Below are positions 1-64,000 of a stretch of DNA of 64,000 bases, piece by piece. The notes below the pieces were generated by a model. It was not told the origin of the DNA. It saw nothing but the letters and a program-made list of their open reading frames with translations, and did no database searches. The stretch is from positions 372,001 through 436,000 of the forward strand of contig JACQXA010000004.1 of the NCBI GenBank assembly GCA_016208975.1, written 5' to 3'. The stretch's first letter is position 1. The number at the start of each line of letters is the position of its first letter. The stretch is from Nitrospinota bacterium (GTDB taxonomy: Bacteria > Nitrospinota_A > UBA7883 > JACRLM01). Both the position numbers and the translations under genes were made by a program.

Positions 1-1055
1 TTCCAGAACCGGTCCGGCTCGGGATAGGTGGGGACCCCCTCAAACATAAGGGTTGTGGCGCCGTTGGAAAGAGGCCCGTACACCACGTAACTGTGGCCGG
101 TTATCCAGCCTATGTCTGCTGTACACCAGAATATGTCGTCCTCGTGATAGTCGAAGATATACCTGAACGTCTCGTGGGTGTACAGGAGGTATCCGCCGGT
201 GGTGTGCAGAACCCCCTTGGGTTTGCCGGTGGAGCCGGAAGTGTAGAGGATAAAAAGCGGGTCCTCGGCGTTGTTGCTCACCGGTGGGCAATCGGCGCTG
301 GCGTTGGCCATGGCGTCTTCCCACCATATGTCCCGCCCTTTCACCCAGTCCACCTCGTGGTTCGTGCGGCGGACGATAATCATCTGCTTCACCGAGGGGC
401 ATTGGGCCGCGGCGGTGTCCGCCGCTTTTTTCAGCTCTATAACCTTGCCCGCCCGGTAGCTTCCATCCGCGGTGATTACCAGCTTGGACTCGCAATCGTG
501 GATCCGGTCCCGTAGAGATTCGGCCGAGAACCCGCCGAACACCACGCTATGGATAGCGCCAATACGGGCGCAGGCCAGCATGGCCACGGCCAGCTCCGGT
601 ATCATTCCCAGGTATATGGTCACCCGGTCGCCTTTTTCTATGCCATGTTTCTTTAGGACGTTGGCGAATTTCACCACCTCTGTGTGAAGCTGTCTATAGG
701 TGATGGCTTTGGATTCGGTGGTATGGTCCCCCTCCCAAAGAATGGCTATCTTGTCTCCCCGGGTGGCCAGGTGACGGTCCAGACAGTTATAGGAAACGTT
801 CAGTTCCCCGCCCTCGAACCATTTTATGCTGGCGTTTATAAAATCATACTGGCGCACACGGTTCCATTTCTTTGTCCATACCAGGCTTTGCCCGGCCCGT
901 CCGGCCCAGAACCCATCCGGGTCTTCGATGGAGTTTTTGTATAGCTCCCGGTACTCATCCAGGCTTTTTATCCAGGCTTTTGAAGAGAATTCCGCTGAAG
1001 GAGGGAAGATCCTTCGTTCGGTGGACATGGACTGTATGGCGCCAGCTTCGGTCAT
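1..1055 (-). CDS. acs: acetyl-CoA synthetase, N-terminal part (cut by window edge)
   Basis: Minus-strand reading frame starting at the ATG at 1055 and open through position 1, so only about the first 351 residues are present. It activates acetate to acetyl-CoA through an acetyl-AMP intermediate in the cytoplasm. The frame contains the AMP-binding P-loop YTSGSTGKPKGVLHT near residues 266-280, the upstream VFGGFSAESL block, and WCTADIGWITGHSY downstream. All are characteristic of acetyl-CoA synthetases rather than of general acyl-CoA ligases. An AGGAG motif lies about nine bases before the ATG. The C-terminal domain with the regulatory acetylation lysine lies outside the window. The next gene, bacterioferritin, is separated by about 180 bases that probably hold the promoter. 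Confidence 0.93.
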   Translation of the reverse strand, partial: MTEAGAIQSMSTERRIFPPSAEFSSKAWIKSLDEYRELYKNSIEDPDGFWAGRAGQSLVWTKKWNRVRQYDFINASIKWFEGGELNVSYNCLDRHLATRGDKIAILWEGDHTTESKAITYRQLHTEVVKFANVLKKHGIEKGDRVTIYLGMIPELAVAMLACARIGAIHSVVFGGFSAESLRDRIHDCESKLVITADGSYRAGKVIELKKAADTAAAQCPSVKQMIIVRRTNHEVDWVKGRDIWWEDAMANASADCPPVSNNAEDPLFILYTSGSTGKPKGVLHTTGGYLLYTHETFRYIFDYHEDDIFWCTADIGWITGHSYVVYGPLSNGATTLMFEGVPTYPEPDRFW

Positions 1056-1235
1056 GACAAGGTTCGCTCCTGGTTAGTGGTTGAGCAACGAAACGGTCCG
1101 GCGGATATATTATCAAAATGGGAGAGAGGCAGGAAGCCAGCCCTTAAATTTAGCCGTAGAGCTTTTATCAAGCCTCTCAAGTGGCCTGGCGTTATAACCT
1201 TTAGCGCCCGGCGGGCCGCCATACTCCCGGACCGG

Positions 1236-1709
1236 TTACATAAGTTGGCCGACTATGTAATGTGTCCCGTATTTTTCCAGGTTTTCCAGTTGCGTTTCCG
1301 AAGTGCCCAGGTGTTTTTCCTCGTCACGCAAAATCCCTTCCATCAGAAGACGCGAGCCATTGTCATTCTCGGCGGCGCATAGCCGGATGCCCTCGTTGTA
1401 CATCTCTATAGCCTCGTTCTCAAGCTGTATGTTCCACCTAAGCATATCGGCGATCTCCACCATTTCCTCCCTGGGGATCTCATGCTTGGAATATTTAACG
1501 TTGCGGCCCAGATAGGTTATCCGTTCAGCCAGCATTTCGGCGTGACGCATCTCCTCCTTGGCGTCCTCCTTGCGCCCCTCGGCCAGTTTTGAAAAGCCGG
1601 CGTTGTCCAGCTTCACGTGCTGATCCATGTAAATACCGATTGCGCCTATTTCCGCGTTGTAAAGCGCGCAGAGATAATCCACCACCTTGTCACTTACGGT
1701 TCTTGGCAT
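1236..1709 (-). CDS. bfr: bacterioferritin
   Basis: A 157-residue four-helix ferritin-like protein, the usual bacterioferritin length. It oxidises Fe(II) at a di-iron centre and stores the mineral in a 24-mer shell. All six expected ferroxidase ligands are visible: E20, E53, H56, E97, E130 and H133. M54 sits where the haem-ligating Met52 of E. coli Bfr falls, so haem binding at the dimer interface is likely. It is preceded by an AGGAGGT-like ribosome site. It is a single gene without a neighbouring Bfd ferredoxin. Confidence 0.93.
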   Translation of the reverse strand: MPRTVSDKVVDYLCALYNAEIGAIGIYMDQHVKLDNAGFSKLAEGRKEDAKEEMRHAEMLAERITYLGRNVKYSKHEIPREEMVEIADMLRWNIQLENEAIEMYNEGIRLCAAENDNGSRLLMEGILRDEEKHLGTSETQLENLEKYGTHYIVGQLM

Positions 1710-1841
1710 TTATACCTCCTGTCCCGGTCCTGGATTGAGTTATCCGGCGCAACCCGAGGCGCCGCCCAAATATCCACCACACCATTCTTCGCCATGACCT
1801 ATCATATATTCTAGTTGAAAAACCTCTATTGCGCCCAATCT

Positions 1842-2627
1842 TCAAACCGGGTCCAGGTACAATGGCATAGCTTTTCTTATGTTCACTACAGTTTCAAGCG
1901 AAACGTCGGCCAAGGCTACCCCCTCACCAGTTTCAAGAAGATTTAAAACGCGGCCCCAGGGATCCACAATTACGGTGTGGCCAAAACAGCGCTTGGGGCC
2001 AACGCGCCCGGCCAAAGCTGGAGCCAGCATGTAACACTGGCTGTCCATGGCCCTGCACTTTACCAAGGTCAGCCAGTGCTCTTCGCCTGTTTCCCCGGTG
2101 AAAGCGGATGGCACGGCGATAATGTGCGCCCCCATATGCCTTAGCGTCGTGAAATGTCCGGGGAACCTGAGTTCGAAACAGAGCGAAAACCCCAGAGTCC
2201 AATCGTCCACCACCGTTGTTTTCGGCCCATCACCCGGGGTGAGCCACCGGCTTTCCCGGTAACTTCCAGCCTCTGTGTCCGCGTCGAAAAGATGGGTCTT
2301 GGCATATCGGGCCAGCCCTTTTCCATCCGGGCCGAACATGACAGAAACGTTTTGGGATTTATCCGGCTCTCCCGATGGAAGCAGAACCGAACCGGCCAAT
2401 ATAAATACGCCAAGCTCACGCGACGCCGCGCCAAATACTGAAAGGATATCCTCACCCTGCTTTGCCACACCGGCCCAGGTTTCCTCCGGCCCGTAATAGG
2501 TGAAATATTCGGGAAGCGCCACTAACCGCGCCCCCTCCGCCGCCGCCTGGCGCACAAACCCCAGCGCCTTCTCCACGGCCTGCGATGTGTCCGTCCCGGC
2601 GGATAACTGGATGGCGGCGACCTTCAT
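1842..2627 (-). CDS. nitrilase-superfamily carbon-nitrogen hydrolase
   Basis: A 261-residue cytoplasmic amidase-type protein of the nitrilase superfamily. The catalytic triad is visible: E40 in LPEYF, K110 in YAKTHLFD, and C150 in SLCFELRFP. Length and motifs fit the Nit1/omega-amidase branch, whose members remove amide groups from 2-oxo acids or repair deaminated glutathione. The substrate cannot be told from sequence. The ATG directly follows the TGA of the upstream DUF4124 gene, so the two are probably translationally coupled. Confidence 0.9.
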   Translation of the reverse strand: MKVAAIQLSAGTDTSQAVEKALGFVRQAAAEGARLVALPEYFTYYGPEETWAGVAKQGEDILSVFGAASRELGVFILAGSVLLPSGEPDKSQNVSVMFGPDGKGLARYAKTHLFDADTEAGSYRESRWLTPGDGPKTTVVDDWTLGFSLCFELRFPGHFTTLRHMGAHIIAVPSAFTGETGEEHWLTLVKCRAMDSQCYMLAPALAGRVGPKRCFGHTVIVDPWGRVLNLLETGEGVALADVSLETVVNIRKAMPLYLDPV

Positions 2628-3581
2628 TCAGTATTTCCGCCAGTTCATGGGAACTGAGTTGCGGGAGGCGTAGTTGTCCAGCTTGCTGAACAGTTTATCG
2701 GCTTCGGTGTATTGCCGTTCGGCGAAACCGCGATACAGCTTTATCTTTTCAAGCTTGCTCATTATGGTTGTGGAACTTTCCTGCTCCTTTAGCCATTTGA
2801 GGAATTCCTCCCAGTCTTTCCTGGTTTCGGCGAAATTATAAAAGTTTATTTTCCACCAGGCCTCGTCGTGACCGCCTGGGCGGCTGGCGGATGGCGGCAG
2901 TTCCTCCAATATCAGTTTCCTGCGCTGGGTGTTGATGGTGACCGAGAAGTTGGACATGAAATCCATCCCCACAAGCCCCTCGAACGACCCGGAGATGGAC
3001 GGCGTGATGGTGGTGGGGATGAAATGATCCACCGCGTCCCCTACTTGCAGGGTGTCAATTATGGTGAGCGCCGCCGGAACCGTGCCACCGATGCCGCCGG
3101 CCTGGGTGTACAGCAGGCCGTCTTTCTTATCGAATAGCCCCAGCTTCTCGGCGAGGCGGGGGGAGATTACAAGGCCCGGCGCGCCCGTATCCAGCACCAT
3201 GTCCACGGTTATGGAGTTGTTGAACCTTACGGGAATAATTATGCGGCGCGCGGTACCCTCATAAGCCTTGTACGGGATTTCATACCGCTTAAGCTTTTTC
3301 TCCTCCTCGGCTTTTTTAACCTCTGCGGAGGTAAGCATTCCCCCTTCGGAGGGTTGGGCCTCCTCCGGTTTTGGAGCTGGCTCTTTGCGTTTCTTGAACT
3401 CCTCAGTGACCACCTGGTTGCGGTATTTCGGGGGGATGCCCGCCGGTGTATCGGCGAAATGGACATTTCCCTGGTCGTCCACCCATTTGTACATGGTTTG
3501 GGCCGGGGCAAAGGTTCCGGTGAGGAGGGCTATAAACGCCGCCGCCAGGGCCGTTTGAAATACCTTGAATTTAGCGCCCAT
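2628..3581 (-). CDS. exported DUF4124 and retroviral-type aspartic protease protein
   Basis: A 317-residue envelope protein. A signal peptide (about residues 1-28) is followed by a DUF4124 segment (MYKWVDDQGNVHFADTP, about 30-46). After a charged linker comes a clan AA aspartic protease fold with the catalytic motif VDMVLDTGAPG at about 126-136. One Asp-Thr-Gly motif per chain means an active enzyme would be a dimer. A GTG at 3605 extends the frame, but the ATG at 3581 is preferred because AGGGAG lies eight bases before it and the signal peptide then begins correctly. The substrate is unknown. It abuts the nitrilase gene. Confidence 0.82.
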   Translation of the reverse strand: MGAKFKVFQTALAAAFIALLTGTFAPAQTMYKWVDDQGNVHFADTPAGIPPKYRNQVVTEEFKKRKEPAPKPEEAQPSEGGMLTSAEVKKAEEEKKLKRYEIPYKAYEGTARRIIIPVRFNNSITVDMVLDTGAPGLVISPRLAEKLGLFDKKDGLLYTQAGGIGGTVPAALTIIDTLQVGDAVDHFIPTTITPSISGSFEGLVGMDFMSNFSVTINTQRRKLILEELPPSASRPGGHDEAWWKINFYNFAETRKDWEEFLKWLKEQESSTTIMSKLEKIKLYRGFAERQYTEADKLFSKLDNYASRNSVPMNWRKY

Positions 3582-3667
3582 CGGAACCACTCCCTGATGT
3601 TTCACCGCAAGTCCAATAAAACATTACCAGCCACGGGCTTAATGTCAAGCCCGGCATGGCAGGGCTA

Positions 3668-4447
3668 TTATCCTTGAACGCCAATAGAGGCAAGATAGGC
3701 GCCCACCAGTTTGTCGCCCCACAGCATGGCCGTAACCGCTCCAGCGGCAAGGAACGGGCCGAAGGGGATCTTGTCTTTCCTGCCACGGCCAAAAGCCACG
3801 ATGGCCGTAACGCCGATGATGGCGCCTGTAACAGAGCCTAGCAGTATGGTGAGCAAGGTGAGTTTCCACCCTAAAAAAGCGCCCACGGCGGCCATCAGTT
3901 TTATGTCGCCGCCGCCCATGCCGCCGGGATACAGCGTGGCGATGGCGAAAAATATGCCGCCCCCCGCCAAGGCGCCGGTGATGGCCCCATAAAACCCCAG
4001 GGGCAATAATGGCGACACCATTAGCCCCAGCAGGGCGCCGCCCAGCGAAATCTCATCGGGGATTATCTGGAAATCCAGGTCTATAAAAGTGATGGCTATA
4101 AGGCCCCAGGCGAACAGGCAATACAGCGCCGCCATCATTGTGAACCCATGAACCGCCACCACGTTCAGGGTTATAAGGGCGGTGAGAAGCTCCACGAAAA
4201 AATACCGGGGGGATATGGGCTGGCCGCAATCCCTGCAAAAACCCATTAACACAAGCCAGCTTACCAGCGGGATATTGTCACTCCAGCGCACGGGGGAGCC
4301 GCAGGCGAAACAGTGGGAGCCAGGGCGGACGATGGAGCGGCCCATGGGAAGCCGGTATATGACCACGTTAAGGAAACTGCCCGCGCAGGCGCCGATGATG
4401 AATGCGTAGGCAAGCAGGAACCACGAGGGTAAGGTGGAAAAAGTCAT
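3668..4447 (-). CDS. pilD: prepilin peptidase / N-methyltransferase (type IV pilin processing)
   Basis: A 259-residue polytopic inner-membrane A24 aspartic protease that cleaves and methylates prepilins and pseudopilins. It keeps the cytoplasmic zinc site (CFAC at 46-49 and CRDC at 71-74). It also has both catalytic aspartate motifs: DLDFQIIPD, and GGGDIKLM (the GxGD motif). Its start overlaps the recX stop as ATGA. No pilin or secretion genes are adjacent, so whether it serves pili or type II secretion is not shown here. Confidence 0.93.
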   Translation of the reverse strand: MTFSTLPSWFLLAYAFIIGACAGSFLNVVIYRLPMGRSIVRPGSHCFACGSPVRWSDNIPLVSWLVLMGFCRDCGQPISPRYFFVELLTALITLNVVAVHGFTMMAALYCLFAWGLIAITFIDLDFQIIPDEISLGGALLGLMVSPLLPLGFYGAITGALAGGGIFFAIATLYPGGMGGGDIKLMAAVGAFLGWKLTLLTILLGSVTGAIIGVTAIVAFGRGRKDKIPFGPFLAAGAVTAMLWGDKLVGAYLASIGVQG

Positions 4448-4941
4448 TCCGTAATCCCCTCCACATCGCCGAACCGCTCGAAAACCACCCGGCGGGCGGT
4501 ATCCATAGAGAACCCCCGGCGCACCAGGTGGTCGAAAATCTTCCGCTTGCGGGTTTTAGCGTCGGCCCCGGGCTTTAAAAACCGGAATTTCTTTTTAGCC
4601 GCTTCCAAAGCCACCGCGTATTCTTCCTCCGCCTCGCCAAACAGCGCGCTTACGGTCTCATCTATCAACTGCCCGTCAAACCCTTTGGCGGCCAGTTCCC
4701 GCCTCAGTTTACCGGGCCCAACCCGCATCCGGTCCACCCTGCCGGCGGCGTATCGCCGGCAGTACTCCGCATCATTGAGAAACCCGCCTTCCAGAAGCCG
4801 ATGGATTACCTGCTCCACCTCCGGCGGCCCGTATTCCGCCGCCAGAAGTTTCGCCCTCAGCTCCCAAACCGAATGGGCCCGGCGGGCCAGGATTTTTAAA
4901 GCCCGGCCCCGGCAGGAAAGTTTTCCGCTATTATCCGCCAT
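4444..4941 (-). CDS. recX: RecX family regulator of RecA
   Basis: A 165-residue protein with the three-helix repeat pattern of RecX (RRAHSVWELRAKL, then GFLNDAEYCRRYAAGRVDR, then LVRRGFSMDTARRVV). RecX binds RecA filaments and limits recombinase and coprotease activity. Its position directly downstream of recA on the same strand is the classic arrangement. The gene is followed by pilD with a four-base overlap. Confidence 0.92.
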   Translation of the reverse strand: MADNSGKLSCRGRALKILARRAHSVWELRAKLLAAEYGPPEVEQVIHRLLEGGFLNDAEYCRRYAAGRVDRMRVGPGKLRRELAAKGFDGQLIDETVSALFGEAEEEYAVALEAAKKKFRFLKPGADAKTRKRKIFDHLVRRGFSMDTARRVVFERFGDVEGITE

Positions 4942-4978
4942 TCACAATATGCCTGGCGCCCGGCGCGTTATGCCTGGA

Positions 4979-6007
4979 TTATTTTGCCGCCGCGGCTTTC
5001 TCGGCCATCATCGGCAAACCCAGCTTCTCCCGCAGTTTGTTCTCCAGCTCCATGGCGGTGTCGGGATAATCGCGCAGGAATTTTTTGGAGTTCTCCTTGC
5101 CCTGCCCTATGCGCTCGGTACCGTAGGAGAACCACGCGCCGGACTTCTGGATGAACCCGTGCGCCACGCCCAGGTCCACCAGATCCCCCTCGCGGGAGAT
5201 GCCCTCGCCGAACACCATGTCCACCTCGGCTTCGCGGAATGGGGGCGCCATCTTGTTCTTCACTATTTTCACTTTCACGCGGTTGCCGATAGAGTCGTTC
5301 TGCTCTTTAATGGTGGCTATCCGGCGGATGTCCACCCTTATGCTGGCGTAAAATTTCAAGGCGTTGCCGCCGGTGGTGGTCTCCGGATTGCCGAAGGTTA
5401 CACCGATTTTCTGCCGTATCTGGTTGATGAATATCAGGCAGGTTTTGGACTTGGAGACTATGGCGGTAAGTTTTCGCAACGCCTGGCTCATAAGCCGCGC
5501 CTGGAGACCCATTTGCGGATCCCCCATGTCCCCCTCCAGCTCGGATTTGGGCACCAGGGCCGCCACGGAGTCTATAACGATAACGTCCACCCCGCCGGAG
5601 CGGATGAGCATTTCGGTGATTTCCAGCGCCTGTTCACCGGTGTCCGGCTGGGAGATGAGCAGGTTGTCTATATCCACCCCCACGTTGCGGGCATAGTTGG
5701 GGTCGAACGCGTGTTCGGCGTCTATAAAAGCGGCGTTGCCGCCGGTTTTCTGCGCCTCGGCTATCACATGCAGGGTGAGCGTGGTTTTACCGGAAGATTC
5801 CGGCCCGAAAACCTCCACCACCCGGCCCCGGGGGAAACCACCGATACCCAAGGCGGAGTCTATAGATAACGTTCCCGTAGAGATGGCTTCCACCGGCTCG
5901 GCAGTGCTATCCCCCATGCGCATGATGGAGCCTTTGCCAAACTGCTTTTCTATTTGTGAAAGGGCGTTTAGCAGGGCTTTTTGTTTTTCACCGGTGTCCT
6001 TGGCCAT
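4979..6007 (-). CDS. recA: recombinase RecA
   Basis: A 342-residue RecA. It forms ATP-dependent filaments on single-stranded DNA for strand exchange and stimulates LexA self-cleavage. The Walker A motif GPESSGKTT, the Walker B region [12 protein letters not shown], and the loop [20 protein letters not shown] are intact. A TTG at 6022 would add five residues, but the ATG at 6007 is chosen because AGGAGAT lies immediately upstream with good spacing. No canonical LexA box was recognised upstream. Confidence 0.97.
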
Positions 6008-6042
6008 CGTATCTCCTGTCAATTATGTTTTGACCTTGGGTA

Positions 6043-6070
6043 ATTATAACCAACGGGAGGCAATTGTAAA
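6043..6070 (-). promoter_or_regulatory. putative sigma-70 promoter of recA
   Basis: On the minus strand TTTACA (6070-6065) and TATAAT (6048-6043) are separated by 16 bases and lie about 36 bases upstream of the recA start. The -10 is a perfect consensus and the -35 is close to consensus. The call rests on pattern only. Confidence 0.55.
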
Positions 6071-6274
6071 CGAAAATAAACCGAAAATAGTAATTATTTT
6101 TTAACATGTGAATATACAATGTATTGCATTACCGCAGGGCCGTGTTTTTTGAACTGGATGATTGTCATCCTTACGCTTTTTAGGTGTTATAACCCCGGAC
6201 TGCTTATGCCAGCCAAGGGCCACGAGTTGATAACACCTCGCGGAGCGGGAACCTTTTTTCGTCGCTTACGCCAT

Positions 6275-6362
6275 GTCATCCCGGCCAAGCGCCAGCGCGA
6301 GCCGGGACCAGGGCCTCAGACGAACAGCTAAGCCCTGATGCCGGATCAAGTCCGGCATGACA
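6275..6362 (+). repeat. long interspersed repeat, copy 1
   Basis: An approximately 88-base element beginning GTCATCCCGGCCAAGCGCC and ending TCAAGTCCGGCATGACA, made of two internally palindromic halves. It is nearly identical, in inverted orientation, to 13148-13238, and partly similar to 12828-12930 and 14238-14339. The ends GTCAT...ATGAC form a terminal inverted repeat, which suggests a short non-autonomous mobile element. Confidence 0.75.
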
Positions 6363-6368
6363 ACAGTC

Positions 6369-6475
6369 GCTTCCCCGTGGTCGGGCGACCACGGGGAAGC
6401 AATTACAGGGCGACCACGGGGAAGCAGTCTCAGGACGATGAAGGGAAAGCATAGGGCGGCCACGGGTGGCCGCCC
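6369..6475. repeat. REP-like palindromic repeat cluster
   Basis: A perfect palindrome of 32 bases occupies 6369-6400, with arms GCTTCCCCGTGGTCG and its complement. A half unit CGACCACGGGGAAGCA follows, then a variant palindrome GGGCGGCCA...TGGCCGCCC at 6454-6475. Related units recur at 13034-13094, 17211-17235, 17301-17330, 37069-37096, 37218-37247, 45656-45685 and 46316-46344, always between genes. Confidence 0.85.
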
Positions 6476-6556
6476 CTGCGAGAAACCGGGGTTGCAACAA
6501 TAGCTGGTTTAAAACCCGTCCCTGCCAAAGAACCTGGGAACCGCGAAAGCGGGGAT

Positions 6557-7864
6557 CTACTGCCGGGCCGCGCTATCGGCGGGTTTGGCTGGCGCTTCCT
6601 CTTTTTGCATTATCTCCACCTGGCCGGATTTGCGGAGTTTGTCCATGTACTGTTCAAACTTGCCTTCCAGCAAAGCCCTTCGCGCCATTTCCCGCGCCTC
6701 GCCATCGTCGCGTTTCTTCTTTCCGGTGATCTCCAGCAGTTTGAATATGCTGAACCCGTGGGGGCCTTGTACCGGTTTGGTTACGCCGCCGGTTTTTTCG
6801 GCCAGCAGGGCGCGGTCCACAACGGTATATGACCTGTCGCCGATGGTCATCATGCCGAGGCGCCCGGCGTTTGCCTGCGCGTCGGGGGCGATAGAATATT
6901 TGGTGGCCAGTTCATAAAAATTGCCGCCAGCCAGGGCTTTTTTGCGAACGGTTTCGGCCTCTTCTTTGGTCTTGGTCACAATCATAAGGGCGGCGGCGTA
7001 CCGGGGCTGGTATTTTAGAAACTCGTTGGCGGCGATATAAGCGGCCACCTCTTTTTTGGACGGCTCATTTTGCGAATCCAGCCGCTGGCGCAATATGTTC
7101 ACTGCCAGGCTGTGGTCAAACTCCCCAACTTGTTCTTTGTACCTTGCTATGTCCGCCAGGCCGTTGGCCCGGCCTTCGGCGGCGAATATTTTTTCCTCCA
7201 CAATCCCGGCGACGAATTCCAGCAGGGCGGCCTTGTCAGACCCGAACCGTTTGGCCTGTTCTTTCACATCGCCGTATTTGATGTTGAAAAACGAACCGGT
7301 GGCCAGCGTGGCGGAATCTTTAATCGACGGTTCGCCTTTCCCGGCCAGGTCCGGTGATAGCTCCACCTTGTATTTTTCCAGCAGGATGGCGGTTTCCACC
7401 ATCATCAGCTCTTTGCGTTTTCCGCTTTGCAGGATGGCCGTGGCGGCCTCTTTTGTGACACCCCTGTCCGCCATCAGCTTGTCCACGTCGGCGTCCACCA
7501 CCTTTATCTTCTCGTCGAACAGTTTCCGGCGGTACAGGTCCGCCAGGACCGTATCCTGGTATTCGTTGGACTTCCGGACAAACTCCGGAGACGATAGCGC
7601 GCCAGCGTTCCGGGCCTCCTGGTATAAAAGCTCGGAATCTATCATTCCCTTCAGCGCCTCCAGGGCGCGGGCGTTGCGCTCCAGTTTCTCATCGGCGGTC
7701 ATGGGCCCGCCGGAGGGAAGGCTACCTAAAGCCCGGTTCAACTCCTCCAGGGTTATCACTTTGGAGCCCACCCTGGCCACCGGCGTTTCGGCGCCAGCCG
7801 TATAAACATTCAGCGTGATTAAAGTAATGGTGATCGCAAACAGAACCCGTAACGTCATTTTCAT
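6557..7864 (-). CDS. periplasmic parvulin-type peptidyl-prolyl isomerase (SurA/PrsA-like)
   Basis: A 435-residue exported protein with a signal peptide (about residues 1-25), a SurA-like N-terminal helical chaperone region beginning VARVGSKVITLEELN, and one parvulin domain at about 285-390 (RYAAALMIV...GRLGMMTIGD...GPHGFSIFKLLEI). It probably helps fold outer-membrane or exported proteins. The first ATG has GAGG five bases upstream; a second ATG two codons later is also possible. The C-terminal tail is rich in Ala, Lys and Pro. Its promoter region lies just past the terminator of the upstream cytochrome gene. Confidence 0.85.
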   Translation of the reverse strand: MKMTLRVLFAITITLITLNVYTAGAETPVARVGSKVITLEELNRALGSLPSGGPMTADEKLERNARALEALKGMIDSELLYQEARNAGALSSPEFVRKSNEYQDTVLADLYRRKLFDEKIKVVDADVDKLMADRGVTKEAATAILQSGKRKELMMVETAILLEKYKVELSPDLAGKGEPSIKDSATLATGSFFNIKYGDVKEQAKRFGSDKAALLEFVAGIVEEKIFAAEGRANGLADIARYKEQVGEFDHSLAVNILRQRLDSQNEPSKKEVAAYIAANEFLKYQPRYAAALMIVTKTKEEAETVRKKALAGGNFYELATKYSIAPDAQANAGRLGMMTIGDRSYTVVDRALLAEKTGGVTKPVQGPHGFSIFKLLEITGKKKRDDGEAREMARRALLEGKFEQYMDKLRKSGQVEIMQKEEAPAKPADSAARQ

Positions 7865-7879
7865 TTATCCTCTGAACAT

Positions 7880-7922
7880 AAAAAAGCGGCCGGAGAAGGG
7901 ACTAAACCCTCTCTCCGGCCGC
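7880..7922 (-). terminator. rho-independent terminator of the cytochrome gene
   Basis: A perfect 11-base-pair stem (7886-7896 with 7912-7922, arms GCGGCCGGAGA and complement) is followed on the minus strand by six T residues. It lies 14 bases beyond the stop of the seven-haem cytochrome. Confidence 0.9.
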
Positions 7923-7936
7923 GACAGGTCAACAGG

Positions 7937-10315
7937 TCACTTCTTGATCTTCTTGGGATTGGCCCCGCCAAGATCAGGAGCGGTAGCGTGGATGAACGAC
8001 ACGGCCGCGTCGAAGTTCGTCCCTATGGAGTCGCCATTATACAGCAACTCCTCGGCTATCTTCGGCACCCCGCCCTTGTTCACCTCGTGGCAGGCGGCGC
8101 ATTTCACCGGCCCGTGACTGCCGTCCGGGTTCATGGCGGCGGCCTGCTTGTACGTGGTCAGGTCCACCTTGCTTGTCACCGGATACAGCCCATGGATGGA
8201 CTCGTGGCAGGCCTGACAGCTCAAGCCCGCATGCCCCTTGGAGTAGCGCATAAGGGAGTGCTTGCCCGGCTGGTTGATGGGGAAAGCCACCCCGCCCTGC
8301 CCTTCCACGAAGGGGGCGGCGTGACAGTCGGCGCAGTGGGGCGCGCCGGCGGACAGCCAGTAGTCCCGCCCATGGGTGGCGGCGCTATAAGGAACAGCGG
8401 CGCCGCCCTTGATGTTGGCGGAGTCACCAGGGTTGGCCGAGAGTATCTTCACGCTCACGTCGCCGTCCTCATCCTTGGAGGCCACAGGGCCCTGTTCGGT
8501 CACCGCTATGACGGCGATGTCCGGAACAAGCCTTTCCTTGGCCCAGGTGAGCATAACGCCGGAATCCTTGTCCTCGCCTTTCAGCGGAACTTTCGGGTCG
8601 ATATATTTGGCCACCAGGTCTTTCTTGGAGACCCCTATGGCCTTGGCGATATCGTCCAGGGATTTGTTCCGGATGGTCTGCCCGGCCTGGGTGAAGGCGT
8701 GGGTCAGGTTGTCCCTCTGGTAAAGTTCGCGGGTGAGCTGGTTGTGGCAGTTGGTGCACCACAGCCCTTTCATCTTGCCACCCTCCATGGCCACGTTCTC
8801 CTTGAGGTACTTGCCCACCGCGTTGAGGCGGGAAGACTTGCTGGCCAGGTCTTTACCCTTCTGGGGGTTGGAGTGCACGTCGCGGCCGACGAAACAGCCG
8901 CCGGCGGCGTCGCGGTTGTCCGCGTTCTCATAGGCGTTCTTGCCGTCGGTGGTGATGGGATAGCCAGCCATGCTCCTGTCCTGCCTGTGGGCCGGATGGC
9001 AACCCTGGCACGCGCCGGACCTGCCCTGGGAGTCGGCCAAAGGCCGGGCGCTCTGGTGGGTGCGGTGGATGGCTTCGGTAAGCGGCATGATGACCGCGTC
9101 CTTGTCCTTCACGGTGGCGGAAACGTCACCGGCCTTCCTGGAGGACAGTTTGCCTATGACGTTGTCGGCATGGCATTCCTGGCAGAGCACCGCTCCCCGG
9201 CCCAGCCTGTTTGAGGTGGCCTTGGCGTTGTAGTTCTTCAGGAAGTCGGTGCCGTGCTTGGCGTCGTGGATTTCCATAATGGAAATGGCGGTGCCTTTGA
9301 GCCTGGCGAACCAGTCCGAAGCGCCCACCGATTTCCAATACTCCTGCTCGCCCTTGTACTTGTTATATTTGCCGCCGTTGGCGTTCTCGTTGGCGTGGCA
9401 GTTATAACAGTTGGGCACGTCTATGGGGTTGGTGCCGGTGTAGGACACCGGTTTGCCGGTGGCCGAATCCATCACCGCTTTGCCGGTTTTGGCGTCCACC
9501 AGGGTCACCCGCGCCTGCTGGTAGGGCTGGATGTCCTTCTCGGTGATCTTCATTATGCCCTTGCTCACCTCGTTGTCGAGGAAAGGCGTGAGCGGCAGGC
9601 CCAGCGCCTCCCATATGCCGGGGTTGGTGAGCACTATCGGCACGTTGTCCAGCACCGGGGACTTGGTGAACACTATGGTTCCCTTGTCGCCGGAATATTT
9701 AAGATAGCTACCGGAAACCGGCTGGCCGGAAGGGCCCGCGTCCAGCGGCACCGGGATCTCCACGCCCACCCTCAGCTTTTCGGAATCCTTGGAGGTTTTA
9801 TTGGGGTTGGATCCTTCCAGGTCGGCGTAAACGTACAGATGGCGGAAGTATGCGTTGGCCACCGACTCGTTGGAGCCATAGGGGTTGCCGTCGCCGTTTA
9901 TGTCGTAGGGCACGTTCCAATAGGCCATCTTGTTGCCTTCGGAATAGCTGTTGCCCACGTGCTCGTAGAAGAGCTTGAAGCGTTTGTCCCCGTCCACCAG
10001 CACCGACGGGTCTTTGGGATCCGCGGCCATGAGGGTGGGTTTATTGTCCTTTTTGTCGAACCTTGCGTGTTTTACAACCTGGGTGAGAATGCTGTTGTAA
10101 GGCGGTAGCACGCAACAATAAGAGAAATCGAACCCGGTGCAGTGCATGCCGAGCTCATAGTTTATGGAGATCACATAATCCTTGCTCTTGCTTGCGGCGC
10201 TGGCGGTTTGAATGTTCCCGCCGGAACCGGAAGCCACCAGCGCCGTAAGCGCCAGCGCCGCGCTTTTCTCCCCGAAAGCGCGTAATCTGTCAAAAACTCC
10301 CCTACGCTTCTTCAT
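7937..10315 (-). CDS. exported seven-haem cytochrome c of unknown role
   Basis: A 792-residue exported protein. After a twin-basic N-terminus (MKKRRGVFDR) and a hydrophobic stretch to about residue 40, it has about 260 residues without haem motifs, beginning with the unusual Cys-rich segment YELGMHCTGFDFSYCC. CxxCH sites follow at about 303, 378, 436, 520, 661, 700 and 739. Each would bind a covalent haem, so it likely carries electrons in the periplasm or at the cell surface. Start at 10315 is chosen over an upstream GTG/ATG frame extension because AGAGGG precedes it and the signal sequence then begins properly. It is transcribed alone with its own terminator. No electron partner is adjacent. 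Confidence 0.85.
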   Translation of the reverse strand: MKKRRGVFDRLRAFGEKSAALALTALVASGSGGNIQTASAASKSKDYVISINYELGMHCTGFDFSYCCVLPPYNSILTQVVKHARFDKKDNKPTLMAADPKDPSVLVDGDKRFKLFYEHVGNSYSEGNKMAYWNVPYDINGDGNPYGSNESVANAYFRHLYVYADLEGSNPNKTSKDSEKLRVGVEIPVPLDAGPSGQPVSGSYLKYSGDKGTIVFTKSPVLDNVPIVLTNPGIWEALGLPLTPFLDNEVSKGIMKITEKDIQPYQQARVTLVDAKTGKAVMDSATGKPVSYTGTNPIDVPNCYNCHANENANGGKYNKYKGEQEYWKSVGASDWFARLKGTAISIMEIHDAKHGTDFLKNYNAKATSNRLGRGAVLCQECHADNVIGKLSSRKAGDVSATVKDKDAVIMPLTEAIHRTHQSARPLADSQGRSGACQGCHPAHRQDRSMAGYPITTDGKNAYENADNRDAAGGCFVGRDVHSNPQKGKDLASKSSRLNAVGKYLKENVAMEGGKMKGLWCTNCHNQLTRELYQRDNLTHAFTQAGQTIRNKSLDDIAKAIGVSKKDLVAKYIDPKVPLKGEDKDSGVMLTWAKERLVPDIAVIAVTEQGPVASKDEDGDVSVKILSANPGDSANIKGGAAVPYSAATHGRDYWLSAGAPHCADCHAAPFVEGQGGVAFPINQPGKHSLMRYSKGHAGLSCQACHESIHGLYPVTSKVDLTTYKQAAAMNPDGSHGPVKCAACHEVNKGGVPKIAEELLYNGDSIGTNFDAAVSFIHATAPDLGGANPKKIKK

Positions 10316-10665
10316 AGCCCTCTCCGCTAAAAAAGAAATGAAAAAATGGTAGCCACGGCGTAACAAGTTGAACAACCAGGTTACGGCCACTCTAAACGCG
10401 TGAAATGAAGACTGGACGCTCCAACCGCTCCCGGCGCGGTCGCGCTGGCCGGGGAAATTGCGCGATAAGGATTATCCCCCCTCTTCTTGAGGGATGAATA
10501 TATTCCCGTTGCATAGGGTAGTAAATACCCCGGGGTAAAAAAGTTCCCAAGCGCTATATGTACTCATTTATAAAAATAAATACATTCCTCTAAAATGCAC
10601 ATTATCGGACAAACAAAAAGCCGGGCGGTTGAACACCCGGCTTGAAAGTATTTACAACGGCCCGG
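10316..10665. other. intergenic region between cytochrome and NtrC-type regulator
   Basis: No gene is seen in 350 bases. The part near 10490-10610 is AT-rich and probably carries the cytochrome promoter. The far end holds the terminator of the regulator gene. Confidence 0.5.
10611..10643 (-). terminator. rho-independent terminator of the NtrC-type regulator
   Basis: Stem AAGCCGGG (10618-10625) pairs with CCCGGCTT (10636-10643) around a ten-base loop. On the minus strand it is followed by a T-rich run. It lies 22 bases beyond the stop at 10666. Confidence 0.85.
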
Positions 10666-12066
10666 CTATGCCAAATCCCCTTCTTCCCCTTTGTCTTCAC
10701 CGCCGATGCCGTATTTGGCCAGTTTGTACCGGAAGGAGCGGAACGTGAGGTTCACCAGCTTGGCGGCCTCTTTCTTTTTTCCTTGGGCCTTCTCCAGCGC
10801 CTTTAGCAGGTACTCCTTCTCGATGGAGCTGATGACCGTCTCCAGGTCCATCCCCGTCGCGGGAATGCGATAGGCATCATGCCCGGGCTCCGCGATGGAG
10901 AACCGGATGTAATCGGGCAGGTTCTCCACCTCTATCCTGGGGCCTGTGGTAAGCACCACCGCCCGTTCAATGACGTTCTCCAGCTCCCGCACGTTGCCGC
11001 GCCAGTAATGGTTTTCAAGCAATGTCATGGCCTCCGGCGATATGGAGGTTATTCTGCGGCGGTCTTCCTCCGAATATTTTTCCATGAACCGGGTGACCAT
11101 CAGCGGGATGTCCTCCCGCCGCTCCCGCAATGGAGGGATGGAGAGGTTTATTATGTTCAGCCTGTAATAAAGGTCTTCGCGGAATTTCCCGGAACGGATA
11201 AGCTCGTCCAGGTTCTGGTTCGTGGCGGCTATCACGCGGATGTCCACCTTTATCTCTTTCACGCCGCCCACGCGTTTAAACTCCCGCTCTTGCAGGACCC
11301 GGAGCAACTTCACCTGCACCGATACCGGCGCCTCGGCCACCTCGTCCAGAAAGAACGTGCCTCCGTCCGCCAGTTCCATCAGGCCTTTCTTGTCCGCATG
11401 GGCGCCGGTGAAGGAGCCTTTCTGGTGGCCGAACAACTCGCTTTCCAACAGCTGTTCCGGCATGGCGCCGCAGTTGATGGACATGAAGGGTTTGTCTTTA
11501 CGCTCCGACAGGTAATGGATGGCCTTGGCCACCAGTTCCTTGCCCACGCCGGACTCGCCGTTGATCATAACCGTGGAGCGGCTGTCCGCCACTTTCCTTA
11601 TCATGCGGAAGAGGCTGGTCATTTTCCCGGACTTGCCCAACAGCTCGCCGATGGAATAGCTTTGGGCCACCTCTTCCTGCAGGCGGCGTATCTCCGCCTT
11701 GTCGCGGCGGCGCTCCAGCGCCTTGGCCACGGTGAGCTTTATCTCGTCTATCTTGAAGGGTTTTGTGATGTAATCGTAGGCGCCTATTTTCATGGCCTCC
11801 ACGGCGGTGTCTGTGGAGGCGAAGGCGGTGATCATTATCACGGGCACGTTGGGGTCTTTTTCGGCGGATTTTTTGAGCACCGCCATGCCCCCGGCTTTGG
11901 GCATGTTGATGTCGGTGATCACCAGGTCTATATCGCGGGTTTCCAGCGCCTCCATGGCTATTTCGGCGGAAGAGGCGGAGACCACGTCGTACCCCTCGCG
12001 GTTCAGCATGATCTCCAGGAACTCGGTCATGCTCTTTTCGTCGTCGGCCACCAGTATGGTGAACAT
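10666..12066 (-). CDS. sigma-54-dependent response regulator, NtrC/PilR type
   Basis: A 466-residue transcription activator with three domains. The receiver domain (about 1-120) has D8/D9, phospho-acceptor D52 and K102. The AAA+ domain (about 140-380) has Walker A GESGVGKE at 170-177 and the sigma-54 contact loop as GSFTGA (217-222) rather than the usual GAFTGA. A C-terminal Fis-type helix-turn-helix follows. It would open sigma-54 promoters when phosphorylated. No histidine kinase is adjacent. A degenerate copy of its first codons and upstream leader occurs at 12691-12750, on the far side of the inserted DUF6883/DUF4926 pair, so its native promoter was probably separated from it by that insertion. 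Confidence 0.93.
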
Positions 12067-12081
12067 TGTTTATCGCGCCGC
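12022..12081 (-). repeat. direct duplication, copy next to the intact regulator gene
   Basis: Sixty bases spanning the first 15 codons of the NtrC-type regulator and 15 bases upstream. They match 12691-12750 at 53 of 60 positions without gaps, and the last 31 bases are identical. All mismatches fall in the coding part. Confidence 0.9.
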
Positions 12082-12109
12082 AGTATAAATAGGGCGGGGC
12101 ATCCGCCGT

Positions 12110-12337
12110 TCAGGCGACAGAGCGGGCATGCGCTATTTCACCGTGGCGGATCGGGCGCATCTGCGACACGCGCAGGGTGACCACGGCAACGGTTTCACCA
12201 TCGAGGGTTACAAACTCAACCTCCGCGCCTTCCCCATCCTTGTGAAGCATGACCACCGTGCCGATATCGCCTCGTTTCAGCCCAGCCGCTGGCAGATCGG
12301 TTTCCAGAACCACACTTTCAAGCTCGCGTATCATCAC
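12110..12337 (-). CDS. DUF4926 small protein (probable antidote partner)
   Basis: A 75-residue protein matching the DUF4926 pattern (RGDIGTVVMLHKDGEGAEVE, then FVTLDGETVAVVTL). Family members are short beta-rich proteins nearly always encoded with a DUF6883 protein, and such pairs are suspected to be toxin-antitoxin or toxin-immunity modules. Its ATG overlaps the stop of the DUF6883 gene as ATGA, so the two are co-translated. Either of two adjacent ATG codons could start it. The function is not established. Confidence 0.8.
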   Translation of the reverse strand: MMIRELESVVLETDLPAAGLKRGDIGTVVMLHKDGEGAEVEFVTLDGETVAVVTLRVSQMRPIRHGEIAHARSVA

Positions 12338-12675
12338 CTATTCTCCTTCGCTGGATACGCCGTCACGAAACGGGGCATGTCCTCCCCCTGTTCAACAAAC
12401 CAAACGGAGCGCACTAACGGATTTCGCCCATCAGGTGATTCCAATGGCCCATCAATGACATATCGTGTTCCAAACATGGTTTGTTCCTGTTTCATATAAT
12501 CATGGCGGGCATGATTTTTCAACGATTCCCTCAAGAACTCCGGATTGGACGGTAAAAAACCGAACCGGCTAAAGAATCTCGCCTTATGCTTGCCGTTTGG
12601 ATGCATCCCGGAAAGCAGGTAACCAGTCACTTTATTCATGTCAACGTCCGCGAGGTGGAAATGAGGTATCCGCAT
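12334..12675 (-). CDS. DUF6883 small protein (probable toxin-like partner)
   Basis: A 113-residue protein matching the DUF6883 family (begins MRIPHFHLADVDMNKVTGYL; contains NPLVRSVWFVEQGEDMPRFV near the end). It is paired with DUF4926 downstream. It has no clear ribosome site of its own. Instead it starts three bases after the stop of an 18-codon leader (12679-12735) that is a decayed copy of the start of the neighbouring regulator gene, so it is probably expressed by translational coupling from the captured regulator leader. Confidence 0.8.
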   Translation of the reverse strand: MRIPHFHLADVDMNKVTGYLLSGMHPNGKHKARFFSRFGFLPSNPEFLRESLKNHARHDYMKQEQTMFGTRYVIDGPLESPDGRNPLVRSVWFVEQGEDMPRFVTAYPAKENR

Positions 12676-12678
12676 GTT

Positions 12679-12735
12679 TCAATGTGTTCCCTCGGCCATG
12701 CTCCACTCGTTGGCGGCAACCAGTATGGTGAACAT
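12679..12735 (-). pseudogene. 18-codon remnant of the NtrC-type regulator 5' end
   Basis: The frame reads MFTILVAANEWSMAEGTH then stop. Its first seven residues equal those of the intact regulator at 12066, whose sequence continues DDEKSMTEF. The acidic pocket (D8, D9) is lost. The upstream 15 bases are also duplicated, so the initiation region is intact. Its TGA lies three bases before the DUF6883 start. Confidence 0.85.
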
Positions 12736-12750
12736 TGTTTATCGCGCCGC
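12691..12750 (-). repeat. direct duplication, distal copy
   Basis: Partner of 12022-12081, in the same orientation, 669 bases away. The two copies bracket the DUF6883/DUF4926 pair exactly as target duplications bracket an inserted element. Confidence 0.9.
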
Positions 12751-12794
12751 CAAGGGGTTTACAGGTTATTCGAACATATTAACGTTAACGGGCT

Positions 12795-12930
12795 GTTGCC
12801 CAAATAGTTTAGCGCCGTTTCAGCGATGTCGTCCCGGGCGTAGCGCAAGCGGAGACCCGGGATCAGGGCCCCTTTCCAAATACATATAAGGTCGCGGCCC
12901 CGGCTCGCGCTTCGCTTGGCCGGGGTGACA
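12795..12930 (+). repeat. long interspersed repeat, copy 2
   Basis: It begins TGTTGCCCAAATAG and ends GGCCGGGGTGACA. The whole length is similar to 14206-14339. The inner part, from GTCGTCCCGGG, shares the GTCAT/GTGAC-bounded organisation of the elements at 6275 and 13148. Confidence 0.75.
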
Positions 12931-13147
12931 TTGCGGGAAACGGTTTGTGCAACAGGCCGTTAAGACTCAAATGGTAGCTTATCGAGGGGCGGCTGGCAAT
13001 GGCTGTGGGACGGCAACAATCCAGCGGGCGCCTGCTTCCCCGTGGCCGCCTGACGACGGATTCTCCTTGCTTCCCCGTGGCCGCCGACCACGGTCCTCTG
13101 TCGAATTAATTAAGTCCGGGGTCGGGCGACACCGGCGAAGCGACTGA

Positions 13148-13238
13148 TGTCATGCCGGACTTGATCCGGCATCAGGGCTTCGCTGTTCGTCATTGACACC
13201 CTGATCCCGGCTCGCGCTGGCGCTTGGCCGGGATGACA
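13148..13238 (-). repeat. long interspersed repeat, copy 3 (inverted)
   Basis: The reverse complement is close to 6275-6362 along its full length, including the central ACGAACAGC block and the terminal GTCAT/ATGAC ends. Confidence 0.8.
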
Positions 13239-13363
13239 TTTCCACCCCCACTCCCCCTCAAAAAATCGCCCATAAACCGAATTGCTGATATAATTTAAAC
13301 GCCCCAAAAGGGGCGGAATACTGGCCCATTATTTTACAATTTCAAGTTTTGCTGGAGATTCGG

Positions 13364-14200
13364 GTGCTGGAGCCGGAAACGAAGGATAAAACCATCCTTA
13401 TAGTGGATGACGAGCAGGAAATCCGGCGTTTGCTGGAACGCCTCTTCGCCAAGGAAAATTACATTACCCTCACCGCGGAAACCGCCGTGGACGCGCTGAT
13501 GAAAGCGCAGGACAACGATGTGGACATCGTTATCACCGACCTGCGCATGCCAGGGATGGACGGGCTGGAGCTTATTGGCCAGATCCACGACATCAAGCCC
13601 GGCATGCCGGTGGTGGTAATCTCCGGATACGGCACTTTCGACACGGTGGTGGACGCGGTGCGGAAGGGCGCCTTTTTCTTCGTTAACAAGCCTTTCGACC
13701 AGAACACCATTCTGGAGGCGGTCGCAAGGGGGCTAAGGCTTCCAAGGCATCACATGACGCACCTGCCGCCGGTGCCGGGAGCGAGCAACGTTATAGAGGC
13801 CAGCTTCCCGCCGGATCATGACAACATGGAAAAAATGAACCACCAGTTGTCCTCGGTGGCGGGCATCATGGGCTATTCGCCCCATCAACGGAACATCTCT
13901 ATCCCCTTCGTGGCGGGGGAGCTTTTGGCCATGGCCGCCAAGGCTATGGAGGCCAACCCGCAACTTACGGTTTCAGCCCGGTTCCTGATAACGGAAGATA
14001 CTGTGGAGATGGAATTCACAACGCCGCCCGGCGTGTATAACGCCGACCGTCTCCCCAGCTCTATAGAGGAGTTCGATATTACAGACCCGTCGAACATCGG
14101 GCTGTTAATGGCAAAGTATTACGCCGAGACGCTCACTTTTTCCCCCGACGGCGCCCAGGCCCGGGTGGTGATGAAGAAAGTAAACCTGTTCCGCGGCTGA
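13364..14200 (+). CDS. response regulator with a degenerate RsbW-like ATPase domain
   Basis: A 278-residue protein. The receiver domain (about 7-125) has the DDE motif, phospho-acceptor Asp in VITDLRMPGMDG and Lys in FVNKPFD. The C-terminal half (about 150-278) resembles the fold of serine-kinase anti-sigma factors: an FVAGELLAMAAKAMEAN stretch where the N-box would be, and a closing GLLMAKYYAETLTFSPDG. The N-box asparagine is not evident, so ATP binding may be lost. The start is GTG 13364, with GGAG six bases before it; a TTG at 13349 is the alternative. It might act on a STAS partner such as the one at 27548, but that link is inferred. Confidence 0.75.
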   Translation: MLEPETKDKTILIVDDEQEIRRLLERLFAKENYITLTAETAVDALMKAQDNDVDIVITDLRMPGMDGLELIGQIHDIKPGMPVVVISGYGTFDTVVDAVRKGAFFFVNKPFDQNTILEAVARGLRLPRHHMTHLPPVPGASNVIEASFPPDHDNMEKMNHQLSSVAGIMGYSPHQRNISIPFVAGELLAMAAKAMEANPQLTVSARFLITEDTVEMEFTTPPGVYNADRLPSSIEEFDITDPSNIGLLMAKYYAETLTFSPDGAQARVVMKKVNLFRG

Positions 14201-14205
14201 ACGGC

Positions 14206-14339
14206 GTTGCCCAAATAGGTTCTGCCGCTTCAGGAACGTCATCCCGGGTGTAGCGCAAGCGAAGGCCCGGAATCAGGGCCTCACTTATCCAGGATTAATG
14301 CCGAGACCCAGGCTCGCGCTTCACTTGGCCGGGGTGACA
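14206..14339 (+). repeat. long interspersed repeat, copy 4
   Basis: Similar to 12795-12930 from the CGTTGCCCAAATAG start to the GGCCGGGGTGACA end. It lies between the response regulator and the end of pheT. Confidence 0.75.
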
Positions 14340-14386
14340 AGTTTGTTACTGCGCCATTTTGGCCATAGCCCGAAGCGAAGGTGGTT

Positions 14387-16798
14387 TTATTCGCGTATCT
14401 TAAGCCCGGGGAACCGCCGGGCCAGCCTCTCCAGCATTACGGACATCACGCCGTTCACCTCCTCGTCCTCCAGGCTCTTCTCCCGGCTACGGAAACCTAT
14501 GGCGAACGCCGCGCTCTTCTTCCCCTCGCCCATGAAATACACGTCGAACAGCGACACGTCTTCTATAAGTTTGCTGGTCTCCCGGATTTCCAGCGCCAGC
14601 CGTTCCACCGCCAGGTCGTCGCCCACCGTAAGCGCAATGTCCCGCCGCACTGATGGGAACTTCGGAAGCTCCGCGAAGTTCACCAGGTTTTTATTGGCGT
14701 AGGCCGTGAAAAGGTAGCCCTCCTTGTCCGCTGGCTCTTCAATGTCTCTAGGGACGCATCTCAGCTTTATCTCCGCAAGCCACGTTGCGCCGGGTATTCC
14801 CAGCTTGTCCGCCGTTTCGGGATGTATCCTGCCCAGATACCCAACATCGGCGCCGTTGATCTTCATAACGGCGGACTCGAACGGATGCAGGTATGGCGTT
14901 TCCGAGCGCTCGTAAACCACAGGGCCCACGCCAAGGAAATCGAAATACCCTTGGATAAGCCCTTTCAACGCTACAAAACTCCAGGGCAGAACGGTGTTGA
15001 ACCCGGCTTTGCCCCGGGTGTAACCATAGCCTTGTGATTTTGCGCCGGTAACCAGTATCCCGGCCCGGATGTCCTCGTGATTTTCGAAGAAGCAGGAGGA
15101 TATCTCGTAAACCGACAAATCCCTGGTCTGATACCGCAAATTCTCCTGCAAGGTTTTCAGCAGGCTCGCCGAAAGGGTGTGGCGCATAACGCTCTGGGTC
15201 TGGATGATGCTGTTCTGAATCCTCTGCGTGGGCGCGGCCAGCCCCAGCGCCATGAAATCCTCGTCGCCAAGGAATGTATAAGTCACCGTTTCGTCCAGCC
15301 CGCACCCTTTAAAATAGTCCCGCGCTCGGGTCTCGAACAAAAACTCGTCGCTCTTTTTATATCTTGCCATTGATATGGACGGAAATGTGGGCTCCAGCGT
15401 GTCCAGCCCGCGCAAACGGGCCACCTCTTCTATAAGGTCTATCTCCCGCTCCAGATCCATGGCGCGGAACGGGGGTATCTCCACCGTCACCGATGGGCCT
15501 GAAATGGTGGCGGGCAGTTCCAGCTGTTCCATTATCCGCGCAATCTCGCTGGCAGGGACTTCCACGCCTAGAATCCGTTTGGTTTCTTTTTCGGTGATGG
15601 TTACCTTCGCCGGTGTGTACGGATTCGGGCATTGGTCACTCACGGCCACGGCGCGGGCCCCGGCGTGGGATACGAATAATTCCACGGCCCGGTCTTCGGC
15701 CACGGGGAGGTTTACAATGTCCACTCCCCGTTCGAACCGGTACGACGAGTCGGTAAACACCGCCAGCCGTTTAGCCGTTTTCCTTATGAGCCGCCCGTCG
15801 AACACCGCTGACTCCAGAAGGATGTTCGTGGTGGATTCGGCCACTTTAGCGCGCTCCCCGCCGATTACCCCCGCCAGGGCTATGGGGCCCTCGTCGTCGG
15901 CTATCACCAGGTCGCCGGGCAAAAGTTTCCGCTCGGCTCCGTCCAGGCATAATATTGTCTCCCACTCGCGGGCCAGGCGGCCGTAAACGGAGCCTTTCAG
16001 CTTGTCCATATCGAAAGCGTGAAGCGGCTGGCCCTCTTGCAGAAGGATGTAGTTGGTAATATCCACCGCGTTGTTGATGGGGCCAATGCCGGACTTTATG
16101 AGCCGCAGCCGCATGGAAAGCGGAGAGGGAGCCACCTTGACGTTTTCCAGCGTAACGCCGCGATAACGATACACCCCGGCGCTTTCCAGCTTAATATTTA
16201 TGGGTCCGCCCGTGGAGATGTTCAACGCCGGGGCCGTGGAAGGGCACTTAACCCCGTAAATGGCGCATATCTCCCGCGCCAGGCCGCGAACGCTTAGCGC
16301 GTCCCCCCGGTTGGCGGTAACGTCTATCTCTATTATCCTCTCCTCCCCCAGGCCGAGAAGGGCGCTAACGTCCACCCCGGCGGGTGTGTCATTATCAAAA
16401 ATGAACACGCCGCCGGAAGTATCCTCCAGCCCAAGTTCCTTCAGGGATACGAACATGCCGGAAGAGTCGTAATCGCCGAACTTCACCGGCGATATGGTCC
16501 TGCCGCCTATCACGGCGCCCGGCTTGGCAAGCCCTACAACCGCCCCTTCGAACACGTTGGTGGCGGCGGTGATTATCTGCGCGCCGCCCTGACCAGTGTC
16601 CACCTGGCAGATCAGCAAGGCGTCTTTTTGCGGATGTTTGGCGACGCTTTTTATTTTGGCGGTCACAAGGTTTTCCACCCGTTCGCCAAAAGGCCGGGCC
16701 ACGGTCTCGATGCCGGATACCGACAGTTTGGCGGCCACATCTTCCGCGCTGGCGGTGATTGGCGCGAATTCTTTTATCCAGGAATAAGGGATTCTCAT
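14387..16798 (-). CDS. pheT: phenylalanyl-tRNA synthetase beta subunit
   Basis: An 803-residue PheT that pairs with PheS to charge tRNA-Phe. Visible parts are the N-terminal MRIPYSWIKEF, the EMAP/tRNA-binding domain (about 40-150), the B3/B4 editing region with VRGLAREICAIYG, the B5 domain, and the C-terminal ferredoxin-fold anticodon-binding domain (FPSVRRDIALTV near 710). The ATG at 16798 is chosen over a TTG two codons earlier. Usually pheS lies immediately upstream; here the upstream DNA encodes a lipoprotein on the other strand, so pheS must be elsewhere. Confidence 0.95.
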   Translation of the reverse strand: MRIPYSWIKEFAPITASAEDVAAKLSVSGIETVARPFGERVENLVTAKIKSVAKHPQKDALLICQVDTGQGGAQIITAATNVFEGAVVGLAKPGAVIGGRTISPVKFGDYDSSGMFVSLKELGLEDTSGGVFIFDNDTPAGVDVSALLGLGEERIIEIDVTANRGDALSVRGLAREICAIYGVKCPSTAPALNISTGGPINIKLESAGVYRYRGVTLENVKVAPSPLSMRLRLIKSGIGPINNAVDITNYILLQEGQPLHAFDMDKLKGSVYGRLAREWETILCLDGAERKLLPGDLVIADDEGPIALAGVIGGERAKVAESTTNILLESAVFDGRLIRKTAKRLAVFTDSSYRFERGVDIVNLPVAEDRAVELFVSHAGARAVAVSDQCPNPYTPAKVTITEKETKRILGVEVPASEIARIMEQLELPATISGPSVTVEIPPFRAMDLEREIDLIEEVARLRGLDTLEPTFPSISMARYKKSDEFLFETRARDYFKGCGLDETVTYTFLGDEDFMALGLAAPTQRIQNSIIQTQSVMRHTLSASLLKTLQENLRYQTRDLSVYEISSCFFENHEDIRAGILVTGAKSQGYGYTRGKAGFNTVLPWSFVALKGLIQGYFDFLGVGPVVYERSETPYLHPFESAVMKINGADVGYLGRIHPETADKLGIPGATWLAEIKLRCVPRDIEEPADKEGYLFTAYANKNLVNFAELPKFPSVRRDIALTVGDDLAVERLALEIRETSKLIEDVSLFDVYFMGEGKKSAAFAIGFRSREKSLEDEEVNGVMSVMLERLARRFPGLKIRE

Positions 16799-16936
16799 CT
16801 GCAACCTATGTTAAACAAGGGAGGTATTTTAGTACAAAACCAGCCAGGAAAAAACCGGGACGGGGAGATGGACGGCAAAAGCAGGTTTACAGCCATGGTG
16901 GACTGCGCCAAAATGGACGAAAAAAGGAGACCATAC

Positions 16937-17179
16937 ATGAAACACCATCTGCTCCTGGGCGCCGCCGTCTTGATAATGTCCACCGCCGCATGCACTGAGC
17001 CAAAAGCGGTTGAACAGCCGGCCGCGGAACAACAAGCCCCGCAAACCGTGCGTGAACAGGCCGAAACCGCGGGCAAACTGGGCGACCAGACAGTTACAAA
17101 AGACTTGGAGAAAAACCTTACCGGCGTTGTGGACTCGTCGGCGGAGCATAATAAAGAGCTGGACGCGGCCGGAAAATGA
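16937..17179 (+). CDS. small putative lipoprotein
   Basis: An 80-residue protein with a basic start, hydrophobic core and possible lipobox ending STAAC at residue 19. A mature part rich in Glu, Gln, Ala and Lys follows. AAGGAGA lies a few bases before the ATG. It has no recognisable domain. It is divergent from pheT, so the 138-base gap carries both promoters. Confidence 0.6.
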   Translation: MKHHLLLGAAVLIMSTAACTEPKAVEQPAAEQQAPQTVREQAETAGKLGDQTVTKDLEKNLTGVVDSSAEHNKELDAAGK

Positions 17180-17378
17180 CTCTTTGGGAACGGGCCACTG
17201 TCCCATTAACGCTTCCCCGTGGTCGCTAACCACGGATTCCATCCATCGCTTCTCCATATTCAGCCTATCCAATAATGGACATGGTTTAGGGGTTGGTGAA
17301 GAAACCGGGGTCGGGCGACCCCGTGGAAGCGAAATACCCGGATTGAGGTGGCGTCAGGTGGATACTATCTCAGTACAG

Positions 17379-17401
17379 CTAGTACATCCCCTCCATGCCG
17401 C
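17379..17401 (-). repeat. duplicate of the groEL 3' end
   Basis: Twenty-two of 23 bases match 17687-17709, the last seven codons and stop of groEL; read on the minus strand it ends GMEGMY-stop. It is separated from the real gene end by 285 bases that hold a toxin remnant and a terminator. Confidence 0.8.
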
Positions 17402-17413
17402 TACCGGTTGCGT

Positions 17414-17587
17414 TCAACTGTCAAAAAACACCGATGGCGACACATGGAAACGTTTGGACAGATCCCCTATCTGCCGGGTGTTGAAGTGATTCTCACGGAT
17501 AAGGCGACCCCATGTGTCCAGCGCGGTTCGCGAATCCGGACGCTTGAGCTTGAATTGTTCAACATGGCTCATACCGATAAGCCTCAC
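17414..17587 (-). pseudogene. truncated HigB-type toxin remnant
   Basis: A GTG-initiated frame of 57 residues, starting MRLIGMSHVEQFKLKRPDSR, with the conserved tryptophan of HigB mRNA interferases in ALDTWGRL. Intact family members have about 95-100 residues; here the C-terminal beta-strand core and catalytic residues are absent. No antitoxin gene is present. It is bracketed by the groEL-end duplication. It could instead be an unrelated short protein. Confidence 0.5.
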
Positions 17588-17637
17588 AAGGCAAATATTG
17601 CATATTGCTAAAATGAATAAATGGGAGGCTTTCAAAT

Positions 17638-17666
17638 AAAAAAGGGGCTACCCGACGGGTAGCCCC
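17638..17666 (-). terminator. rho-independent terminator of groESL
   Basis: A perfect ten-base-pair stem GGGGCTACCC (17644-17653) with its complement (17657-17666) around a GAC loop. It is followed on the minus strand by six T residues. It lies 20 bases past the groEL stop. Confidence 0.95.
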
Positions 17667-17686
17667 TGTAAAGAAAGCTATTAGAA

Positions 17687-19342
<1,656 letters not shown>

Positions 19343-19381
19343 TTAAATGGGTTGTTATGATTGTTGATCCGTTTACGGGGC

Positions 19382-19675
19382 TTATTCCACCACGCCGAGG
19401 ATGTCGTCTTCCCGCATAAGCAGGTATTCCTCGCCGTCCAGCTTTATCTCGGTGCCGGCGTATTTGGAGTAGATCACCTTGTCCCCTTTTTTCACGGACA
19501 TGGGGCGGATCTTGCCGTCTTCCAAAGATTTACCCGGGCCAACAGCCACCACACTGCCCTCTTGGGGTTTTTCCTTGGCGGAATCTGGGATGATTATGCC
19601 GCCCTTCATAGTTTCCTTGGCTTCCGCCTGCTTAATAAGCACCCGGTCGTTCAACGGCCTGATGTTAACACCCAT
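19382..19675 (-). CDS. groES: co-chaperonin GroES
   Basis: A 97-residue heptameric lid of the GroEL chamber. It contains the mobile loop ([19 protein letters not shown]) and the usual closing [16 protein letters not shown]. It is the first gene of groESL, preceded by an AGGAGG ribosome site and a CIRCE element. Confidence 0.98.
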
Positions 19676-19769
19676 CTAGCTATCCTCCTTCATATCAATA
19701 ACTTAAAGAAATTGAACCGTGTCGGCTATCCAAGGGTTATTTTTTATGACCCCTCTAGACACCAACCCG

Positions 19770-19796
19770 TTAGCGCTCTATGGCTTCGAGCGCTAA
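19770..19796 (-). promoter_or_regulatory. CIRCE operator (HrcA site)
   Basis: TTAGCGCTC and GAGCGCTAA are separated by nine bases, a perfect inverted repeat. It differs from the textbook CIRCE (TTAGCACTC-N9-GAGTGCTAA) by one compensated pair. Located 95 bases upstream of groES, it implies HrcA repression of groESL. hrcA itself is not in the window. Confidence 0.93.
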
Positions 19797-19930
19797 CAAC
19801 GCATTAAAGATAGTACGGGGGTTTCTGAAAAGCAAGGTGATGCGGAAAAAAAGTGAACTAAATCTTATTTTGCCTGATTTTCGCTTTTATAATGAAAAGT
19901 GGGTAGTGTCTCAGTTTGAAAGCGCAGGGG

Positions 19931-20018
19931 AGATTCTTCACTTACGCTCAGAATGACAATATAAGAGCCGTTGATCGCATTGTCATCCTGAGCGAAGCGC
20001 AAGCGAAGTGAAGGATCT
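19931..20018. repeat. imperfect long inverted repeat
   Basis: Left arm 19931-19960 (AGATTCTTCACTTACGCTCA and on) pairs imperfectly with right arm 19979-20018 (ending AAGTGAAGGATCT). The right arm carries the GTCATCCTGAGCGAAGCG core of a widespread class of intergenic bacterial repeats. It lies between groES and the DUF599 gene end. Confidence 0.7.
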
Positions 20019-20064
20019 GTCTATTATTTGAGATCCAAACTGGGACACCACCGAAAAGTGCCAG

Positions 20065-20760
20065 TTATTGCTTTTCTACGGAAGCTGGTTTCACAGCGGC
20101 GCGGAAATCTTCCGCCAGAAAGTCCGGCGTTTTGTCCATGTTGTACAGAAAACATATAAGGGCCAAGGTGGAGGCTATCATCAGGTGCGGCCCGAAAAAC
20201 CAGAATATGAGCGGGACGGAGAAATAATAGGCTCTCATCCCGTAGCTGTAAAAATTGCCCGCCCGGTTCAAATACATCGCCACATGCGCGGGAAGGATGG
20301 GGGAGTGGATCATGTACCCGATATGGTTGTAGAGCCGCACGGACATGGAGAAAGAGAAGAACGCGAACAGGAAATCCACCACAATAAGCAACACCTTTAG
20401 CATCCACAACTCGCGCCGGGTGTCGCCGAATATGTTAAGAGCGTGCCAGATGTTGTTCAGCTTGTCCCCCTGGGCGCTTAGCGTAAGGGCGCCTATTATA
20501 AGGAACACGGCGGTGGAGGCCATAAGCGTGGCCGCCATGGTGGAGTTCCGGAGGGTTTGAACGGCCAATACATCCTTGCCGGTGTCGGCCATAACCTTTT
20601 CCACCCAAGCCTGGCGCACCTTGAAGTTTACGGACTGGATGGTGAACGCTGGATCGCCCCGGAGTTTGAGTCGCATATACAGCTGATACGCCGCCAGCAT
20701 CGCCGCGCAAGAGGCGAACGCCACAGCGTCCCCGCCGAAATCGCTTAATAAACCGGTCAA
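20065..20760 (-). CDS. DUF599 family membrane protein
   Basis: A 231-residue inner-membrane protein with about four hydrophobic segments and the conserved VNFKVRQAWVEKVM and LRNSTMAATLMASTAVF blocks of the DUF599 family. Function is unknown in the family. It stands alone between the groESL region and an acetyltransferase gene. Confidence 0.8.
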   Translation of the reverse strand: MTGLLSDFGGDAVAFASCAAMLAAYQLYMRLKLRGDPAFTIQSVNFKVRQAWVEKVMADTGKDVLAVQTLRNSTMAATLMASTAVFLIIGALTLSAQGDKLNNIWHALNIFGDTRRELWMLKVLLIVVDFLFAFFSFSMSVRLYNHIGYMIHSPILPAHVAMYLNRAGNFYSYGMRAYYFSVPLIFWFFGPHLMIASTLALICFLYNMDKTPDFLAEDFRAAVKPASVEKQ

Positions 20761-20826
20761 TTCCGCTCCGGTAAAAGTTAATACACTTGTTGGATTATAA
20801 CACCGGCGCGGCTGTCAGCGGCGGCT

Positions 20827-21315
20827 TCACCGATCCTCCCTAAAATCCTTAGCCGGATTGGGGAATGCGCCAAACCGGGCGTTCCATTTATCCTCCTCCC
20901 GTAGCAACATCCACATGCCGGGTTTGGGCAGTGGTTTGAACCCGGCTTTCTCATACACACCGTGAGCGTCTTTTGTGGCCAGTAGCCACATGAAAACGTT
21001 CTTGTGGTCCGGATGGTTGAACACGAAGCGGATCATGGCGTTGGCTATGCCCCTGCGCCGGTGGGCCTCGTCCACATAAATGTCCATGAAATAGGCGAAC
21101 CTCGTTCTGTCGCTTAACGCGCGCAGATAACCCACCTGTATTCCATCGAAATAACAGCCCACGGTGATACTGGAATGTGTGGCGGCCAATTCTATCTCGT
21201 CCCTGCCGATCCCCGGGCACCAGTATTCCTTTGAAAGCCATTTTTCAACCCGGGCGAAATCGAGCCGGGCGAAGGAATCGTCAATCTCGTAATGTTCGTT
21301 GTAAACGCTGATCAT
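20827..21315 (-). CDS. GNAT family N-acetyltransferase
   Basis: A 162-residue cytoplasmic acyltransferase. The acetyl-CoA pyrophosphate loop is seen as DEAHRRRGIANAMIRFV (about 82-98), followed by GVYEKAGFKPL, the usual motif B region. The substrate cannot be inferred. A solo gene. Confidence 0.88.
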   Translation of the reverse strand: MISVYNEHYEIDDSFARLDFARVEKWLSKEYWCPGIGRDEIELAATHSSITVGCYFDGIQVGYLRALSDRTRFAYFMDIYVDEAHRRRGIANAMIRFVFNHPDHKNVFMWLLATKDAHGVYEKAGFKPLPKPGMWMLLREEDKWNARFGAFPNPAKDFREDR

Positions 21316-21426
21316 AACGAGATTCTCCTCGCTATTAATAAATCATCTATACACATCCTTAGCCCCGCCTTGTAGAACATCACATGCCTGATCACCCGCC
21401 ATGCCCCGGCTCCTTTCGTTCGCCAC

Positions 21427-21945
21427 TCATTGCCCTTCCTTCTCCCGCTTGAATCCGATCTTGGGGCGGGTTGGGATGGCGGGGGACATCAACTGGCGGA
21501 TGGCGTCGAACACGGCCTTGAACTGGGCGTCATACTTTTTTTCCATCTCTTCCAGCTTTTTCGCCAAATCCTTATGGGTTGCGAGCATTTCACGAAGCTT
21601 GACAAAAGCCCTCATAATGAGAATATTGACCTCAATAGCTCTTTCGCTATTGAGCACACTGGAGAGCATGGCCACGCCTTGCTCAGTAAAAGCATAGGGC
21701 AGGTATTTAGAATGTTCCCCCCTTTTTAAGGGGCCAAAATGGCGCCTTAAAGAATCGTATTCTTCTTTCGACAACTGGATCATGAAATCTTCGGGGAAAC
21801 GGGTTATATTCCGTTTCACCTGCCTTTTCAGGTGCTTAACCTCAACGCCATACAACTCGGCCAAATCGCTATCCAGCATGAGCTTCTCGCCGCGAATCAG
21901 AAGAATCTTTTGCTCGATAAGCTCCACCGGTATCAACGCTTTCAT
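21427..21945 (-). CDS. ORF6N domain protein
   Basis: A 172-residue protein. The N-terminal ORF6N domain (about 1-95) has [30 protein letters not shown] and [16 protein letters not shown] predicted coiled coil (about 115-150) follows. ORF6N proteins are DNA-binding proteins common in phages and mobile islands. It lies 42 bases downstream of a DUF1016 nuclease gene on the same strand, suggesting a joint accessory module. Confidence 0.88.
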
Positions 21946-21987
21946 ATCGTCTCCGTCTTTAAGGCGCCAAATTGTGATCTCAAGTTG

Positions 21988-23085
21988 TCAGATACCTGAC
22001 TCCCCATGCCTCGCCTCCTTTAGCGATGTCTCCAGCTCCTCGACGCTTGGCAGTTCGCTTTTAAACTTCCTGGGCAGGGTCTCCGTGAGTTTATATCCCG
22101 ATACGCCTATTGGTTTCCGGGTGTCGCGCAGGGCGTATTCCACGACCACCTTGTTTTTCGATTTGCACAGGATAATCCCGATGCTCGGCTGGTCGTCTTT
22201 ATGGCGTAGCAGGTCATCCACGGCGGAAAGGTAAAAGTTCATCTTCCCCGCGTATTCCGGCTGGAATTCCCCAACCTTTAGTTCTATCACCACGAAACAA
22301 CGCAGGCGCAGGTGGTAGAAGAGCAGGTCAATATAAAAATCTTCCCCGCCGACTTCCAGATGGTATTGACTGCCGACAAAGGCGAATCCCACGCCAAGTT
22401 CCAACAGGAACGCCCTTATCTGCTCCAACAGCGCCTTTTCCACGTCCCGTTCCTTGGCCTCTTCGCCGATGGTCAGGAAATCAAAGACGTATGGGTCTTT
22501 CAATATCTGCCGGGCAAGCTCTGATTGAGGCGCTGGCAGGGTGCGGTCGAAGTTCGAGACGGCTTTCCCTTGGCGCTTGTACAGGCCGCTTTCGATTTGG
22601 TGGACAAGAACGTTGCGCGACCAGCCGTTTTGGATGGTCTGGCGTATGTACCATTCGCGCTCGATAGGGTTTTTGACTTTATCAATTAGGACGACATTGT
22701 GAAACCAGGGTATTTGTGCAGCAACCTGCTGCACAAATTGCGTTTCTTGATATATCTCGGCAAACTCCCTCATATATTTGAGATTACGAGGGGAGAATCC
22801 TTTCATCTCCGGGAATTCGTGCCGTAGGTCTAACGCCAGCCGATCCACAACCTTTGTTCCCCAACCCTCTTGCCGCTGGCTATCGAGAATTTGGCGGCCA
22901 ATCTCCCAATAAAGCAGAACCAATTCGCGGTTGGCGGCAAGACCGGCGCGAATCTGGGCGGATCGAATCTTCCCCTTAAGGTCTTCCAGCAGGAGCGCAT
23001 AGTCCACATGGGCTTTGCCTAATTGTGCAACAGGCGCTTGCATAATTGCGGATTCAGTTTTTGGAGCCTTACCTTTACCTGCCAT
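21988..23085 (-). CDS. DUF1016 family PD-(D/E)XK nuclease (YhcG-like)
   Basis: A 365-residue protein with an N-terminal DUF1016 helical domain (GLAANRELVLLYWEIGRQIL) and a C-terminal PD-(D/E)XK nuclease core: FYIDLLFYHLRLRCFVVIELK gives the Asp and the ExK of the active site. Family members occur in mobile and defence islands. The frame extends upstream to 23283, inside the next gene, but the ATG at 23085 is chosen because it lies just after the previous stop and begins a protein-like sequence. Confidence 0.88.
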   Translation of the reverse strand: MAGKGKAPKTESAIMQAPVAQLGKAHVDYALLLEDLKGKIRSAQIRAGLAANRELVLLYWEIGRQILDSQRQEGWGTKVVDRLALDLRHEFPEMKGFSPRNLKYMREFAEIYQETQFVQQVAAQIPWFHNVVLIDKVKNPIEREWYIRQTIQNGWSRNVLVHQIESGLYKRQGKAVSNFDRTLPAPQSELARQILKDPYVFDFLTIGEEAKERDVEKALLEQIRAFLLELGVGFAFVGSQYHLEVGGEDFYIDLLFYHLRLRCFVVIELKVGEFQPEYAGKMNFYLSAVDDLLRHKDDQPSIGIILCKSKNKVVVEYALRDTRKPIGVSGYKLTETLPRKFKSELPSVEELETSLKEARHGESGI

Positions 23086-23105
23086 ACCCTGCCCTTTCCG
23101 TATTC

Positions 23106-24794
23106 TCACCACACGCCAGGGATGAACCTGTATTTCACCTGTTTTTTGTAGGCTACGTAGTCCGGGTCTTTCAAGAGATGCCGCTCCTCGGTCAACGCGC
23201 GAAGATAATAGATGTAGTTCCACACCGCCAGGAATACAAACTGCCATGGGCTTGCGAAGTTTCGAATGTTCTCCGCCCACCATGCGAAATTTTTAGAGAT
23301 GTACGCCGGATGGCGGATGAAGGCGTATGGCCCCCGGGCCAGGATGCCCCGGTTGGTAAGGTTCGAAAACCTCAAGCCGAAAGCCATGGTGGCCCAGACA
23401 TAAACGGTGAAGGCCAGCAGAGTTATGGTTTTAAGCGTGAAATCCATCATGCCCATGAAAACCGCCGGAGCGTCTGGGTTTAAGCTGGCGGTGGCGGTGG
23501 CCAGTTGCATCAGATATGGCGAGTCGCCATACCCCCGGTTATACGGAAGATAGTTAGTTGTTATCCCGTTGAACGGCGGGTAGCAGATTATGGCCGCAAG
23601 CCAGCCGGTAACGGAAGGGTCCACGCTTTTGGACTTGTTGTTGAGCCAGCGAAGCGAAAAAACGTATCCCGTAAGGCTCAGCGAAACGTCCATCACGAAA
23701 ATAGCGTGGAACGCGCTGAAATAGAACCTGTCGAACATGCCCGATAACGCTATGAACCCCTCAATCCCGGCGCCTCCAAAGTACTGGCCGGAATTGGTTA
23801 ATACCTCAGTCAACTGCTTTAGAAACTGGGGGAAATTGGAGAAAAACCCGCCGCATTCCACAAACAGGAACGTGGTCATAAGCGGCACGAAGAAAAACTT
23901 CACCCCCAGGTCGCGCAAAACAACCAATGTGGATTTGTTTTTCATCACACGGCGCAGGCTGTCTTTGCGGCCTTTTATGCGGCGGAAAACCGCGCGGAAA
24001 AACAACATGGCCAGAAACCCCGCGTCTTTCCTGTCCTCCCCCCGGCTGTTCCTCAAAAGGTTCGTCACAAACCCGTAAGGGAACCCCAGTAACAGGTAGC
24101 CAAGATATATATAAGATATGGTTATCCGCCAGTTTTCATAATAATTGCTGATGTAAAACGGATGCGCCCGGAAAATGATCAACACCGGCGTAAGCAGGCA
24201 CAACCCGGCCAGCCAGCGGAACAACGCCGTTTTTGCCGCCAGGGGAACAGGATTTTTAACTTTAAACGCGCCCGTTCGCGCCCACCGCCCCGCTGGCGGG
24301 AGCCACATCAATAAAAGGGCAAGAAACATGAGGGCGCAAACTATCTCGTACCGCGTCCACTCCCATCCAAGCCAAACCAGGGTTATGCCGTCAAAGAAAA
24401 CCTGGGAACCCATGGCCACGGCCCAGGCCATAGCCGCTCCAACAAAGGCGACGGCAAAACAGGCGGCCCTTTGAGGTTTCGATTTGAGGAACTCCCAGGT
24501 CACCATCACGGCGAACCCGAGCAGGACCACTATGAGCACATCAAAATAGTCCCGGTTTATGAACTCATACCCCCACTTGCCGGGAAAAAGCCAAAGACAG
24601 TTTCTGGCCTGGGGCCCGCCGTTTGGGATTATGTCCGCGCGGAAAATGGCGTAAGCCGCCACCATGGCCAGCATCAGGAACGCCCCAAACATGCCTGTGG
24701 ACGGGTCCTGACAACCTTTTGCGGGGTCGAATTCCTCCCGGCGCGGCGTTTCCGGGGAATTTGCGGTTGAAGTTAAAGGGGGAGGCGTTTTCAT
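23106..24794 (-). CDS. large membrane protein with C-terminal ICMT/PEMT-type methyltransferase domain
   Basis: A 562-residue polytopic protein with ten or more hydrophobic segments. The last about 110 residues carry the isoprenylcysteine/phospholipid methyltransferase signature (RGPYAFIRHPAYISKNFAWW, then ALTEERHLLKDPDYVAYKKQ), where SAM binds near the membrane surface. The substrate is not deducible, but a lipid or membrane-bound small molecule is likely. The large N-terminal membrane part has no recognised domain. Twenty bases separate its stop from the DUF1016 start. Confidence 0.75.
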   Translation of the reverse strand: MKTPPPLTSTANSPETPRREEFDPAKGCQDPSTGMFGAFLMLAMVAAYAIFRADIIPNGGPQARNCLWLFPGKWGYEFINRDYFDVLIVVLLGFAVMVTWEFLKSKPQRAACFAVAFVGAAMAWAVAMGSQVFFDGITLVWLGWEWTRYEIVCALMFLALLLMWLPPAGRWARTGAFKVKNPVPLAAKTALFRWLAGLCLLTPVLIIFRAHPFYISNYYENWRITISYIYLGYLLLGFPYGFVTNLLRNSRGEDRKDAGFLAMLFFRAVFRRIKGRKDSLRRVMKNKSTLVVLRDLGVKFFFVPLMTTFLFVECGGFFSNFPQFLKQLTEVLTNSGQYFGGAGIEGFIALSGMFDRFYFSAFHAIFVMDVSLSLTGYVFSLRWLNNKSKSVDPSVTGWLAAIICYPPFNGITTNYLPYNRGYGDSPYLMQLATATASLNPDAPAVFMGMMDFTLKTITLLAFTVYVWATMAFGLRFSNLTNRGILARGPYAFIRHPAYISKNFAWWAENIRNFASPWQFVFLAVWNYIYYLRALTEERHLLKDPDYVAYKKQVKYRFIPGVW

Positions 24795-25071
24795 CGCATT
24801 AATTAATAATTCGAACGGGGGAAGCCAAAGGCCAAGGAAAGACAGGTGAATTTATATTACCCATGTTTTGAAGACAAGCCTAGCCGATAGGCCGATTTGA
24901 AGTCAACCCCGCCACAAACCATCTTTAAGGATGCCTGTAAAACCAAAAAGTTTTGTGGTAGATTATTCTCTCAAGTCCGGCGCTGGAGGGGGCGATGGAT
25001 TTTTACAGGCGCTATGGGCGCCCATGCATGGCAGGGGTCACATTTACGGCTTAACAAGTCTGGGGATGGTC

Positions 25072-26547
25072 ATGGCAACAGAGAGCTTGAATCATTACAA
25101 CATGAAAGTGAACAACGCCAAGGAACTATTGGCGGCAATCTCGAATTGTTGCGCGAAAATAGACGGTAATAAACTAAAGGTTACCGATCCCGCCGCATTG
25201 CGCGGCCACGGCATAGACAGGCTCATCATAAACGCGGTCTTTGGAAAAGACGCCGAGATCCGCGGCACGGCCCGCTGGGTAATAAAAGCCGCGGCGCTGG
25301 AGCTGGGCCTGTGGCCTGCCTCCATCCAGGGGCTTTACGACGCCATGGGCAGGAGCGAGGTTCGTGGATACACCGTTCCCGCCATCAACATCCGCGGCCT
25401 CACTTACGACGTGGCCCGGGCGGTTTTCCATACGGCAATAAGGAACAACACCGGGGCGTTCATCTTCGAGATAGCCCGGTCTGAGATCGATTACACGTTC
25501 CAGCGGCCCGCCGAATATTCCACGGCCCTGCTGGCCGCCGGAATAAAAGAGGGCTACAAAGGGCCGGTATTTATCCAGGGGGACCATTTCCAGGTCTCCG
25601 CTAAAAAATACAAGGCCGACCCGGTTAAGGAAATCGAGGGGCTTAAAAACCTCATCGCCGAGGCCATAGACGGCCAGTTCTACAATATAGACATAGACAC
25701 ATCCACCCTGGTGGACCTTTCCAAACCCACAATTCTCGAACAGCAAAGGCTGAACTTCGAGGTGGGGGCCGAGCTTTGCGCCTATGTGCGGAGCCGGGAG
25801 CCTGAAGGGGTCACCATATCGGTGGGTGGCGAGATAGGCGAAGTGGGCGAAAAGAACTCCACCGTGGAGGAACTGGACGCCTACATGGAAGGTTTCGAGG
25901 CGACGCTAAAAAAGATCAACCCGGCGTTGAGGGGCATAAGCAAGGTATCCGTTCAAACGGGCACATCCCACGGCGGTGTGCCGTTGCCGGACGGCACTGT
26001 GGCCAAGGTCAAGCTGGACTTTGACACGCTGGAGAAGCTCAGCCACCGGGCCAGGGAAAGATACGGCATGTCCGGCGCGGTGCAACACGGCGCCTCCACA
26101 CTGCCGGAGGAGGCTTTCGACAGGTTCCCTGGAACCACCGCCTCCGAGATCCACCTGGCCACCGGGTTCCAGAACATGATTTTCGACTCGGAACATTTTC
26201 CCGAGGTGTTGAGGGATCAAATTTACGACCAGATCAAACAGAAGTTCCGTGATGAATGGAAAGACGGGCAGACTGTGGAGCAGTTCATATATAAAACCCG
26301 CAAAAAAGGGTTTGGCCTGGCCAAGGAAGACATCTGGCGGATGGAAGAGCTCACCCGAGCCGGCATCCGGGAGGAATTGGAGAAGAAATTCGACTTCCTG
26401 TTCCATAAACTGGCGGTGGGCAATAACCACAAGGATGTGGATAAACACATCACCCCGGTGAAGATAGCCCCGGTGCTGGAGAAAGAAATAGCCGCCGCCG
26501 GGGGTTACAAGGTGGAAGCTGTAAAAACCGAGGAGGGGGCGGACTAG
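25072..26547 (+). CDS. fba: class II (metal-dependent) fructose-bisphosphate aldolase homologue
   Basis: A 491-residue class II aldolase-fold enzyme, longer than the about 350-residue E. coli FbaA. Metal-site segments are visible: FIQGDHFQV (Asp-His), GGEIGEVGEKN, TGTSHGG and SGAVQHGAS. It probably interconverts fructose 1,6-bisphosphate with triose phosphates, but the extended C-terminus and about 100-residue N-terminal extension leave other aldol substrates possible. Start 25072 is chosen because GGGGA lies five bases upstream; the frame extends back to 24931 without a ribosome site. Confidence 0.75.
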   Translation: MATESLNHYNMKVNNAKELLAAISNCCAKIDGNKLKVTDPAALRGHGIDRLIINAVFGKDAEIRGTARWVIKAAALELGLWPASIQGLYDAMGRSEVRGYTVPAINIRGLTYDVARAVFHTAIRNNTGAFIFEIARSEIDYTFQRPAEYSTALLAAGIKEGYKGPVFIQGDHFQVSAKKYKADPVKEIEGLKNLIAEAIDGQFYNIDIDTSTLVDLSKPTILEQQRLNFEVGAELCAYVRSREPEGVTISVGGEIGEVGEKNSTVEELDAYMEGFEATLKKINPALRGISKVSVQTGTSHGGVPLPDGTVAKVKLDFDTLEKLSHRARERYGMSGAVQHGASTLPEEAFDRFPGTTASEIHLATGFQNMIFDSEHFPEVLRDQIYDQIKQKFRDEWKDGQTVEQFIYKTRKKGFGLAKEDIWRMEELTRAGIREELEKKFDFLFHKLAVGNNHKDVDKHITPVKIAPVLEKEIAAAGGYKVEAVKTEEGAD

Positions 26548-26727
26548 CCCCCTCTCCTTCCTATTGCGCCGGGCATATTTGTAATTATTTGCGCGGCGTT
26601 GTAACTATCCGTGCCATAAGACCTTATCCGCGCCGCCTAAAAAAACTTCAAACCACCCTAAAGTAATCAAGTCCCCTCTCCGATAAGTAGATATCGGGCA
26701 TTGCGAGTTTACCCAGGGAGGATCATC

Positions 26728-26904
26728 ATGGAATCATCTGCGGTTGGCGGAACAGGCGGTTTGGCTCCCGCCCAGCAGGCCTCGGGCGCGGGCCAGGCAA
26801 ACGTGGCTGTACAGAAAAAAGCTTTGGATATGGCGAAGGCTCAAGGAGCCCAATTGGTGGATATGATCCAAAAGAGCGGCGCCACCTTTGAAACCACAGC
26901 ATAG
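26728..26904 (+). CDS. YjfB-like putative motility protein
   Basis: A 58-residue protein whose second half (VAVQKKALDMAKAQGAQLVD) matches the short YjfB family, associated with motility genes in many bacteria but without known function. AGGGAGG precedes the ATG. No flagellar genes lie nearby. Confidence 0.65.
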   Translation: MESSAVGGTGGLAPAQQASGAGQANVAVQKKALDMAKAQGAQLVDMIQKSGATFETTA

Positions 26905-27043
26905 ACAGTTCTTGCGTGGACTCGCAGGGCGCTTTCCATGCCCCCGGCTTTTTAACCACATAACCGGGGGCCGGGAAGCGTTAAAGTATAATGTTCTTAA
27001 ATGGCCTTTATAAATCCGGCTAAAAGGCGGATGGGAGGATGTC

Positions 27044-27340
27044 ATGGCCGACAAGTATTACGATTACAGCAAGATGAACTCGGTTTCCCCTTACCAGGCA
27101 GGCAAGTCGGGCTACTCCAAGTTCAGCAAGAACACCCAGCCCCAGAAAGCCGATAAAGCCGCCACCGAACGAAACGCCGAGTTTGCCAAGGTGAAAGACC
27201 GGGCGGACCGTTCCCAAAATCTTTCCGCGGCTAAAAACGTGGTAAAACAAGGCGTGGCCAGCGCCCTGTCTTCCGGCCCGGGCGGGCTTGAATCCCTGAT
27301 AGCGGAAACCACAGCGGCGAAGATCTCCACCAAAGCCTGA
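27044..27340 (+). CDS. small hydrophilic protein of unknown function
   Basis: A 98-residue, highly charged protein without membrane segments (begins MADKYYDYSKMNSVSPYQAG; Ala- and Lys-rich middle). No family is recognised. GGGAGG lies six bases before the ATG, supporting expression. It sits between the YjfB-like gene and the STAS gene on the same strand, separated from each by 140-200 bases. Confidence 0.6.
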   Translation: MADKYYDYSKMNSVSPYQAGKSGYSKFSKNTQPQKADKAATERNAEFAKVKDRADRSQNLSAAKNVVKQGVASALSSGPGGLESLIAETTAAKISTKA

Positions 27341-27547
27341 GCGGAAACCTTCCCCAGGGCTGTGGCGCATGGGGCTTATGGCGCCATGACAATGCATGGC
27401 GCGATCCCCGGTTGCGCCCGAGAACACTCAAAGTACCTCCTTTTTCTCCCGCCGTCCGCTATCATTTCGTTAAAACCGCTATCGCCGCAATTTGGTAGTG
27501 GACTATAACGCGTAATTCATTAGAATAAATCCGGGGTAACTACAAGC

Positions 27548-27898
27548 ATGGAGTTAAACGCCGTGAGAGTTGAAACTAGGGAATCCGGAGGGGTAATAAT
27601 TCTTGACCTGTTTGGTAACATCCGGACAAATGAGGATTACGCGGTTTTCAAAAAAGCGGTGGATGACATCATAGACGAAGGCAAAGTAAAAATCGTCCTG
27701 AATTTCAAGAGCGTCAGTTTCATAAACAGCTCCGGCCTGGGAAGGCTCGTGCTGGCGGCGAAAAGGATAAAAGAGAGCGACGGGGTAATCAGCATTGTGA
27801 ACCTTTCCGGAGACTTGCGGGAGCTGTTCCTGTTCACACGGCTGGACACAAAGATACCCATTTTCCAGAGTGAGCAGGAGGCCATAGCGGGCGTATAG
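27548..27898 (+). CDS. STAS domain anti-sigma factor antagonist
   Basis: A 116-residue single-domain STAS protein of the SpoIIAA/RsbV type. The phosphorylatable serine lies in INSSGLG (S61 aligned with SpoIIAA S58). Such proteins bind a serine-kinase anti-sigma factor when dephosphorylated and release the sigma factor. No kinase or phosphatase is adjacent. The REC-ATPase protein at 13364 is a possible but unproven partner. Confidence 0.9.
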   Translation: MELNAVRVETRESGGVIILDLFGNIRTNEDYAVFKKAVDDIIDEGKVKIVLNFKSVSFINSSGLGRLVLAAKRIKESDGVISIVNLSGDLRELFLFTRLDTKIPIFQSEQEAIAGV

Positions 27899-27949
27899 CA
27901 TTCGCCCGCTGGCGGCCATCCGGCTTTTGGATGGGAGGACCATACGCCC

Positions 27950-28261
27950 ATGAAATACAAAGCCGCGGCATCGCTTGCCGCATACCTGCTTTCGGCCTCC
28001 TGGTATGGGTGGGACGCTTATAACGCTTACATACAGGCCTTCGACGTGGCCTCCAAACCGTTTATTATGGATGTGAGCACAGCCCCATCCGTAGCCTTCA
28101 CTTTCACCGGCCTTTTATACTGGGTCACTTTCGGGCTGGACCGGTCTGGCACCCCCGCGGCCATTGCGGGCTATTTCCTGGCAGGGGCCCAAGTTCTGGC
28201 GTTCGCGTTTCAGGTTTGGCTTGCCCCCACGCTCTGGGCGCTCAATAATCTTACTCAATAA
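27950..28261 (+). CDS. small membrane protein of unknown function
   Basis: A 103-residue protein with three hydrophobic segments (about 5-25, 48-65 and 72-95). No family is recognised. GGGAGG precedes the ATG. It lies 17 bases upstream of lemA and may share its transcript. Confidence 0.65.
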   Translation: MKYKAAASLAAYLLSASWYGWDAYNAYIQAFDVASKPFIMDVSTAPSVAFTFTGLLYWVTFGLDRSGTPAAIAGYFLAGAQVLAFAFQVWLAPTLWALNNLTQ

Positions 28262-28278
28262 CCGTCAAGGAGATAATC

Positions 28279-28830
28279 ATGACCGGATTGGTTTTACTGG
28301 GAATCGCAGTTCTCCTGGCTTTGTGGGTGATAGGCATTTACAACGGGCTGGTGCGCCTGCGGGCCCAGGTGAAAAACGCCTGGAGCCAGATAGACGTACA
28401 GCTGAAAAGAAGGTACGACCTTATACCCAACCTGGTGGAGGTGGTGAAAGACTACATGAGCTATGAGCAGGAGACGCTCACCCGTGTGGTGCAGGCCAGG
28501 GCCGAAGCCATGAAAGCCACCGCCATGGCCGACAAGGCGCAGAAGGAAGGGATGCTCACCGAAGCCCTTAAAAGCCTTTTCGCCCTTTCCGAAAACTATC
28601 CGGACCTGAAGGCCAACCAGAACGTGATGGCCCTGCAGGAAGAACTGGCCTCCACCGAGAACAAGATTTCATTCTCCCGCCAGTTTTATAACGACTCGGT
28701 GATGGAGCTGAACGTGAAATGCGAGACATTCCCCTCGAACATCGTGGCCAACTCTTTCGGGTTTAAACAGGAGGAATTCTTCAAGGTGGCCGAAGAGGAA
28801 GCCAAACCGGTTAAGGTTAACCTGCGGTGA
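28279..28830 (+). CDS. lemA: LemA family membrane protein
   Basis: A 183-residue LemA. One N-terminal membrane segment is followed by the family signature NAWSQIDVQLKRRYDLIPNL and a helical bundle ending NSFGFKQEEFFKV. LemA proteins are often encoded with membrane M48 proteases, as here: the stop overlaps the HtpX start as GTGA. Function is probably membrane stress related. Confidence 0.93.
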   Translation: MTGLVLLGIAVLLALWVIGIYNGLVRLRAQVKNAWSQIDVQLKRRYDLIPNLVEVVKDYMSYEQETLTRVVQARAEAMKATAMADKAQKEGMLTEALKSLFALSENYPDLKANQNVMALQEELASTENKISFSRQFYNDSVMELNVKCETFPSNIVANSFGFKQEEFFKVAEEEAKPVKVNLR

Positions 28831-29864
28831 GTTCCGGAAAAATCCCCTGCCCCCAGTGCGGTTACCAGAACCGCGAAGGGGCGGTGATGTGCAACCTTTG
28901 CCACGCCATCCTTCAAAGGGAGGGCAAGAAGGCCGAGCGCATCATAAAAAAGGTGGAGGCCAGAAGCTCCTTCTACGCCGAGAAGGAACAGAACCAGCGA
29001 AACACCAGTATCCTGCTAATGTCGCTGACCGGACTGCTTGTGGCCCTGGGGGGAATAATAGTTTACGCCGAAGGGGGCGATCCCTTATTGGGAGTGGGTG
29101 TGGCGTTCATCGTGGCTTCCGTAATGGGCGCTTTCTCATGGTTCGCGGGGGCCTCGATTATACTGGCCATGAGCGGGGCGAAAAAGGTTACCCATGAATC
29201 CGATCCACAGCTGTTCAACGTGGTGGAAGAGATGAAAATAGCCTCGGGCCTTCCCATGCCGGACGTATATATCATCGAGGAAGACGCGCCCAACGCCTTC
29301 GCCACCGGGCGGGACCAGGACCATTCGGCGGTGGCGGTGACACGGGGGTTGCTCAACAAGCTCAACCGCGACGAGCTTCAGGGGGTGATAGCCCACGAGT
29401 TTTCCCACATCCGCAACCTGGACATCCGTTACGCCATGCTGGTGGGGGTGCTGGTTGGGGCCACGGCCCTTATCGCGGACGCGTTTCTCCGGGGCTTTGG
29501 GCGGGGGGGCAAACGCGGTAGCAACCCGGCCCTGCTGGCGCTGGCGCTGGTTTTCGCGATTCTGGCGCCCATCAGCGCGAAGATACTGCAAATGGCCATA
29601 TCCCGTAGCCGCGAGTTCATGGCGGACGCTTCGGCGGTGGAGCTTACAAGAAACCCGGACGGGCTGGCCTCGGCCCTGGCGAAGATCACTCAAGACCCCG
29701 CCCCGCTGGCGGCGGCCAACCGCGCCACCCAGCATCTCTACATCGTAAACCCCGTGAAGAGTTTCAACATGGACTCCAAGGCGCTCTTCTCCACCCATCC
29801 ACCCACCGAGGCGCGCATCAACAAGCTTGTGGCCATGGGCGCCACGGGGAAATACACGGCTTAA
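28827..29864 (+). CDS. htpX: zinc-ribbon HtpX-type M48 metalloprotease
   Basis: A 345-residue inner-membrane zinc protease. An N-terminal zinc ribbon (CPQCGYQN and CNLCHAIL, residues 8-28) precedes two membrane segments, the M48 domain with HEFSHIRN, two more hydrophobic stretches, and the downstream glutamate region SREFMADASAVELTRNPDGL. HtpX degrades misfolded membrane proteins. The cysteine ribbon is an addition to the usual about 290-residue form. A GTG start overlaps the lemA stop. Confidence 0.9.
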   Translation: MSSGKIPCPQCGYQNREGAVMCNLCHAILQREGKKAERIIKKVEARSSFYAEKEQNQRNTSILLMSLTGLLVALGGIIVYAEGGDPLLGVGVAFIVASVMGAFSWFAGASIILAMSGAKKVTHESDPQLFNVVEEMKIASGLPMPDVYIIEEDAPNAFATGRDQDHSAVAVTRGLLNKLNRDELQGVIAHEFSHIRNLDIRYAMLVGVLVGATALIADAFLRGFGRGGKRGSNPALLALALVFAILAPISAKILQMAISRSREFMADASAVELTRNPDGLASALAKITQDPAPLAAANRATQHLYIVNPVKSFNMDSKALFSTHPPTEARINKLVAMGATGKYTA

Positions 29865-29880
29865 CCTTAAGGCCCAGACG

Positions 29881-29917
29881 AAAAAAAAGACGCGCGGTTT
29901 TCAGGCCTCGCGTCTTT
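29881..29917 (-). terminator. rho-independent terminator of the dsrCMKL block
   Basis: Stem AAAGACGCG (29886-29894) pairs with CGCGTCTTT (29909-29917). The minus strand continues with an unbroken T run (29888-29881). It lies 18 bases beyond the dsrL stop and could also stop transcripts from htpX on the other strand. Confidence 0.88.
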
Positions 29918-29935
29918 AAAGTGGACGATGGGGAT

Positions 29936-31588
29936 TTACTGCATGTCTATATAGCCGCAGGGGCAGTTCTCGGCGCACTTGCTACAACCGATGCAGTTCT
30001 CCAGCTTAAAGGCGTAATCCTTCGGGCCGTTCTTTATGACCGCGTTGTCCTGACAGTACATCCAGCAGTTCTCGCAGTCGAAACAGGCGCCGCAGGACAT
30101 GCACCGGGCCGTCTCGGCCTGTACCTGCTCCAGCGTCAGGGAAAGGTTGGCCTCCTTGAAGCTCCGGCGCTCCTCCAGCGGGATGGTGGAGTAGTTGTTC
30201 CGGGGCGCGTTCTTGTACCAGCCCAGGAGCATCTTTTCCTTCACGGCGATCCCGCCATTCTGCTCCACCACCATTTCCCTGCCGCGAAGCTTGTTGTCTA
30301 TGTTGACGGCGGCCTTGCGCCCCAGCCCCACCGCCTCGGTGACCAGCCCCAGTTTCAGGGTTACGTCGCCGCCGGCGAACACGTTTCCTTCCGATGTCTC
30401 GAAATGCTGGTTCACCCCAATCCATCCGTCGCCGTTCGAAAACTTTTCCAGCCCGGCGTAATCGGGTTTCTGGGACACGGCGGCGATGACGGTGGTGGCG
30501 GGCATCACGAACTCGGAGCCTTCCACGGGTTTGGGCCTTCTTCTGCCGGAAGCGTCCGGCTCGCCGAGCTCCATGCGGATCATCTTCACGCCGGTGGCGC
30601 GCCCGTCGGCGCCCTTGACTATCTCCACCGGAGCGGCCAGCTCTTCCAGCTTCAAGCCTTCGGATAGGGCCTCGTCCACCTCGTGGGAGATGGCGGGCAT
30701 CTCCTTGCGGGAGCGGCGGTAGGCTATGGTGACGTTGGCGCCCAGCCGCCAGCTGGTGCGGGCGGCGTCTATGGCGGAGTCTCCCCCGCCGATGACCACC
30801 ACCGTGTCGCCTATCTCCACCTTCTCGCCCTGGTTGATCTTGTTGAGATACGCGGCTCCTGTGAACACGTTTGGCGCGTCCTCGCCGGGGATGTCCAGGG
30901 TTATGCCGGTGTGGGCGCCTATGCCCAGGTAGATGGCCTGGTAGCCGCTCTTTATCTGGTCGAAACTTATGTCCCGCCCTATCTTGCAGTTGGTCTTAAG
31001 CTCCACCCCCAGGTCGAGGATGCGGCCTATTTCCGCCTTCAACACCTCGCGGGGGAGGCGGTAGCTGGGGATGCCGTAGCGCAACATGCCGCCCGCCTCG
31101 GGGAACTGCTCGAAAATGGTAACCTTGTAACCCCGCCTGGCCAGCTGGTAGGCGCAGGAAATGCCCGCAGGGCCCGCGCCAATCACGGCGATTTTTTCGG
31201 CATGGGTTTCATCGGTGAGTTTCGAAAGTTTCAAACCGTTCTGTATGCCATAGTCGCCGATAAACCGCTCGACATTGTTGATGGCCACCGGGCCGCCGTC
31301 ATCCTCCTGCTTATACTGCCGGTTGCACCCCCCCTCGCAGGGATGGGGGCATACCCGGCCCATCACCGCCGGAATGGGGTTTTTGTCCACCAGCTGGCGC
31401 CACGACTCTTCTACGGCGTTGCCCTCGGCTATGTTGCGAAGGTAAAAGCGGATGGGCTCCGAACTGGGGCAGGCCACCTGGCAAGGGGGCGTTTTGGGCT
31501 GATATTTCGGGCGGAGCGAAGAGCCCGCCGAGGAAGCGCCGGACTTGGCGGCGAAACCCCTGGTTTTTTTCTTAACGACTATAGCCAT
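29936..31588 (-). CDS. dsrL: DsrL-type NAD(P)H:acceptor iron-sulfur flavoprotein
   Basis: A 550-residue relative of the glutamate synthase small subunit. An N-terminal Fe-S region (C36, C40, C80, C84, C88) is followed by the FAD fold VIGAGPAGISC at about 135-145, the NAD(P)H fold VVVIGGGDSAIDAA at about 268-281, and a C-terminal double cluster ferredoxin (CMSCGACFDCENC, CIGCSKCAENC). In Allochromatium DsrL passes electrons between DsrAB and NAD(H). This copy is about 100 residues shorter than the Allochromatium form, which bears on its subtype. It is last in the dsrC-M-K-L block. Confidence 0.9.
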   Translation of the reverse strand: MAIVVKKKTRGFAAKSGASSAGSSLRPKYQPKTPPCQVACPSSEPIRFYLRNIAEGNAVEESWRQLVDKNPIPAVMGRVCPHPCEGGCNRQYKQEDDGGPVAINNVERFIGDYGIQNGLKLSKLTDETHAEKIAVIGAGPAGISCAYQLARRGYKVTIFEQFPEAGGMLRYGIPSYRLPREVLKAEIGRILDLGVELKTNCKIGRDISFDQIKSGYQAIYLGIGAHTGITLDIPGEDAPNVFTGAAYLNKINQGEKVEIGDTVVVIGGGDSAIDAARTSWRLGANVTIAYRRSRKEMPAISHEVDEALSEGLKLEELAAPVEIVKGADGRATGVKMIRMELGEPDASGRRRPKPVEGSEFVMPATTVIAAVSQKPDYAGLEKFSNGDGWIGVNQHFETSEGNVFAGGDVTLKLGLVTEAVGLGRKAAVNIDNKLRGREMVVEQNGGIAVKEKMLLGWYKNAPRNNYSTIPLEERRSFKEANLSLTLEQVQAETARCMSCGACFDCENCWMYCQDNAVIKNGPKDYAFKLENCIGCSKCAENCPCGYIDMQ

Positions 31589-31642
31589 AAGACCTGTCTC
31601 CTAAATTTCAGGGTCATAACCTTTTTACCGGCCCGGCGGACG

Positions 31643-33139
31643 TTAAACGCCCACCTTGCCGCTCAATACAACGGCGTTGGAGACCAGCTGATGCACGCTG
31701 GCCACCACGTCCATCCCTATCCCGTAATTGGGCAGGACCTTGGTGAACTGGGCCTTGCAGATGGCGCATATCATGGCCATGGTGTTCACCCCTTTGTCGC
31801 GCATCACCTCGCTCAACGCCTGGGCGCGGGGCATGGCGCCTTTCACCCGAAGGTCCATCAGTTCGTCTGTCAAAAGCCCGCCGCCGCCGCCGCAACAGAA
31901 GGTGACCTCCTTGGTGGTCTCCTCGTCCATCTCCACGAAGTTGTTGCATACGGCCTTTATCACCTCGCGGGGAATCTCGAACTGGCCGCCTGGCATATCC
32001 CCCATGCGGGAGCCCCGGGCCACGTTGCAAGAGTCGTGATAAGTGACCACCAGGCTGTCGTTGGCGCTTTTGTCTATCTTGATGCCGTCCCGCTTTATAA
32101 GGTCCAGCGTGAACTCGCAAATGTGGGTCGGGTTCCGGTATTTGGGGTCCAGAAAATCGAAGGGGCCTATCAGGGTGTTCCAGAAGCTGTAAGCCACGCG
32201 CCAGGCGTGCCCGCATTCCCCCACCACTATGCGTTTGACCTTCAGGTCGTGAGCCGCGTCTTTAATCCGCTGGGCCACTTTTTTCATGGTGTCGTAGTTG
32301 CCGATGAACATGCCGAAGTTGGCGAACTCCGACGCGTAAGAGCTGACCGTCCAGCTTACCCCCGCCTCGTGGAACACCTTGCCGTAGCCGGTGAAGCCCT
32401 CTATGTGCGGGGAACTGAAAAAATCCGCCGAGGGGGCGATAAGCAACACGTCGGCCCCGGCCTCGTCCAGCGGGTATTTGACCTCCACCCCGGTGACCTC
32501 CTGCACGTCTTCGGCCACAAACTCCAAAGTGTTTTGCAAAGCGGCGGGATTGATGCCCAGGTTGTTGCCCACGGTGAGGACCTTGCCCAATATCTCGTTG
32601 CAATATTTCTGGCCGATGCCCACGCTGTCCATAATCTCCCTTGCGGCCATGGACACCTCGGCGGTGTCTATCCCGTAGGGGCAGAACACCGAACAGCGGC
32701 GGCACTGGGAACACTGGTGGAAATAGCTGTACCATTCCTCCATCACGGTCTCGGTGAGGTCTTCGGCGCGGGCCAGGCCGGGGAAAAGTTTCCCGCCCAG
32801 GGTGAAATTCTTGCGGTAAACCTTCCGCATAAGCTCCTGCCGGGCCACGGGCATATTGTTGGGGTCGCCAGTGCCAAGGTAGTAATGGCACTTGTCGGCG
32901 CAGGCGCCGCACTTTACGCAGATGTCCATGAAAACCCGGAGAGAGCGGTATTTATCGAGCAGGCCGCCCATTTTTTCAACTGCTTTTTCGCTCCAGTTCT
33001 CCACCTTGGCGCCGGGGAACCCAAGCCCGGTGTTGTGGGCTTGGGATGCCGGATAGGGTTTCAATCCGGCGGTGGCGCCGGGCTTGATGGCGGGGATTTC
33101 TATCTTACCGGTCAACTGTTCGGTCTCTACTTTCGCCAC
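31643..33139 (-). CDS. dsrK: DsrK, catalytic iron-sulfur subunit of the DsrMKJOP complex
   Basis: A 498-residue HdrD-like cytoplasmic subunit. Two [4Fe-4S] ferredoxin motifs (CVKCGACADKC near 105, CSQCRRCSVFC near 150) are followed by CCG-type segments (YHDSCNVARGS and CCGGGGGLLTDELM) that build the noncubane cluster for disulfide chemistry. It exchanges electrons with the DsrC trisulfide/disulfide. It lies 21 bases after dsrM. Confidence 0.95.
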   Translation of the reverse strand: MAKVETEQLTGKIEIPAIKPGATAGLKPYPASQAHNTGLGFPGAKVENWSEKAVEKMGGLLDKYRSLRVFMDICVKCGACADKCHYYLGTGDPNNMPVARQELMRKVYRKNFTLGGKLFPGLARAEDLTETVMEEWYSYFHQCSQCRRCSVFCPYGIDTAEVSMAAREIMDSVGIGQKYCNEILGKVLTVGNNLGINPAALQNTLEFVAEDVQEVTGVEVKYPLDEAGADVLLIAPSADFFSSPHIEGFTGYGKVFHEAGVSWTVSSYASEFANFGMFIGNYDTMKKVAQRIKDAAHDLKVKRIVVGECGHAWRVAYSFWNTLIGPFDFLDPKYRNPTHICEFTLDLIKRDGIKIDKSANDSLVVTYHDSCNVARGSRMGDMPGGQFEIPREVIKAVCNNFVEMDEETTKEVTFCCGGGGGLLTDELMDLRVKGAMPRAQALSEVMRDKGVNTMAMICAICKAQFTKVLPNYGIGMDVVASVHQLVSNAVVLSGKVGV

Positions 33140-33160
33140 GTCTTTATTCCTATATAATCC

Positions 33161-33886
33161 TCAGGCCCGCCATGGGTTCACATGCCTGCGCTCCCGGCAA
33201 TCGTCCGCCTGGTTGCGCGTGGGGGAGAAAAATATTCCGCCAAGATGCATGAGCTTTGAGAAAGGGAAATAAACCATCAGTAAAATCACTAGCCCCAGAT
33301 GGAGCATGAACATGGGGTCTTCCGGCATCTGCCTGGGAGAAAAAGTGATTACGCTCATCATGAAGTCTTTCACCATGGCCACGTCGGTGCGGATTACGAA
33401 TTTCATCAACAGGCCCGTGGCGGCAATGAGGCCGATAAGCGAGAGCGCGAAGAAATCCGCCCCGGAGCTTATGTACCGGGCCCTGTCCACCCACAGCCTG
33501 CGGGCGAAAAGATAACCGGCGGCCCCCAGCAATATCACCCCGGCCCATATGCCCGCCGGGCCCAGGTAGGCGATAACCTCCGGCACGGGATGGAGAAAAT
33601 AACGCAGATGGCGGAAAATGACCACTGCGAAGGCCACGTGAAAAACATAGCCCCCCAGCCAGGTCCATTTGTTGCCCTTGAACAGGCTTGTGAACAGGAG
33701 CACCTCCCCCGCCAGCCTCAGGGCCACCCCACCCTTTGTAGTGGGGGCCGGGGTTGTGGGGATTTTCAAGGGCGCCGGGGTGGAGGCGTATCCATAGATT
33801 TTCACCAGAAACCCCGCAAGAAACACGAAGCCCGCCATGTAACACAAGACCGCGAACAAAACCGACAATCCGGACAATTCACCCAT
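33161..33886 (-). CDS. dsrM: DsrM, membrane cytochrome b subunit of DsrMKJOP
   Basis: A 241-residue NarI-like inner-membrane protein with about six hydrophobic segments and conserved histidines (VFHVAFAVVIFRHL, MLHLGLVILLMVYFPFSKLMH) for two b haems. It exchanges electrons between the quinone pool and DsrK. It lies between dsrC (111-base gap) and dsrK. Confidence 0.92.
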   Translation of the reverse strand: MGELSGLSVLFAVLCYMAGFVFLAGFLVKIYGYASTPAPLKIPTTPAPTTKGGVALRLAGEVLLFTSLFKGNKWTWLGGYVFHVAFAVVIFRHLRYFLHPVPEVIAYLGPAGIWAGVILLGAAGYLFARRLWVDRARYISSGADFFALSLIGLIAATGLLMKFVIRTDVAMVKDFMMSVITFSPRQMPEDPMFMLHLGLVILLMVYFPFSKLMHLGGIFFSPTRNQADDCRERRHVNPWRA

Positions 33887-33997
33887 CGCGCCTTTAGACT
33901 CCTAAACAAGCGGCGCCAGGCCAGCGCGCGGCTTTTACCCTTGTGAAGGCAAAATCGCGCGCCACCCCAGCCATGAAAACCAGCGGAAAGCCGGAAG

Positions 33998-34330
33998 CTA
34001 CACGCAACCGGTGGGCTTGGGCAGACCGGCTATTTTGCAAGCCTGTTTGGCGGGCCCGCCCGGGTAAAGCTCGTACAGGTACTTGGTGTTGCCCTTCTCC
34101 GGCCCAAGCTTTTTGCCGATGGCTTTCGTCAGGATCCTTATCATCGGGGCTATTTTGTATTCGTCATAGTACTCCCGAAGGAAATTGACGACCTCCCAGT
34201 GGTTCTCCGTCATCTGGATACCCTCGGTTTGGGCCAGGTAACCGGCCACGTCCTTGTTCCATTTGTCGAGGTTGAGAAGGTATCCGTCCTCATCGGTCTC
34301 ATAACTTACGCCATCAAGTTCAAAAGCCAT
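33998..34330 (-). CDS. dsrC: DsrC sulfur carrier protein
   Basis: A 110-residue protein with both conserved C-terminal cysteines (C98 and C109) in the arm ACKIAGLPKPTGCV, so it is a true DsrC and not a one-cysteine TusE. It carries sulfur as a trisulfide between DsrAB and DsrMKJOP. AGGAGG precedes the ATG. It leads the dsrC-M-K-L block. Confidence 0.97.
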   Translation of the reverse strand: MAFELDGVSYETDEDGYLLNLDKWNKDVAGYLAQTEGIQMTENHWEVVNFLREYYDEYKIAPMIRILTKAIGKKLGPEKGNTKYLYELYPGGPAKQACKIAGLPKPTGCV

Positions 34331-34635
34331 TTAAAGCGCCTCCTAAAAAATTTATTATCGTTTACATATCAATGAGATATGTGAATAGCTTACCGCGTTT
34401 CCCCGGTTTGATGTCATCTTTCGGCAAACTGCGCGATAGGCTGGGCGCAAATTTGGAATGACATCCCCCTCTGGTGCTAAACTTAAAGATGTCCCGTTTC
34501 GGATTTGGATTCTCGCAATTATATGATTTTAGTCATGGAACGGCGGAATGGCTGTCTGGCTAAATGATATGCCGTTGATAGAATTGATGGGCATTACCTT
34601 GTAAACCAGTGAAAAACCCGGATTTTGCGTGAAAG
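34331..34635. other. divergent intergenic region between dsrC and HPP gene
   Basis: No gene is seen. The region is relatively AT-rich and must hold promoters in both directions. GATAAT at about 34364-34369 on the minus strand is a possible -10 for dsrC, but no good -35 was found. Confidence 0.4.
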
Positions 34636-35160
34636 ATGAATGAGTCACTGAAAAAATACCTGGTCAAATTCCAGGGGCAGGGCGCGGCCATCCCCCCCAG
34701 GGTTAAAAAAAGCTATGTGGTCTGGTCGGCTCTGGCCTCATTCACCGGCATTTTCATCGTGGCTTTTATCACATACCGGGCCGGGGTTCCCATGATGATA
34801 GGCTCTTTTGGCGCGTCGGCGGTGCTTTTATACTCGGCGCTGGAGGGTCCGCTGGCCCAGCCGAGAAACCTTGTGGGGGGGCATGTTATCTCCGCCATCA
34901 TCGCCGTCACCATAGTTTCCCTGCTGGGAAAAAGCGAGGCCACGGTGGCGCTGGCGGTGTGTCTTGCCATTGTGGCCATGTTATGGACCCGCACGCTACA
35001 CCCCCCCGGCGGGGCCACGGCGCTTATAGCCGTTGACACCACGCAGGGATACGGGTTTATCCTATATCCGGTGCTGGCCGGGGCTTTGATAATGCTGGCG
35101 GTGGCGCTGATTGTGAACAACCTGTCGGAAGACAGGGTTTATCCGCGATACTGGTATTGA
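34636..35160 (+). CDS. HPP family membrane protein
   Basis: A 174-residue inner-membrane protein with four hydrophobic segments, the family motif TLHPPGGATAL, and the upstream SFGASAVLLYSALEGPLAQPRN block. HPP proteins have been linked to nitrite transport in some organisms, but their substrate in sulfur bacteria is unknown. It lies three bases before a universal stress protein gene, forming a two-gene operon between the two dsr blocks. Confidence 0.9.
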   Translation: MNESLKKYLVKFQGQGAAIPPRVKKSYVVWSALASFTGIFIVAFITYRAGVPMMIGSFGASAVLLYSALEGPLAQPRNLVGGHVISAIIAVTIVSLLGKSEATVALAVCLAIVAMLWTRTLHPPGGATALIAVDTTQGYGFILYPVLAGALIMLAVALIVNNLSEDRVYPRYWY

Positions 35161-35163
35161 GCC

Positions 35164-35643
35164 ATGAACACAGCTTATAAAACCGTCCTTGTGGCCCTGC
35201 CGCCGATGACCCACGAATGGTACGGGAGGCCGGTGGACGCCATCCGCAGGGCCGCCGCCACGCTGGGCTCCGCGCCCGGGGTGCGCCTTGTGTTCATAAG
35301 CGTGTTCTCGCTGGAGCAGGAACTGGGCACCGGGCAGGTGAACCTTCTGCCGCCGGAGGACCTGGAGCAGATAGTGCTTTTCCATGAACGCAAACACCGG
35401 GATGGGATGAACGCTTACCTGAAATGGTTCGCCGACAACGGGGTGGAGCATGAAGTTATCGTCTTGCAGGGCGACCCGGCGGACGTGATACTCCACACGG
35501 CCCGGGAACGGGGCGCGGACCTGATCCTCATGGGGCATCATCACAAGACGGGCCTGCTGAACATCTTCGGGAGCGACATCACCGCCCGCGTGTCCAAACA
35601 CCTCCCCTGCGACTTGATGGTGATAACGCCGGGGGAGGAGTGA
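35164..35643 (+). CDS. universal stress protein (UspA family)
   Basis: A 159-residue UspA fold with the nucleotide-binding tail LILMGHHHKTGLLNIFGSDI (G-x2-G-x9-G pattern partly kept) followed by VSKHLPCDLMVI. It may bind ATP and sense energy state. It is tightly coupled to the HPP gene, suggesting it gates that transporter, which is an inference. Confidence 0.88.
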   Translation: MNTAYKTVLVALPPMTHEWYGRPVDAIRRAAATLGSAPGVRLVFISVFSLEQELGTGQVNLLPPEDLEQIVLFHERKHRDGMNAYLKWFADNGVEHEVIVLQGDPADVILHTARERGADLILMGHHHKTGLLNIFGSDITARVSKHLPCDLMVITPGEE

Positions 35644-35694
35644 CTACAGGCCCCACCTGTTTACTTAGTTCACTTCATGGCTTACAATATGGTC

Positions 35695-35940
35695 ATGAAA
35701 AAGCTTAACGTCCACGAGGCCAAGACCCATCTTTCGCGTTACCTTGAGATGGTGGAAAAAGGCGAGACCATATTGCTGTGCAGGCGCAACGTGCCGGTGG
35801 CCGAGATACATCCCGTTGCCCCCACCAGGAAAAAGCCCCGCCCAATCGGGCTGGCCAAGGGCAAATTCAAGATGAGCGCGGATTTTGACAAGGCATTGCC
35901 CAAAGCGCTCATTAAGCTGTTCACCGGCGGGAAACCTTGA
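35695..35940 (+). CDS. Phd/YefM-type antitoxin
   Basis: An 81-residue protein beginning MKKLNVHEAKTHLSRYLEMV, the classic Phd/YefM DNA-binding start, with GETILLCRRNVPVAEIHPV following. It represses its own operon and neutralises the VapC-type toxin encoded next, with which it shares a TTGA overlap. Two other ATG codons lie just upstream in frame (35677 and 35689), and no clear ribosome site decides among them. Confidence 0.88.
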   Translation: MKKLNVHEAKTHLSRYLEMVEKGETILLCRRNVPVAEIHPVAPTRKKPRPIGLAKGKFKMSADFDKALPKALIKLFTGGKP

Positions 35941-36323
35941 AGGTATTGCTGGACACCTGCGCGTTCATTTGGATCGTCACAGGCTCCAACGCCCTTTCAA
36001 AACACGCCAGGGCCGTTTTTTCCGATCCGGGCAACGAGGTCTATTTAAGCGCTGTTTCTATATGGGAAATGGGCATCAAACGGGCCCTTGGAAGGCTGGA
36101 GTCAACCGGGGATTTCGCCGTTAGCATCATGGAACAGCGGGAACTGCATGGCATCCAACCATTACCGCTGGAGGAGGGATCCGCCGCGAGCCTGCCGAAG
36201 CTCCCCTTGATCCATAACGACCCGTTCGACAGGATGCTGATCTGCCAGGCATTGACGCATGGCATGGCGATTCTTACCCCCGACAAAGAAATATCCAAAT
36301 ACCCGGCGCGGGTGGTCTGGTAA
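35937..36323 (+). CDS. PIN domain toxin (VapC type)
   Basis: A 128-residue PIN-domain ribonuclease. Acidic residues are visible in VLLDTCAFIW, AVSIWEMGIK, and NDPFDRMLICQA plus LTPDKEI. It is partner to the Phd-type antitoxin upstream and starts at a TTG overlapping the antitoxin stop. The module sits between the two dsr blocks. Confidence 0.9.
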   Translation: MKVLLDTCAFIWIVTGSNALSKHARAVFSDPGNEVYLSAVSIWEMGIKRALGRLESTGDFAVSIMEQRELHGIQPLPLEEGSAASLPKLPLIHNDPFDRMLICQALTHGMAILTPDKEISKYPARVVW

Positions 36324-36377
36324 TTTAGACATTATGAGAGCGCCTTGACGGTTAAACGGGATTTTTTGGGGCCTGAT

Positions 36378-36659
36378 TCAGCTGTCTTTCAGGTAATTCT
36401 TTAAATCACGATAGTAGTTTTCGTGAGGCCCAAGCATTATCAACTCCAGGTTCGCCCCGGCTTTTCGATACGCAAGAAGGTATTGGGTGGATTTAAGTTT
36501 GAACTTGTAGACGAACACCCCTTTCAGATCGCTTTTCTTTTGTTCCCCGATAGAAATATCCTCCGCGATCTTGCGAATATGCAGGTCTAGTGTCTCCTTT
36601 TCCTTTTTCGAAAGTTTTTTTACTCTCTGTCCAAAGGATCTGGACTGGAATATTTTCAT
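36378..36659 (-). CDS. RelE/ParE-type toxin
   Basis: A 93-residue protein with the basic RelE/ParE pattern (FGQRVKKLSKKEKETLDLHI, then YLLAYRKAGANLELIMLGPHENYYRDLKNYL). It is probably an mRNA interferase or gyrase inhibitor. It follows its antitoxin gene by three bases. It is convergent with the Phd/VapC module. Confidence 0.85.
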   Translation of the reverse strand: MKIFQSRSFGQRVKKLSKKEKETLDLHIRKIAEDISIGEQKKSDLKGVFVYKFKLKSTQYLLAYRKAGANLELIMLGPHENYYRDLKNYLKDS

Positions 36660-36662
36660 GGC

Positions 36663-36881
36663 CTATCCGAATTTATATTCGCTTTTCTCCCCCCGCTCCA
36701 ACTCCTCCATCCCTATCAAGATTTCCTTGATTAGCGAATATGTCAGGTCCGGATTTTCCTCGGCGCATTTCCCCATCCAGGCCCAGTGTTCAATTTGGCC
36801 CGCCAGCGACCTATGGTCGATCCGGCTGAATTTTCTCGCGTCGTTTATCAATTCTTCAGATATTCTTACCGCCGTCGCCAT
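36663..36881 (-). CDS. ParD-like antitoxin
   Basis: A 72-residue protein beginning MATAVRISEELINDARKFSR, with SLAGQIEHWAWMGKCAEENPD: the ParD-like ribbon-helix-helix antitoxin pattern. First gene of the module, with the RelE/ParE-type toxin three bases downstream. Confidence 0.85.
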   Translation of the reverse strand: MATAVRISEELINDARKFSRIDHRSLAGQIEHWAWMGKCAEENPDLTYSLIKEILIGMEELERGEKSEYKFG

Positions 36882-37345
36882 TTTTTACCCCCGCCTTAAT
36901 TAGCCACTTATTGAGTCATTCTAGAGCATAGCATTGCATAATGCAACTTTTCATAGCTGACCGCCCACCGGCTGGAAATTAAACCATGGCGCATTGACGG
37001 CGAGAAGGGAAATAAAAAAAGCGGTCGATACTGCCCGGCCTTCGTTCGACTGAGGGTTTGAGTCTAACGCTTCCCAGTGGCCGCCCGACCACGGTTCCTT
37101 CCGGGTGGCTTGTATAAACAACTGACACCGGAGCGCTGAAGCTTTGCGATGGCCGGGGAACTTCACTTATTCAAACGGGAGGAATTAGATGCCGGGAGGG
37201 GGCATTTCCTTAGGCAGGAAACCGTGGTCTGGCGGCCACGGGGAAGCGGGGTTTTGTTTTTTACATACCGGGGGTGTTTAATCTGCCTCTATGGGACAAA
37301 ATAATAACGGCGCGGCCTGTTCCAAACCTGGCCGAAAAAAACCGT
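36882..37345. other. intergenic region with REP-like units
   Basis: No gene is seen in 464 bases between the ParD-like gene and the dsrP stop. It contains two inverted REP-like units (37069-37096 and 37218-37247), which face each other and could pair. A short frame at 36951-37166 has no protein-like features. Confidence 0.55.
37069..37247. repeat. facing pair of REP-like units
   Basis: GCTTCCCAGTGGCCGCC at 37069 and its near reverse complement GGCGGCCACGGGGAAGC ending 37247. They are separated by about 120 bases and belong to the family described at 6369. Confidence 0.75.
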
Positions 37346-38575
37346 TTATCCCCAGAACTCGTGGACTTCCCGGGCTTCGGCCAGCTCCGCCTCGGGCGGG
37401 ATATGCACGGCCTCGGTGGGTAACATGGGCCAAAGTTTCACGCACAGGCCGAACCCGAAGGCCACCACGCCCATAAGGCCCAGCGAATACAGAGCCTCCA
37501 CCAGCGACACGCTGTAATTGGCGAACTGGCCGTCACCGAACACGCTGGTTATCTCCTTGTCCGGGAAGAACTCCAGCGGCATGACCTGGGCGGGGATGAC
37601 TATGATGTACCTCTCGAAGAACACCCCCACCACCTGCAGGGCCGAGGCCACCAGCACCCAGCCAGTGGCGCGGCCATACCTGGGGTGGAACACTATCATT
37701 GTGGGTATGACAAGCCCGGACAGCCCCAGCCCCAGCCAGAACATGAGGGTGTATTTGCCGCCGTGGAACAGCAGGAACGAGGCGGCCTCGTAATTCTTCG
37801 GCGCGTAGGACCGGGTGACGTTCTCGATGAACAGGAAGTAGAACACCACCATCATGAACACGCCCATCAAGCGGCCAAGAGAGCTTATGAGGCGGTTGTC
37901 CAGCCTTCTGCCCGTGGCGCGGAACATGAGATAAAGCGCGATTATCATAAGCCCCGTGCCGGACGACAGCGCCGCCGCTATGAACGAAGGGGGCAGAAGG
38001 GGCGAGCCGTAAAGCTCCCGCACATATACGAAGCCGAATATGGCCCCGGTGCCGGAGTGGACGCCCACGGCGATGAATACCGCCGCCAGGCCCAGTATCT
38101 TCATCCACCGGGTGTTGTCCTTAAACTGCGCTATCAGGTACAGGAAACCCACCAGCATGTAGCTGTTGTATAGAATGGCGTTCAGCGAAAACATGGAGCG
38201 GGGCTGGAAATGGAAGAACGGAACCAGTATCCTGTCGGGCCTGCCCCAGTCCAGTATGATGGCCATCAGCGCCGCCATGATAAGCAGGATCGCCAACAGC
38301 GCCGCTATCCGGGCGAAAGGTTTGTATTCCGTCTTGCCGAACACCGACGACATGGCCGACAACACCAGCGACCCCGCCGACGCGCCGATGAGGAACACCG
38401 CCATCACGATGGGCATGCCCCAGGGAACCTGGTTCGTCATGCCGGTCACATGATGCCCGTTTATGAACATGTACAGGGCGGTTAAAGGCGCCAGCGCCGC
38501 CACAAGGCCCGTGAGGGCCATGTATGCCCAGTACGAGGCGGAGTTGCCTTCGACTTTCGTGAATTTAATGTTCAT
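37346..38575 (-). CDS. dsrP: DsrP, NrfD-like membrane subunit
   Basis: A 409-residue polytopic quinone-interacting protein of the NrfD/PsrC family with about ten membrane segments (for example MAVFLIGASAGSLVLSAMSS). With DsrO and DsrJ it forms the periplasm-facing module of DsrMKJOP. It lies 12 bases after dsrO and is last in the dsrA-B-J-O-P block. No convincing terminator was found downstream. Confidence 0.93.
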   Translation of the reverse strand: MNIKFTKVEGNSASYWAYMALTGLVAALAPLTALYMFINGHHVTGMTNQVPWGMPIVMAVFLIGASAGSLVLSAMSSVFGKTEYKPFARIAALLAILLIMAALMAIILDWGRPDRILVPFFHFQPRSMFSLNAILYNSYMLVGFLYLIAQFKDNTRWMKILGLAAVFIAVGVHSGTGAIFGFVYVRELYGSPLLPPSFIAAALSSGTGLMIIALYLMFRATGRRLDNRLISSLGRLMGVFMMVVFYFLFIENVTRSYAPKNYEAASFLLFHGGKYTLMFWLGLGLSGLVIPTMIVFHPRYGRATGWVLVASALQVVGVFFERYIIVIPAQVMPLEFFPDKEITSVFGDGQFANYSVSLVEALYSLGLMGVVAFGFGLCVKLWPMLPTEAVHIPPEAELAEAREVHEFWG

Positions 38576-38587
38576 CCCCGCGTCCTC

Positions 38588-39334
38588 CTATATACCCACA
38601 TAGAAGACTCTGGGATTTGTGCCGAGATCGGCCCTTATCCGCGTGGCCTTGCCGGTTCGGACTATCTTTGACACCTCGCTGTCCGGATCGTTGAGGTCGC
38701 CGAACAACATGCCGCCGCCCCCCGCTTTTGCGCAAGCCTCCACGCAGGCGGGCTTTTCGCCCTTGTCGATCCGGTGGACGCACAGGTCGCACTTCTCCAC
38801 CACGCCGTGCATGCGGATGGGAGCGTCCGGGTTTTCCGCCGGGTCGTGCTCCACATGGCGGGAGACGAAAGAGCGCGCCTTGTACGGGCAGGCTATCATG
38901 CAGTACCGGCACCCGATACACCGGTGTTTGTCCACCAGCACGATGCCGTCGGCGCGGGTGAAGGTGGCCGCCACGGGGCAAACGTGCTCGCAAGGGGCGT
39001 GCTGGCAGTGGTAGCACATGGCGGGCATGGCCCGCTCCTCGGCCCCGGGAACGCCCTTCTGTTTGAAAGTGATTTTCCGTATCCAGTGGATGTCCAGCTC
39101 CGGCTCCGGGAAATGGGGGACGTTGTTTTCCTTCCGGCAGGCGTCGTAACAGGCGGTGCAGTCCGGCGAGCATTTGTTGATGTCTATCACCATGCCCCAC
39201 TGGTTCCGGGCCGAGGCGCCGGAATTTTCGCCCTCCGCCATAGCCGCTGTTAACAGCGGCGCGCCGGAAGACACAACCGTGCCCGCGGCCATCACCGCGC
39301 CTATCTTCAGGAAATCCCTTCTGTCCACGCTCAT
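38588..39334 (-). CDS. dsrO: DsrO, Tat-exported iron-sulfur subunit
   Basis: A 248-residue protein. A Tat signal with twin arginines (VDRRDFLKIG) is followed by four [4Fe-4S] motifs of the NrfC/HybA type (CSPDCTACYDAC, CYHCQHAPCEHVC, CIGCRYCMIAC, CDLCVHRID). It relays electrons between DsrJ and DsrP on the periplasmic side. The frame extends upstream to 39382, but the ATG at 39334 overlaps the dsrJ stop as ATGA and gives the Tat signal at the very start. Confidence 0.95.
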   Translation of the reverse strand: MSVDRRDFLKIGAVMAAGTVVSSGAPLLTAAMAEGENSGASARNQWGMVIDINKCSPDCTACYDACRKENNVPHFPEPELDIHWIRKITFKQKGVPGAEERAMPAMCYHCQHAPCEHVCPVAATFTRADGIVLVDKHRCIGCRYCMIACPYKARSFVSRHVEHDPAENPDAPIRMHGVVEKCDLCVHRIDKGEKPACVEACAKAGGGGMLFGDLNDPDSEVSKIVRTGKATRIRADLGTNPRVFYVGI

Positions 39335-39708
39335 TTCAACGCCAGGGCCTCTTTTTCCGGGTAATAATGGCAGTTCCAGCATTCCGGCTTAACACCGACG
39401 TAGCCATGGCAGGAATCGCAGAACTCCGCCCTGTTGGGATGGCAGGAGCGGCACCCCTGGATGCCGTGGCCGGGTTTCCGCAAACCATCGCGCACGGCGT
39501 CTTCCCGGCTATGCATGATGAGAGTCATGTGGTTGTGGCGCATCCAGTCCTTGTCCTTCACGCATTTCTTCGCGGGATCCTGTCCGGGAAGGGACGGCGA
39601 CGCCGAGGCGTTCGAGGAAAGGCCCACGGAGCTTGCGTTGTAGATGAAGGGGATGGAGAAAAGGAGGCCGAATACCACCACGGCCAGGATTCCCGCCTGT
39701 TTTAACAC
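39331..39708 (-). CDS. dsrJ: DsrJ, membrane-anchored trihaem cytochrome c
   Basis: A 125-residue protein with an uncleaved-looking N-terminal membrane segment (about 4-25) and three CxxCH haem sites (CRSCH, CDSCH and CWNCH) in its last 40 residues. It is the periplasmic redox subunit of DsrMKJOP. It overlaps dsrO by four bases and follows dsrB after about 125 bases. Confidence 0.93.
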   Translation of the reverse strand: MLKQAGILAVVVFGLLFSIPFIYNASSVGLSSNASASPSLPGQDPAKKCVKDKDWMRHNHMTLIMHSREDAVRDGLRKPGHGIQGCRSCHPNRAEFCDSCHGYVGVKPECWNCHYYPEKEALALK

Positions 39709-39834
39709 ATGCCCTCTTGCTGGATTCGTTTAATTTAACGCCCCGCCCCGCCGCGTAAACTCCGCGGCAGGGGCCCGGGCTGTATATAAGCCGCCATCGC
39801 GCCGGGGAACCCCTGCGCGTCAGCGGGTGGAAAA

Positions 39835-41238
39835 CTACTTGGAAGCCCCTTCCTCCCTGGGGAGGCCGATGAAACTTCCGCCGAAATACTCGTACACGGT
39901 CTTGCCTTCCATCATGTTCTTGTTGATGGCTTCCTTGCACATGCCCTTGGTGACCGCGTCCTCGCCGTACTTCTTGATCATCTCCTTGGTCAGGTCGCCC
40001 GCCTTCAGCTTCTTCTTTCCGGCGGTGGCCTTCAATATGGCGTACATGGCGTCCGCCAGCGTTTCGATGGAAGGAGCGTTGGCCGAAACCGTCGTCTTTA
40101 CGCCCTCCATTTCGCGCAGATGGCCGCGGGTATCGGCGTAACCGGCCCCGGACACGCGTTTGAACGCCACTGACGTCATAAGGCTTTTCGAGGCGCCCTT
40201 GAAGTCGTCAATATGGTACTTGGTGAACTCAATGCCGGTCTCTTTGAAGAACCTGGGCCAGCCGATACGTTCCACCCACTCGCCCACGCGCTCCCAGTTC
40301 CTGGCGCCTTTGGAGTACGCCTCGATGATCTTCACGATCGCCTCGGTGGCCTCGGGCCAGCGGGGCGGGTTGTTGGGGATGAACGGTATGGCAAGCTTGG
40401 AGAACGTGGGGGCGTGCCGCGCGTTGGACACCTTGCCGCCCACCCATATGGAAAGCCCGTCGTTCAGCGGGTCGGCCAGGGGCATGGCGGGGCATGTGGT
40501 GTAGCAGTTGCCGCAATACATGCACTTGTCCTCGTCAACCTCCACCGACGGGTTGCCATCCACGGTGGACGGCTTTATGGCCGCCGTGGGGCACGAGGCC
40601 ACGGTTGTGGGTATCTCGCAAAGGTTTTTCAGGTTGGCGTGGTTCACCCGCGGCGGACGCCGGTGGATGCCCAGTATCGCTATGTCGGAGCAGTGCACCG
40701 CGCCGCACATGTTAAGACAACAGGCCAGGGCTATTCTCAGCCTGTTAGGGAGCTTGTGGCTCTTGAAGTGGTCGAACACTTCGTCCATCACCGCTTTCAC
40801 CACTCCGGAGGCGTCGGTGGCGGAGGTGTGGCAGTGCACCCAGCCCTGGGTATGCACTATCTGGCTTATGGAGTTGGCGGTGCCGCCCACGGGCAGGCCC
40901 CCCTTCTCCAGGTCGGCTATCAGAGGCTCCACATTGGCCTGGTTGCCCAGCAGGAACTCCACGTTGTTCCGGCTGGTGAACCGCATGAACCCGTCGGCGT
41001 ACTTGTCGGCCATGTCGGCCATGAACCGCAACGTGTCCACGCTGATGAGCCTGGCGGTGCCTGCGCGCACGGTGTAAATCTTGTCGCCCGACTCGGCGGC
41101 GTGCACCAGCACGCCCGGCCGGGGTATCTCGTGCCACACCCATTTACCGTAGTTTTTCTTGATAAGCGGGTGCAGGAACTTTGAATAATGAGGCGGACCT
41201 ATGTCCGTTACCCTGTCTTGGAGAGTGGCGTCTGCCAT
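39835..41238 (-). CDS. dsrB: dissimilatory sulfite reductase beta subunit with DsrD-like C-terminal extension
   Basis: A 467-residue DsrB, about 90-110 residues longer than usual. Residues 1 to about 355 are canonical: [20 protein letters not shown], the sirohaem/Fe-S segment [11 protein letters not shown] (173-183), and a ferredoxin motif [11 protein letters not shown] (239-249). Residues about 393-460 form an extra segment whose helix-helix-hairpin pattern ([11 protein letters not shown], then [20 protein letters not shown], then [12 protein letters not shown]) resembles the winged-helix protein DsrD, an activator of DsrAB in sulfate reducers. The domain match is by eye. It lies 63 bases after dsrA. 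Confidence 0.92.
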
Positions 41239-41301
41239 GTGTCTATCGCTCCATCATCTATAGTGTTCGTTTTTCTTTAACCTGTCAACGCGGGGGCTTT
41301 A

Positions 41302-42498
41302 TCAGGCGTCGGAGCCTTCGCCCTCTTCCTCGAAGAACTCGTCGTAGAATATGTACGGGTTGTCCCTGGGGAACTTCACCATCTCCGGAGCCGGATCCAG
41401 ACCCACGGCCTCCAGGAAGTTGCCGAACCCGACACGCTGGATAAGCTCGCCTATGCGTTCGCGGTTCATGCCGTACTCGTCCCAGAAATCCCATATCCGC
41501 TCCACCAGGGAGTGGAACTCTTCGTAATCCGGATCGTCCAGCTTCATAAAGGGCACAATCACCGACGACAGCAGGGCGCCTTCCACTATGGGGGCCTTGC
41601 CGCCGATAAGGATGGCCGCGCCCCGCTCCTTGCCGGGCCGCAGGGCCTTGGGCAGAACGTTGATGCAGTGCATGCACTTGGTGCATTCGGCGTCGTCTAT
41701 GGTCAGCTTGTCCCCTTCCAGCTCGATACAGCGGGTGGGGCACATCTTCACCACTTCGTCCTTGATGTTCTTCCCGCGGGCCAGGTATTCCTTTATGGCG
41801 GCCTGGTCTACCTGTATCTCGTCCAGCCATGTGCCGATGACGGACACGTCCGAACGGGCAATGGAGGCGGTGCAATCGTTGGGGCAACCGGAGAACTTGA
41901 ACTTGAACTTGTAAGGGAAGGCCGGGCGGTGCATGTTGTCCTGGTAGGTCATGGTGATGTTGTAAGACATCTCCAGCGTGTCGAAACAGGCCCACTCGCA
42001 ACGGGCGGGGCCCACGCAACAGGACGGGGTCCTCATGGCCGAGCCGGAGCCGCCCAGGTCCCACCCAGCGTGGGTAAGCTCCTGGAAGCAGGCTTCCAGG
42101 TTTTCCGTTTTGGCGCCCAGGAATATCACGTCGCCGGTGGTGCCGTGCATGTTGGTAAGGCCGGAGCCGTACTTGTCCCAAATATCGCAAAGCTGGCGGA
42201 TGGCGTCGGAAGTGTAGAACCAGGCCGCGGGCTGGTTGATGCGCATGGTGTGGAACTGGGCCACTTCCGGGAATTGCTCACCAACGCTGGAGTACCGGCC
42301 GATGACGCCGGAACCGTAACCGTGAACGCCCACCAGGCCGCCGTGCTTCCAGTGGCCCACGCGGTCCCTGTACGAAAGCTCCAGTTGGCCCAGAAGGTCT
42401 TTTACCATGGGCTTTCTGACGGCCATCTTCTTCATCTCGCCGATGAAGCTGGGCCATGGCCCCTTGTCTAGCTCGTCGAGCAACGGGGTATCTGACAT
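41302..42498 (-). CDS. dsrA: dissimilatory sulfite reductase alpha subunit
   Basis: A 398-residue DsrA. It has the cluster and sirohaem segments [18 protein letters not shown] and [15 protein letters not shown], and the inserted ferredoxin motif [12 protein letters not shown], whose fourth position lacks the usual Cys-Pro spacing within view. With DsrB it catalyses six-electron interconversion of sulfite and sulfide-level sulfur on DsrC in the cytoplasm. GGGAGGCG precedes the ATG. It is first in the dsrA-B-J-O-P block, divergent from cbiA/dsrN. Confidence 0.96.
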
Positions 42499-42997
42499 AT
42501 GAACGCCTCCCTAGTCCTGTATCTTGATCTTAAATAAAACCTTTATCGTCACGAAAATCCAGGCAAAAACCGGGACACCGGAAATACCCCTGCAAATTTC
42601 CCCGGCCGCCGTTTACTAAATATGGCCGATGCGGCTTAACGCCTGAAACTTTGCAATATCCCGAATCCCCTGGCTTCACCCCCAACAGCCCTTACCCCTC
42701 AGGTTAACCGAATGAAATAACTAGCATTTCCCCTTCGATCATATCCACAGGCCGTAATTTAACCATAAGACGGCCCTGTGGATTTCACTACAAGGCTGTT
42801 TAGCGCCTTATGATGTTGCCGTCCACAAAAGGATTCGCCCAACTCATTAATCATGTTAATCTTTTTGTAGTGGGAATGCGGGGGGCCAAACCAAAAGTTT
42901 AGGCGGAGTTGTGAATCGGCTCTTGGTTTTCAACATCTTAAAATAAGTTAAACCGTTTCCACCATCGCGTTTCCCTCACGGAAAGGCATTTTGCAAA
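42499..42997. other. divergent regulatory region between dsrA and dsrN
   Basis: No gene is seen in 499 bases. The region must carry the promoters of both dsr transcripts and contains the inverted repeat at 42743-42783. It is more AT-rich toward the dsrN side. Confidence 0.5.
42743..42783. promoter_or_regulatory. inverted repeat, candidate operator of the dsr genes
   Basis: ATCCACAGGCCGT (42743-42755) pairs with ACGGCCCTGTGGAT (42770-42783) with one bulged base and a 14-base loop. There is no T run, so a terminator is unlikely. Its place midway between divergent dsrA and dsrN suggests a regulator site, but no regulator is known. Confidence 0.4.
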
Positions 42998-44416
42998 GTG
43001 TTTGGGATAGACAGGCTCACAATTTCGGGCACCTCCAGAAGCTCCGGGAAAACCACGTTTTCCATAGGATTGCTGGATATTTTCCGGCGGCGCGGCATAG
43101 CCGTACAGCCGTTCAAAAAAGGGCCCGACTATATAGATCCCATGTGGCTTTCCGCCGCCGCCGGGCGGGAATGCCGCAACCTGGATTTCCACATGATGGG
43201 GCGGGAAAATATGCTCCGCTCGTTTCAAACCGCTTCCCAGGGCGCGACCCTGGCGGTTATCGAGGGGAACCAGGGTCTGTTCGACGGGCTGGACCTTGAG
43301 GGGGGCGATTCCACCGCCAGCCTGGCCCGTCTGCTGGACGCGCCCCTTTTCCTGGTGGTGGACTCTTCCCGGATGAACCGGGGAATAGCTCCTCTGCTTT
43401 GGGGATATACCCATTTCGACCCCTCGCTGAAAATCGCAGGGATAATCCTGAACAAGGTGGGCAACCCCCGGCACGAGGCGAAACTGGTGGCGGCCATAGA
43501 CCGTTATGTGGGGGTTCCGGTGTTCGGCGCCATCCCCAAGATGCCCGATGAACTGGAGATGCTGGAGAGGCATCTGGGCCTTATACCCGTGAAGGAAGAC
43601 CCGGCCCTGCCGGAAAAAATAGGCGTGATCGGCCTGGCAGTGGAGCGCCATTGCGACATCGGCCGTATGCTGTCTATCGCCAAAACCGCCAGCCCCATGA
43701 AGAAAACCGGGCCGTGCCTGCGCGGCCCCGAAAAGAAAGCGGATGTGGCCATCGGCGTGGCCATGGACAGGGCTTTCACCTTCTACTACCCGGACAACCT
43801 GGATGCTCTCAAACACGCCGGAGCGCGGATAGTCCCATTCAGCCCCATAAGTGACCAGGACCTGCCGGAGGTGAACGGGCTGTATATCGGAGGCGGTTTC
43901 CCGGAGGTGTTCATGGGCCAGCTGGCCGCCAACACCAGCCTGCTTAGGCGTGTGAAAGAAGAGGCCGAGGCCGGCCTGCCCATTTACGGCGAATGCGGGG
44001 GGCTCATGTACCTGTGCAGGTCTATCGTGTGGAAAGGGGAAATCCGGGGCATGGCGGGGGTAATACCCGCCGACGTGGAGATGACCAAAAAACCGGTGGG
44101 CCTGGGCTATGTCACCATGGAGCCCACGGGGGAATGCCCCTGGCTCCACCCCGGCGCGGAGATACGGTGTCACGAGTTCCACCACTCCCGCCTTATAAAC
44201 GTGGCCGATGGGTTAATATTCGCTTACAACGTGAAACGCGGCCACGGGATTACCGGCAAACGGGACGGCATAGTTTACAAAAACGTTCTGGCGTCATACG
44301 CTCATCTGCATCATTGCGGATCGCCCAACTGGGCGGAGGATTTCGTGAACCTTGTGCGGAGCGCGGGGAAAACGGTTGCCCCCGCTGGCAAAACGCTGGC
44401 GCGGATTGGCGGTTAA
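42998..44416 (+). CDS. dsrN: cobyrinate a,c-diamide synthase family amidase (CbiA/DsrN)
   Basis: A 472-residue glutamine-dependent amidotransferase. The N-terminal P-loop domain (SGTSRSSGKTTFSIGLL) activates the carboxylate with ATP, and the C-terminal class I glutaminase domain has the nucleophile in YGECGGLMYL. Enzymes of this family amidate cobyrinic acid; in dsr clusters the same family is proposed to make the sirohaem amide of DsrAB, which fits the position divergent from dsrA. A GTG start is used and the nearest ribosome site is weak. Confidence 0.9.
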   Translation: MFGIDRLTISGTSRSSGKTTFSIGLLDIFRRRGIAVQPFKKGPDYIDPMWLSAAAGRECRNLDFHMMGRENMLRSFQTASQGATLAVIEGNQGLFDGLDLEGGDSTASLARLLDAPLFLVVDSSRMNRGIAPLLWGYTHFDPSLKIAGIILNKVGNPRHEAKLVAAIDRYVGVPVFGAIPKMPDELEMLERHLGLIPVKEDPALPEKIGVIGLAVERHCDIGRMLSIAKTASPMKKTGPCLRGPEKKADVAIGVAMDRAFTFYYPDNLDALKHAGARIVPFSPISDQDLPEVNGLYIGGGFPEVFMGQLAANTSLLRRVKEEAEAGLPIYGECGGLMYLCRSIVWKGEIRGMAGVIPADVEMTKKPVGLGYVTMEPTGECPWLHPGAEIRCHEFHHSRLINVADGLIFAYNVKRGHGITGKRDGIVYKNVLASYAHLHHCGSPNWAEDFVNLVRSAGKTVAPAGKTLARIGG

Positions 44417-44431
44417 CGGGAGGTTTGGCGG

Positions 44432-44908
44432 ATGACAGACAGGATAGACCTGACGGACTACAAGACCAAAACCGCCTCCACGCTGAAATCCACGTTGCGC
44501 TGGGGGCACGAGCTTGTGTTCCAGGGGCGCACCCAGCGGGGGTATGAGCTGGATTTCGACGCGGCGATGGAATGGGGATGTTCCCCCACCGAGGCGCTAC
44601 TGTTAAGCTTCGCCGGATGCATGGCCATAGACATCGTGAGCATCCTGAGGAAACAGAGGGTGGAGCTGACGGAGTTCCATGTGGACATATCCGCCGACCG
44701 CAATCCCACACCGCCCCAGTATTTCACCGCAATGACGCTGGATTTGAAACTGAAAGGACATGGGCTGGATGACGCCAAGGTTCAAAGGGCAATAGGCCTG
44801 TCGCAGGAAAAATACTGCTCCGTGCGCCACACGTTAAGGCCGGACTTGAAGATCACCATAAACACCATCTTGGAAAACGAACCGCCCCATGAGCAGGAAC
44901 CTGCGTAA
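44432..44908 (+). CDS. OsmC/Ohr family protein
   Basis: A 158-residue OsmC-fold protein with the conserved cysteine in LLLSFAGCMAIDIVSILRKQ and the second in EKYCSVRHTL. Family members reduce organic hydroperoxides or handle persulfides. It lies 15 bases after dsrN, so it is probably co-transcribed with it, and it overlaps the next small gene by 20 bases. Confidence 0.88.
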   Translation: MTDRIDLTDYKTKTASTLKSTLRWGHELVFQGRTQRGYELDFDAAMEWGCSPTEALLLSFAGCMAIDIVSILRKQRVELTEFHVDISADRNPTPPQYFTAMTLDLKLKGHGLDDAKVQRAIGLSQEKYCSVRHTLRPDLKITINTILENEPPHEQEPA

Positions 44909-45218
44909 GCTTTATACCGTAAACGGGGCCACGCCCGACCGGAGCGGCAATCCAGCCCGCAAGGGCGCGTCGGCGCGAAAATTAAAAGCCGTTCCGCCGG
45001 TGGAGAAACCATCGGGGTATGTTTACGGGCTTACAGACAAGAAGAATCCGGCAAAGGTGAGCCATCGTCTGGAAAAAGCCAAGGAGCAAAAAACACGGAA
45101 ACGCTGTTGCGACCCGGAGCATGGAGACCCGTGCAAGTGCCACACCACAAAGAAACTTCGGAAACCGAAGATGAACGCGTTTTTTACCAGCGGGAAAGAG
45201 GAGAGTAAAAAGTCATGA
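44889..45218 (+). CDS. small basic protein of unknown function
   Basis: A 109-residue Lys- and Arg-rich protein with a Cys/His group (RCCDPEHGDPCKCHTTKK) that could bind a metal. No family is recognised. It overlaps the OsmC gene by 20 bases and the next small gene by four, consistent with translational coupling in the dsrN operon. Confidence 0.55.
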   Translation: MSRNLRKLYTVNGATPDRSGNPARKGASARKLKAVPPVEKPSGYVYGLTDKKNPAKVSHRLEKAKEQKTRKRCCDPEHGDPCKCHTTKKLRKPKMNAFFTSGKEESKKS

Positions 45219-45376
45219 AATGCGAGGTGAAGTACCGGCCCATAATCTGGCGCACGCCCGATGATGTCCGGGCAATGCTAAAATCCGCCTATATACAGGG
45301 GGAACAATATTGCCCCGCCTGCGTGGCTGGCGGCAGGATGTCCCGCATAGAGGAACGTTTTGGTGAAACCCTTTGA
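45215..45376 (+). CDS. 53-residue cysteine-containing protein
   Basis: A short frame starting at an ATG that overlaps the preceding stop as ATGA, with GAGGAGAG about nine bases upstream. It contains YCPACVAGGRM, a CxxC motif. No family is recognised. The coupling and ribosome site support it as a real gene at the end of the dsrN operon. Confidence 0.5.
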   Translation: MKCEVKYRPIIWRTPDDVRAMLKSAYIQGEQYCPACVAGGRMSRIEERFGETL

Positions 45377-45713
45377 GAGAGTGACGGAACCTACGCCGTG
45401 TGCGTAGATGAAAACAGGGATATCCACCACGCCACGTCGTTGGATGATTGAATGGGCGAAGCCGGAGCGTCCGCGCCGGCTCGCGCCTCCCCTTTCCCCC
45501 TAGCCGCCATTACATCGCTAACCCGTGGTCGCCCGGCCACGTTTCTTTACCCTCGGCCCGTGCGGAAGATTGCGCCACGAAGGGCTGGGTGATGGTTGTT
45601 AATTTCCATTCTTCACCCCCCCCTGCCCCTCCCATCAATGGAGGGGTAAATAAAGGAAACCGTGGTCGGGCGACCACGGGGAAGCAATTAGAAGGCGTAA
45701 CAGTTTGGCGGCG
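45377..45713. other. intergenic region holding the first long direct repeat
   Basis: No gene is seen. The stretch 45496-45692 is nearly identical to 46155-46351. Confidence 0.7.
45496..45692 (+). repeat. 197-base direct repeat, left copy
   Basis: It begins CCCCCTAGCCGCCATTACAT and ends GGGGAAGCAATTAGA. It differs from 46155-46351 at only about half a dozen positions plus two single-base indels. It includes two REP-like units. The two copies flank the nucleotidyltransferase gene. Confidence 0.92.
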
Positions 45714-46037
45714 TTAGCCTCCAAGGGTGTCATAAAGCACCTTCCCGTCCCGCAAAGCCCAAAACACCGCCGAAGAGCTGGAGTTTTGCCGCTCAATAAC
45801 TTCCGCCTCGGAATAAACCAAAAGGTCGTTGGCCAAACGCAATGGGCGGATGGCTTTGCGAAGGCGAAGGGTTTCGGCTGTCTTGTCTGGAACTTCCGGT
45901 TCTATCACAAGCAGATCCACGTCGGAATCTTCCGTGGCGTTTCCCCTGGCATGGGACCCGAAAAGGATAACCTTTGCCTGCCCGGCTGTTTCACCGATTA
46001 TTCTGGCGGCTTCCTCAATCTTGCTTTCATGGGCCAT
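45714..46037 (-). CDS. MNT-type nucleotidyltransferase (minimal nucleotidyltransferase domain)
   Basis: A 107-residue protein with the polymerase-beta-like active site GSHARGNATEDSDVDLLV (G27, S28, D39 and D41). Such proteins are the antitoxin half of MNT-HEPN modules, where they AMPylate the HEPN RNase. No HEPN gene is adjacent, so it is an orphan or a remnant. It is bracketed by 197-base direct repeats that start 21 bases from one end and about 117 bases from the other. Confidence 0.88.
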   Translation of the reverse strand: MAHESKIEEAARIIGETAGQAKVILFGSHARGNATEDSDVDLLVIEPEVPDKTAETLRLRKAIRPLRLANDLLVYSEAEVIERQNSSSSAVFWALRDGKVLYDTLGG

Positions 46038-46154
46038 TCAAGCCAACCTTTTTAATATCCAACCAGTTCAGCGTTTATGCCCAAATTATAATTTAATCCG
46101 CGTCCGCATATGCAAACTTCTTTTCGCTCATCAATGGCGCTCCACCCCAGCCTC

Positions 46155-46351
46155 CCCCCTAGCCGCCATTACATCGCTAACCCGTGGTCGCCCGGCCACG
46201 TTTCTTTACCCTCGGCCCGTGCAGAAGATTGCGCCACGAAGGGCTGTGTGATGGTTGTTAACTTCCATTCTTCACCCTCCCCCTGCCCCTCCCATCAATG
46301 GAGGGGTAAAGAAAGGAAACCGTGGTCGGCGACCACGGGGAAGCAATTAGA
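46155..46351 (+). repeat. 197-base direct repeat, right copy
   Basis: Partner of 45496-45692 in the same orientation at an offset of 659 bases. The nucleotidyltransferase gene lies between. Confidence 0.92.
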
Positions 46352-46356
46352 GAGGC

Positions 46357-46427
46357 GGCCACGGTGAAGTGCGCAAAAGACGCCACGGTGAAGCGCGCAA
46401 AAACGCCACGGTGAAGCGCGTAAAAGT
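46357..46427 (+). repeat. short tandem repeat array (three units)
   Basis: Three units of 23-24 bases with core GCCACGGTGAAGCGCGCAAAA, directly following the right direct repeat. The core derives from the REP-like sequence CCACGGGGAAGC. There are no spacers, so it is not a CRISPR array. Confidence 0.85.
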
Positions 46428-46659
46428 CGCCGCGTGGAATCGTAACGTATTGTTAATCTTTGCAATAACCACATTGCTACAAACCAGCGTCATGACACAT
46501 GGACAATATTGGAAATTCCTGTTAAAAAACAAACCTGCGCCCGGAATCTTCCGCGAATTACCCGCATCTTAACGATACCCGTATGCGCTTTTCCCATTAA
46601 ATATGGATTTTGCGCGTCAAACGGCTGACCGGTTTTTTTCGATTTCTGGAGAGGGATGG

Positions 46660-47016
46660 ATGAAATTCGCCATATTGATCCACGAAAGCCCGTATAACCA
46701 CGAGGCTTCGGACACCGCCTACAACTTCACCATGGCGGCTTTGCACAAGGGACACACTGTCGAGAGGATTTTCTTCTATCACGATGGGGTCATCAACGTG
46801 TCCAACCTTGCCGAGCCGCCCCAGGACGACCGCAATATCCCCAAACGCTGGAGTGACCTGGGGACGGAGTTCAACATAGACATTGTGGCCTGCATAGCCG
46901 CCAGCAAGCGCCGGGGAATAAAGGACGGGTTCATTATGAAGGGTACCCGCATTTCCGGCCTGGGCCAGCTTACTGAAATGACCATCTCAGCCGACAGGCT
47001 GGTAACTTTCGGCTAA
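46660..47016 (+). CDS. dsrE: DsrE, sulfur-transferase subunit
   Basis: A 118-residue DsrE-fold subunit of the cytoplasmic DsrE2F2H2 hexamer, which hands sulfur to DsrC in sulfur oxidisers. The sulfur-binding cysteine is C78 (VACIAASKRRG), the same number as in Allochromatium DsrE. The frame opens at 46603, but the ATG at 46660, with GGAGAGGG upstream, begins the conserved MKFAILIHESPYNH. First of dsrEFH. Confidence 0.93.
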   Translation: MKFAILIHESPYNHEASDTAYNFTMAALHKGHTVERIFFYHDGVINVSNLAEPPQDDRNIPKRWSDLGTEFNIDIVACIAASKRRGIKDGFIMKGTRISGLGQLTEMTISADRLVTFG

Positions 47017-47043
47017 ACCGGACGGAACAGACAAGAGGGAACG

Positions 47044-47418
47044 ATGGAAGAGAACGAAAACGTAAAAAAGATAATGTTCATCATGCGCCAGGCGCCCCAC
47101 GGCTCCATATACAGCTACGAAGGGCTGGAAACGGTGCTGATAATGGCCGCTTTCGAGCAGGACCTTTCCATGGCGTTCATCGGCGACGGCGTGTTCGCCC
47201 TGGTGAAGGGGCAGGACACCTCCGCCCTGGGCATTAAAGGCTACATAAAAACATATTCGGCGCTGGAAGATTACGGGGTGGAAAAATACTACGTGGACAG
47301 GCGCTCCATGGAAGAGCGGGGGCTTAAGCCGGAGGATTTCGCCATTCCGGTGGAGGTGGTTGAAGACTCGCAGATCGCCGCGTTCATGGAAGAGCAGGAC
47401 GCCTGTATCCCATATTAA
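47044..47418 (+). CDS. dsrF: DsrF, sulfurtransferase complex subunit
   Basis: A 124-residue TusC/DsrF-like subunit with the family start MFIMRQAPHGSIYSYEGLET and GDGVFALVKGQD. It lacks the active cysteine of DsrE, as is usual. It lies 27 bases after dsrE and 17 before dsrH. Confidence 0.92.
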   Translation: MEENENVKKIMFIMRQAPHGSIYSYEGLETVLIMAAFEQDLSMAFIGDGVFALVKGQDTSALGIKGYIKTYSALEDYGVEKYYVDRRSMEERGLKPEDFAIPVEVVEDSQIAAFMEEQDACIPY

Positions 47419-47435
47419 ACAGGAGATAATTTACA

Positions 47436-47729
47436 ATGCTACATACGGTAAACAAATCGCCGTTCAACCATGGCTCACTGGACGAATGTGTCCGTTTCGC
47501 CGCCAAAGGCGCGCCCATTCTGCTTATTGAAGACGGCGTTTACGCCGCCAAAAGCGGAACGGCTTACGAGGGGTCGCTCAAACAGATCATGCAATCCCAC
47601 GAAGTGTACGCGCTGGAGGCGGATCTTAAAGCCCGGGGCGTGGCCGCTCTGGCCGATGGGGTGAAAGTGGTGAACTACGACGGGTTTGTGGAGCTGGTGG
47701 AAAAACACAAGATGATGGCCTGGGTGTAA
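47436..47729 (+). CDS. dsrH: DsrH, sulfurtransferase complex subunit
   Basis: A 97-residue TusB/DsrH-like subunit beginning MLHTVNKSPFNHGSLDECVR, with the conserved cysteine at C18, and LIEDGVYAAKSGT following. It completes the DsrEFH hexamer. A terminator follows. Confidence 0.92.
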   Translation: MLHTVNKSPFNHGSLDECVRFAAKGAPILLIEDGVYAAKSGTAYEGSLKQIMQSHEVYALEADLKARGVAALADGVKVVNYDGFVELVEKHKMMAWV

Positions 47730-47750
47730 ACCGGTTATCGCTTTTGGCAG

Positions 47751-47787
47751 GGCGGAAGGTTTTAATAAAACTTTCCGCCTTTTTTTA
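47751..47787 (+). terminator. rho-independent terminator of dsrEFH
   Basis: Stem GGCGGAAGGTTTT with one mismatch against AAAACTTTCCGCC, followed by seven T residues. It lies 21 bases after the dsrH stop. Confidence 0.92.
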
Positions 47788-47831
47788 TGGGCCCTCACCG
47801 GGGATAATCGTACAAAAGGGTTTTGGCGGTT

Positions 47832-48467
47832 ATGGATAAAGAGACACTACAAAGCCTGATCCGCGAAGGGCGGTACGAAGAAGCGCTGGCCATTTCCTGC
47901 CATGCGCCGGGGTTCGCCAGGGCGCTGATGTCTTTCCTGTTCACCGATGAGGAGCTTTTATTCTGGCGTACCGTTAAAGTATTCGGTTTGTACGCCGCCC
48001 GCGACGCGGAAACCTCCAGCCGGTTCGTAAGAAGGCTCATGTGGCAGTTGAACGACGAGAGCGGATCCATAGGCCGTGGCTCCGCCCATGTCATAGGCGA
48101 AATGGCTGTCAACAACTACGAAGTGGTGAAAACCGCCGCGCCGGTGGTGGTCCATTATCTTGAGGACGAGGGAATGCTACCGGGCGTGCTGTACGCCATC
48201 GGGCGGATAGGCTCCGTGAGACCAGAGGTCACCAAAGACGTGATACCGGAACTTGTGGCGATACTGGAAGAATACGAGGACTCACCCAAAATCCTGGGTA
48301 TGGCCGCATGGGCGCTGGGGCGGATAGGGGCGAAACAAGCCGATGTAGCTTTGCGGGGATTATTGGATAACGGGGAGCGGTTCAGTTATTACGATCCGGA
48401 GGAGGACTTGATGAAGAACGCGATGGTAGAGGAGATGGCGCGGTGCGCCCTTGAAAGGTTAGGGTAA
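47832..48467 (+). CDS. HEAT-repeat protein (DVU0298-like)
   Basis: A 211-residue helical-repeat protein with several HEAT units (GSAHVIGEMAVNNYEVV, GVLYAIGRIGSVRPEV, MAAWALGRIGAKQADVAL). It resembles the DVU0298-type proteins of sulfate reducers, whose role is unknown. The ATG at 47832 is chosen over a TTG at 47823. It lies 44 bases past the dsrEFH terminator and is convergent with lpxA. Confidence 0.75.
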   Translation: MDKETLQSLIREGRYEEALAISCHAPGFARALMSFLFTDEELLFWRTVKVFGLYAARDAETSSRFVRRLMWQLNDESGSIGRGSAHVIGEMAVNNYEVVKTAAPVVVHYLEDEGMLPGVLYAIGRIGSVRPEVTKDVIPELVAILEEYEDSPKILGMAAWALGRIGAKQADVALRGLLDNGERFSYYDPEEDLMKNAMVEEMARCALERLG

Positions 48468-48478
48468 ATCAGGCGTTC

Positions 48479-49285
48479 CTAGATTTCTTCTTCCTCCCCT
48501 CCTCCCTTTCGGGCGAGGGTAAGGCCGCGTTTGGTGGTCTTGGCGAATTCGATAAGCTCTTTCACCGCGCCGTCCTGGGCGATATCGGTTTCCACCTTCG
48601 CCACGGCGTCCGGCAACAACAGAGACGGGCTGTTTAAAATGTGGAACGCTTTCTTCACCGCGTTGCGCTCGTCCCGGGATACGCCCCGGCGGCGCATGCC
48701 TATAACGTTTATCCCCCGCGCCCGGCAGGGCACGCCGGCCACTATGAAATACGGGGGCACGTCCTGCACTATCCTGCTCATGCCGCCAACCATGGCCATG
48801 GAGCCTATCCGCACGAACTGGTGGATGCCCGCCGCGCCGCCTATCACCGCGTAATCCCCCACCTCCACATGGCCGGAAAGCCCCGCCAGCGTGGTGACGG
48901 TCACCCCTTTGCCCAGCTTGCAGTCGTGCCCCATATGGGTTTGGGTCATCACGTAACACCCCTCGCCTATCACCGTGGCGCCGTTCTCGTACATGGAGCG
49001 GTGGATGGCGGTGAGCTCGTTGATAAAAACGTTGTCCCCCGTTTCCACCCACGATGGAACATTCTTCCAGTTATATATTTGCGGGTTCCCGCCAACAATG
49101 GTGTTGGCCCCCACGTGGCAGTTGGCGCCCATCCGCGTCCAGTCCATGGAAACGCGCGGCCCCACCACGCAGTTTGCGCCCAATGTAACGTTGGGGCCAA
49201 TTATGGAGAACGGGCCTATCTGGCAACCGTCGCCAATAATGGCATTGGGATCAACAATCGCTGTGGGGTGGATTTGGGCGGCCAT
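48479..49285 (-). CDS. lpxA: UDP-N-acetylglucosamine O-acyltransferase
   Basis: A 268-residue left-handed beta-helix enzyme that adds the first acyl chain in lipid A synthesis. Hexapeptide repeats run from HPTAIVDPNAIIGDGCQIGP, with the catalytic-His region THMGHDCKLG and a helical C-terminal domain. It has an acidic tail (GGGEEEEI). It lies seven bases after fabZ in a lipid A/envelope operon. Confidence 0.95.
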   Translation of the reverse strand: MAAQIHPTAIVDPNAIIGDGCQIGPFSIIGPNVTLGANCVVGPRVSMDWTRMGANCHVGANTIVGGNPQIYNWKNVPSWVETGDNVFINELTAIHRSMYENGATVIGEGCYVMTQTHMGHDCKLGKGVTVTTLAGLSGHVEVGDYAVIGGAAGIHQFVRIGSMAMVGGMSRIVQDVPPYFIVAGVPCRARGINVIGMRRRGVSRDERNAVKKAFHILNSPSLLLPDAVAKVETDIAQDGAVKELIEFAKTTKRGLTLARKGGGEEEEI

Positions 49286-49291
49286 TGTTGA

Positions 49292-49726
49292 TTAGCCCCC
49301 GATCATGGCGGTAAGGTTCGCCTCGCAAGCCAGATCCGCCCCCACGAAAGCTTTACCATTCACCTTCCACATCCGGCTCTTGGCCTTGTCCACGTCTATC
49401 TCCATGCGGATAGTGTCGCCGGGTATCACCGGTTTGCGGAACCTTGCCCTTTCGATGGCGGCGAAAAAGATTATTTTCCCGCGTTCGCTCGGGGTGGAAT
49501 ATGTGGCCAGGGTGGCCGCCGCCTGGGCCATGGCTTCGATGATGAGCACGCCCGGCATAACGGGCCGTTCCGGGAAATGGCCCTGGAAGAAATATTCCGA
49601 GCCGGTGACGTTCTTTATGGCCACAACCCGTTTGAAAGCCTCAATCTCCGTGATCCTGTCTATCAGCAGGAACGGGTGCCGGTGGGGGATGTATTTTCCG
49701 ATCTCGTGATGTTCGATTACGCTCAT
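49292..49726 (-). CDS. fabZ: 3-hydroxyacyl-ACP dehydratase
   Basis: A 144-residue hot-dog-fold dehydratase of fatty-acid elongation. The catalytic His lies in YFQGHFPERPVMPGVL and the Glu in IEAMAQAAATL. The frame extends upstream inside lpxD, but the ATG at 49726 overlaps the lpxD stop as ATGA and begins the conserved sequence leading to IPHRHPFLLIDRI. It competes with LpxA for hydroxyacyl-ACP. Confidence 0.96.
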   Translation of the reverse strand: MSVIEHHEIGKYIPHRHPFLLIDRITEIEAFKRVVAIKNVTGSEYFFQGHFPERPVMPGVLIIEAMAQAAATLATYSTPSERGKIIFFAAIERARFRKPVIPGDTIRMEIDVDKAKSRMWKVNGKAFVGADLACEANLTAMIGG

Positions 49727-50754
49727 TCTCCGTCCGCCTTCAATTTCTGGCCCTGTTTGGCCTCCAGTTCCTTCAACCGTTTCTCCACTTTGTCCAGCCG
49801 CTGGCGGGACATGAGGAACCGGTTGTACTCCATCCGTTTCATGGCCAGCGGGCCGGAATAAACGCCGGGCTCCGTGATACTTCCGTGAACGCCCGTATGT
49901 GCCGCGATAATCGCGCCCGAGCAAACCCGCACATTGTCCGTCACCCCCGCCATTCCCCCAATCATCACGCCGTCTTCAATCACCGTGGATCCGGCCACGC
50001 CGGAACATCCGGCTATCACCACATCGCGCCCGATGGAAACGTTGTGGCCGATATGCACCTGGTCGTCCAGCTTGGCCCCGCTTTTAATGATCGTAATGTC
50101 CATGGTAGCCCTGTCCACGGTACAGCTTGCGCCTATCTCCACGTCGTCCTCGATAACCACCCGGCCCAGCTGGGGGATTTTCACATAGCGCCCCGTCTTA
50201 TCGTCCCGGGCGAAACCGAACCCGTCCGCCCCGATGGTGGTGTTGGCGTGGATGAGGCACCGGGCGCCAATTTGCGTTTCCGCGTAGATAGCGGTGTTCT
50301 CGCGGATATCCGTGTTTGCGCCGATCCGGCAACGCTCACCTATCTTCACCCCGGCGCGGATAACCACGCCCGGGCCCAGGATTGCGCCGTCTCCAATAAC
50401 TGCGAACGGGCCGATGAAAACCCCATCGCCGACGTTGACGGAAGCGCCGACAACCGCCATTGGATGAATTCCCGGCTCCGGTTTTTTCTCTGGATTCAAA
50501 AGGGCGGCGACCCTGGCGAATATCAGTTTGGGGTTGCCGGTGATAAACGAAGGCCGGTCCGCCTCCGCCCCGTTGGGGAGGATCAGCGCCCCGGCCCTGG
50601 ATTCTTTCGCGGACTTCTCAGCCTTGCCGCCGGAGATAAAGGAAATCTCATCCGGCCCGGCTGTTTCCAGCGGGGCGACCCCGGTTATATCCGTGTCGCC
50701 ACCCCCGCCGGACAGTGTCAGGCCCAGCGTCCCGGCGATGAGCCCAAGCTTCAT
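49723..50754 (-). CDS. lpxD: UDP-3-O-acylglucosamine N-acyltransferase
   Basis: A 343-residue trimeric beta-helix acyltransferase, third step of lipid A synthesis. It has the N-terminal uridine-binding domain, then hexapeptide repeats with the catalytic-His region VHIGHNVSIGRDVVIAG, and a C-terminal coiled helix. It overlaps skp (TAATG) upstream and fabZ (ATGA) downstream. Confidence 0.96.
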   Translation of the reverse strand: MKLGLIAGTLGLTLSGGGGDTDITGVAPLETAGPDEISFISGGKAEKSAKESRAGALILPNGAEADRPSFITGNPKLIFARVAALLNPEKKPEPGIHPMAVVGASVNVGDGVFIGPFAVIGDGAILGPGVVIRAGVKIGERCRIGANTDIRENTAIYAETQIGARCLIHANTTIGADGFGFARDDKTGRYVKIPQLGRVVIEDDVEIGASCTVDRATMDITIIKSGAKLDDQVHIGHNVSIGRDVVIAGCSGVAGSTVIEDGVMIGGMAGVTDNVRVCSGAIIAAHTGVHGSITEPGVYSGPLAMKRMEYNRFLMSRQRLDKVEKRLKELEAKQGQKLKADGE

Positions 50755-51338
50755 TACTTCTTGCCGCCAGCCCTGGTCTCTTCGTCGTAGATTTTCACGA
50801 TGGATTCGGTGAGGTCCACCGCTTCGTCCATGTAAAGCACGAAACCGCCCACAACCTGCGAGCCTTCGCCCTTCTCCATTATCAGGGTGTAGCCGTTCTT
50901 TTTGCCGTAATCCTTGATGATGCGGGAGATGTCGTTGACTATCTTCCTCATGGTCTGGGCCTGGATTTTCTGGAAATTCTGCTGGGTGTCCTCGCGGTAG
51001 GCGTCCAGCTCCCTCTTGAGATTCTTAAGCTCCTGCTCTTTTTCATTTATGGCTTCCGGTTTGGCCACCATCCGCTGGGACTCTATGTCTTTCTCCAGTT
51101 TCTTTATGGAGTCCAGCTTCTTTTCCAGGATGCCGCGCTCCTTTTCGGCCTTGGCCTTAAGCTCCGTAAGGGCTTTTTTGCCCGCCTCGGAGTTGTCCAG
51201 CACGGTCTGGATATTCACCCCGCCGACTTTCACGGCCTTGGTTTCGGCCTTGGCGCCGGGCGCGGCCATTAGTGAAGCGGCGAACATGAGGAAAATAGCG
51301 GTCACAAGGCCATACAAGCCTTTTTCTTTCTTTTCCAT
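50754..51338 (-). CDS. skp: periplasmic chaperone Skp/OmpH
   Basis: A 194-residue exported chaperone for unfolded outer-membrane proteins. A signal peptide is followed by a long charged coiled coil (ALTELKAKAEKERGILEKKL and on), the jellyfish tentacles. The start is ATG 51338, just past the bamA stop; an upstream TTG would overlap the GGAGGAG ribosome site. Confidence 0.9.
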   Translation of the reverse strand: MEKKEKGLYGLVTAIFLMFAASLMAAPGAKAETKAVKVGGVNIQTVLDNSEAGKKALTELKAKAEKERGILEKKLDSIKKLEKDIESQRMVAKPEAINEKEQELKNLKRELDAYREDTQQNFQKIQAQTMRKIVNDISRIIKDYGKKNGYTLIMEKGEGSQVVGGFVLYMDEAVDLTESIVKIYDEETRAGGKK

Positions 51339-51342
51339 TTTT

Positions 51343-53637
51343 CTAGAAAGCTCCTCCAATTGTGAAATGGAATTCGTTGGGGCTCTCGCCCGTTCTCTGA
51401 TCCAGCTTGAAGCCGTAGGCTACGGATATGGGGCCCATCGGCGAGAAGAAATGGACGCCGAAACCCCAGCTGTGCCTCATCTGCTCCAGGTCGTAAAGCT
51501 TGTCCGTGGTGTTGTTCTGCACATCGTCCGTCCCGTAAACGTTGCCACGGTCGTAGAACAGGAACCCTCTGAAGTATCTGGTGAACCGGTATTGTAATTC
51601 AAGGTTTAATTGCAGTAAAGCCTGTCCGCCTATGGCCTCCCCTTTTTCGTCCTTGGGGCCAATGTCGCGGATGGTGAAGCCCCTCAGGGTGGTGGGCCCG
51701 CCCAGGAAAAAGCGTTGGGTTATGGGAAGGCCTTTACCCTCATATCCGTCGGCCCGGCCGATGCGGCCATGAACCATTCCAACAAAATCCAGGAACATGG
51801 ACTGGTAATAGGTGTATTCGCCCACAAGCCTGTAATAGCGCTGGTCTCCGCCCAGCCCGGCCACCTCCACGCTACCGTAGATCTTCTGCCCGGCGGTGGG
51901 GCTGAAGGGGTCGTTGCGGGTGTCATAGGTGATGGAGGGGAAAACCGAGCCTGAATCACTGGTTCCCTCCTGCTCCAACAGGTAGGAGCTGGCGGTATCC
52001 CTGTCTATGATGGTCACTTCGTTCTTTTCGTACCGGTACCCCAGCCGCGCGTAAACATATTCGCTTAAAGCCTTGCCGGTCCGTATGGAGCCGCCGGTGG
52101 AGCGGGACTCGTAAGCGTCGTACGTGTATGACTTGTTGTAAACGTCGAACCCGCCGGATATCTCCCGGTCCATAATCGAAGGCTCGGTGAAGCTTATGGT
52201 AAAGTCGCTCCGGCGGCTGGAGGTGTCCACCGAAAGGGAAAGCTCTTGCCCCATACCCAGCAGGTTGCCCCATTTCACCTGTCCCTGGATTATGAGGTTT
52301 TCAAGGGAGCTGTAACCGACGGCGAAAGACAGCTGGCCCGTGGAGCGCTCGGCCACCTTCGTCTCGATATCTATAAGGTCTTCTTCCTTGCGGCTTCTCT
52401 GCTCGATCTCCACGGTGTCAAAGAAGCCCAGGTTGTTGATGCGCTGTTTGCTTCTGCGCAGTTTCTCGCTGTTGAAAAGCTCCCCTTCGGAAAGGCGGAA
52501 CTCGCGGCGGATGACCCTGTCGCGGGTGGATTCGTTCCCCGTGATGTTGATGCGCCCCACATATACCTTGCGCCCCTTGTTGGTGGTGATCTTCACGTCC
52601 ACCGTTTTGGTGTCCTCATGGGTCTCCACGGCGGGGATGACGTTGGCGTAAGCGTAACCTTTCTGGGAGTAAAGGTCGGTGATGTCGAAAATGTCCTGCC
52701 TGAACTGGCTCCGGTTGAACACGTCGCCGGGTTTAAGTTTTATTTTCTCCCTCAGCTCATCTTCGGAATAAACGTCGTCACCGGCTATCTCGATGGAGCC
52801 TACCCGGTACTGGTCCCCCTCCGATATGGGGAACACCACATAGATGCGGCGTTTCTCCTTGTCCACCTCAACTTCCGGGTCGAACACTCGGACCTTTATG
52901 TAGCCGTTGTCGTGGTAGAACGACTCCATTCTCAACAGGTCGGTCTTGAGGGCGTCCTTTTTATACGCTCCTGTTTCGGTAAGCACCGAATACCAGGAGG
53001 CCGGTTCGGTCTCTATCTGGCCTTTCAGCGTCCGCTCCGGGAAGGCGGAAACCCCGCGGAAATAGACCCCGCCCACGGTGATCTTCTGCCCCTCGTCGAT
53101 GATGAACTCCACATCAACGTAATTGTCCTTGAGCTTTTTGACCACCACGCGGGTATCGGAGAAATAGAATCCCTTGTTCCGGTAGGTCTGTTTGATGCGT
53201 GTCTTATCCCAGGGTATCTGGTCTTGCCGGAAGAAGGTTCCTTTCTGGGTTTTTATGCGGGCGCGCAGGATTTTCTCCTCCACTTCCTTTGTCCCGGAAA
53301 TAAGGATGTCCCGCACAAAAGGCTTTTCCTTGAATACGTAGGTAAGCGCAACGCCGCCCTGCTCTTCCTTGAGATCCAGCTGGATGTCGTCGAAGTAGCC
53401 GAGGGCGAAGAGTTTGCGGATGTCCTCGGCGGAAGAGGCCGGGTCGTACTTGGCGCCGGTCTTGGCCTGGATGTAGTACCTTACGGTGTTCCTATCGGCC
53501 CGCACGAGCCCCTTGATGCGGATATCCTTGATTACCCTGGTGTCCGGGGACGCAAAAGCCCGCCCGGGCGCAAGCGCGGACAGGAGCAGTATTAACCCCA
53601 GGGCTATGCTGGAAAAGCGGAAGGGCAATGGTTTCAT
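51343..53637 (-). CDS. bamA: outer-membrane protein assembly factor BamA
   Basis: A 764-residue Omp85 protein. A signal peptide (about 1-29) is followed by five POTRA domains (about 30-415) and a 16-strand barrel ending in the terminal Phe signature FHFTIGGAF. The lid-lock motif region ITQRFFLGGPTTLRGF is present. It inserts beta-barrel proteins into the outer membrane. It lies 18 bases after clpC and just before skp. Confidence 0.97.
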   Translation of the reverse strand: MKPLPFRFSSIALGLILLLSALAPGRAFASPDTRVIKDIRIKGLVRADRNTVRYYIQAKTGAKYDPASSAEDIRKLFALGYFDDIQLDLKEEQGGVALTYVFKEKPFVRDILISGTKEVEEKILRARIKTQKGTFFRQDQIPWDKTRIKQTYRNKGFYFSDTRVVVKKLKDNYVDVEFIIDEGQKITVGGVYFRGVSAFPERTLKGQIETEPASWYSVLTETGAYKKDALKTDLLRMESFYHDNGYIKVRVFDPEVEVDKEKRRIYVVFPISEGDQYRVGSIEIAGDDVYSEDELREKIKLKPGDVFNRSQFRQDIFDITDLYSQKGYAYANVIPAVETHEDTKTVDVKITTNKGRKVYVGRINITGNESTRDRVIRREFRLSEGELFNSEKLRRSKQRINNLGFFDTVEIEQRSRKEEDLIDIETKVAERSTGQLSFAVGYSSLENLIIQGQVKWGNLLGMGQELSLSVDTSSRRSDFTISFTEPSIMDREISGGFDVYNKSYTYDAYESRSTGGSIRTGKALSEYVYARLGYRYEKNEVTIIDRDTASSYLLEQEGTSDSGSVFPSITYDTRNDPFSPTAGQKIYGSVEVAGLGGDQRYYRLVGEYTYYQSMFLDFVGMVHGRIGRADGYEGKGLPITQRFFLGGPTTLRGFTIRDIGPKDEKGEAIGGQALLQLNLELQYRFTRYFRGFLFYDRGNVYGTDDVQNNTTDKLYDLEQMRHSWGFGVHFFSPMGPISVAYGFKLDQRTGESPNEFHFTIGGAF

Positions 53638-53655
53638 CAGATCGGCGCGGCCCTT

Positions 53656-56088
<2,433 letters not shown>

Positions 56089-56215
56089 CGGCTCAATTCC
56101 TTAGTGGTTCACGAAAAGCGCCATCCCGGAAAAGGGTGCGCTTCAAAAAAAACGCGGCGCGACGGCCATTTGCTCCCGCAACGCCATTTCCAAACATGGC
56201 GCGACAACTCTTCCT

Positions 56216-56929
56216 TTAGGCTGATTTTATCACATCGGCGCCGGTGTCAACAATCTTGCCGTCCCTTATCCTTATTACCCGGGTCATCCGTTCCGCCAAT
56301 TGCGGGTTGTGGGTAACGATAACAAAGGTTTGCCCGCGTTGTCCGTTAAGCCCGGCCATAAGCTCGAAAACCTCTTCACCGGTGGCCGTGTCCAGGTTGC
56401 CGGTGGGCTCGTCCGCCAGCAGAAGGCCGGGGCCGTTCACCAGCGCCCGGGCCAGCGCCACCCTTTGCTGTTCACCGCCGGACAATTTTCCAGGGCGGTG
56501 CGCCAGCCTTCCGGAAAGGCCAACCAGCCCCAACAACTCCCGTGCCCTTTTTAGCGACTCGTTCTTGTCCGCCCCGGCTATCATGGCCGCCAGCGCCACG
56601 TTCTCCTCGGCGGAAAACTCGGGCAGAAGGTTGTTGGACTGGAAAACAAAACCAATTTCCCGCGCCCGGAAATAGGCTTTCTCCCGTTCCGTTAGGGCGA
56701 AAATGTCCGTGGATCCATAACGAACCGAGCCGCCGGTGGGCCTGTCCAGCGCCCCCATCAGCAATAGCAGGGTGCTTTTCCCGGCGCCGGAGGCTCCCAT
56801 CACCCCCAACATCTCGCCCTGGTTTATGGTCAGGTCCACCCCGTCCAGGACCTTTATCTCCCGGTCGTCCATCAAGAACGTCCTGCTCAGGTTCTCGACG
56901 GTCATCAAAGGTTTTAAGGATTCTTCCAT
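56216..56929 (-). CDS. lolD: lipoprotein-releasing ABC transporter ATPase
   Basis: A 237-residue ABC ATPase with Walker A GASGAGKST, signature LSGGEQQRVALARAL and Walker B LLLADEPTGNLD. It powers extraction of lipoproteins with the LolC/E permease encoded two genes upstream. A kinase-like gene lies between them, with only five bases separating it from lolD. Confidence 0.93.
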   Translation of the reverse strand: MEESLKPLMTVENLSRTFLMDDREIKVLDGVDLTINQGEMLGVMGASGAGKSTLLLLMGALDRPTGGSVRYGSTDIFALTEREKAYFRAREIGFVFQSNNLLPEFSAEENVALAAMIAGADKNESLKRARELLGLVGLSGRLAHRPGKLSGGEQQRVALARALVNGPGLLLADEPTGNLDTATGEEVFELMAGLNGQRGQTFVIVTHNPQLAERMTRVIRIRDGKIVDTGADVIKSA

Positions 56930-56934
56930 CGCCG

Positions 56935-57522
56935 CTATCCGAAAGACACCATGGTTGCCCCGGCCAAAATGGGCACCATAAGGTTATCGTCTATTCTCCC
57001 CGAGTAAAGCTCCGCCAGGGTGGCCACCAGCGCCCCGGCGATGGACACGGGCCAGGCGAACCCGCCGATGAACCGCGCCACAACAAGGCACACGGCCAGC
57101 ATGGCCAGGCTTCCCTGCAAAGAGCGGCCATGTAGAAGTTTTATAGTTCCGAACCGCTTGCCGATTACCGCCGCGGCAGGGTCCCCCAGGGCGATGAAAA
57201 ACAGGGTGGACACCGCCACCGCCGGTGGAAACAAAAGAAGCGCTATGGCCGTGCCGCCTAAAAGGTAAGACACGCCGCTGACGCTGTGAGCCTCTTTTTT
57301 TTTCATGAGGAACGAAAACCTGGCCATCACCCAGGTGTTGAACCGGGGGAGTTTCAGCCGGGCAGAATCCACCCATATCCAAAGAACGGCCAGCAAAGTT
57401 ACCGCCGCAACGATCACCCCACGGGGCAAAACCTCCAGATGATACAGCGCGGGTATGATGGACGCCGCCAGGGCGTGAAAAAGTTTCCGGGGCGCGTGGC
57501 TGTCATGCTTCGGCGCTGTCAT
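56935..57522 (-). CDS. membrane lipid-alcohol kinase or CDP-alcohol family protein (DGK1/phytol-kinase-like)
   Basis: A 195-residue polytopic protein. The starting RKLFHALAASIIPALY and the later FIALGDPAAAVIGKRFGTIK with GRSLQGSLAML match the family that includes yeast DGK1, plant phytol kinase and bacterial relatives, which use CTP or UTP to phosphorylate lipid alcohols. The real substrate is unknown. The ATG at 57522 overlaps the lolC/E stop as ATGA. Confidence 0.72.
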   Translation of the reverse strand: MTAPKHDSHAPRKLFHALAASIIPALYHLEVLPRGVIVAAVTLLAVLWIWVDSARLKLPRFNTWVMARFSFLMKKKEAHSVSGVSYLLGGTAIALLLFPPAVAVSTLFFIALGDPAAAVIGKRFGTIKLLHGRSLQGSLAMLAVCLVVARFIGGFAWPVSIAGALVATLAELYSGRIDDNLMVPILAGATMVSFG

Positions 57523-58793
57523 TCGTACCTCAACGCTTCCGCCGGATCCAGCCGCGAGGCGCTCCAAGACGGGTAAAGCGTGGCCAGCGCCGTTATGAAC
57601 AAAGCCGACGCTGATATCAACAACACGTCCAGAAGCTCAATCTGCACCGGCAGGGTGTCCACGTTGTAAACATCCTTTGGCAGGCTTATGAAATGGTAAT
57701 TGTCCAACAACCAGCAGAGCACCAGCCCCAGCGCGTCCCCCAAAATGGTTCCGGCTATGCCAACTATAAGCCCCTCTATGAAGAACACCATGGTGACGCT
57801 CCGCTTGGTGGCGCCCATGGCGGTAAGGATAGCGATGTCCCGGCTTTTCTCCATCACCACCATGATGAGTGTGGATACTATGTTGAACGCCGCCACGCAC
57901 ACTATAAGGGTGAGGATAATCCCTATCACCGCCTTCTCCAGCGCCAGCGCGAAGAAAAGGTTGTGGTTGAGCTGGCGCCAGTCCCGGGCTATATAAGGGA
58001 AACCCAGGGCGTCCTCTATCTTCCCGGCTATGAAAGGCGCCTGGTAGATGTCCTTCACTTTCACTTCCACACCGGTGACGTTATCCCCCATGTTGAACAG
58101 GGATTGCGCCTGCGTAAGGGACACGATGGCCAGCGACGAGTCATACTCGTACATCCCGGCGTTGAATATCCCCGCCACGTAAAACTCGCGGGATATGGGG
58201 GCGCCACCGGCGGGAGTGGCGCGGCCCACGGGGCTAACCACCGTCACAGGATCGTACAGGCCCACTTTAAGGTTACCGGCCAGTTCCGCGCCGATGATTA
58301 TCCCGGCCCTTTTAACCACCGTCTCCACCCCCAGTTCGTCCAGCTCCGTACCTTTGCGGATGTATTCGTCCTTCAGCCTGTCCAGGGAGCCCTCTTTCAT
58401 GTAATCGCCGATGTCCGTGGAGCGGATAGCGGAAGATACGTCCAGCCCACGGATGACCACTCCGGAAATGCGGGAGGCGGAGGTGATCATCACCTGGTTC
58501 ATCACAAAGGGGGATACCGCCGCCACGCCGTCTATCTTTTCCGCTTTCCGGGCCACCATCTCGTGGTCTGTTATGCCCGCGGCGGAAATGTGGTTGATGA
58601 TTATGTGGGAGGTTGCGCCCAGGATTTTTTTCCTGAGGTCCTCCTGCATCCCGGTCATCACCGCCAGCACAACGATGAGCGCGGCCACACCAACAGCCAC
58701 GCCCAGCACCGAAATCCAGGTGATCAGCGATATGAAGGTCTGCTTGCGCTTTGCCTTGAGGTAGCGGAGGCTGATGAACCATTCGTAAGACAT
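57519..58793 (-). CDS. lolC: lipoprotein-releasing ABC permease LolC/LolE
   Basis: A 424-residue FtsX/MacB-like permease. One N-terminal membrane segment (VLGVAVGVAALIVVLAVMTG) precedes a large periplasmic domain and three C-terminal segments. The start MSYEWFISLRYLKAKRKQ is the standard LolC/E beginning; the frame extends further upstream without support. A single permease gene suggests a LolF-like homodimer. First gene of the lolC-kinase-lolD operon. Confidence 0.92.
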   Translation of the reverse strand: MSYEWFISLRYLKAKRKQTFISLITWISVLGVAVGVAALIVVLAVMTGMQEDLRKKILGATSHIIINHISAAGITDHEMVARKAEKIDGVAAVSPFVMNQVMITSASRISGVVIRGLDVSSAIRSTDIGDYMKEGSLDRLKDEYIRKGTELDELGVETVVKRAGIIIGAELAGNLKVGLYDPVTVVSPVGRATPAGGAPISREFYVAGIFNAGMYEYDSSLAIVSLTQAQSLFNMGDNVTGVEVKVKDIYQAPFIAGKIEDALGFPYIARDWRQLNHNLFFALALEKAVIGIILTLIVCVAAFNIVSTLIMVVMEKSRDIAILTAMGATKRSVTMVFFIEGLIVGIAGTILGDALGLVLCWLLDNYHFISLPKDVYNVDTLPVQIELLDVLLISASALFITALATLYPSWSASRLDPAEALRYE

Positions 58794-58894
58794 AATAGTG
58801 GTGAAGTATAGCGCAACACGGAAGCGAGGCCAATGAGGAAGGGGATGTTCTGGAAAAACTTGCTTTTGTCTTATATTTATGACATAATGCCGCA

Positions 58895-59212
58895 ATGATA
58901 CGAATTGACCGCGCATGCCAGCGGGAGATCGGAAAGTTTCCCGAAATCATAAGAGAGTAATTGGCTGACGCGGCGGCAAGGATTGAGCCGGGAATGACTC
59001 TAACGATGCCCCTTTCAAGGCCAATGCCCGGCATTGGGAGCGGAGTTAATGAGCTTCGTTTCAGAGGACCCGGCGGAGTGTACCGGGTGATTTATTGGCT
59101 TGCGGGGGGCGGAGTGGTTTGGTTCATTCATGCTTTCCAGAAAAAAACGGCTCAAACATCGCTGACCGATATTAACGTGGCGAGACTGCGATTGAGGAGG
59201 ATTCAGGAATGA
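58895..59212 (+). pseudogene. HigB-like (phage Gp49-type) toxin with in-frame stop
   Basis: The frame from ATG 58895 reads 21 residues (MIRIDRACQREIGKFPEIIR and on), meets TAA at 58958-58960, and continues in the same frame for 84 codons with strong similarity to Gp49-type HigB toxins (MPLSRPMPGIGSGVNELRF, YRVIYWL, FIHAFQKKTAQT). A TTG right after the stop could restart translation, giving an 83-residue protein without the first helix. The antitoxin follows with an ATGA overlap. Confidence 0.8.
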
Positions 59213-59502
59213 AAAGGACAACGGCTGGCGAATTGTCGGAGATGTTCGGCATTAGAAACTCTCGCGCCCTTGAAGCGATATTGAAGGCGGACATCATTAA
59301 AGCTGTATTAAAAGAGATGGAGAGAAAAGGGATCACCCACGCCGGGTTGGCAAAGCGTTCAGGCTTGGCGAGGTCAACCGTTACCGGAATATTAAGCGGC
59401 AGTCTTCAGAAGATAACCCTGGACAGAACTTTGCGGCTTCTTGAAGGGGCCGGATTGACCGCCAAACTGCAGGTAATAAGGGCCAAACAAAAAGCGGCTT
59501 AA
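59209..59502 (+). CDS. HigA-like helix-turn-helix antitoxin
   Basis: A 97-residue XRE-type protein. The helix-turn-helix lies at about 43-75 (THAGLAKRSGLARSTVTGIL). Encoded immediately after the broken toxin, it would be the antitoxin and autorepressor. Its retention while the toxin decays is common in degenerating modules. Confidence 0.85.
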   Translation: MKRTTAGELSEMFGIRNSRALEAILKADIIKAVLKEMERKGITHAGLAKRSGLARSTVTGILSGSLQKITLDRTLRLLEGAGLTAKLQVIRAKQKAA

Positions 59503-59525
59503 GATAAAGAAGGGGTCTGGCTTCC

Positions 59526-60170
59526 TTACAACTCCCCCCGCGTCTCGGCGTTTAGCCTGCCGAAAAAAAGCTCCATGAAACTGTGCCGCTCTTCGGCCAT
59601 GGCCTTGCCGGTTTTGGTCTGCATGCGGTCTTTCACATGCCGCAGTTTAACCAGGTATTCGCGGTAGGCTGTATCGTCTTCCGTATATGACTCCGTCTTC
59701 TCTATGTCCACGTCCGGGTCGTGTAGCATTGCGCCTATCTCGCCTGCGAAAAGGAACGCCCGGCCTATGCCCACCGCGCCGATGCCGTCCAGTTTGTCGG
59801 CGTCGAACAACACCTTGGCCTCCATACTCACAGGCACGGCCCCGCGCCGGAACCTGTGGGTCTCCACGCAATGGGCCACCGCCCCGATGAGCGCTTCATC
59901 GGCCCCTGCCTCCTTCAATATGCCTCTGGCCATTTCCGCCCCCAGTTGGGCGTGGCAAGTCTCGCCGCCGCCCGCGTCGCTTTCGTTCCTGCCGATGTCA
60001 TGCAAAAGCGCCGCCAGCCTCAACACCGTCATGTCGCACCCTTCCAGCGGGCCGATGTGCTCGCAGAGTTTCAACACTCTTTGAACATGGTCCCACCCGT
60101 GGGAGCCGCGCACGCTCTCAAAATGGCTTTTCGCCAGAGGCTCCACCAAAAAACAAAGTTTACCTGTCAT
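59526..60170 (-). CDS. HD domain phosphohydrolase
   Basis: A 214-residue metal-dependent phosphohydrolase with SHGWDHVQRVLKLCEHI, LLHDIGRNE and a distal FDADKLDGIGAVG, the YedJ-like HD pattern. The substrate is unknown, perhaps a nucleotide. The ATG at 60170 is preferred to a TTG three codons earlier. Confidence 0.88.
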   Translation of the reverse strand: MTGKLCFLVEPLAKSHFESVRGSHGWDHVQRVLKLCEHIGPLEGCDMTVLRLAALLHDIGRNESDAGGGETCHAQLGAEMARGILKEAGADEALIGAVAHCVETHRFRRGAVPVSMEAKVLFDADKLDGIGAVGIGRAFLFAGEIGAMLHDPDVDIEKTESYTEDDTAYREYLVKLRHVKDRMQTKTGKAMAEERHSFMELFFGRLNAETRGEL

Positions 60171-60266
60171 GATAGCCAAACCTTAAATCACCGCCGGTTT
60201 TGCGTCAAGCGGCCTGTTGGCGATATAATCCACAGAACCTTTACCAATAACGGAGGTTTACCCAGG

Positions 60267-60647
60267 ATGCTCCACCGATTTACGCCGTTCGCCGTGGCGA
60301 TTGTGATGGCCATTGCCCTGCCCGCACATGCTCAAGCGGAAAAAGAAGAAAAAGGGACCATGGAGCGGTTCGGCGCCGCCGTGGATGAAAAGTATGAGAA
60401 GACCAAGGAGTTTTTCAGCGACACGGCCATAAACGCCAGAATCAAGAGACGCCTGCTGGAAGACGATCAGGTTTCGGTGAAAAATATCAGCCTCACCGTT
60501 GACCAGGGCGCCGTGACTGTGGAAGGGGACGCGCCAAGCGAAGAGATGGCCCAGCGGACGCTGGAGATAGTCCGCGCCACCGAGGGGGTCACAGGCGTGA
60601 CGAACAAACTCCAGATAATAGTAAGAGAACCTTCGCAGGCCAAGTAA
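60267..60647 (+). CDS. exported BON domain protein
   Basis: A 126-residue periplasmic protein. A signal peptide (about 1-22, ending AHAQA) precedes one BON domain (about 55-118: INARIKRRLLEDDQVSVKNI, VTVEGDAPSEEMAQRTLEIV). BON domains bind membranes and occur in osmotic-stress proteins such as OsmY. CGGAGG precedes the start. Confidence 0.87.
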   Translation: MLHRFTPFAVAIVMAIALPAHAQAEKEEKGTMERFGAAVDEKYEKTKEFFSDTAINARIKRRLLEDDQVSVKNISLTVDQGAVTVEGDAPSEEMAQRTLEIVRATEGVTGVTNKLQIIVREPSQAK

Positions 60648-60651
60648 TCAG

Positions 60652-61941
60652 TTAAATCTCCACGGGTGTTACCAGCCCGTGATCCGGCAGTTCCCGTTTC
60701 CTTATGATGTAGGCTTTTCCCCCGTCCACCAGCGCTTCGGCCGGGGCGGGATGGGAGAGAAAATAGATCATCCCGGCGGTATAGCCGTAAGCCCCGGAAT
60801 TGAACACTCCCAAAAGATCGCCCACCCTGGGTTTGGGCAGTTTAAGCTCCCGCGAGAACTGGTCGGCGGAGGCGCATAACGGCCCCGCCACCGTAACCAC
60901 ACAGCGCGCGGGTTCTCCCATCCTGTTCAGCAGGGCCGAGGGATAATTCTTGTTGAACACTATCGGCACCAATGCGTGATGTATCCCCCCGTCGGTGAGA
61001 ACGAAAGTCCGCCCGCGAGACTCTTTAATGTCCGTGATCCTGGTTACATAAACCCCAGCCGGGCCAGCCAGGTATCTGCCCGGCTCCAGAATGTAACGGG
61101 TGTTTTTGAAATAAGCGGAGCGCCCCAGCCGGTTGACTGTTTTCTTTAACGCGGCTCCCAGCTTTTTCACGTCCAGCTCCCGCTCGCCTTCCTTGAAGGG
61201 TATCCCCAACCCGCCGCCAAAATTTATCATCCGCACCGGGAAAGAGAGTTTAGCGGCGGCCTCCACGGCCCATGCGCCAAACGCGCCATGGATCGCGCCC
61301 AGCGTGGCGGTGTCCAATAATTGCGTGCCTGCGAAACAATGGAACCCCAGCACATCAACCCTTGGGTCTTTAATGGCCCGCGCCACCACCGGAAGCAGTT
61401 TTTCCCCATCGAACCCGAATTTGCGCGCCCCACCTATCATCACCGTGCCTCCAGCGGCGGAGAACTGGAGGTTCACCCGGAACGCTATTTTGACCGGGGC
61501 GGATTTTTTACCCATGGCATCCGCCGCTGAAAAAATCCGCTCCAGCTCCGTTTCCGACTCTATATTGATGGAGCCTATCCGTTTTTTAGCCGCCAGGCGG
61601 ATTTCCTCTTCACTTTTTCCCGGCCCGGCGTAAATTATGTCTTCCGGTTTGAATCCGGCGGACAGGGCCATGGCAAGCTCGCTGGCGGAGGCCACTTCGG
61701 CGCCCGCCCCCAGCTTTTGAAAAATGTGGGCCACGGAACGGTTGGGGTTGGCTTTTACGGAGTAATGGACGCGGAAGCTGGCGGGTATCGCCGATGTAAG
61801 GGCTTTATATTGTCCGCGCATTATGCCCGCATCGTACAGGTATAACGGCGTACCGGCCTTGGCCACTATCTTTTCCAGGGAGGCTCCGCCAGCGGAAAAC
61901 CCGCCCCCTTTGGACATATACAGCTTGATTACAGGGTTCAT
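60652..61941 (-). CDS. lysA: diaminopimelate decarboxylase
   Basis: A 429-residue PLP enzyme of fold type III, the last step of lysine synthesis. K63 in HYSVKANPN holds the cofactor. GGGLGIPF and EPGRYL bind phosphate, and the active-site Cys lies in GPLCASAD. A TATAAT lies only seven bases before the ATG, next to GGAGG, so the mRNA may be nearly leaderless or the ATG at 61917 may be used. A carboxynorspermidine decarboxylase is less likely by length and motifs. Confidence 0.88.
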   Translation of the reverse strand: MNPVIKLYMSKGGGFSAGGASLEKIVAKAGTPLYLYDAGIMRGQYKALTSAIPASFRVHYSVKANPNRSVAHIFQKLGAGAEVASASELAMALSAGFKPEDIIYAGPGKSEEEIRLAAKKRIGSINIESETELERIFSAADAMGKKSAPVKIAFRVNLQFSAAGGTVMIGGARKFGFDGEKLLPVVARAIKDPRVDVLGFHCFAGTQLLDTATLGAIHGAFGAWAVEAAAKLSFPVRMINFGGGLGIPFKEGERELDVKKLGAALKKTVNRLGRSAYFKNTRYILEPGRYLAGPAGVYVTRITDIKESRGRTFVLTDGGIHHALVPIVFNKNYPSALLNRMGEPARCVVTVAGPLCASADQFSRELKLPKPRVGDLLGVFNSGAYGYTAGMIYFLSHPAPAEALVDGGKAYIIRKRELPDHGLVTPVEI

Positions 61942-62019
61942 CCTCCGGATTATACCCCGCCGGGAGCCGTCACACCAACGCAGGGTAATTTGACTTAAAT
62001 TTTGTTGATGGACATTGAA

Positions 62020-62874
62020 TTATTCAACTTCCACAATAGTCCCAACTTTGAGATTGGAAAATAGAGCGCCAACACTTCCTTTCTTATTTCGCTCCGGGCA
62101 ATTCGCCATTGTGCCATGCTTAATGTGAAAACCCTTTTTCCTTGATTGGCAAAACCCAATTACTTGCCGACTCAATTGGTCGTAAAAATCTGTTTCCTCA
62201 TTTAAATATTTAGTAACCAGTGAATTGTAATTAAGCCTTCCAAAAATAATCTTATCTACAAAGGCAATCGATTCCAGTATCTCTCTAAAATCTTGATCCA
62301 AAATATTTGGAGTTGGATATGGCTCAATGCTCACCCATGTTTTTACTCCCTTTTTATGCAAAGCATAAAGGCTCCTAATTCTCTCTTTATACGGCGCTGA
62401 AAATGGCTCGTATTTTTTTCTATATTTATCGTCAAGCGAAATTAAGGTTATTCCGAATTCATTCAATTCGCTTAGCGAGGAAAGCTCGGCTGGGAGCGTT
62501 CCCTTTGTCAGCGCAGTGCACCTTATGTTTGCATTATTAAGCATTTCAATAATTCTTAAGGTTAAATTCGAGATTTCCTTATAACCGTGCATAAAGGGAT
62601 CCGTGCTAAAACTTAGATGGACAAACTTGATTTTGTCTCTATACTTCGGTATTTCCTTTTGTAGAAGTTCAAGCGAATTTGAAACAATTTTAGGCCTAAT
62701 CCAATCTTCATAGGTTTTTACTTTGCCGAACCTTTTGGCCATAAGCATAGCGTAACAAGGATACAGGCATCCATGCGAGCAACCTTCGACATGGTTAATC
62801 GTGTAGTCCCCGTATTCAACGCCTGTTTTATAAAGAAGTGATTTTCTCTCAATATAAGAACATACCTTATTCAT
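62020..62874 (-). CDS. radical SAM protein with CxxxCxxxC motif (SPL-like, TcmP-associated)
   Basis: A 284-residue radical SAM protein related to spore photoproduct lyase. The cluster motif is GCSHGCLYPCYAM with C32, C36 and C40, that is CxxxCxxxC rather than the usual CxxxCxxC. VHLSFSTDPFMHGY and LTKGT follow. It lies one base after the TcmP gene, the pairing that gave that partner family its name. Base composition is clearly more AT-rich than the rest of the window, suggesting recent acquisition. The substrate is unknown. Confidence 0.85.
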   Translation of the reverse strand: MNKVCSYIERKSLLYKTGVEYGDYTINHVEGCSHGCLYPCYAMLMAKRFGKVKTYEDWIRPKIVSNSLELLQKEIPKYRDKIKFVHLSFSTDPFMHGYKEISNLTLRIIEMLNNANIRCTALTKGTLPAELSSLSELNEFGITLISLDDKYRKKYEPFSAPYKERIRSLYALHKKGVKTWVSIEPYPTPNILDQDFREILESIAFVDKIIFGRLNYNSLVTKYLNEETDFYDQLSRQVIGFCQSRKKGFHIKHGTMANCPERNKKGSVGALFSNLKVGTIVEVE

Positions 62875-62875
62875 A

Positions 62876-64000
62876 CTATGAAAGCTTTCTAACCATGATA
62901 TCGTATTTGGAATACTCCATTGATGTTGCAGGCCTCCTTGTCTTTTTGGTTACAGGGGGATCTCGGACTATTACCAAATCGGAATCGCTTTCCATTCGGC
63001 GAATCTCTTTTTTATAATCTGACTCGCAAAATGCAATCCCGTATTTTTGAATCAATCCGACAATCAAGTCCTGCAGAGAGATGCCTGAACTGCTTGCAGA
63101 CACTAAAGACATAATGTCAGCATGTAAATCAAATCCCTGACACAGTTTAAAATCAGGGAATTCAAGGTCAAGAAGGGCTAGTTGACCATTTCGTTGGCGG
63201 GCAACTATTTCCTTCCATTTTTTGTGCATATTATCTGCCATTAAAATCAAACCGTCTTTATGATTGGAGCAAAAAATTAACCGATATTTAGGGATGTGGT
63301 TTGATTTGGTTTTTATTGGTATATTTACAGTGTACTTAAATACATTCCTCAGCGTTAGACAGTACTCCGATATAAAAGCATCTTCAGCCTCATAGAAAGT
63401 TATCGCTTTTTCATAGTATCTCCTCAGTATATCTTGCCAGTATGCGCCCCCAGCAATTTCGTTTAAGCGGGCAATGGTATTAATGTCTCCATCGCTCTCA
63501 TAATCGGCCAATTCATCGTCGCCCAGGGGATCTGTATATTTCAATAACCGACAGCCTTCTCTGAGGAATCCGACTGAATTGAAATTCATCAGCATTTCAA
63601 TGGATGAAAAACTTGTTTCTCCGACACGCTGGAAGTTGTTGAGGTTGAGGCTTTTTATGCCGTAAGGATCAACATACAAAAAAATGCTACTGTTTCTGTC
63701 TAATGATAATATTTCATTCAGGTTGTCCTCGAATGTTCCATGCAATACCTTTGTATTCGGGTAACCGGCCAGATTGTTTTCTAAATCTGTACCGTACTTT
63801 TTTTCAATAAAAGCTCCCCTAAGCATACCGGTATTTGTCTGATTACTTAGAAGCTTTCCTCTTATTTGTTCTGCTATTATCAACGGCGAACCTGGCGTAC
63901 CATCGTCAAACCTTCCTTTGCCAGCAAAACAATCAAATATATATAACGGCCTATGTGCTCGTAAAATTTTTGAAATATATGGGGTAAGATAGTAGTCAAG
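62876..64000 (-). CDS. tcmP: three-Cys-motif partner protein TcmP, N-terminus beyond window
   Basis: The minus-strand frame stays open to the window end, about 375 codons. Near the edge it reads IFDCFAGKGRFDDGTPGSPL, the TcmP signature, which resembles a SAM-methyltransferase motif I. The first methionine-like codon in view (63883) is internal, so the true start lies outside. It continues FLYVDPYGIKSLNL, a DPPY-like position. It is encoded with the radical SAM protein in an AT-rich block. Function is unproven; a role in nucleic-acid modification or defence is plausible. Confidence 0.85.
   Translation of the reverse strand, partial: LDYYLTPYISKILRAHRPLYIFDCFAGKGRFDDGTPGSPLIIAEQIRGKLLSNQTNTGMLRGAFIEKKYGTDLENNLAGYPNTKVLHGTFEDNLNEILSLDRNSSIFLYVDPYGIKSLNLNNFQRVGETSFSSIEMLMNFNSVGFLREGCRLLKYTDPLGDDELADYESDGDINTIARLNEIAGGAYWQDILRRYYEKAITFYEAEDAFISEYCLTLRNVFKYTVNIPIKTKSNHIPKYRLIFCSNHKDGLILMADNMHKKWKEIVARQRNGQLALLDLEFPDFKLCQGFDLHADIMSLVSASSSGISLQDLIVGLIQKYGIAFCESDYKKEIRRMESDSDLVIVRDPPVTKKTRRPATSMEYSKYDIMVRKLS

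Follow-up and report, generated by a model that had tools for sequence, protein, structure and literature searches.

A single open reading frame (39835-41238, minus strand) in the window, the 64,000-nucleotide stretch of DNA from an uncultured Nitrospinota bacterium analysed here, encodes a protein of 467 amino acids in which the dissimilatory sulfite reductase subunit DsrB is followed on the same chain by a DsrD-like tail. DsrD activates DsrAB allosterically, as PMC10591310 reports from Ferreira et al. 2022. The reading that we favor, with a probability of roughly 80%, is that the gene encodes DsrB with this activator joined at the C-terminus and permanently tethered.

Architecture of the fused gene

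The dsrB model TIGR02066 spans residues 26-355 of the protein with 513.2 bits, compared with an equivalog cut-off of 341.5, and thus stops where the initial annotation had placed the end of the canonical part of the 467-residue DsrB. The DsrB part is 62-72% identical to DsrB from DsrD-bearing genomes. The frame is unbroken from DsrB through the tail, and beyond residue 355 the ORF is matched by no family in NCBIfam or Pfam. The gene can be divided as follows.

40168-41238, minus strand: DsrB catalytic part, residues 1-357 (TIGR02066), with two siroheme/4Fe-4S motifs
40069-40167, minus strand: linker, residues 358-390, standing where relatives have a stop codon and an intergenic gap
40108-40110, minus strand: in-frame ATG (M377) inside the linker, the sole internal start able to yield a complete free DsrD
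39859-40068, minus strand: DsrD-like winged-helix domain, residues 391-460, delimited by AF2 models and homologues
39835-39858, minus strand: C-terminal REEGASK and stop codon; free-standing DsrD likewise conserves a PxEEGA ending

Modelled alone by AF2, the tail is predicted to fold in the order helix-helix-helix-strand-strand, a winged helix, with a mean pLDDT of 84; the predicted elements are helices at 391-405, 413-424 and 431-443 and wing strands at 448-450 and 456-458. In the AF2 model of the full-length protein, residues 391-460 again form a separate domain, here behind a stretch of very low confidence (pLDDT <50 across most of residues 340-384). Since this model has a pTM of 0.45 and lacks the partner DsrA, no inference about docking was drawn from it.

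The tail belongs to a divergent DsrD family

Searches with the tail by tblastn gave sequences of 43-62% identity in 80 genome contigs, and a tail profile gave 119 related stretches in genome contigs; 80 loci were examined. The hosts include Acidobacteria, Planctomycetota, Actinomycetota, Gemmatimonadota, Chloroflexi, Nitrospirota, Nitrospinota and Desulfobacca, among others. A dsrB gene adjoins the tail homologue in 70 of the 80 loci, directly upstream in 69, and all 70 pairs are unfused. The tail is 41-59% identical to 71 free-standing homologues of about 85 amino acids, a match to a real protein family which indicates that it is not a chance open frame.

The canonical DsrD family (PF08679; 1UCR/1WQ2, 'Protein dsvD') shares with the tail a winged helix of about 75 residues and a gene beside dsrB, but the tail draws no hit from the Pfam model even with the threshold relaxed to E 10, and the relationship runs via intermediates. 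The cut-off of PF08679 was reached by none of 72 tail-family members (three weak matches, best E 0.08). Used alone against Pfam, NCBIfam and PDB sequences, the tail found no DsrD; a profile and intermediates were needed. The likeness to free-standing DsrD noted in the initial annotation thus holds for a divergent subfamily but not for the Desulfovibrio type itself.

Intermediates were sought among 395 genomes from the phylum of a Desulfovibrio-like genome, where the tail-family profile matched bona fide sulfite reducers. One sequence, L195, scored both with PF08679 (65.2 bits, cut-off 24.2) and with the tail-family profile (25.0 bits, whole-genome E 9e-5), and the dsrB-adjacent proteins L196, L198-L200 and L203 gave weak scores with both. 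The ending of L195, LEYWSSGSTTYISLP, is consistent with the register in which the end of the tail had been set against that of DsrD, LEYWSSGSTTMYGLK. Homologues of the tail in SbA1 are named DsrD in PMC6018796. The place of the tail after dsrB, the naming of its homologues and the intermediates that join it to PF08679 support its assignment as a probable DsrD of a divergent subfamily, linked to canonical DsrD through those intermediates; together with the winged-helix model, they bear out the proposal that a DsrD-like domain had been added to DsrB. Surveys that rely on Pfam would undercount DsrD, as PF08679 misses this whole family in many phyla.

Five further proteins from Desulfobacterota-type genomes (L193, L194, L197, L201 and L202; 275-312 aa) partially matched the divergent-DsrD profile (E 2.5e-10 to 0.006) and could be additional DsrD-containing fusions or unrelated winged helices.

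Comparisons of fold were not diagnostic for DsrD. Alignment by hhalign of the tail family with the canonical DsrD profile gave the correct order of elements at a probability of only 11%, and Foldseek against the PDB returned winged helices generally, all with E >0.001 and with 1UCR not within the best 50 of 1474 matches. Winged helices mostly bind DNA, regulators and Z-alpha domains head the structural matches, and helix 3 of the tail bears unusual changes, all of which would suit a domain that binds DNA or plays a structural part and has lost its role as DsrD. We consider such a role quite unlikely, given that close homologues of the tail are dsrB neighbors in many phyla, as a Dsr protein would be and a regulator would not, and that all universal residues of the tail family are retained. 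The changes affect four positions that hardly vary in free DsrD, where helix 3 ends and in the turn after it (R/K to N439, L to N441, D to M443 and S to E444), and activation may therefore be altered. Overall, the tail is conserved about as well as unfused DsrD at equal DsrB distance (49.7% identity compared with 53.8 +/- 5.9%), which speaks for continued function.

The tail lies on a long branch in the DsrD tree; accelerated evolution was not borne out when DsrB distance was held equal.

Predicted consequences of tethering

DsrD is used as a marker of the reductive Dsr direction, and its contact with DsrAB matters for this reason. In the arrangement that we propose, both DsrD domains of the alpha2-beta2 enzyme, one per DsrB, would be tethered to their target at high local concentration, so that activation would no longer hinge on how much free DsrD is present and occupancy would hardly vary. 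The fixed stoichiometry claimed earlier follows from the one-chain architecture. The companion claim, that the fusion reveals where DsrD docks, does not follow from it, given a linker that is long and, by prediction, disordered; such a linker would probably let the domain get to the site used by free DsrD. For structural work, the fused protein would offer a single chain from which the activator cannot dissociate.

A long, putatively disordered linker with an in-frame ATG at residue 377 might also allow the chain to be cut, or translation to be re-initiated internally, such that free DsrD does the work. We give this only a small chance, as no cleavage signal was recognised, the Bilophila protein described below is reported by title as a fused subunit, and the ATG lacks an upstream Shine-Dalgarno sequence, whereas GGAG, GAGG or AGGA precedes 53 of 64 free-standing DsrD starts. 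The genome does not contain the separate intact dsrD that the initial annotation had named as evidence against a fusion: no second copy was detected with the tail-family alignment A1, with which the search was repeated after PF08679 had matched nothing in this genome and likewise nothing in control genomes.

The linker also holds a GGAGGG followed by an ACG; to see in these a relic start codon is speculation.

Origin of the fusion

The rule among relatives is dsrA-dsrB-dsrD, the last two genes being separated by a few dozen bases. Compared with this ancestral arrangement, the window has a linker of about 30 residues in place of the stop codon and gap, and no free DsrD is left. In 24 examined loci dsrD shares the frame of dsrB, mostly a few codons past the dsrB stop, and loss of the stop would thus be a short evolutionary step; this count was made by reading through in-frame stops, a joint MAFFT alignment of DsrB and free DsrD rows having misplaced the DsrD rows. 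The DsrB C-terminus can be aligned with that of relatives up to V362 (GTG), with which the relatives' stop position aligns.

The fusion is known from one assembly only and is absent from DsrB in the other 23 Nitrospinota genomes examined. A sequencing or assembly error, in which a miscalled stop codon joined truly separate genes, would fit this isolation, the many relatives with dsrB and dsrD in frame and a single stop between them, and the several linker codons that a single substitution would turn into a stop (K360, Y367, E376, E378, K381 and S385), but is the least likely of the alternatives, since it would take two changes to make any stop of the GTG at the relatives' stop position, most relatives have a shorter spacer, the only ATG from which a whole DsrD could be made lacks the usual Shine-Dalgarno sequence, and the assembly is of high quality (2.97 Mb in 4 contigs, 100% complete, 0% contamination).

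Other fusions involving DsrD

The impression that no DsrB-DsrD fusion had been described proved mistaken, since one from the gut bacterium Bilophila wadsworthia RZATAU is named in the title of a 2001 paper by Laue et al. (J Bacteriol 183:1727). By that title, DsrD is joined to DsrB in one dissimilatory sulfite reductase subunit, as in the window; the Nitrospinota protein differs in coming from another phylum and carries no claim of sulfate reduction, a comparison made with the title. On this evidence the architecture is already known, and the window holds a probably independent second case, not the first.

We also found the same architecture in another genome. We read the C-termini of 48 DsrB proteins from the class of a Desulfovibrio-like genome (G046), 18 of which had been chosen for long open frames or as spot checks. 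One (L158, G317:C77:3300-5500) carries DsrD C-terminally on DsrB behind a linker of about 25 residues, with 99.7 bits for PF08679. This genome belongs to the same family (f30) as G046. It is possibly Bilophila or a relative.

The DsrD of L158 is canonical, whereas the window tail is of the divergent subfamily, and the two DsrB sequences sit in separate parts of the tree; both differences point to L158 as an independent fusion and argue, in our analysis, against a common origin of the window fusion with that of Bilophila. Different DsrD subfamilies and different phyla likewise suggest that the window fusion is independent of Bilophila's. As judged from these sequences, the DsrB-DsrD fusion appears to have arisen at least twice. 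Independent natural fusions provide a direct physical hint that DsrD acts on or beside the DsrB C-terminus. Such fusions may already be dealt with in the work of Barbosa et al. 2024 (Protein Sci, 10.1002/pro.5222) on how DsrD interacts with DsrAB.

In a quick tree built from DsrB only, the window DsrB grouped with DsrD-bearing reductive-type sequences, apart from most Nitrospinota DsrB (support 100). The nearest rows (support 84) were from G019 and G014, genomes of the same class and of different Nitrospinota genera. In both (L089:5980-7951 in G019, L004 in G014), DsrD is followed on one chain by an Ala/Pro-rich linker and the iron-sulfur flavoprotein DsrL. These proteins share with the window the same divergent DsrD and belong to the DsrB clade nearest to it, but carry their DsrD at the N-terminus of DsrL instead of on DsrB. 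A separate dsrL gene follows dsrD at most other loci; in the window dsrL lies 8 kb away. Within one clade, DsrD has thus been joined to its left neighbor once and to its right neighbor in two genomes.

The sister fusions suggest a second contact for DsrD. We raise the possibility, tentatively, that in this small Nitrospinota clade DsrD also sits where DsrAB and DsrL meet and helps to couple DsrAB to the NAD(P)H oxidoreductase DsrL. No mention of a DsrD-DsrL fusion was found in the literature searched, and the words 'fused' and 'fusion' are absent from PMC11406059 and PMC10591310. As far as that literature goes, the sister DsrD-DsrL fusions, the fusion of a divergent DsrD in Nitrospinota and its mixed Dsr setting are new.

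Genomic setting and Dsr gene set

The window contains Dsr genes in two halves of a cluster on the minus strand, with further genes on the plus strand. Immediately downstream of the fused gene come dsrJ, dsrO and a dsrP-like gene.

41302-42498, minus strand: dsrA, the partner subunit (TIGR02064, 572 bits), directly upstream of dsrB
39331-39708, minus strand: dsrJ (NF038038, 88.8 bits, slightly below the cut-off of 100)
38588-39382, minus strand: dsrO (NF045797, above cut-off from residue 17; the true start is probably downstream of the first ATG)
37346-38575, minus strand: dsrP-like NrfD-family membrane subunit (best match NF045798, under cut-off)
33998-34330, minus strand: dsrC (TIGR03342), with both C-terminal cysteines present (QACKIAGLPKPTGCV)
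33161-33886, minus strand: dsrM (NF038037, 209.7 bits, under the cut-off of 300)
31643-33139, minus strand: dsrK (NF045796, above cut-off)
29936-31588, minus strand: dsrL, 550 aa, the sole good DsrL match in the genome
42998-44416, plus strand: cobB/CbiA family gene (TIGR00379, above cut-off), in the place of dsrN
46660-47418, plus strand: dsrE (46660-47016; TIGR03012) and dsrF (47044-47418; TIGR03010), both above cut-off

The DsrL encoded here shares 57% identity with the DsrL portion of the fusion in G019. Elsewhere in the genome, AprBA and QmoABC are encoded. The products of dsrE and dsrF are markers of sulfur oxidation. Judged by gene content, the Dsr set is mixed, with reductive-type DsrAB and DsrD alongside DsrL, DsrE and DsrF, and looks reversible. 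Nitrospinota have been called a 'transitionary phylum' because DsrD, DsrE and DsrL occur together in their genomes (PMC11406059), and the same mixture of signatures has been reported in PMC10591310. Since Pfam misses the divergent DsrD and searches for a separate gene miss a fused one, a survey would count DsrD as absent from the window's genome, which might then be mistaken for that of a pure sulfur oxidizer.

A third small gene (47436-47729) follows dsrF in the place of dsrH. Between the halves of the dsr cluster, a Phd-like antitoxin gene and a PIN-domain-like gene (35677-36323, plus strand) face a RelE-like gene (36378-36659, minus strand); the PIN-domain-like and RelE-like genes were named by eye, and NCBIfam matched neither. 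An inverted CGTGGTCG...CGACCACG motif occurs in two intergenic stretches (45500-45690 and 46150-46350), each about 190 bases long and nearly identical to the other.

What the first reader, a model, noticed from the sequence alone, without database searches (positions are those of the whole stretch)
45496..46351. Orphan MNT nucleotidyltransferase between 197-base direct repeats
The gene is bracketed by nearly identical long direct repeats, so it can be deleted or amplified by recombination. The expected HEPN partner is absent. The repeats include REP-like palindromes, so the unit looks like a composite cassette.
Basis: seen in the sequence. Interest (0 to 1): 0.6.

Follow-up and report, generated by a model that had tools for sequence, protein, structure and literature searches.

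The report
Lone antitoxin gene between REP repeats
A small enzyme gene that has lost its usual toxin partner lies between two near-identical copies of a common, hairpin-forming repeat; the repeat belongs to an ordinary repeat family spread through this genome, so the arrangement looks like a local rearrangement scar rather than a new mobile cassette.

Summary
A 197-nt direct repeat (45496-45692 and 46155-46351; 96.6% over 204 nt with gaps) brackets a 107-aa MNT nucleotidyltransferase with an intact GSX10DXD motif and no HEPN neighbour. The 'composite cassette' reading is not supported. Each repeat is a REPIN-like unit: two REP palindromes in inverted orientation around a spacer that resembles another dispersed repeat. 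The repeat matches about 65 distinct places in this 2.97-Mb Nitrospinota genome, nearly all at the palindrome, and a REP-associated tyrosine transposase (RAYT) sits inside an array of it, 23 kb outside the window. In a REP-rich 52-kb stretch of contig C3 there are 42 direct-repeat pairs, several bracketing unrelated genes. None of ten other HEPN/MNT loci lies within 26 kb of a match. The orphan state is real: five of five sister MNTs have a HEPN directly downstream; here the repeat begins about 20 nt after the MNT stop. Most likely REP-associated rearrangement duplicated a REPIN and removed the HEPN; that step is inferred. Ordinary, low interest. In passing: orf53 next door looks like an unannotated small selenoprotein with a conserved in-frame TGA.

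The parts
45496..45697 (+). direct repeat copy 1: REPIN-like unit (half-REP, REP, spacer, inverted REP)
46155..46357 (+). direct repeat copy 2, 96.6% identical to copy 1
45517..45543 (+). left REP of copy 1, decayed head GCTAA instead of GCTTC
45659..45685 (-). right REP of copy 1, inverted, head GCTTC
45545..45650 (.). spacer of copy 1: resembles a second dispersed repeat (CTTTACCCTCG...CCCCTCCCATCAATGGAGGGG); weak Rfam whalefall-1 match below its cut-off
45714..46037 (-). MNT nucleotidyltransferase (MntA-like), 107 aa, GSX10DXD intact, no HEPN partner
46352..46440 (-). array of half-REPs (GCTTCACCGTGGC, period 23-24) continuing from copy 2
37069..37247 (.). another inverted REP doublet in the window with an unrelated spacer
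6369..6466 (.). further REP and half-REPs
13034..13094 (+). further tandem REPs

Best explanation
The two 197-nt repeats are copies of one REPIN/BIME-like unit of an endogenous REP-RAYT family: two REP hairpins (GCTTC-CCCGTGGTCGCCCGACCACGG) in inverted orientation around a spacer that is itself similar to another dispersed repeat. The two copies are the only full-length ones in the genome and lie in the same orientation 462 nt apart, so a local duplication is more likely than two independent insertions. The MNT gene is the antitoxin half of a former HEPN/MNT (type VII) pair. Its HEPN, which in sister loci follows directly, was most likely lost when a REP-associated rearrangement placed repeat copy 1 where the HEPN should start. 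Shown: repeat anatomy, REP family, RAYT, pairing of the sisters, absence of HEPN. Inferred: the duplication route, the order of events and the loss of HEPN.
For: 81 matches in the own genome, 65 distinct places after merging overlaps, nearly all the REP end alone; 2 full copies. REP consensus with head GCTTC and inverted doublets, also around the RAYT. RAYT at C4:348316-348834, NCBIfam REP_Tyr_transpos 88.0 bits against a cut-off of 80, inside a REP array. A 62% identical RAYT in G009, a genome with 24 matches, lies 7 nt from a REP. HEPN directly downstream in 5 of 5 sister MNTs. All 10 HEPN/HepT-like genes over cut-off have an MNT neighbour, so no spare partner was found. HEPN decay also occurs elsewhere: one sister HEPN holds a TGA, and the HEPN near CobB in the same-family relative matches only positions 3-86 of 117. 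Relatives: 0 of 9 DsrE-flanking regions hold this MNT; G004 has CobB-OsmC-DsrE with about a 120-nt gap.
Against: No HEPN remnant is detectable, so loss from this very locus is not proven; the MNT may have arrived alone. The nearest relatives are too divergent for an exact empty site. Two independent REPIN insertions are not excluded.
Confidence: 0.72

Rival explanations
1. Composite mobile cassette: RAYT acts on the outer REPs and moves the whole REPIN-MNT-REPIN block, as an IS pair moves a composite transposon.
For: Inverted REPs at both outer ends, a RAYT of the same REP family in the genome; MNT absent at this place in 9 of 9 relatives.
Against: One copy of the block only; the other ten HEPN/MNT loci are not within 26 kb of any match; REP-built direct repeats surround unrelated genes. 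[quoted passage not shown]
Confidence: 0.06
2. Single-crossover integration: a small circle with one REPIN plus MNT recombined with a resident REPIN, leaving a direct repeat on each side of the cargo.
For: Geometry (659-nt unit, same orientation, 97% identity) is what such an event leaves.
Against: No circle or source locus known; the same geometry follows from tandem duplication plus deletion.
Confidence: 0.12
3. The two repeats are independent insertions of the same REPIN, and MNT is bracketed by chance.
For: REPs are dense in places and cluster.
Against: They are the only two full copies in 2.97 Mb, in one orientation, and share flanks out to the half-REPs.
Confidence: 0.1

Closest known systems
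REPIN/BIME with RAYT (REPtron)
   Same: Inverted REP doublets, many dispersed copies, array around a single RAYT gene, strong hairpin. Tandem near-identical REPINs with duplicated flanks and an unrepeated stretch between units are described for Pseudomonas fluorescens SBW25 (passages of PMC3116915).
   Different: REP head is GCTTC, not GT[AG]G. The RAYT motifs NHIH, WQ, YIHNNP fit subclass 2.6 (mostly Bacteroidetes, atypical structures) in Table 1 of PMC6006769. The spacer here is long and resembles a second repeat family; the unrepeated stretch holds a gene.
HepT/MntA (type VII, HEPN/MNT) toxin-antitoxin
   Same: MNT family and GSX10DXD motif.
   Different: No HEPN; score 37 below the NCBIfam MntA cut-off of 60.
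Composite transposon or mobile insertion cassette (recalled, no call)
   Same: Cargo between two copies of a repeat.
   Different: No evidence that the block moved as a unit.

Membership tests
REPIN (RAYT-associated REP doublet) | two REP palindromes in inverted orientation with a spacer | tested here: met
REPIN (RAYT-associated REP doublet) | high copy number REP in intergenic DNA | tested here: met
   81 matches, 65 places; intergenic position was not scored systematically
REPIN (RAYT-associated REP doublet) | cognate RAYT in the genome flanked by the same REP | tested here: met
REPIN (RAYT-associated REP doublet) | 5' GT[AG]G guide tetranucleotide (canonical REPs only; atypical structures are described for subclass 2.6) | tested here: not met
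   head is GCTTC; this makes it an atypical REP, so 'works like a REPIN' is firmer than strict membership
REPIN (RAYT-associated REP doublet) | mobilised by RAYT | not testable with these tools
   needs reads or experiment
HepT/MntA type VII TA | MNT with GSX10DXD | tested here: met
   alignment: GS-HARGNATEDS-DVD
HepT/MntA type VII TA | adjacent HEPN/HepT gene | tested here: not met
HepT/MntA type VII TA | NCBIfam MntA cut-off | tested here: not met
   37 bits against 60
Composite mobile cassette | block found at more than one place or with an empty site | tested here: inconclusive
   one block only in the genome; relatives lack MNT there but are too divergent for exact ends
Composite mobile cassette | repeat associated with cargo genes of one kind | tested here: not met

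The most novel reading that the evidence does not exclude
The solitary MNT is kept because it acts in trans as an antidote to the genome's ten HEPN toxins, and the flanking REPINs let the population lose or amplify this antidote by recombination.
Probability: 0.05. Interest if true: 0.5.

Novelty: new member of a known kind. Interest (0 to 1): 0.2.

Why it matters
It shows a REP-RAYT family, with an atypical GCTTC head, in a Nitrospinota genome, and gives an example of a toxin-antitoxin module reduced to its antitoxin at a REP-associated breakpoint. If strain variation were shown, it would illustrate how REP rearrangements prune TA modules. By itself it does not change the field.

Tried and rejected
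Rejected: MNT-specific cassette (no match within 26 kb of ten other HEPN/MNT loci). Rejected: a spare HEPN elsewhere for this MNT (all ten over-cut-off HEPN/HepT-like genes have their own MNT neighbour; the sub-cut-off match at C4:255393 was not examined). Rejected: a HEPN remnant in the locus. Rejected: a structured RNA (whalefall-1 at 22.3 and 18 bits against a gathering score of 37). Inconclusive: exact empty site; the relatives with synteny are order-level. The same-family relative (L117, taken to be G001 because its matches have the same coordinates) has CobB, orf53, a GalE-like ORF (name recalled from its sequence, no family search), then its own MNT and a HEPN on the opposite strand to the window's MNT, 40% identical and not treated as an orthologue. 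PADLOC gave only weak matches to candidate families for the MNT and none for the RAYT. Paper searches; of PMC6006769 I saw passages and section 17, of PMC3116915 and PMC7641770 passages only, the rest as search listings. One search (REP-associated tyrosine transposase with Nitrospin-) returned 0 papers; one search (REPIN, toxin-antitoxin, direct repeats) returned 2, irrelevant by title and start of abstract. That REP elements can serve as recombination points for duplications is recalled, not from a call.

Full report
Observation. It brackets a 107-aa ORF on the minus strand, 45714-46037, which is a minimal nucleotidyltransferase (PF01909) with GSX10DXD intact (alignment). It is the only direct-repeat pair of this size class within 8 kb in the window.

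What the repeat is. The own genome (G000, 2.97 Mb, 4 contigs; window = C4:372001-436000) has 81 BLAST matches to the repeat, 65 distinct places after merging overlaps (32 on C4, 26 on C3, 7 on C1). Only two are full-length; nearly all the others are the terminal palindrome. A partial unit, spacer half plus REP, occurs at C1:78545-78634 (82%) and C4:2401-2494 (75%). Aligned copies give a REP consensus GCTTC-CCCGTGGTCGCCCGACCACGG-(A/T)TTCCT. In the 197-nt unit two such REPs stand in inverted orientation, heads outward, which is the REPIN/BIME arrangement. The left head has decayed to GCTAA. As single-stranded DNA the unit folds at z -7.6 against shuffles. The spacer resembles a second dispersed repeat, pieces of which lie in G001 away from any REP in the stretches printed.

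The transposase. The genome has one Y1 transposase match. It passes the NCBIfam cut-off for REP-associated tyrosine transposases (88.0 against 80) and lies inside a dense REP array, with several inverted doublets 35-45 nt apart. Its motifs NHIH, WQ and YIHNNP (seen in the sequence) match subclass 2.6 in Table 1 of PMC6006769, which is listed with atypical secondary structures. Matches to the repeat occur in 5 of 40 genomes, the own one included. Of these, G009 carries a 62% identical RAYT 7 nt from a REP and has 24 matches, whereas G001 (10 matches) has only a weak RAYT match and G011 (3 matches) none. G008 has a split 48-51% RAYT and no match to the repeat. The three G024 matches are to the spacer palindrome, not to the REP. 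So RAYT-REP co-occurrence across relatives is suggestive, not strict; several of these genomes are fragmented.

Is the repeat tied to its cargo? No. In 52 kb of C3 there are 25 REPs and 42 direct-repeat pairs (at least 80 nt, at least 80% identity, less than 8 kb apart), for example C3:41719-42185 / 44238-44697 around a 596-aa ORF and C3:49312-49564 / 53300-53558 around several ORFs. This stretch was chosen because REPs are dense there, so it is not a random sample, and its ORFs are mechanical calls that were not searched against families. Ten other HEPN/MNT loci lie between 26 kb and 324 kb from the nearest match, or on a contig with none.

Is the MNT an orphan? Yes. The five other MNT matches of the genome each have a PF05168 HEPN directly downstream on the same strand. 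The two remaining PF05168 genes and the three PF01934 genes over cut-off also have an MNT-like domain beside them, so I found no unpaired HEPN. In the window the place of the HEPN is taken by repeat copy 1, whose gapped end (45697) lies 16 nt from the MNT stop codon. No HEPN remnant is visible. HEPN decay is seen elsewhere: one sister HEPN contains a TGA, and the HEPN near CobB in the same-family relative matches only positions 3-86 of 117.

Context in relatives. The CobB match of 75% is to a Nitrospinota MAG (JADGAO010000013.1), whose genome gives the same match coordinates as G001. In nine order-level DsrE regions none holds an MNT within the stretch taken (0 of 9; one stretch is only 3 kb). 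G004 keeps CobB-OsmC-DsrE with about 120 nt between OsmC and DsrE. The MNT plus repeats are thus probably a lineage-specific addition, but the exact empty site cannot be drawn.

Mechanism. Most likely, a REPIN in the orf53-DsrE intergenic region was duplicated locally, by slippage or recombination between REPs, and the same instability removed the HEPN half of a TA pair. Shared flanks out to the half-REPs on both sides, one orientation, and absence of any third full copy favour a local event over two independent insertions. The SBW25 study describes tandem REPINs with duplicated flanks separated by an unrepeated stretch (passages), which is the closest described geometry.

Verdict. A real but ordinary arrangement: a REPIN pair around a solitary MNT. 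New member of a known kind; interest 0.2.

Noticed in passing
window 45215-45454 (+): orf53 continues in frame through a TGA at 45374 to a stop at 45452. The TGA and the following peptide (E.DG.YAVCV) are conserved at the same position in all 4 genomes with a match, of 40 searched (own, G001, G006, G009), and the genome has a tRNA-Sec (76.9 bits): a likely small selenoprotein without Pfam or NCBIfam match. A downstream hairpin is weak in the window (z -0.26) and better in L117 (z -1.66).
   Followed up: partly
G000:C3:24000-76000 (L099-L101): Stretch crowded with REPs: 25 in 52 kb, nearly all in one orientation, against 7 in the 64-kb window.
   Followed up: partly
G000:C4:1039510-1039851: HEPN gene of an MNT-HEPN pair carries an in-frame TGA.
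   Followed up: no
window 44889-45218 (+): 109-aa ORF overlapping the OsmC end, no family match.
   Followed up: no
L117:9130-9784: Same-family relative has an MNT-HEPN pair about 1.6 kb beyond CobB-orf53, HEPN apparently frame-shifted near its end.
   Followed up: partly

Follow-up and report, generated by a model that had tools for sequence, protein, structure and literature searches.

The three-Cys-motif partner proteins (TcmP) form an NCBIfam family, TIGR04474, that is itself without known function. The nearest described systems that contain one are the PADLOC candidates PDC-M30 and PDC-M41, in which TcmP and a radical SAM protein of the DUF5131 lineage are encoded by two adjacent genes. 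In P. aeruginosa, PDC-M30 occurs in 32 strains, of which 68.8% are phage-resistant, a correlation drawn from strains that carry many systems (PMC10855318). On pSymA of S. meliloti (L183, 1,254,220-1,259,881), two TcmP genes and a DUF5131 gene directly flank hna, a validated defence gene, and expression of hna and of the TcmP gene SMa2243 rises about equally (PMC12445080). TcmP goes unmentioned in the 2026 Hna paper. Our literature search returned no paper that connects TcmP with radical SAM in the context of defence, none joining 'CxxxCxxxC' and radical SAM, and no TcmP-radical SAM member reported to protect from phage or to modify nucleic acid; broader searches brought up nothing pertinent either.

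Here we describe a TcmP gene paired with a radical SAM gene of a different lineage. The DNA analysed, which we call the window, is a stretch of 64,000 nucleotides (contig C4:372,001-436,000; the genome assembly has four contigs and totals 2.97 Mb). The two ORFs lie at its end, both on the minus strand, and as originally predicted they are separated by a single base (62875). At the level of sequence, homology to known families confirms both as genuine genes (Table 1). The TcmP gene extends past the window. Because its homologues begin MGQTKxFF, its likely start is the GTG at contig C4 436,063 (MGQTKDFF), which is preceded by the ribosome-binding-site-like GGAAGGA; the alternative is an upstream TTG at 436,078.

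Table 1. Features of the TcmP-radical SAM locus (positions in the window)
Feature	Position	Strand	Basis
Radical SAM protein, 284 aa, TcmP partner, 'type I' (CxxxCxxxC class)	62020..62874	-	Pfam PF04055
CSHGCLYPC, predicted cluster-binding Cys C32/C36/C40	62755..62781	-	sequence and alignment of relatives
TcmP, three-Cys-motif partner protein, 395-400 aa	62876..64000 (5' end past window)	-	TIGR04474, PDC-M30A
TcmP motif I and GSP, DCFAGKGRFDDGTPGSP, SAM-binding-like	63884..63934	-	invariant alignment columns; aligns with RlmJ motif I
TcmP motif IV-like DPYG, at position of RlmJ DPPY	63659..63670	-	invariant D, P, G in alignments; variable in part of wider family
Left insertion edge, intergenic, lysA-like gene to radical SAM stop codon	61942..62019		composition break; junction empty in relatives
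Flanking native PLP-dependent decarboxylase, lysA / exosortase-associated type	60652..61941	-	TIGR03099 E 2.4e-101, TIGR01048 E 3.5e-88

The original prediction read a sharp change in composition near 62 kb as the start of an AT-rich island. The change is there, G+C falling from 0.57 to 0.38, but the island is not. G+C is 0.37-0.39 over contig positions 434,001-436,000 and 0.52-0.64 from 436,001 on, where the next genes are DUF484, ftsZ, ftsA, ftsQ, ddl, murB, murC, murG, ftsW, murD, mraY and murF (DUF484 was identified by Pfam; the remaining dcw gene names were read from their sequences). Composition and gene content thus revert after ~2.1 kb, ruling out an island that continues past the window. 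The AT-rich DNA is one solitary two-gene cassette of that length, with a lysA-like gene on one side and the DUF484-ftsZ-dcw cluster on the other.

How did the cassette come to lie there? The DUF484 and lysA-like genes directly adjoin in relatives, and the cassette is therefore a single insertion in the source genome. The gap between them is 36 bp in the sister genus (G001), 44-147 bp in G003 and G005-G011, and 35-52 bp in G015 and G021, and in nearly every relative tested the junction holds no gene (35-150 bp). Another relative (L134, G002:C223) has a cheV-like gene at the junction; the site may accept insertions. The sister genus carries its own pair, 62% identical, at another site, and this pair too is AT-rich relative to its surroundings (G+C 0.398 against 0.565), as are pairs relative to their flanks in 43 of 48 loci. 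Near the cassette at the source locus we found no recombinase and no tRNA, the sole tRNA in the 60 kb read lying far off (L003:11051), and terminal repeats at its edges reach chance level only. Two overlapping small ORFs ~2.5 kb from the pair (58961-59502, plus strand) have the look, from their sequence, of a HigB/RelE-type toxin and an XRE antitoxin.

The prediction had also held that the pair is accessory, and that finding it among housekeeping genes conserved in all relatives would count against this. Its neighbours are indeed housekeeping genes, but the pair itself is absent from the site in nearly all relatives, and it is accessory in that sense. A possible defence context had been suggested for the DNA beyond the window. 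That part did not hold at the source locus, where the DNA beyond consists of dcw genes and no restriction, phage or defence genes lie next to the pair; such a context was found only around homologous pairs elsewhere. The locus shows that modules of this kind can enter singly among housekeeping genes.

The radical SAM protein matches Pfam Radical_SAM (PF04055) with an E-value of 2.6e-14 and 54.2 bits, against a cut-off of 29.5, and is assigned to the superfamily on that score and on its three Cys for the [4Fe-4S] cluster. Its motif, CSHGCLYPC, is the unusual CxxxCxxxC that the prediction had noticed, with one extra residue (Pro39) relative to CxxxCxxC. This CX3CX3C spacing occurs in 55 of 55 close relatives, whereas the ten distant relatives with an assignable motif, which have no TcmP nearby, all have CX3CX2C. 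A further difference that follows the linkage appears in the alignment: the partnered enzymes have the segment IEPYPTPN, which in those lacking a TcmP partner is replaced by a shorter IEPV loop. Loss of cluster binding, the other result named as adverse, has no sign in the sequence: the three cluster cysteines are intact in the protein and invariant in the alignment of its relatives. Close homologues, 50-76% identical, are present in other genomes and in viral contigs.

Among solved radical SAM enzymes the nearest by sequence is spore photoproduct lyase (SPL), the only named one in the PDB sequence search (4fhc, E 0.0027). When the predicted structure (pLDDT 85.7) was searched, SuiB came first and SPL ranked 2-4. 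The window protein nevertheless differs from SPL, which has the classical CxxxCxxC and is only ~14% identical, and it has no match to the SPL family TIGR04070 at E<=1. Matches to NCBIfam PA0069, Rv2578c and mobile pair B are all far under their cut-offs, and the DUF5131 score (PF07505) is 21.3 bits against a cut-off of 28.9. There is also some likeness to the radical SAM mobile pairs, the type-I enzyme resembling protein B (TIGR04470; 38-45 bits) and DUF5131 resembling protein A (TIGR04471; 93 bits), but these scores reach only between a tenth and a quarter of the cut-offs, and in TcmP systems each enzyme works singly with TcmP.

The window TcmP, by comparison, is a full member of its family, scoring 106.3 bits against TIGR04474 (E 2.5e-30, residues 19-287; cut-off 53 bits) and having the adjacency that goes with it, a radical SAM ORF with CxxxCxxxC one base downstream. 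It also matches the A component of the PADLOC candidates (PDC-M30A, E 2.5e-13). The likeness to PDC-M30/M41 extends to the arrangement of the genes and the kinds of neighbourhood, but not to the radical SAM protein. The B components (M30B/M41B) score 1e-117 to 1e-121 on DUF5131 and ~1e-5 on the window protein, in its N-terminal Cys region; against the B models a true DUF5131 protein reaches 388-402 bits, and the window protein reaches 20-23 bits over its N-terminal 70 residues. By these profile scores the window pair is a TcmP with a radical SAM lineage modelled by neither PADLOC nor NCBIfam. None of the PADLOC models tested would pick up the CxxxCxxxC branch, which is therefore likely undercounted.

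A methyltransferase-like motif had been predicted in TcmP, and the sequence does contain one (Table 1). Modelling of the fold, which the prediction had called for, gave a structure (pLDDT 87.5) whose best Foldseek match in the PDB is RlmJ, the 23S rRNA m6A2030 methyltransferase (E 1.8e-4, TM-score 0.51 by target); RlmJ makes up about half of the top 25 rows, although the match is weak (TM 0.40-0.52). In a profile comparison with hhalign, motif I of TcmP aligns with that of RlmJ at E 0.0017 with a probability of only 15%. A search of solved structures by sequence with the TcmP profile found nothing. A class I methyltransferase core appears to be common to the two proteins, but TcmP has DPYG for DPPY and an extra C-terminal helix-strand domain. 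Membership of the RlmJ family (PF04378) was rejected on the DPYG motif and because TcmP has no Pfam family at E<=1; PF04378 has no match in the whole source genome. The DPPY-like site that the prediction had proposed to look for takes the form DPYG in the window protein, and not every TcmP has it: D-P followed by a usually aromatic residue is common in motif IV, while a degenerate, CNSG-like motif I, with the final G of DPxG lost, is seen in about 11 of 41 type-I TcmPs. Judged from these motifs, methyl transfer cannot be a general requirement across TcmP systems, because so many type-I TcmPs lack them.

The description of the pair as uncharacterised is borne out, and TcmP itself is common, occurring in 62 of 385 sampled genomes. 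Close type-I radical SAM genes are present in 11 of these 385, with TcmP alongside in ten, three times as a single ORF. Among non-redundant CxxxCxxxC radical SAM genes, 37 of 38 adjoin TcmP (one split, three fused); the fusions (L057, L059, L063) are 584-601 aa long. The sole type-I gene with no TcmP (L071:616-1392, G206) adjoins a nucleotidyltransferase/HEPN-like pair. Elsewhere (L099, L112, L113, L117) tandem TcmP paralogues precede one radical SAM gene, the first degenerate (CNSG) and the second canonical (FAGTG).

Type I is not the only partner. About 42 other TcmPs are paired with DUF5131, and altogether TcmP is found with radical SAM proteins of at least three lineages, several of them recognisably related to SPL. 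Most TcmPs outside these two groups have partners of still other kinds. The partner in L017 is SPL-like (TIGR04070, E 5e-43), that in L024 is similar by motif, L040 has a separate SPL-like gene as partner, and in two loci (L028:7748-9907, L039:6952-8991) TcmP and an SPL-like protein form single ORFs of 679-719 aa. Because several SPL-related lineages are partnered in this way, nucleic acid is plausibly the common substrate of TcmP systems. In a TcmP tree, built by quick search and containing several long branches, the type-I/DUF5131 partner label changes nine times, at least five of them forced by well-supported branches. In two further loci (L026:9812-12835, L038:6070-9057), TcmP has no radical SAM gene with it and adjoins a BPTD_3080-type restriction enzyme, scored with NF046055 in L026 and assigned by sequence similarity in L038.

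The two proteins have diverged to very different degrees. Across 34 type-I pairs, median pairwise identity is 59.8% for the radical SAM protein and 19.5% for TcmP, from which we infer a conserved chemistry joined to a fast-changing reader.

In 19 of 38 type-I loci the pair adjoins a restriction-modification gene (types I, II, III, IIG, McrC, GmrSD) or cas9. The neighbour is hsdS in L056, hsdM in L080, type III mod or res in L059, L063, L099, L100, L109, L112, L117 and L119, a type II MTase with TdeIII in L046, Eco57I-like in L077 and L078, HindIII-like in L104 and L106, GmrSD in L105 and L114, McrC in L081 and Cas9 in L058. Representatives were scored individually and close copies assigned by similarity, in agreement with the family tallies; the 38 loci include several from the same lineages and are not 38 independent events. 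Four to five genes away, PADLOC families have at most one member each, against six for type III MTase adjoining the pair. The remaining loci are partly prophage-like, with a phage repressor, an ImmA/IrrE peptidase or a serine recombinase alongside. Defence genes as neighbours show no more than residence in accessory DNA.

What, then, is the pair for? We give an even chance to the explanation that the two genes form a module acquired by horizontal transfer and belonging to a widespread defence or counter-defence type, one that modifies nucleic acid. TcmP, with its RlmJ-like fold and small C-terminal helix-strand domain, would recognise a nucleic-acid target, and canonical TcmPs, the window's included, may also bind SAM. 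The partner, of the SPL-related clade, would apply a conserved radical chemistry to one of the target's bases, and the product would either mark self DNA or damage or label invader DNA or RNA, the two proteins acting as one unit. The nucleic-acid substrate, the division of labour and the defence outcome are all things we infer, and the effect may be that self is protected, that the invader is damaged or that the invader is shielded. Weighing against a defence module, the source copy stands alone with no defence neighbour.

The same base chemistry would serve mobile elements: with the pair, phages, prophages and integrative elements could alter their own DNA so as to escape cutting by host restriction enzymes. 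In each of the 29 closest viral-contig matches, TcmP lies directly upstream of the radical SAM gene and on its strand, in two pieces in one of the contigs (L083/L110), and in several the pair adjoins genes read from sequence as terminases. One phage-like contig (L115:2816-3946) has the pair near a gene that reads from its sequence as ParB/methyltransferase-like, with an S-adenosylmethionine synthetase gene (S-AdoMet_synt) just upstream, before the packaging genes. Yet many pairs sit within restriction-modification operons or chromosomal defence loci rather than phages (L046, L056, L059), no mobile-element genes lie near the window copy, and among 50,697 records of isolated phages the type-I enzyme has just 2 matches at >=80% coverage, the weaker at 25%. 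We consider this role in mobile elements unlikely.

The likeness to SPL could also mean DNA or RNA repair, the radical SAM protein reversing a base lesion that TcmP helps it to recognise, and lexA adjoins the pair in two loci (L014, L046). These are, however, only two in about 40, and regulation by LexA and the SOS response was set aside as a main theme on that count. The patchy, AT-rich, restriction-linked distribution is unlike that of a repair gene, and TcmP diversifies far beyond what a lesion reader should need; repair is accordingly a distinctly poor prospect. If the pair instead modified rRNA or tRNA in the manner of RlmJ or Cfr, altering translation or drug sensitivity, this would account for RlmJ being the best structural match to TcmP and for the aligned motif I. 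But TcmP lies outside the RlmJ family, and its extreme divergence and restriction-linked loci misfit a single conserved rRNA target, making this reading more doubtful still. That the pair is a selfish or neutral accessory cassette, merely co-resident with defence genes in common insertion hotspots, fits the solitary source copy among housekeeping genes and three other loci lacking defence neighbours (L015, L036, L066), but is very improbable, because strict pairing, fusions and repeated partner swaps imply selection on joint function and the three cluster cysteines are kept in every close relative.

Returning to the defence or counter-defence module, a broader proposal can be made, though only tentatively and with the balance against it. 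TcmP with an SPL-clade radical SAM protein may represent a general modular principle of immunity or counter-immunity, in which a fast-evolving methyltransferase-fold reader and an exchangeable radical SAM enzyme bring about an undescribed radical modification of nucleic acid, whether the invader's or the cell's own. Of this principle the CxxxCxxxC branch would be one unmodelled arm. If this is true, a common accessory pair would be a family of nucleic-acid-modifying defence modules, one reader having exchanged partners among several radical SAM lineages. Radical SAM chemistry would then also serve defence in a way distinct from that of the prokaryotic viperins, which act on nucleotides.
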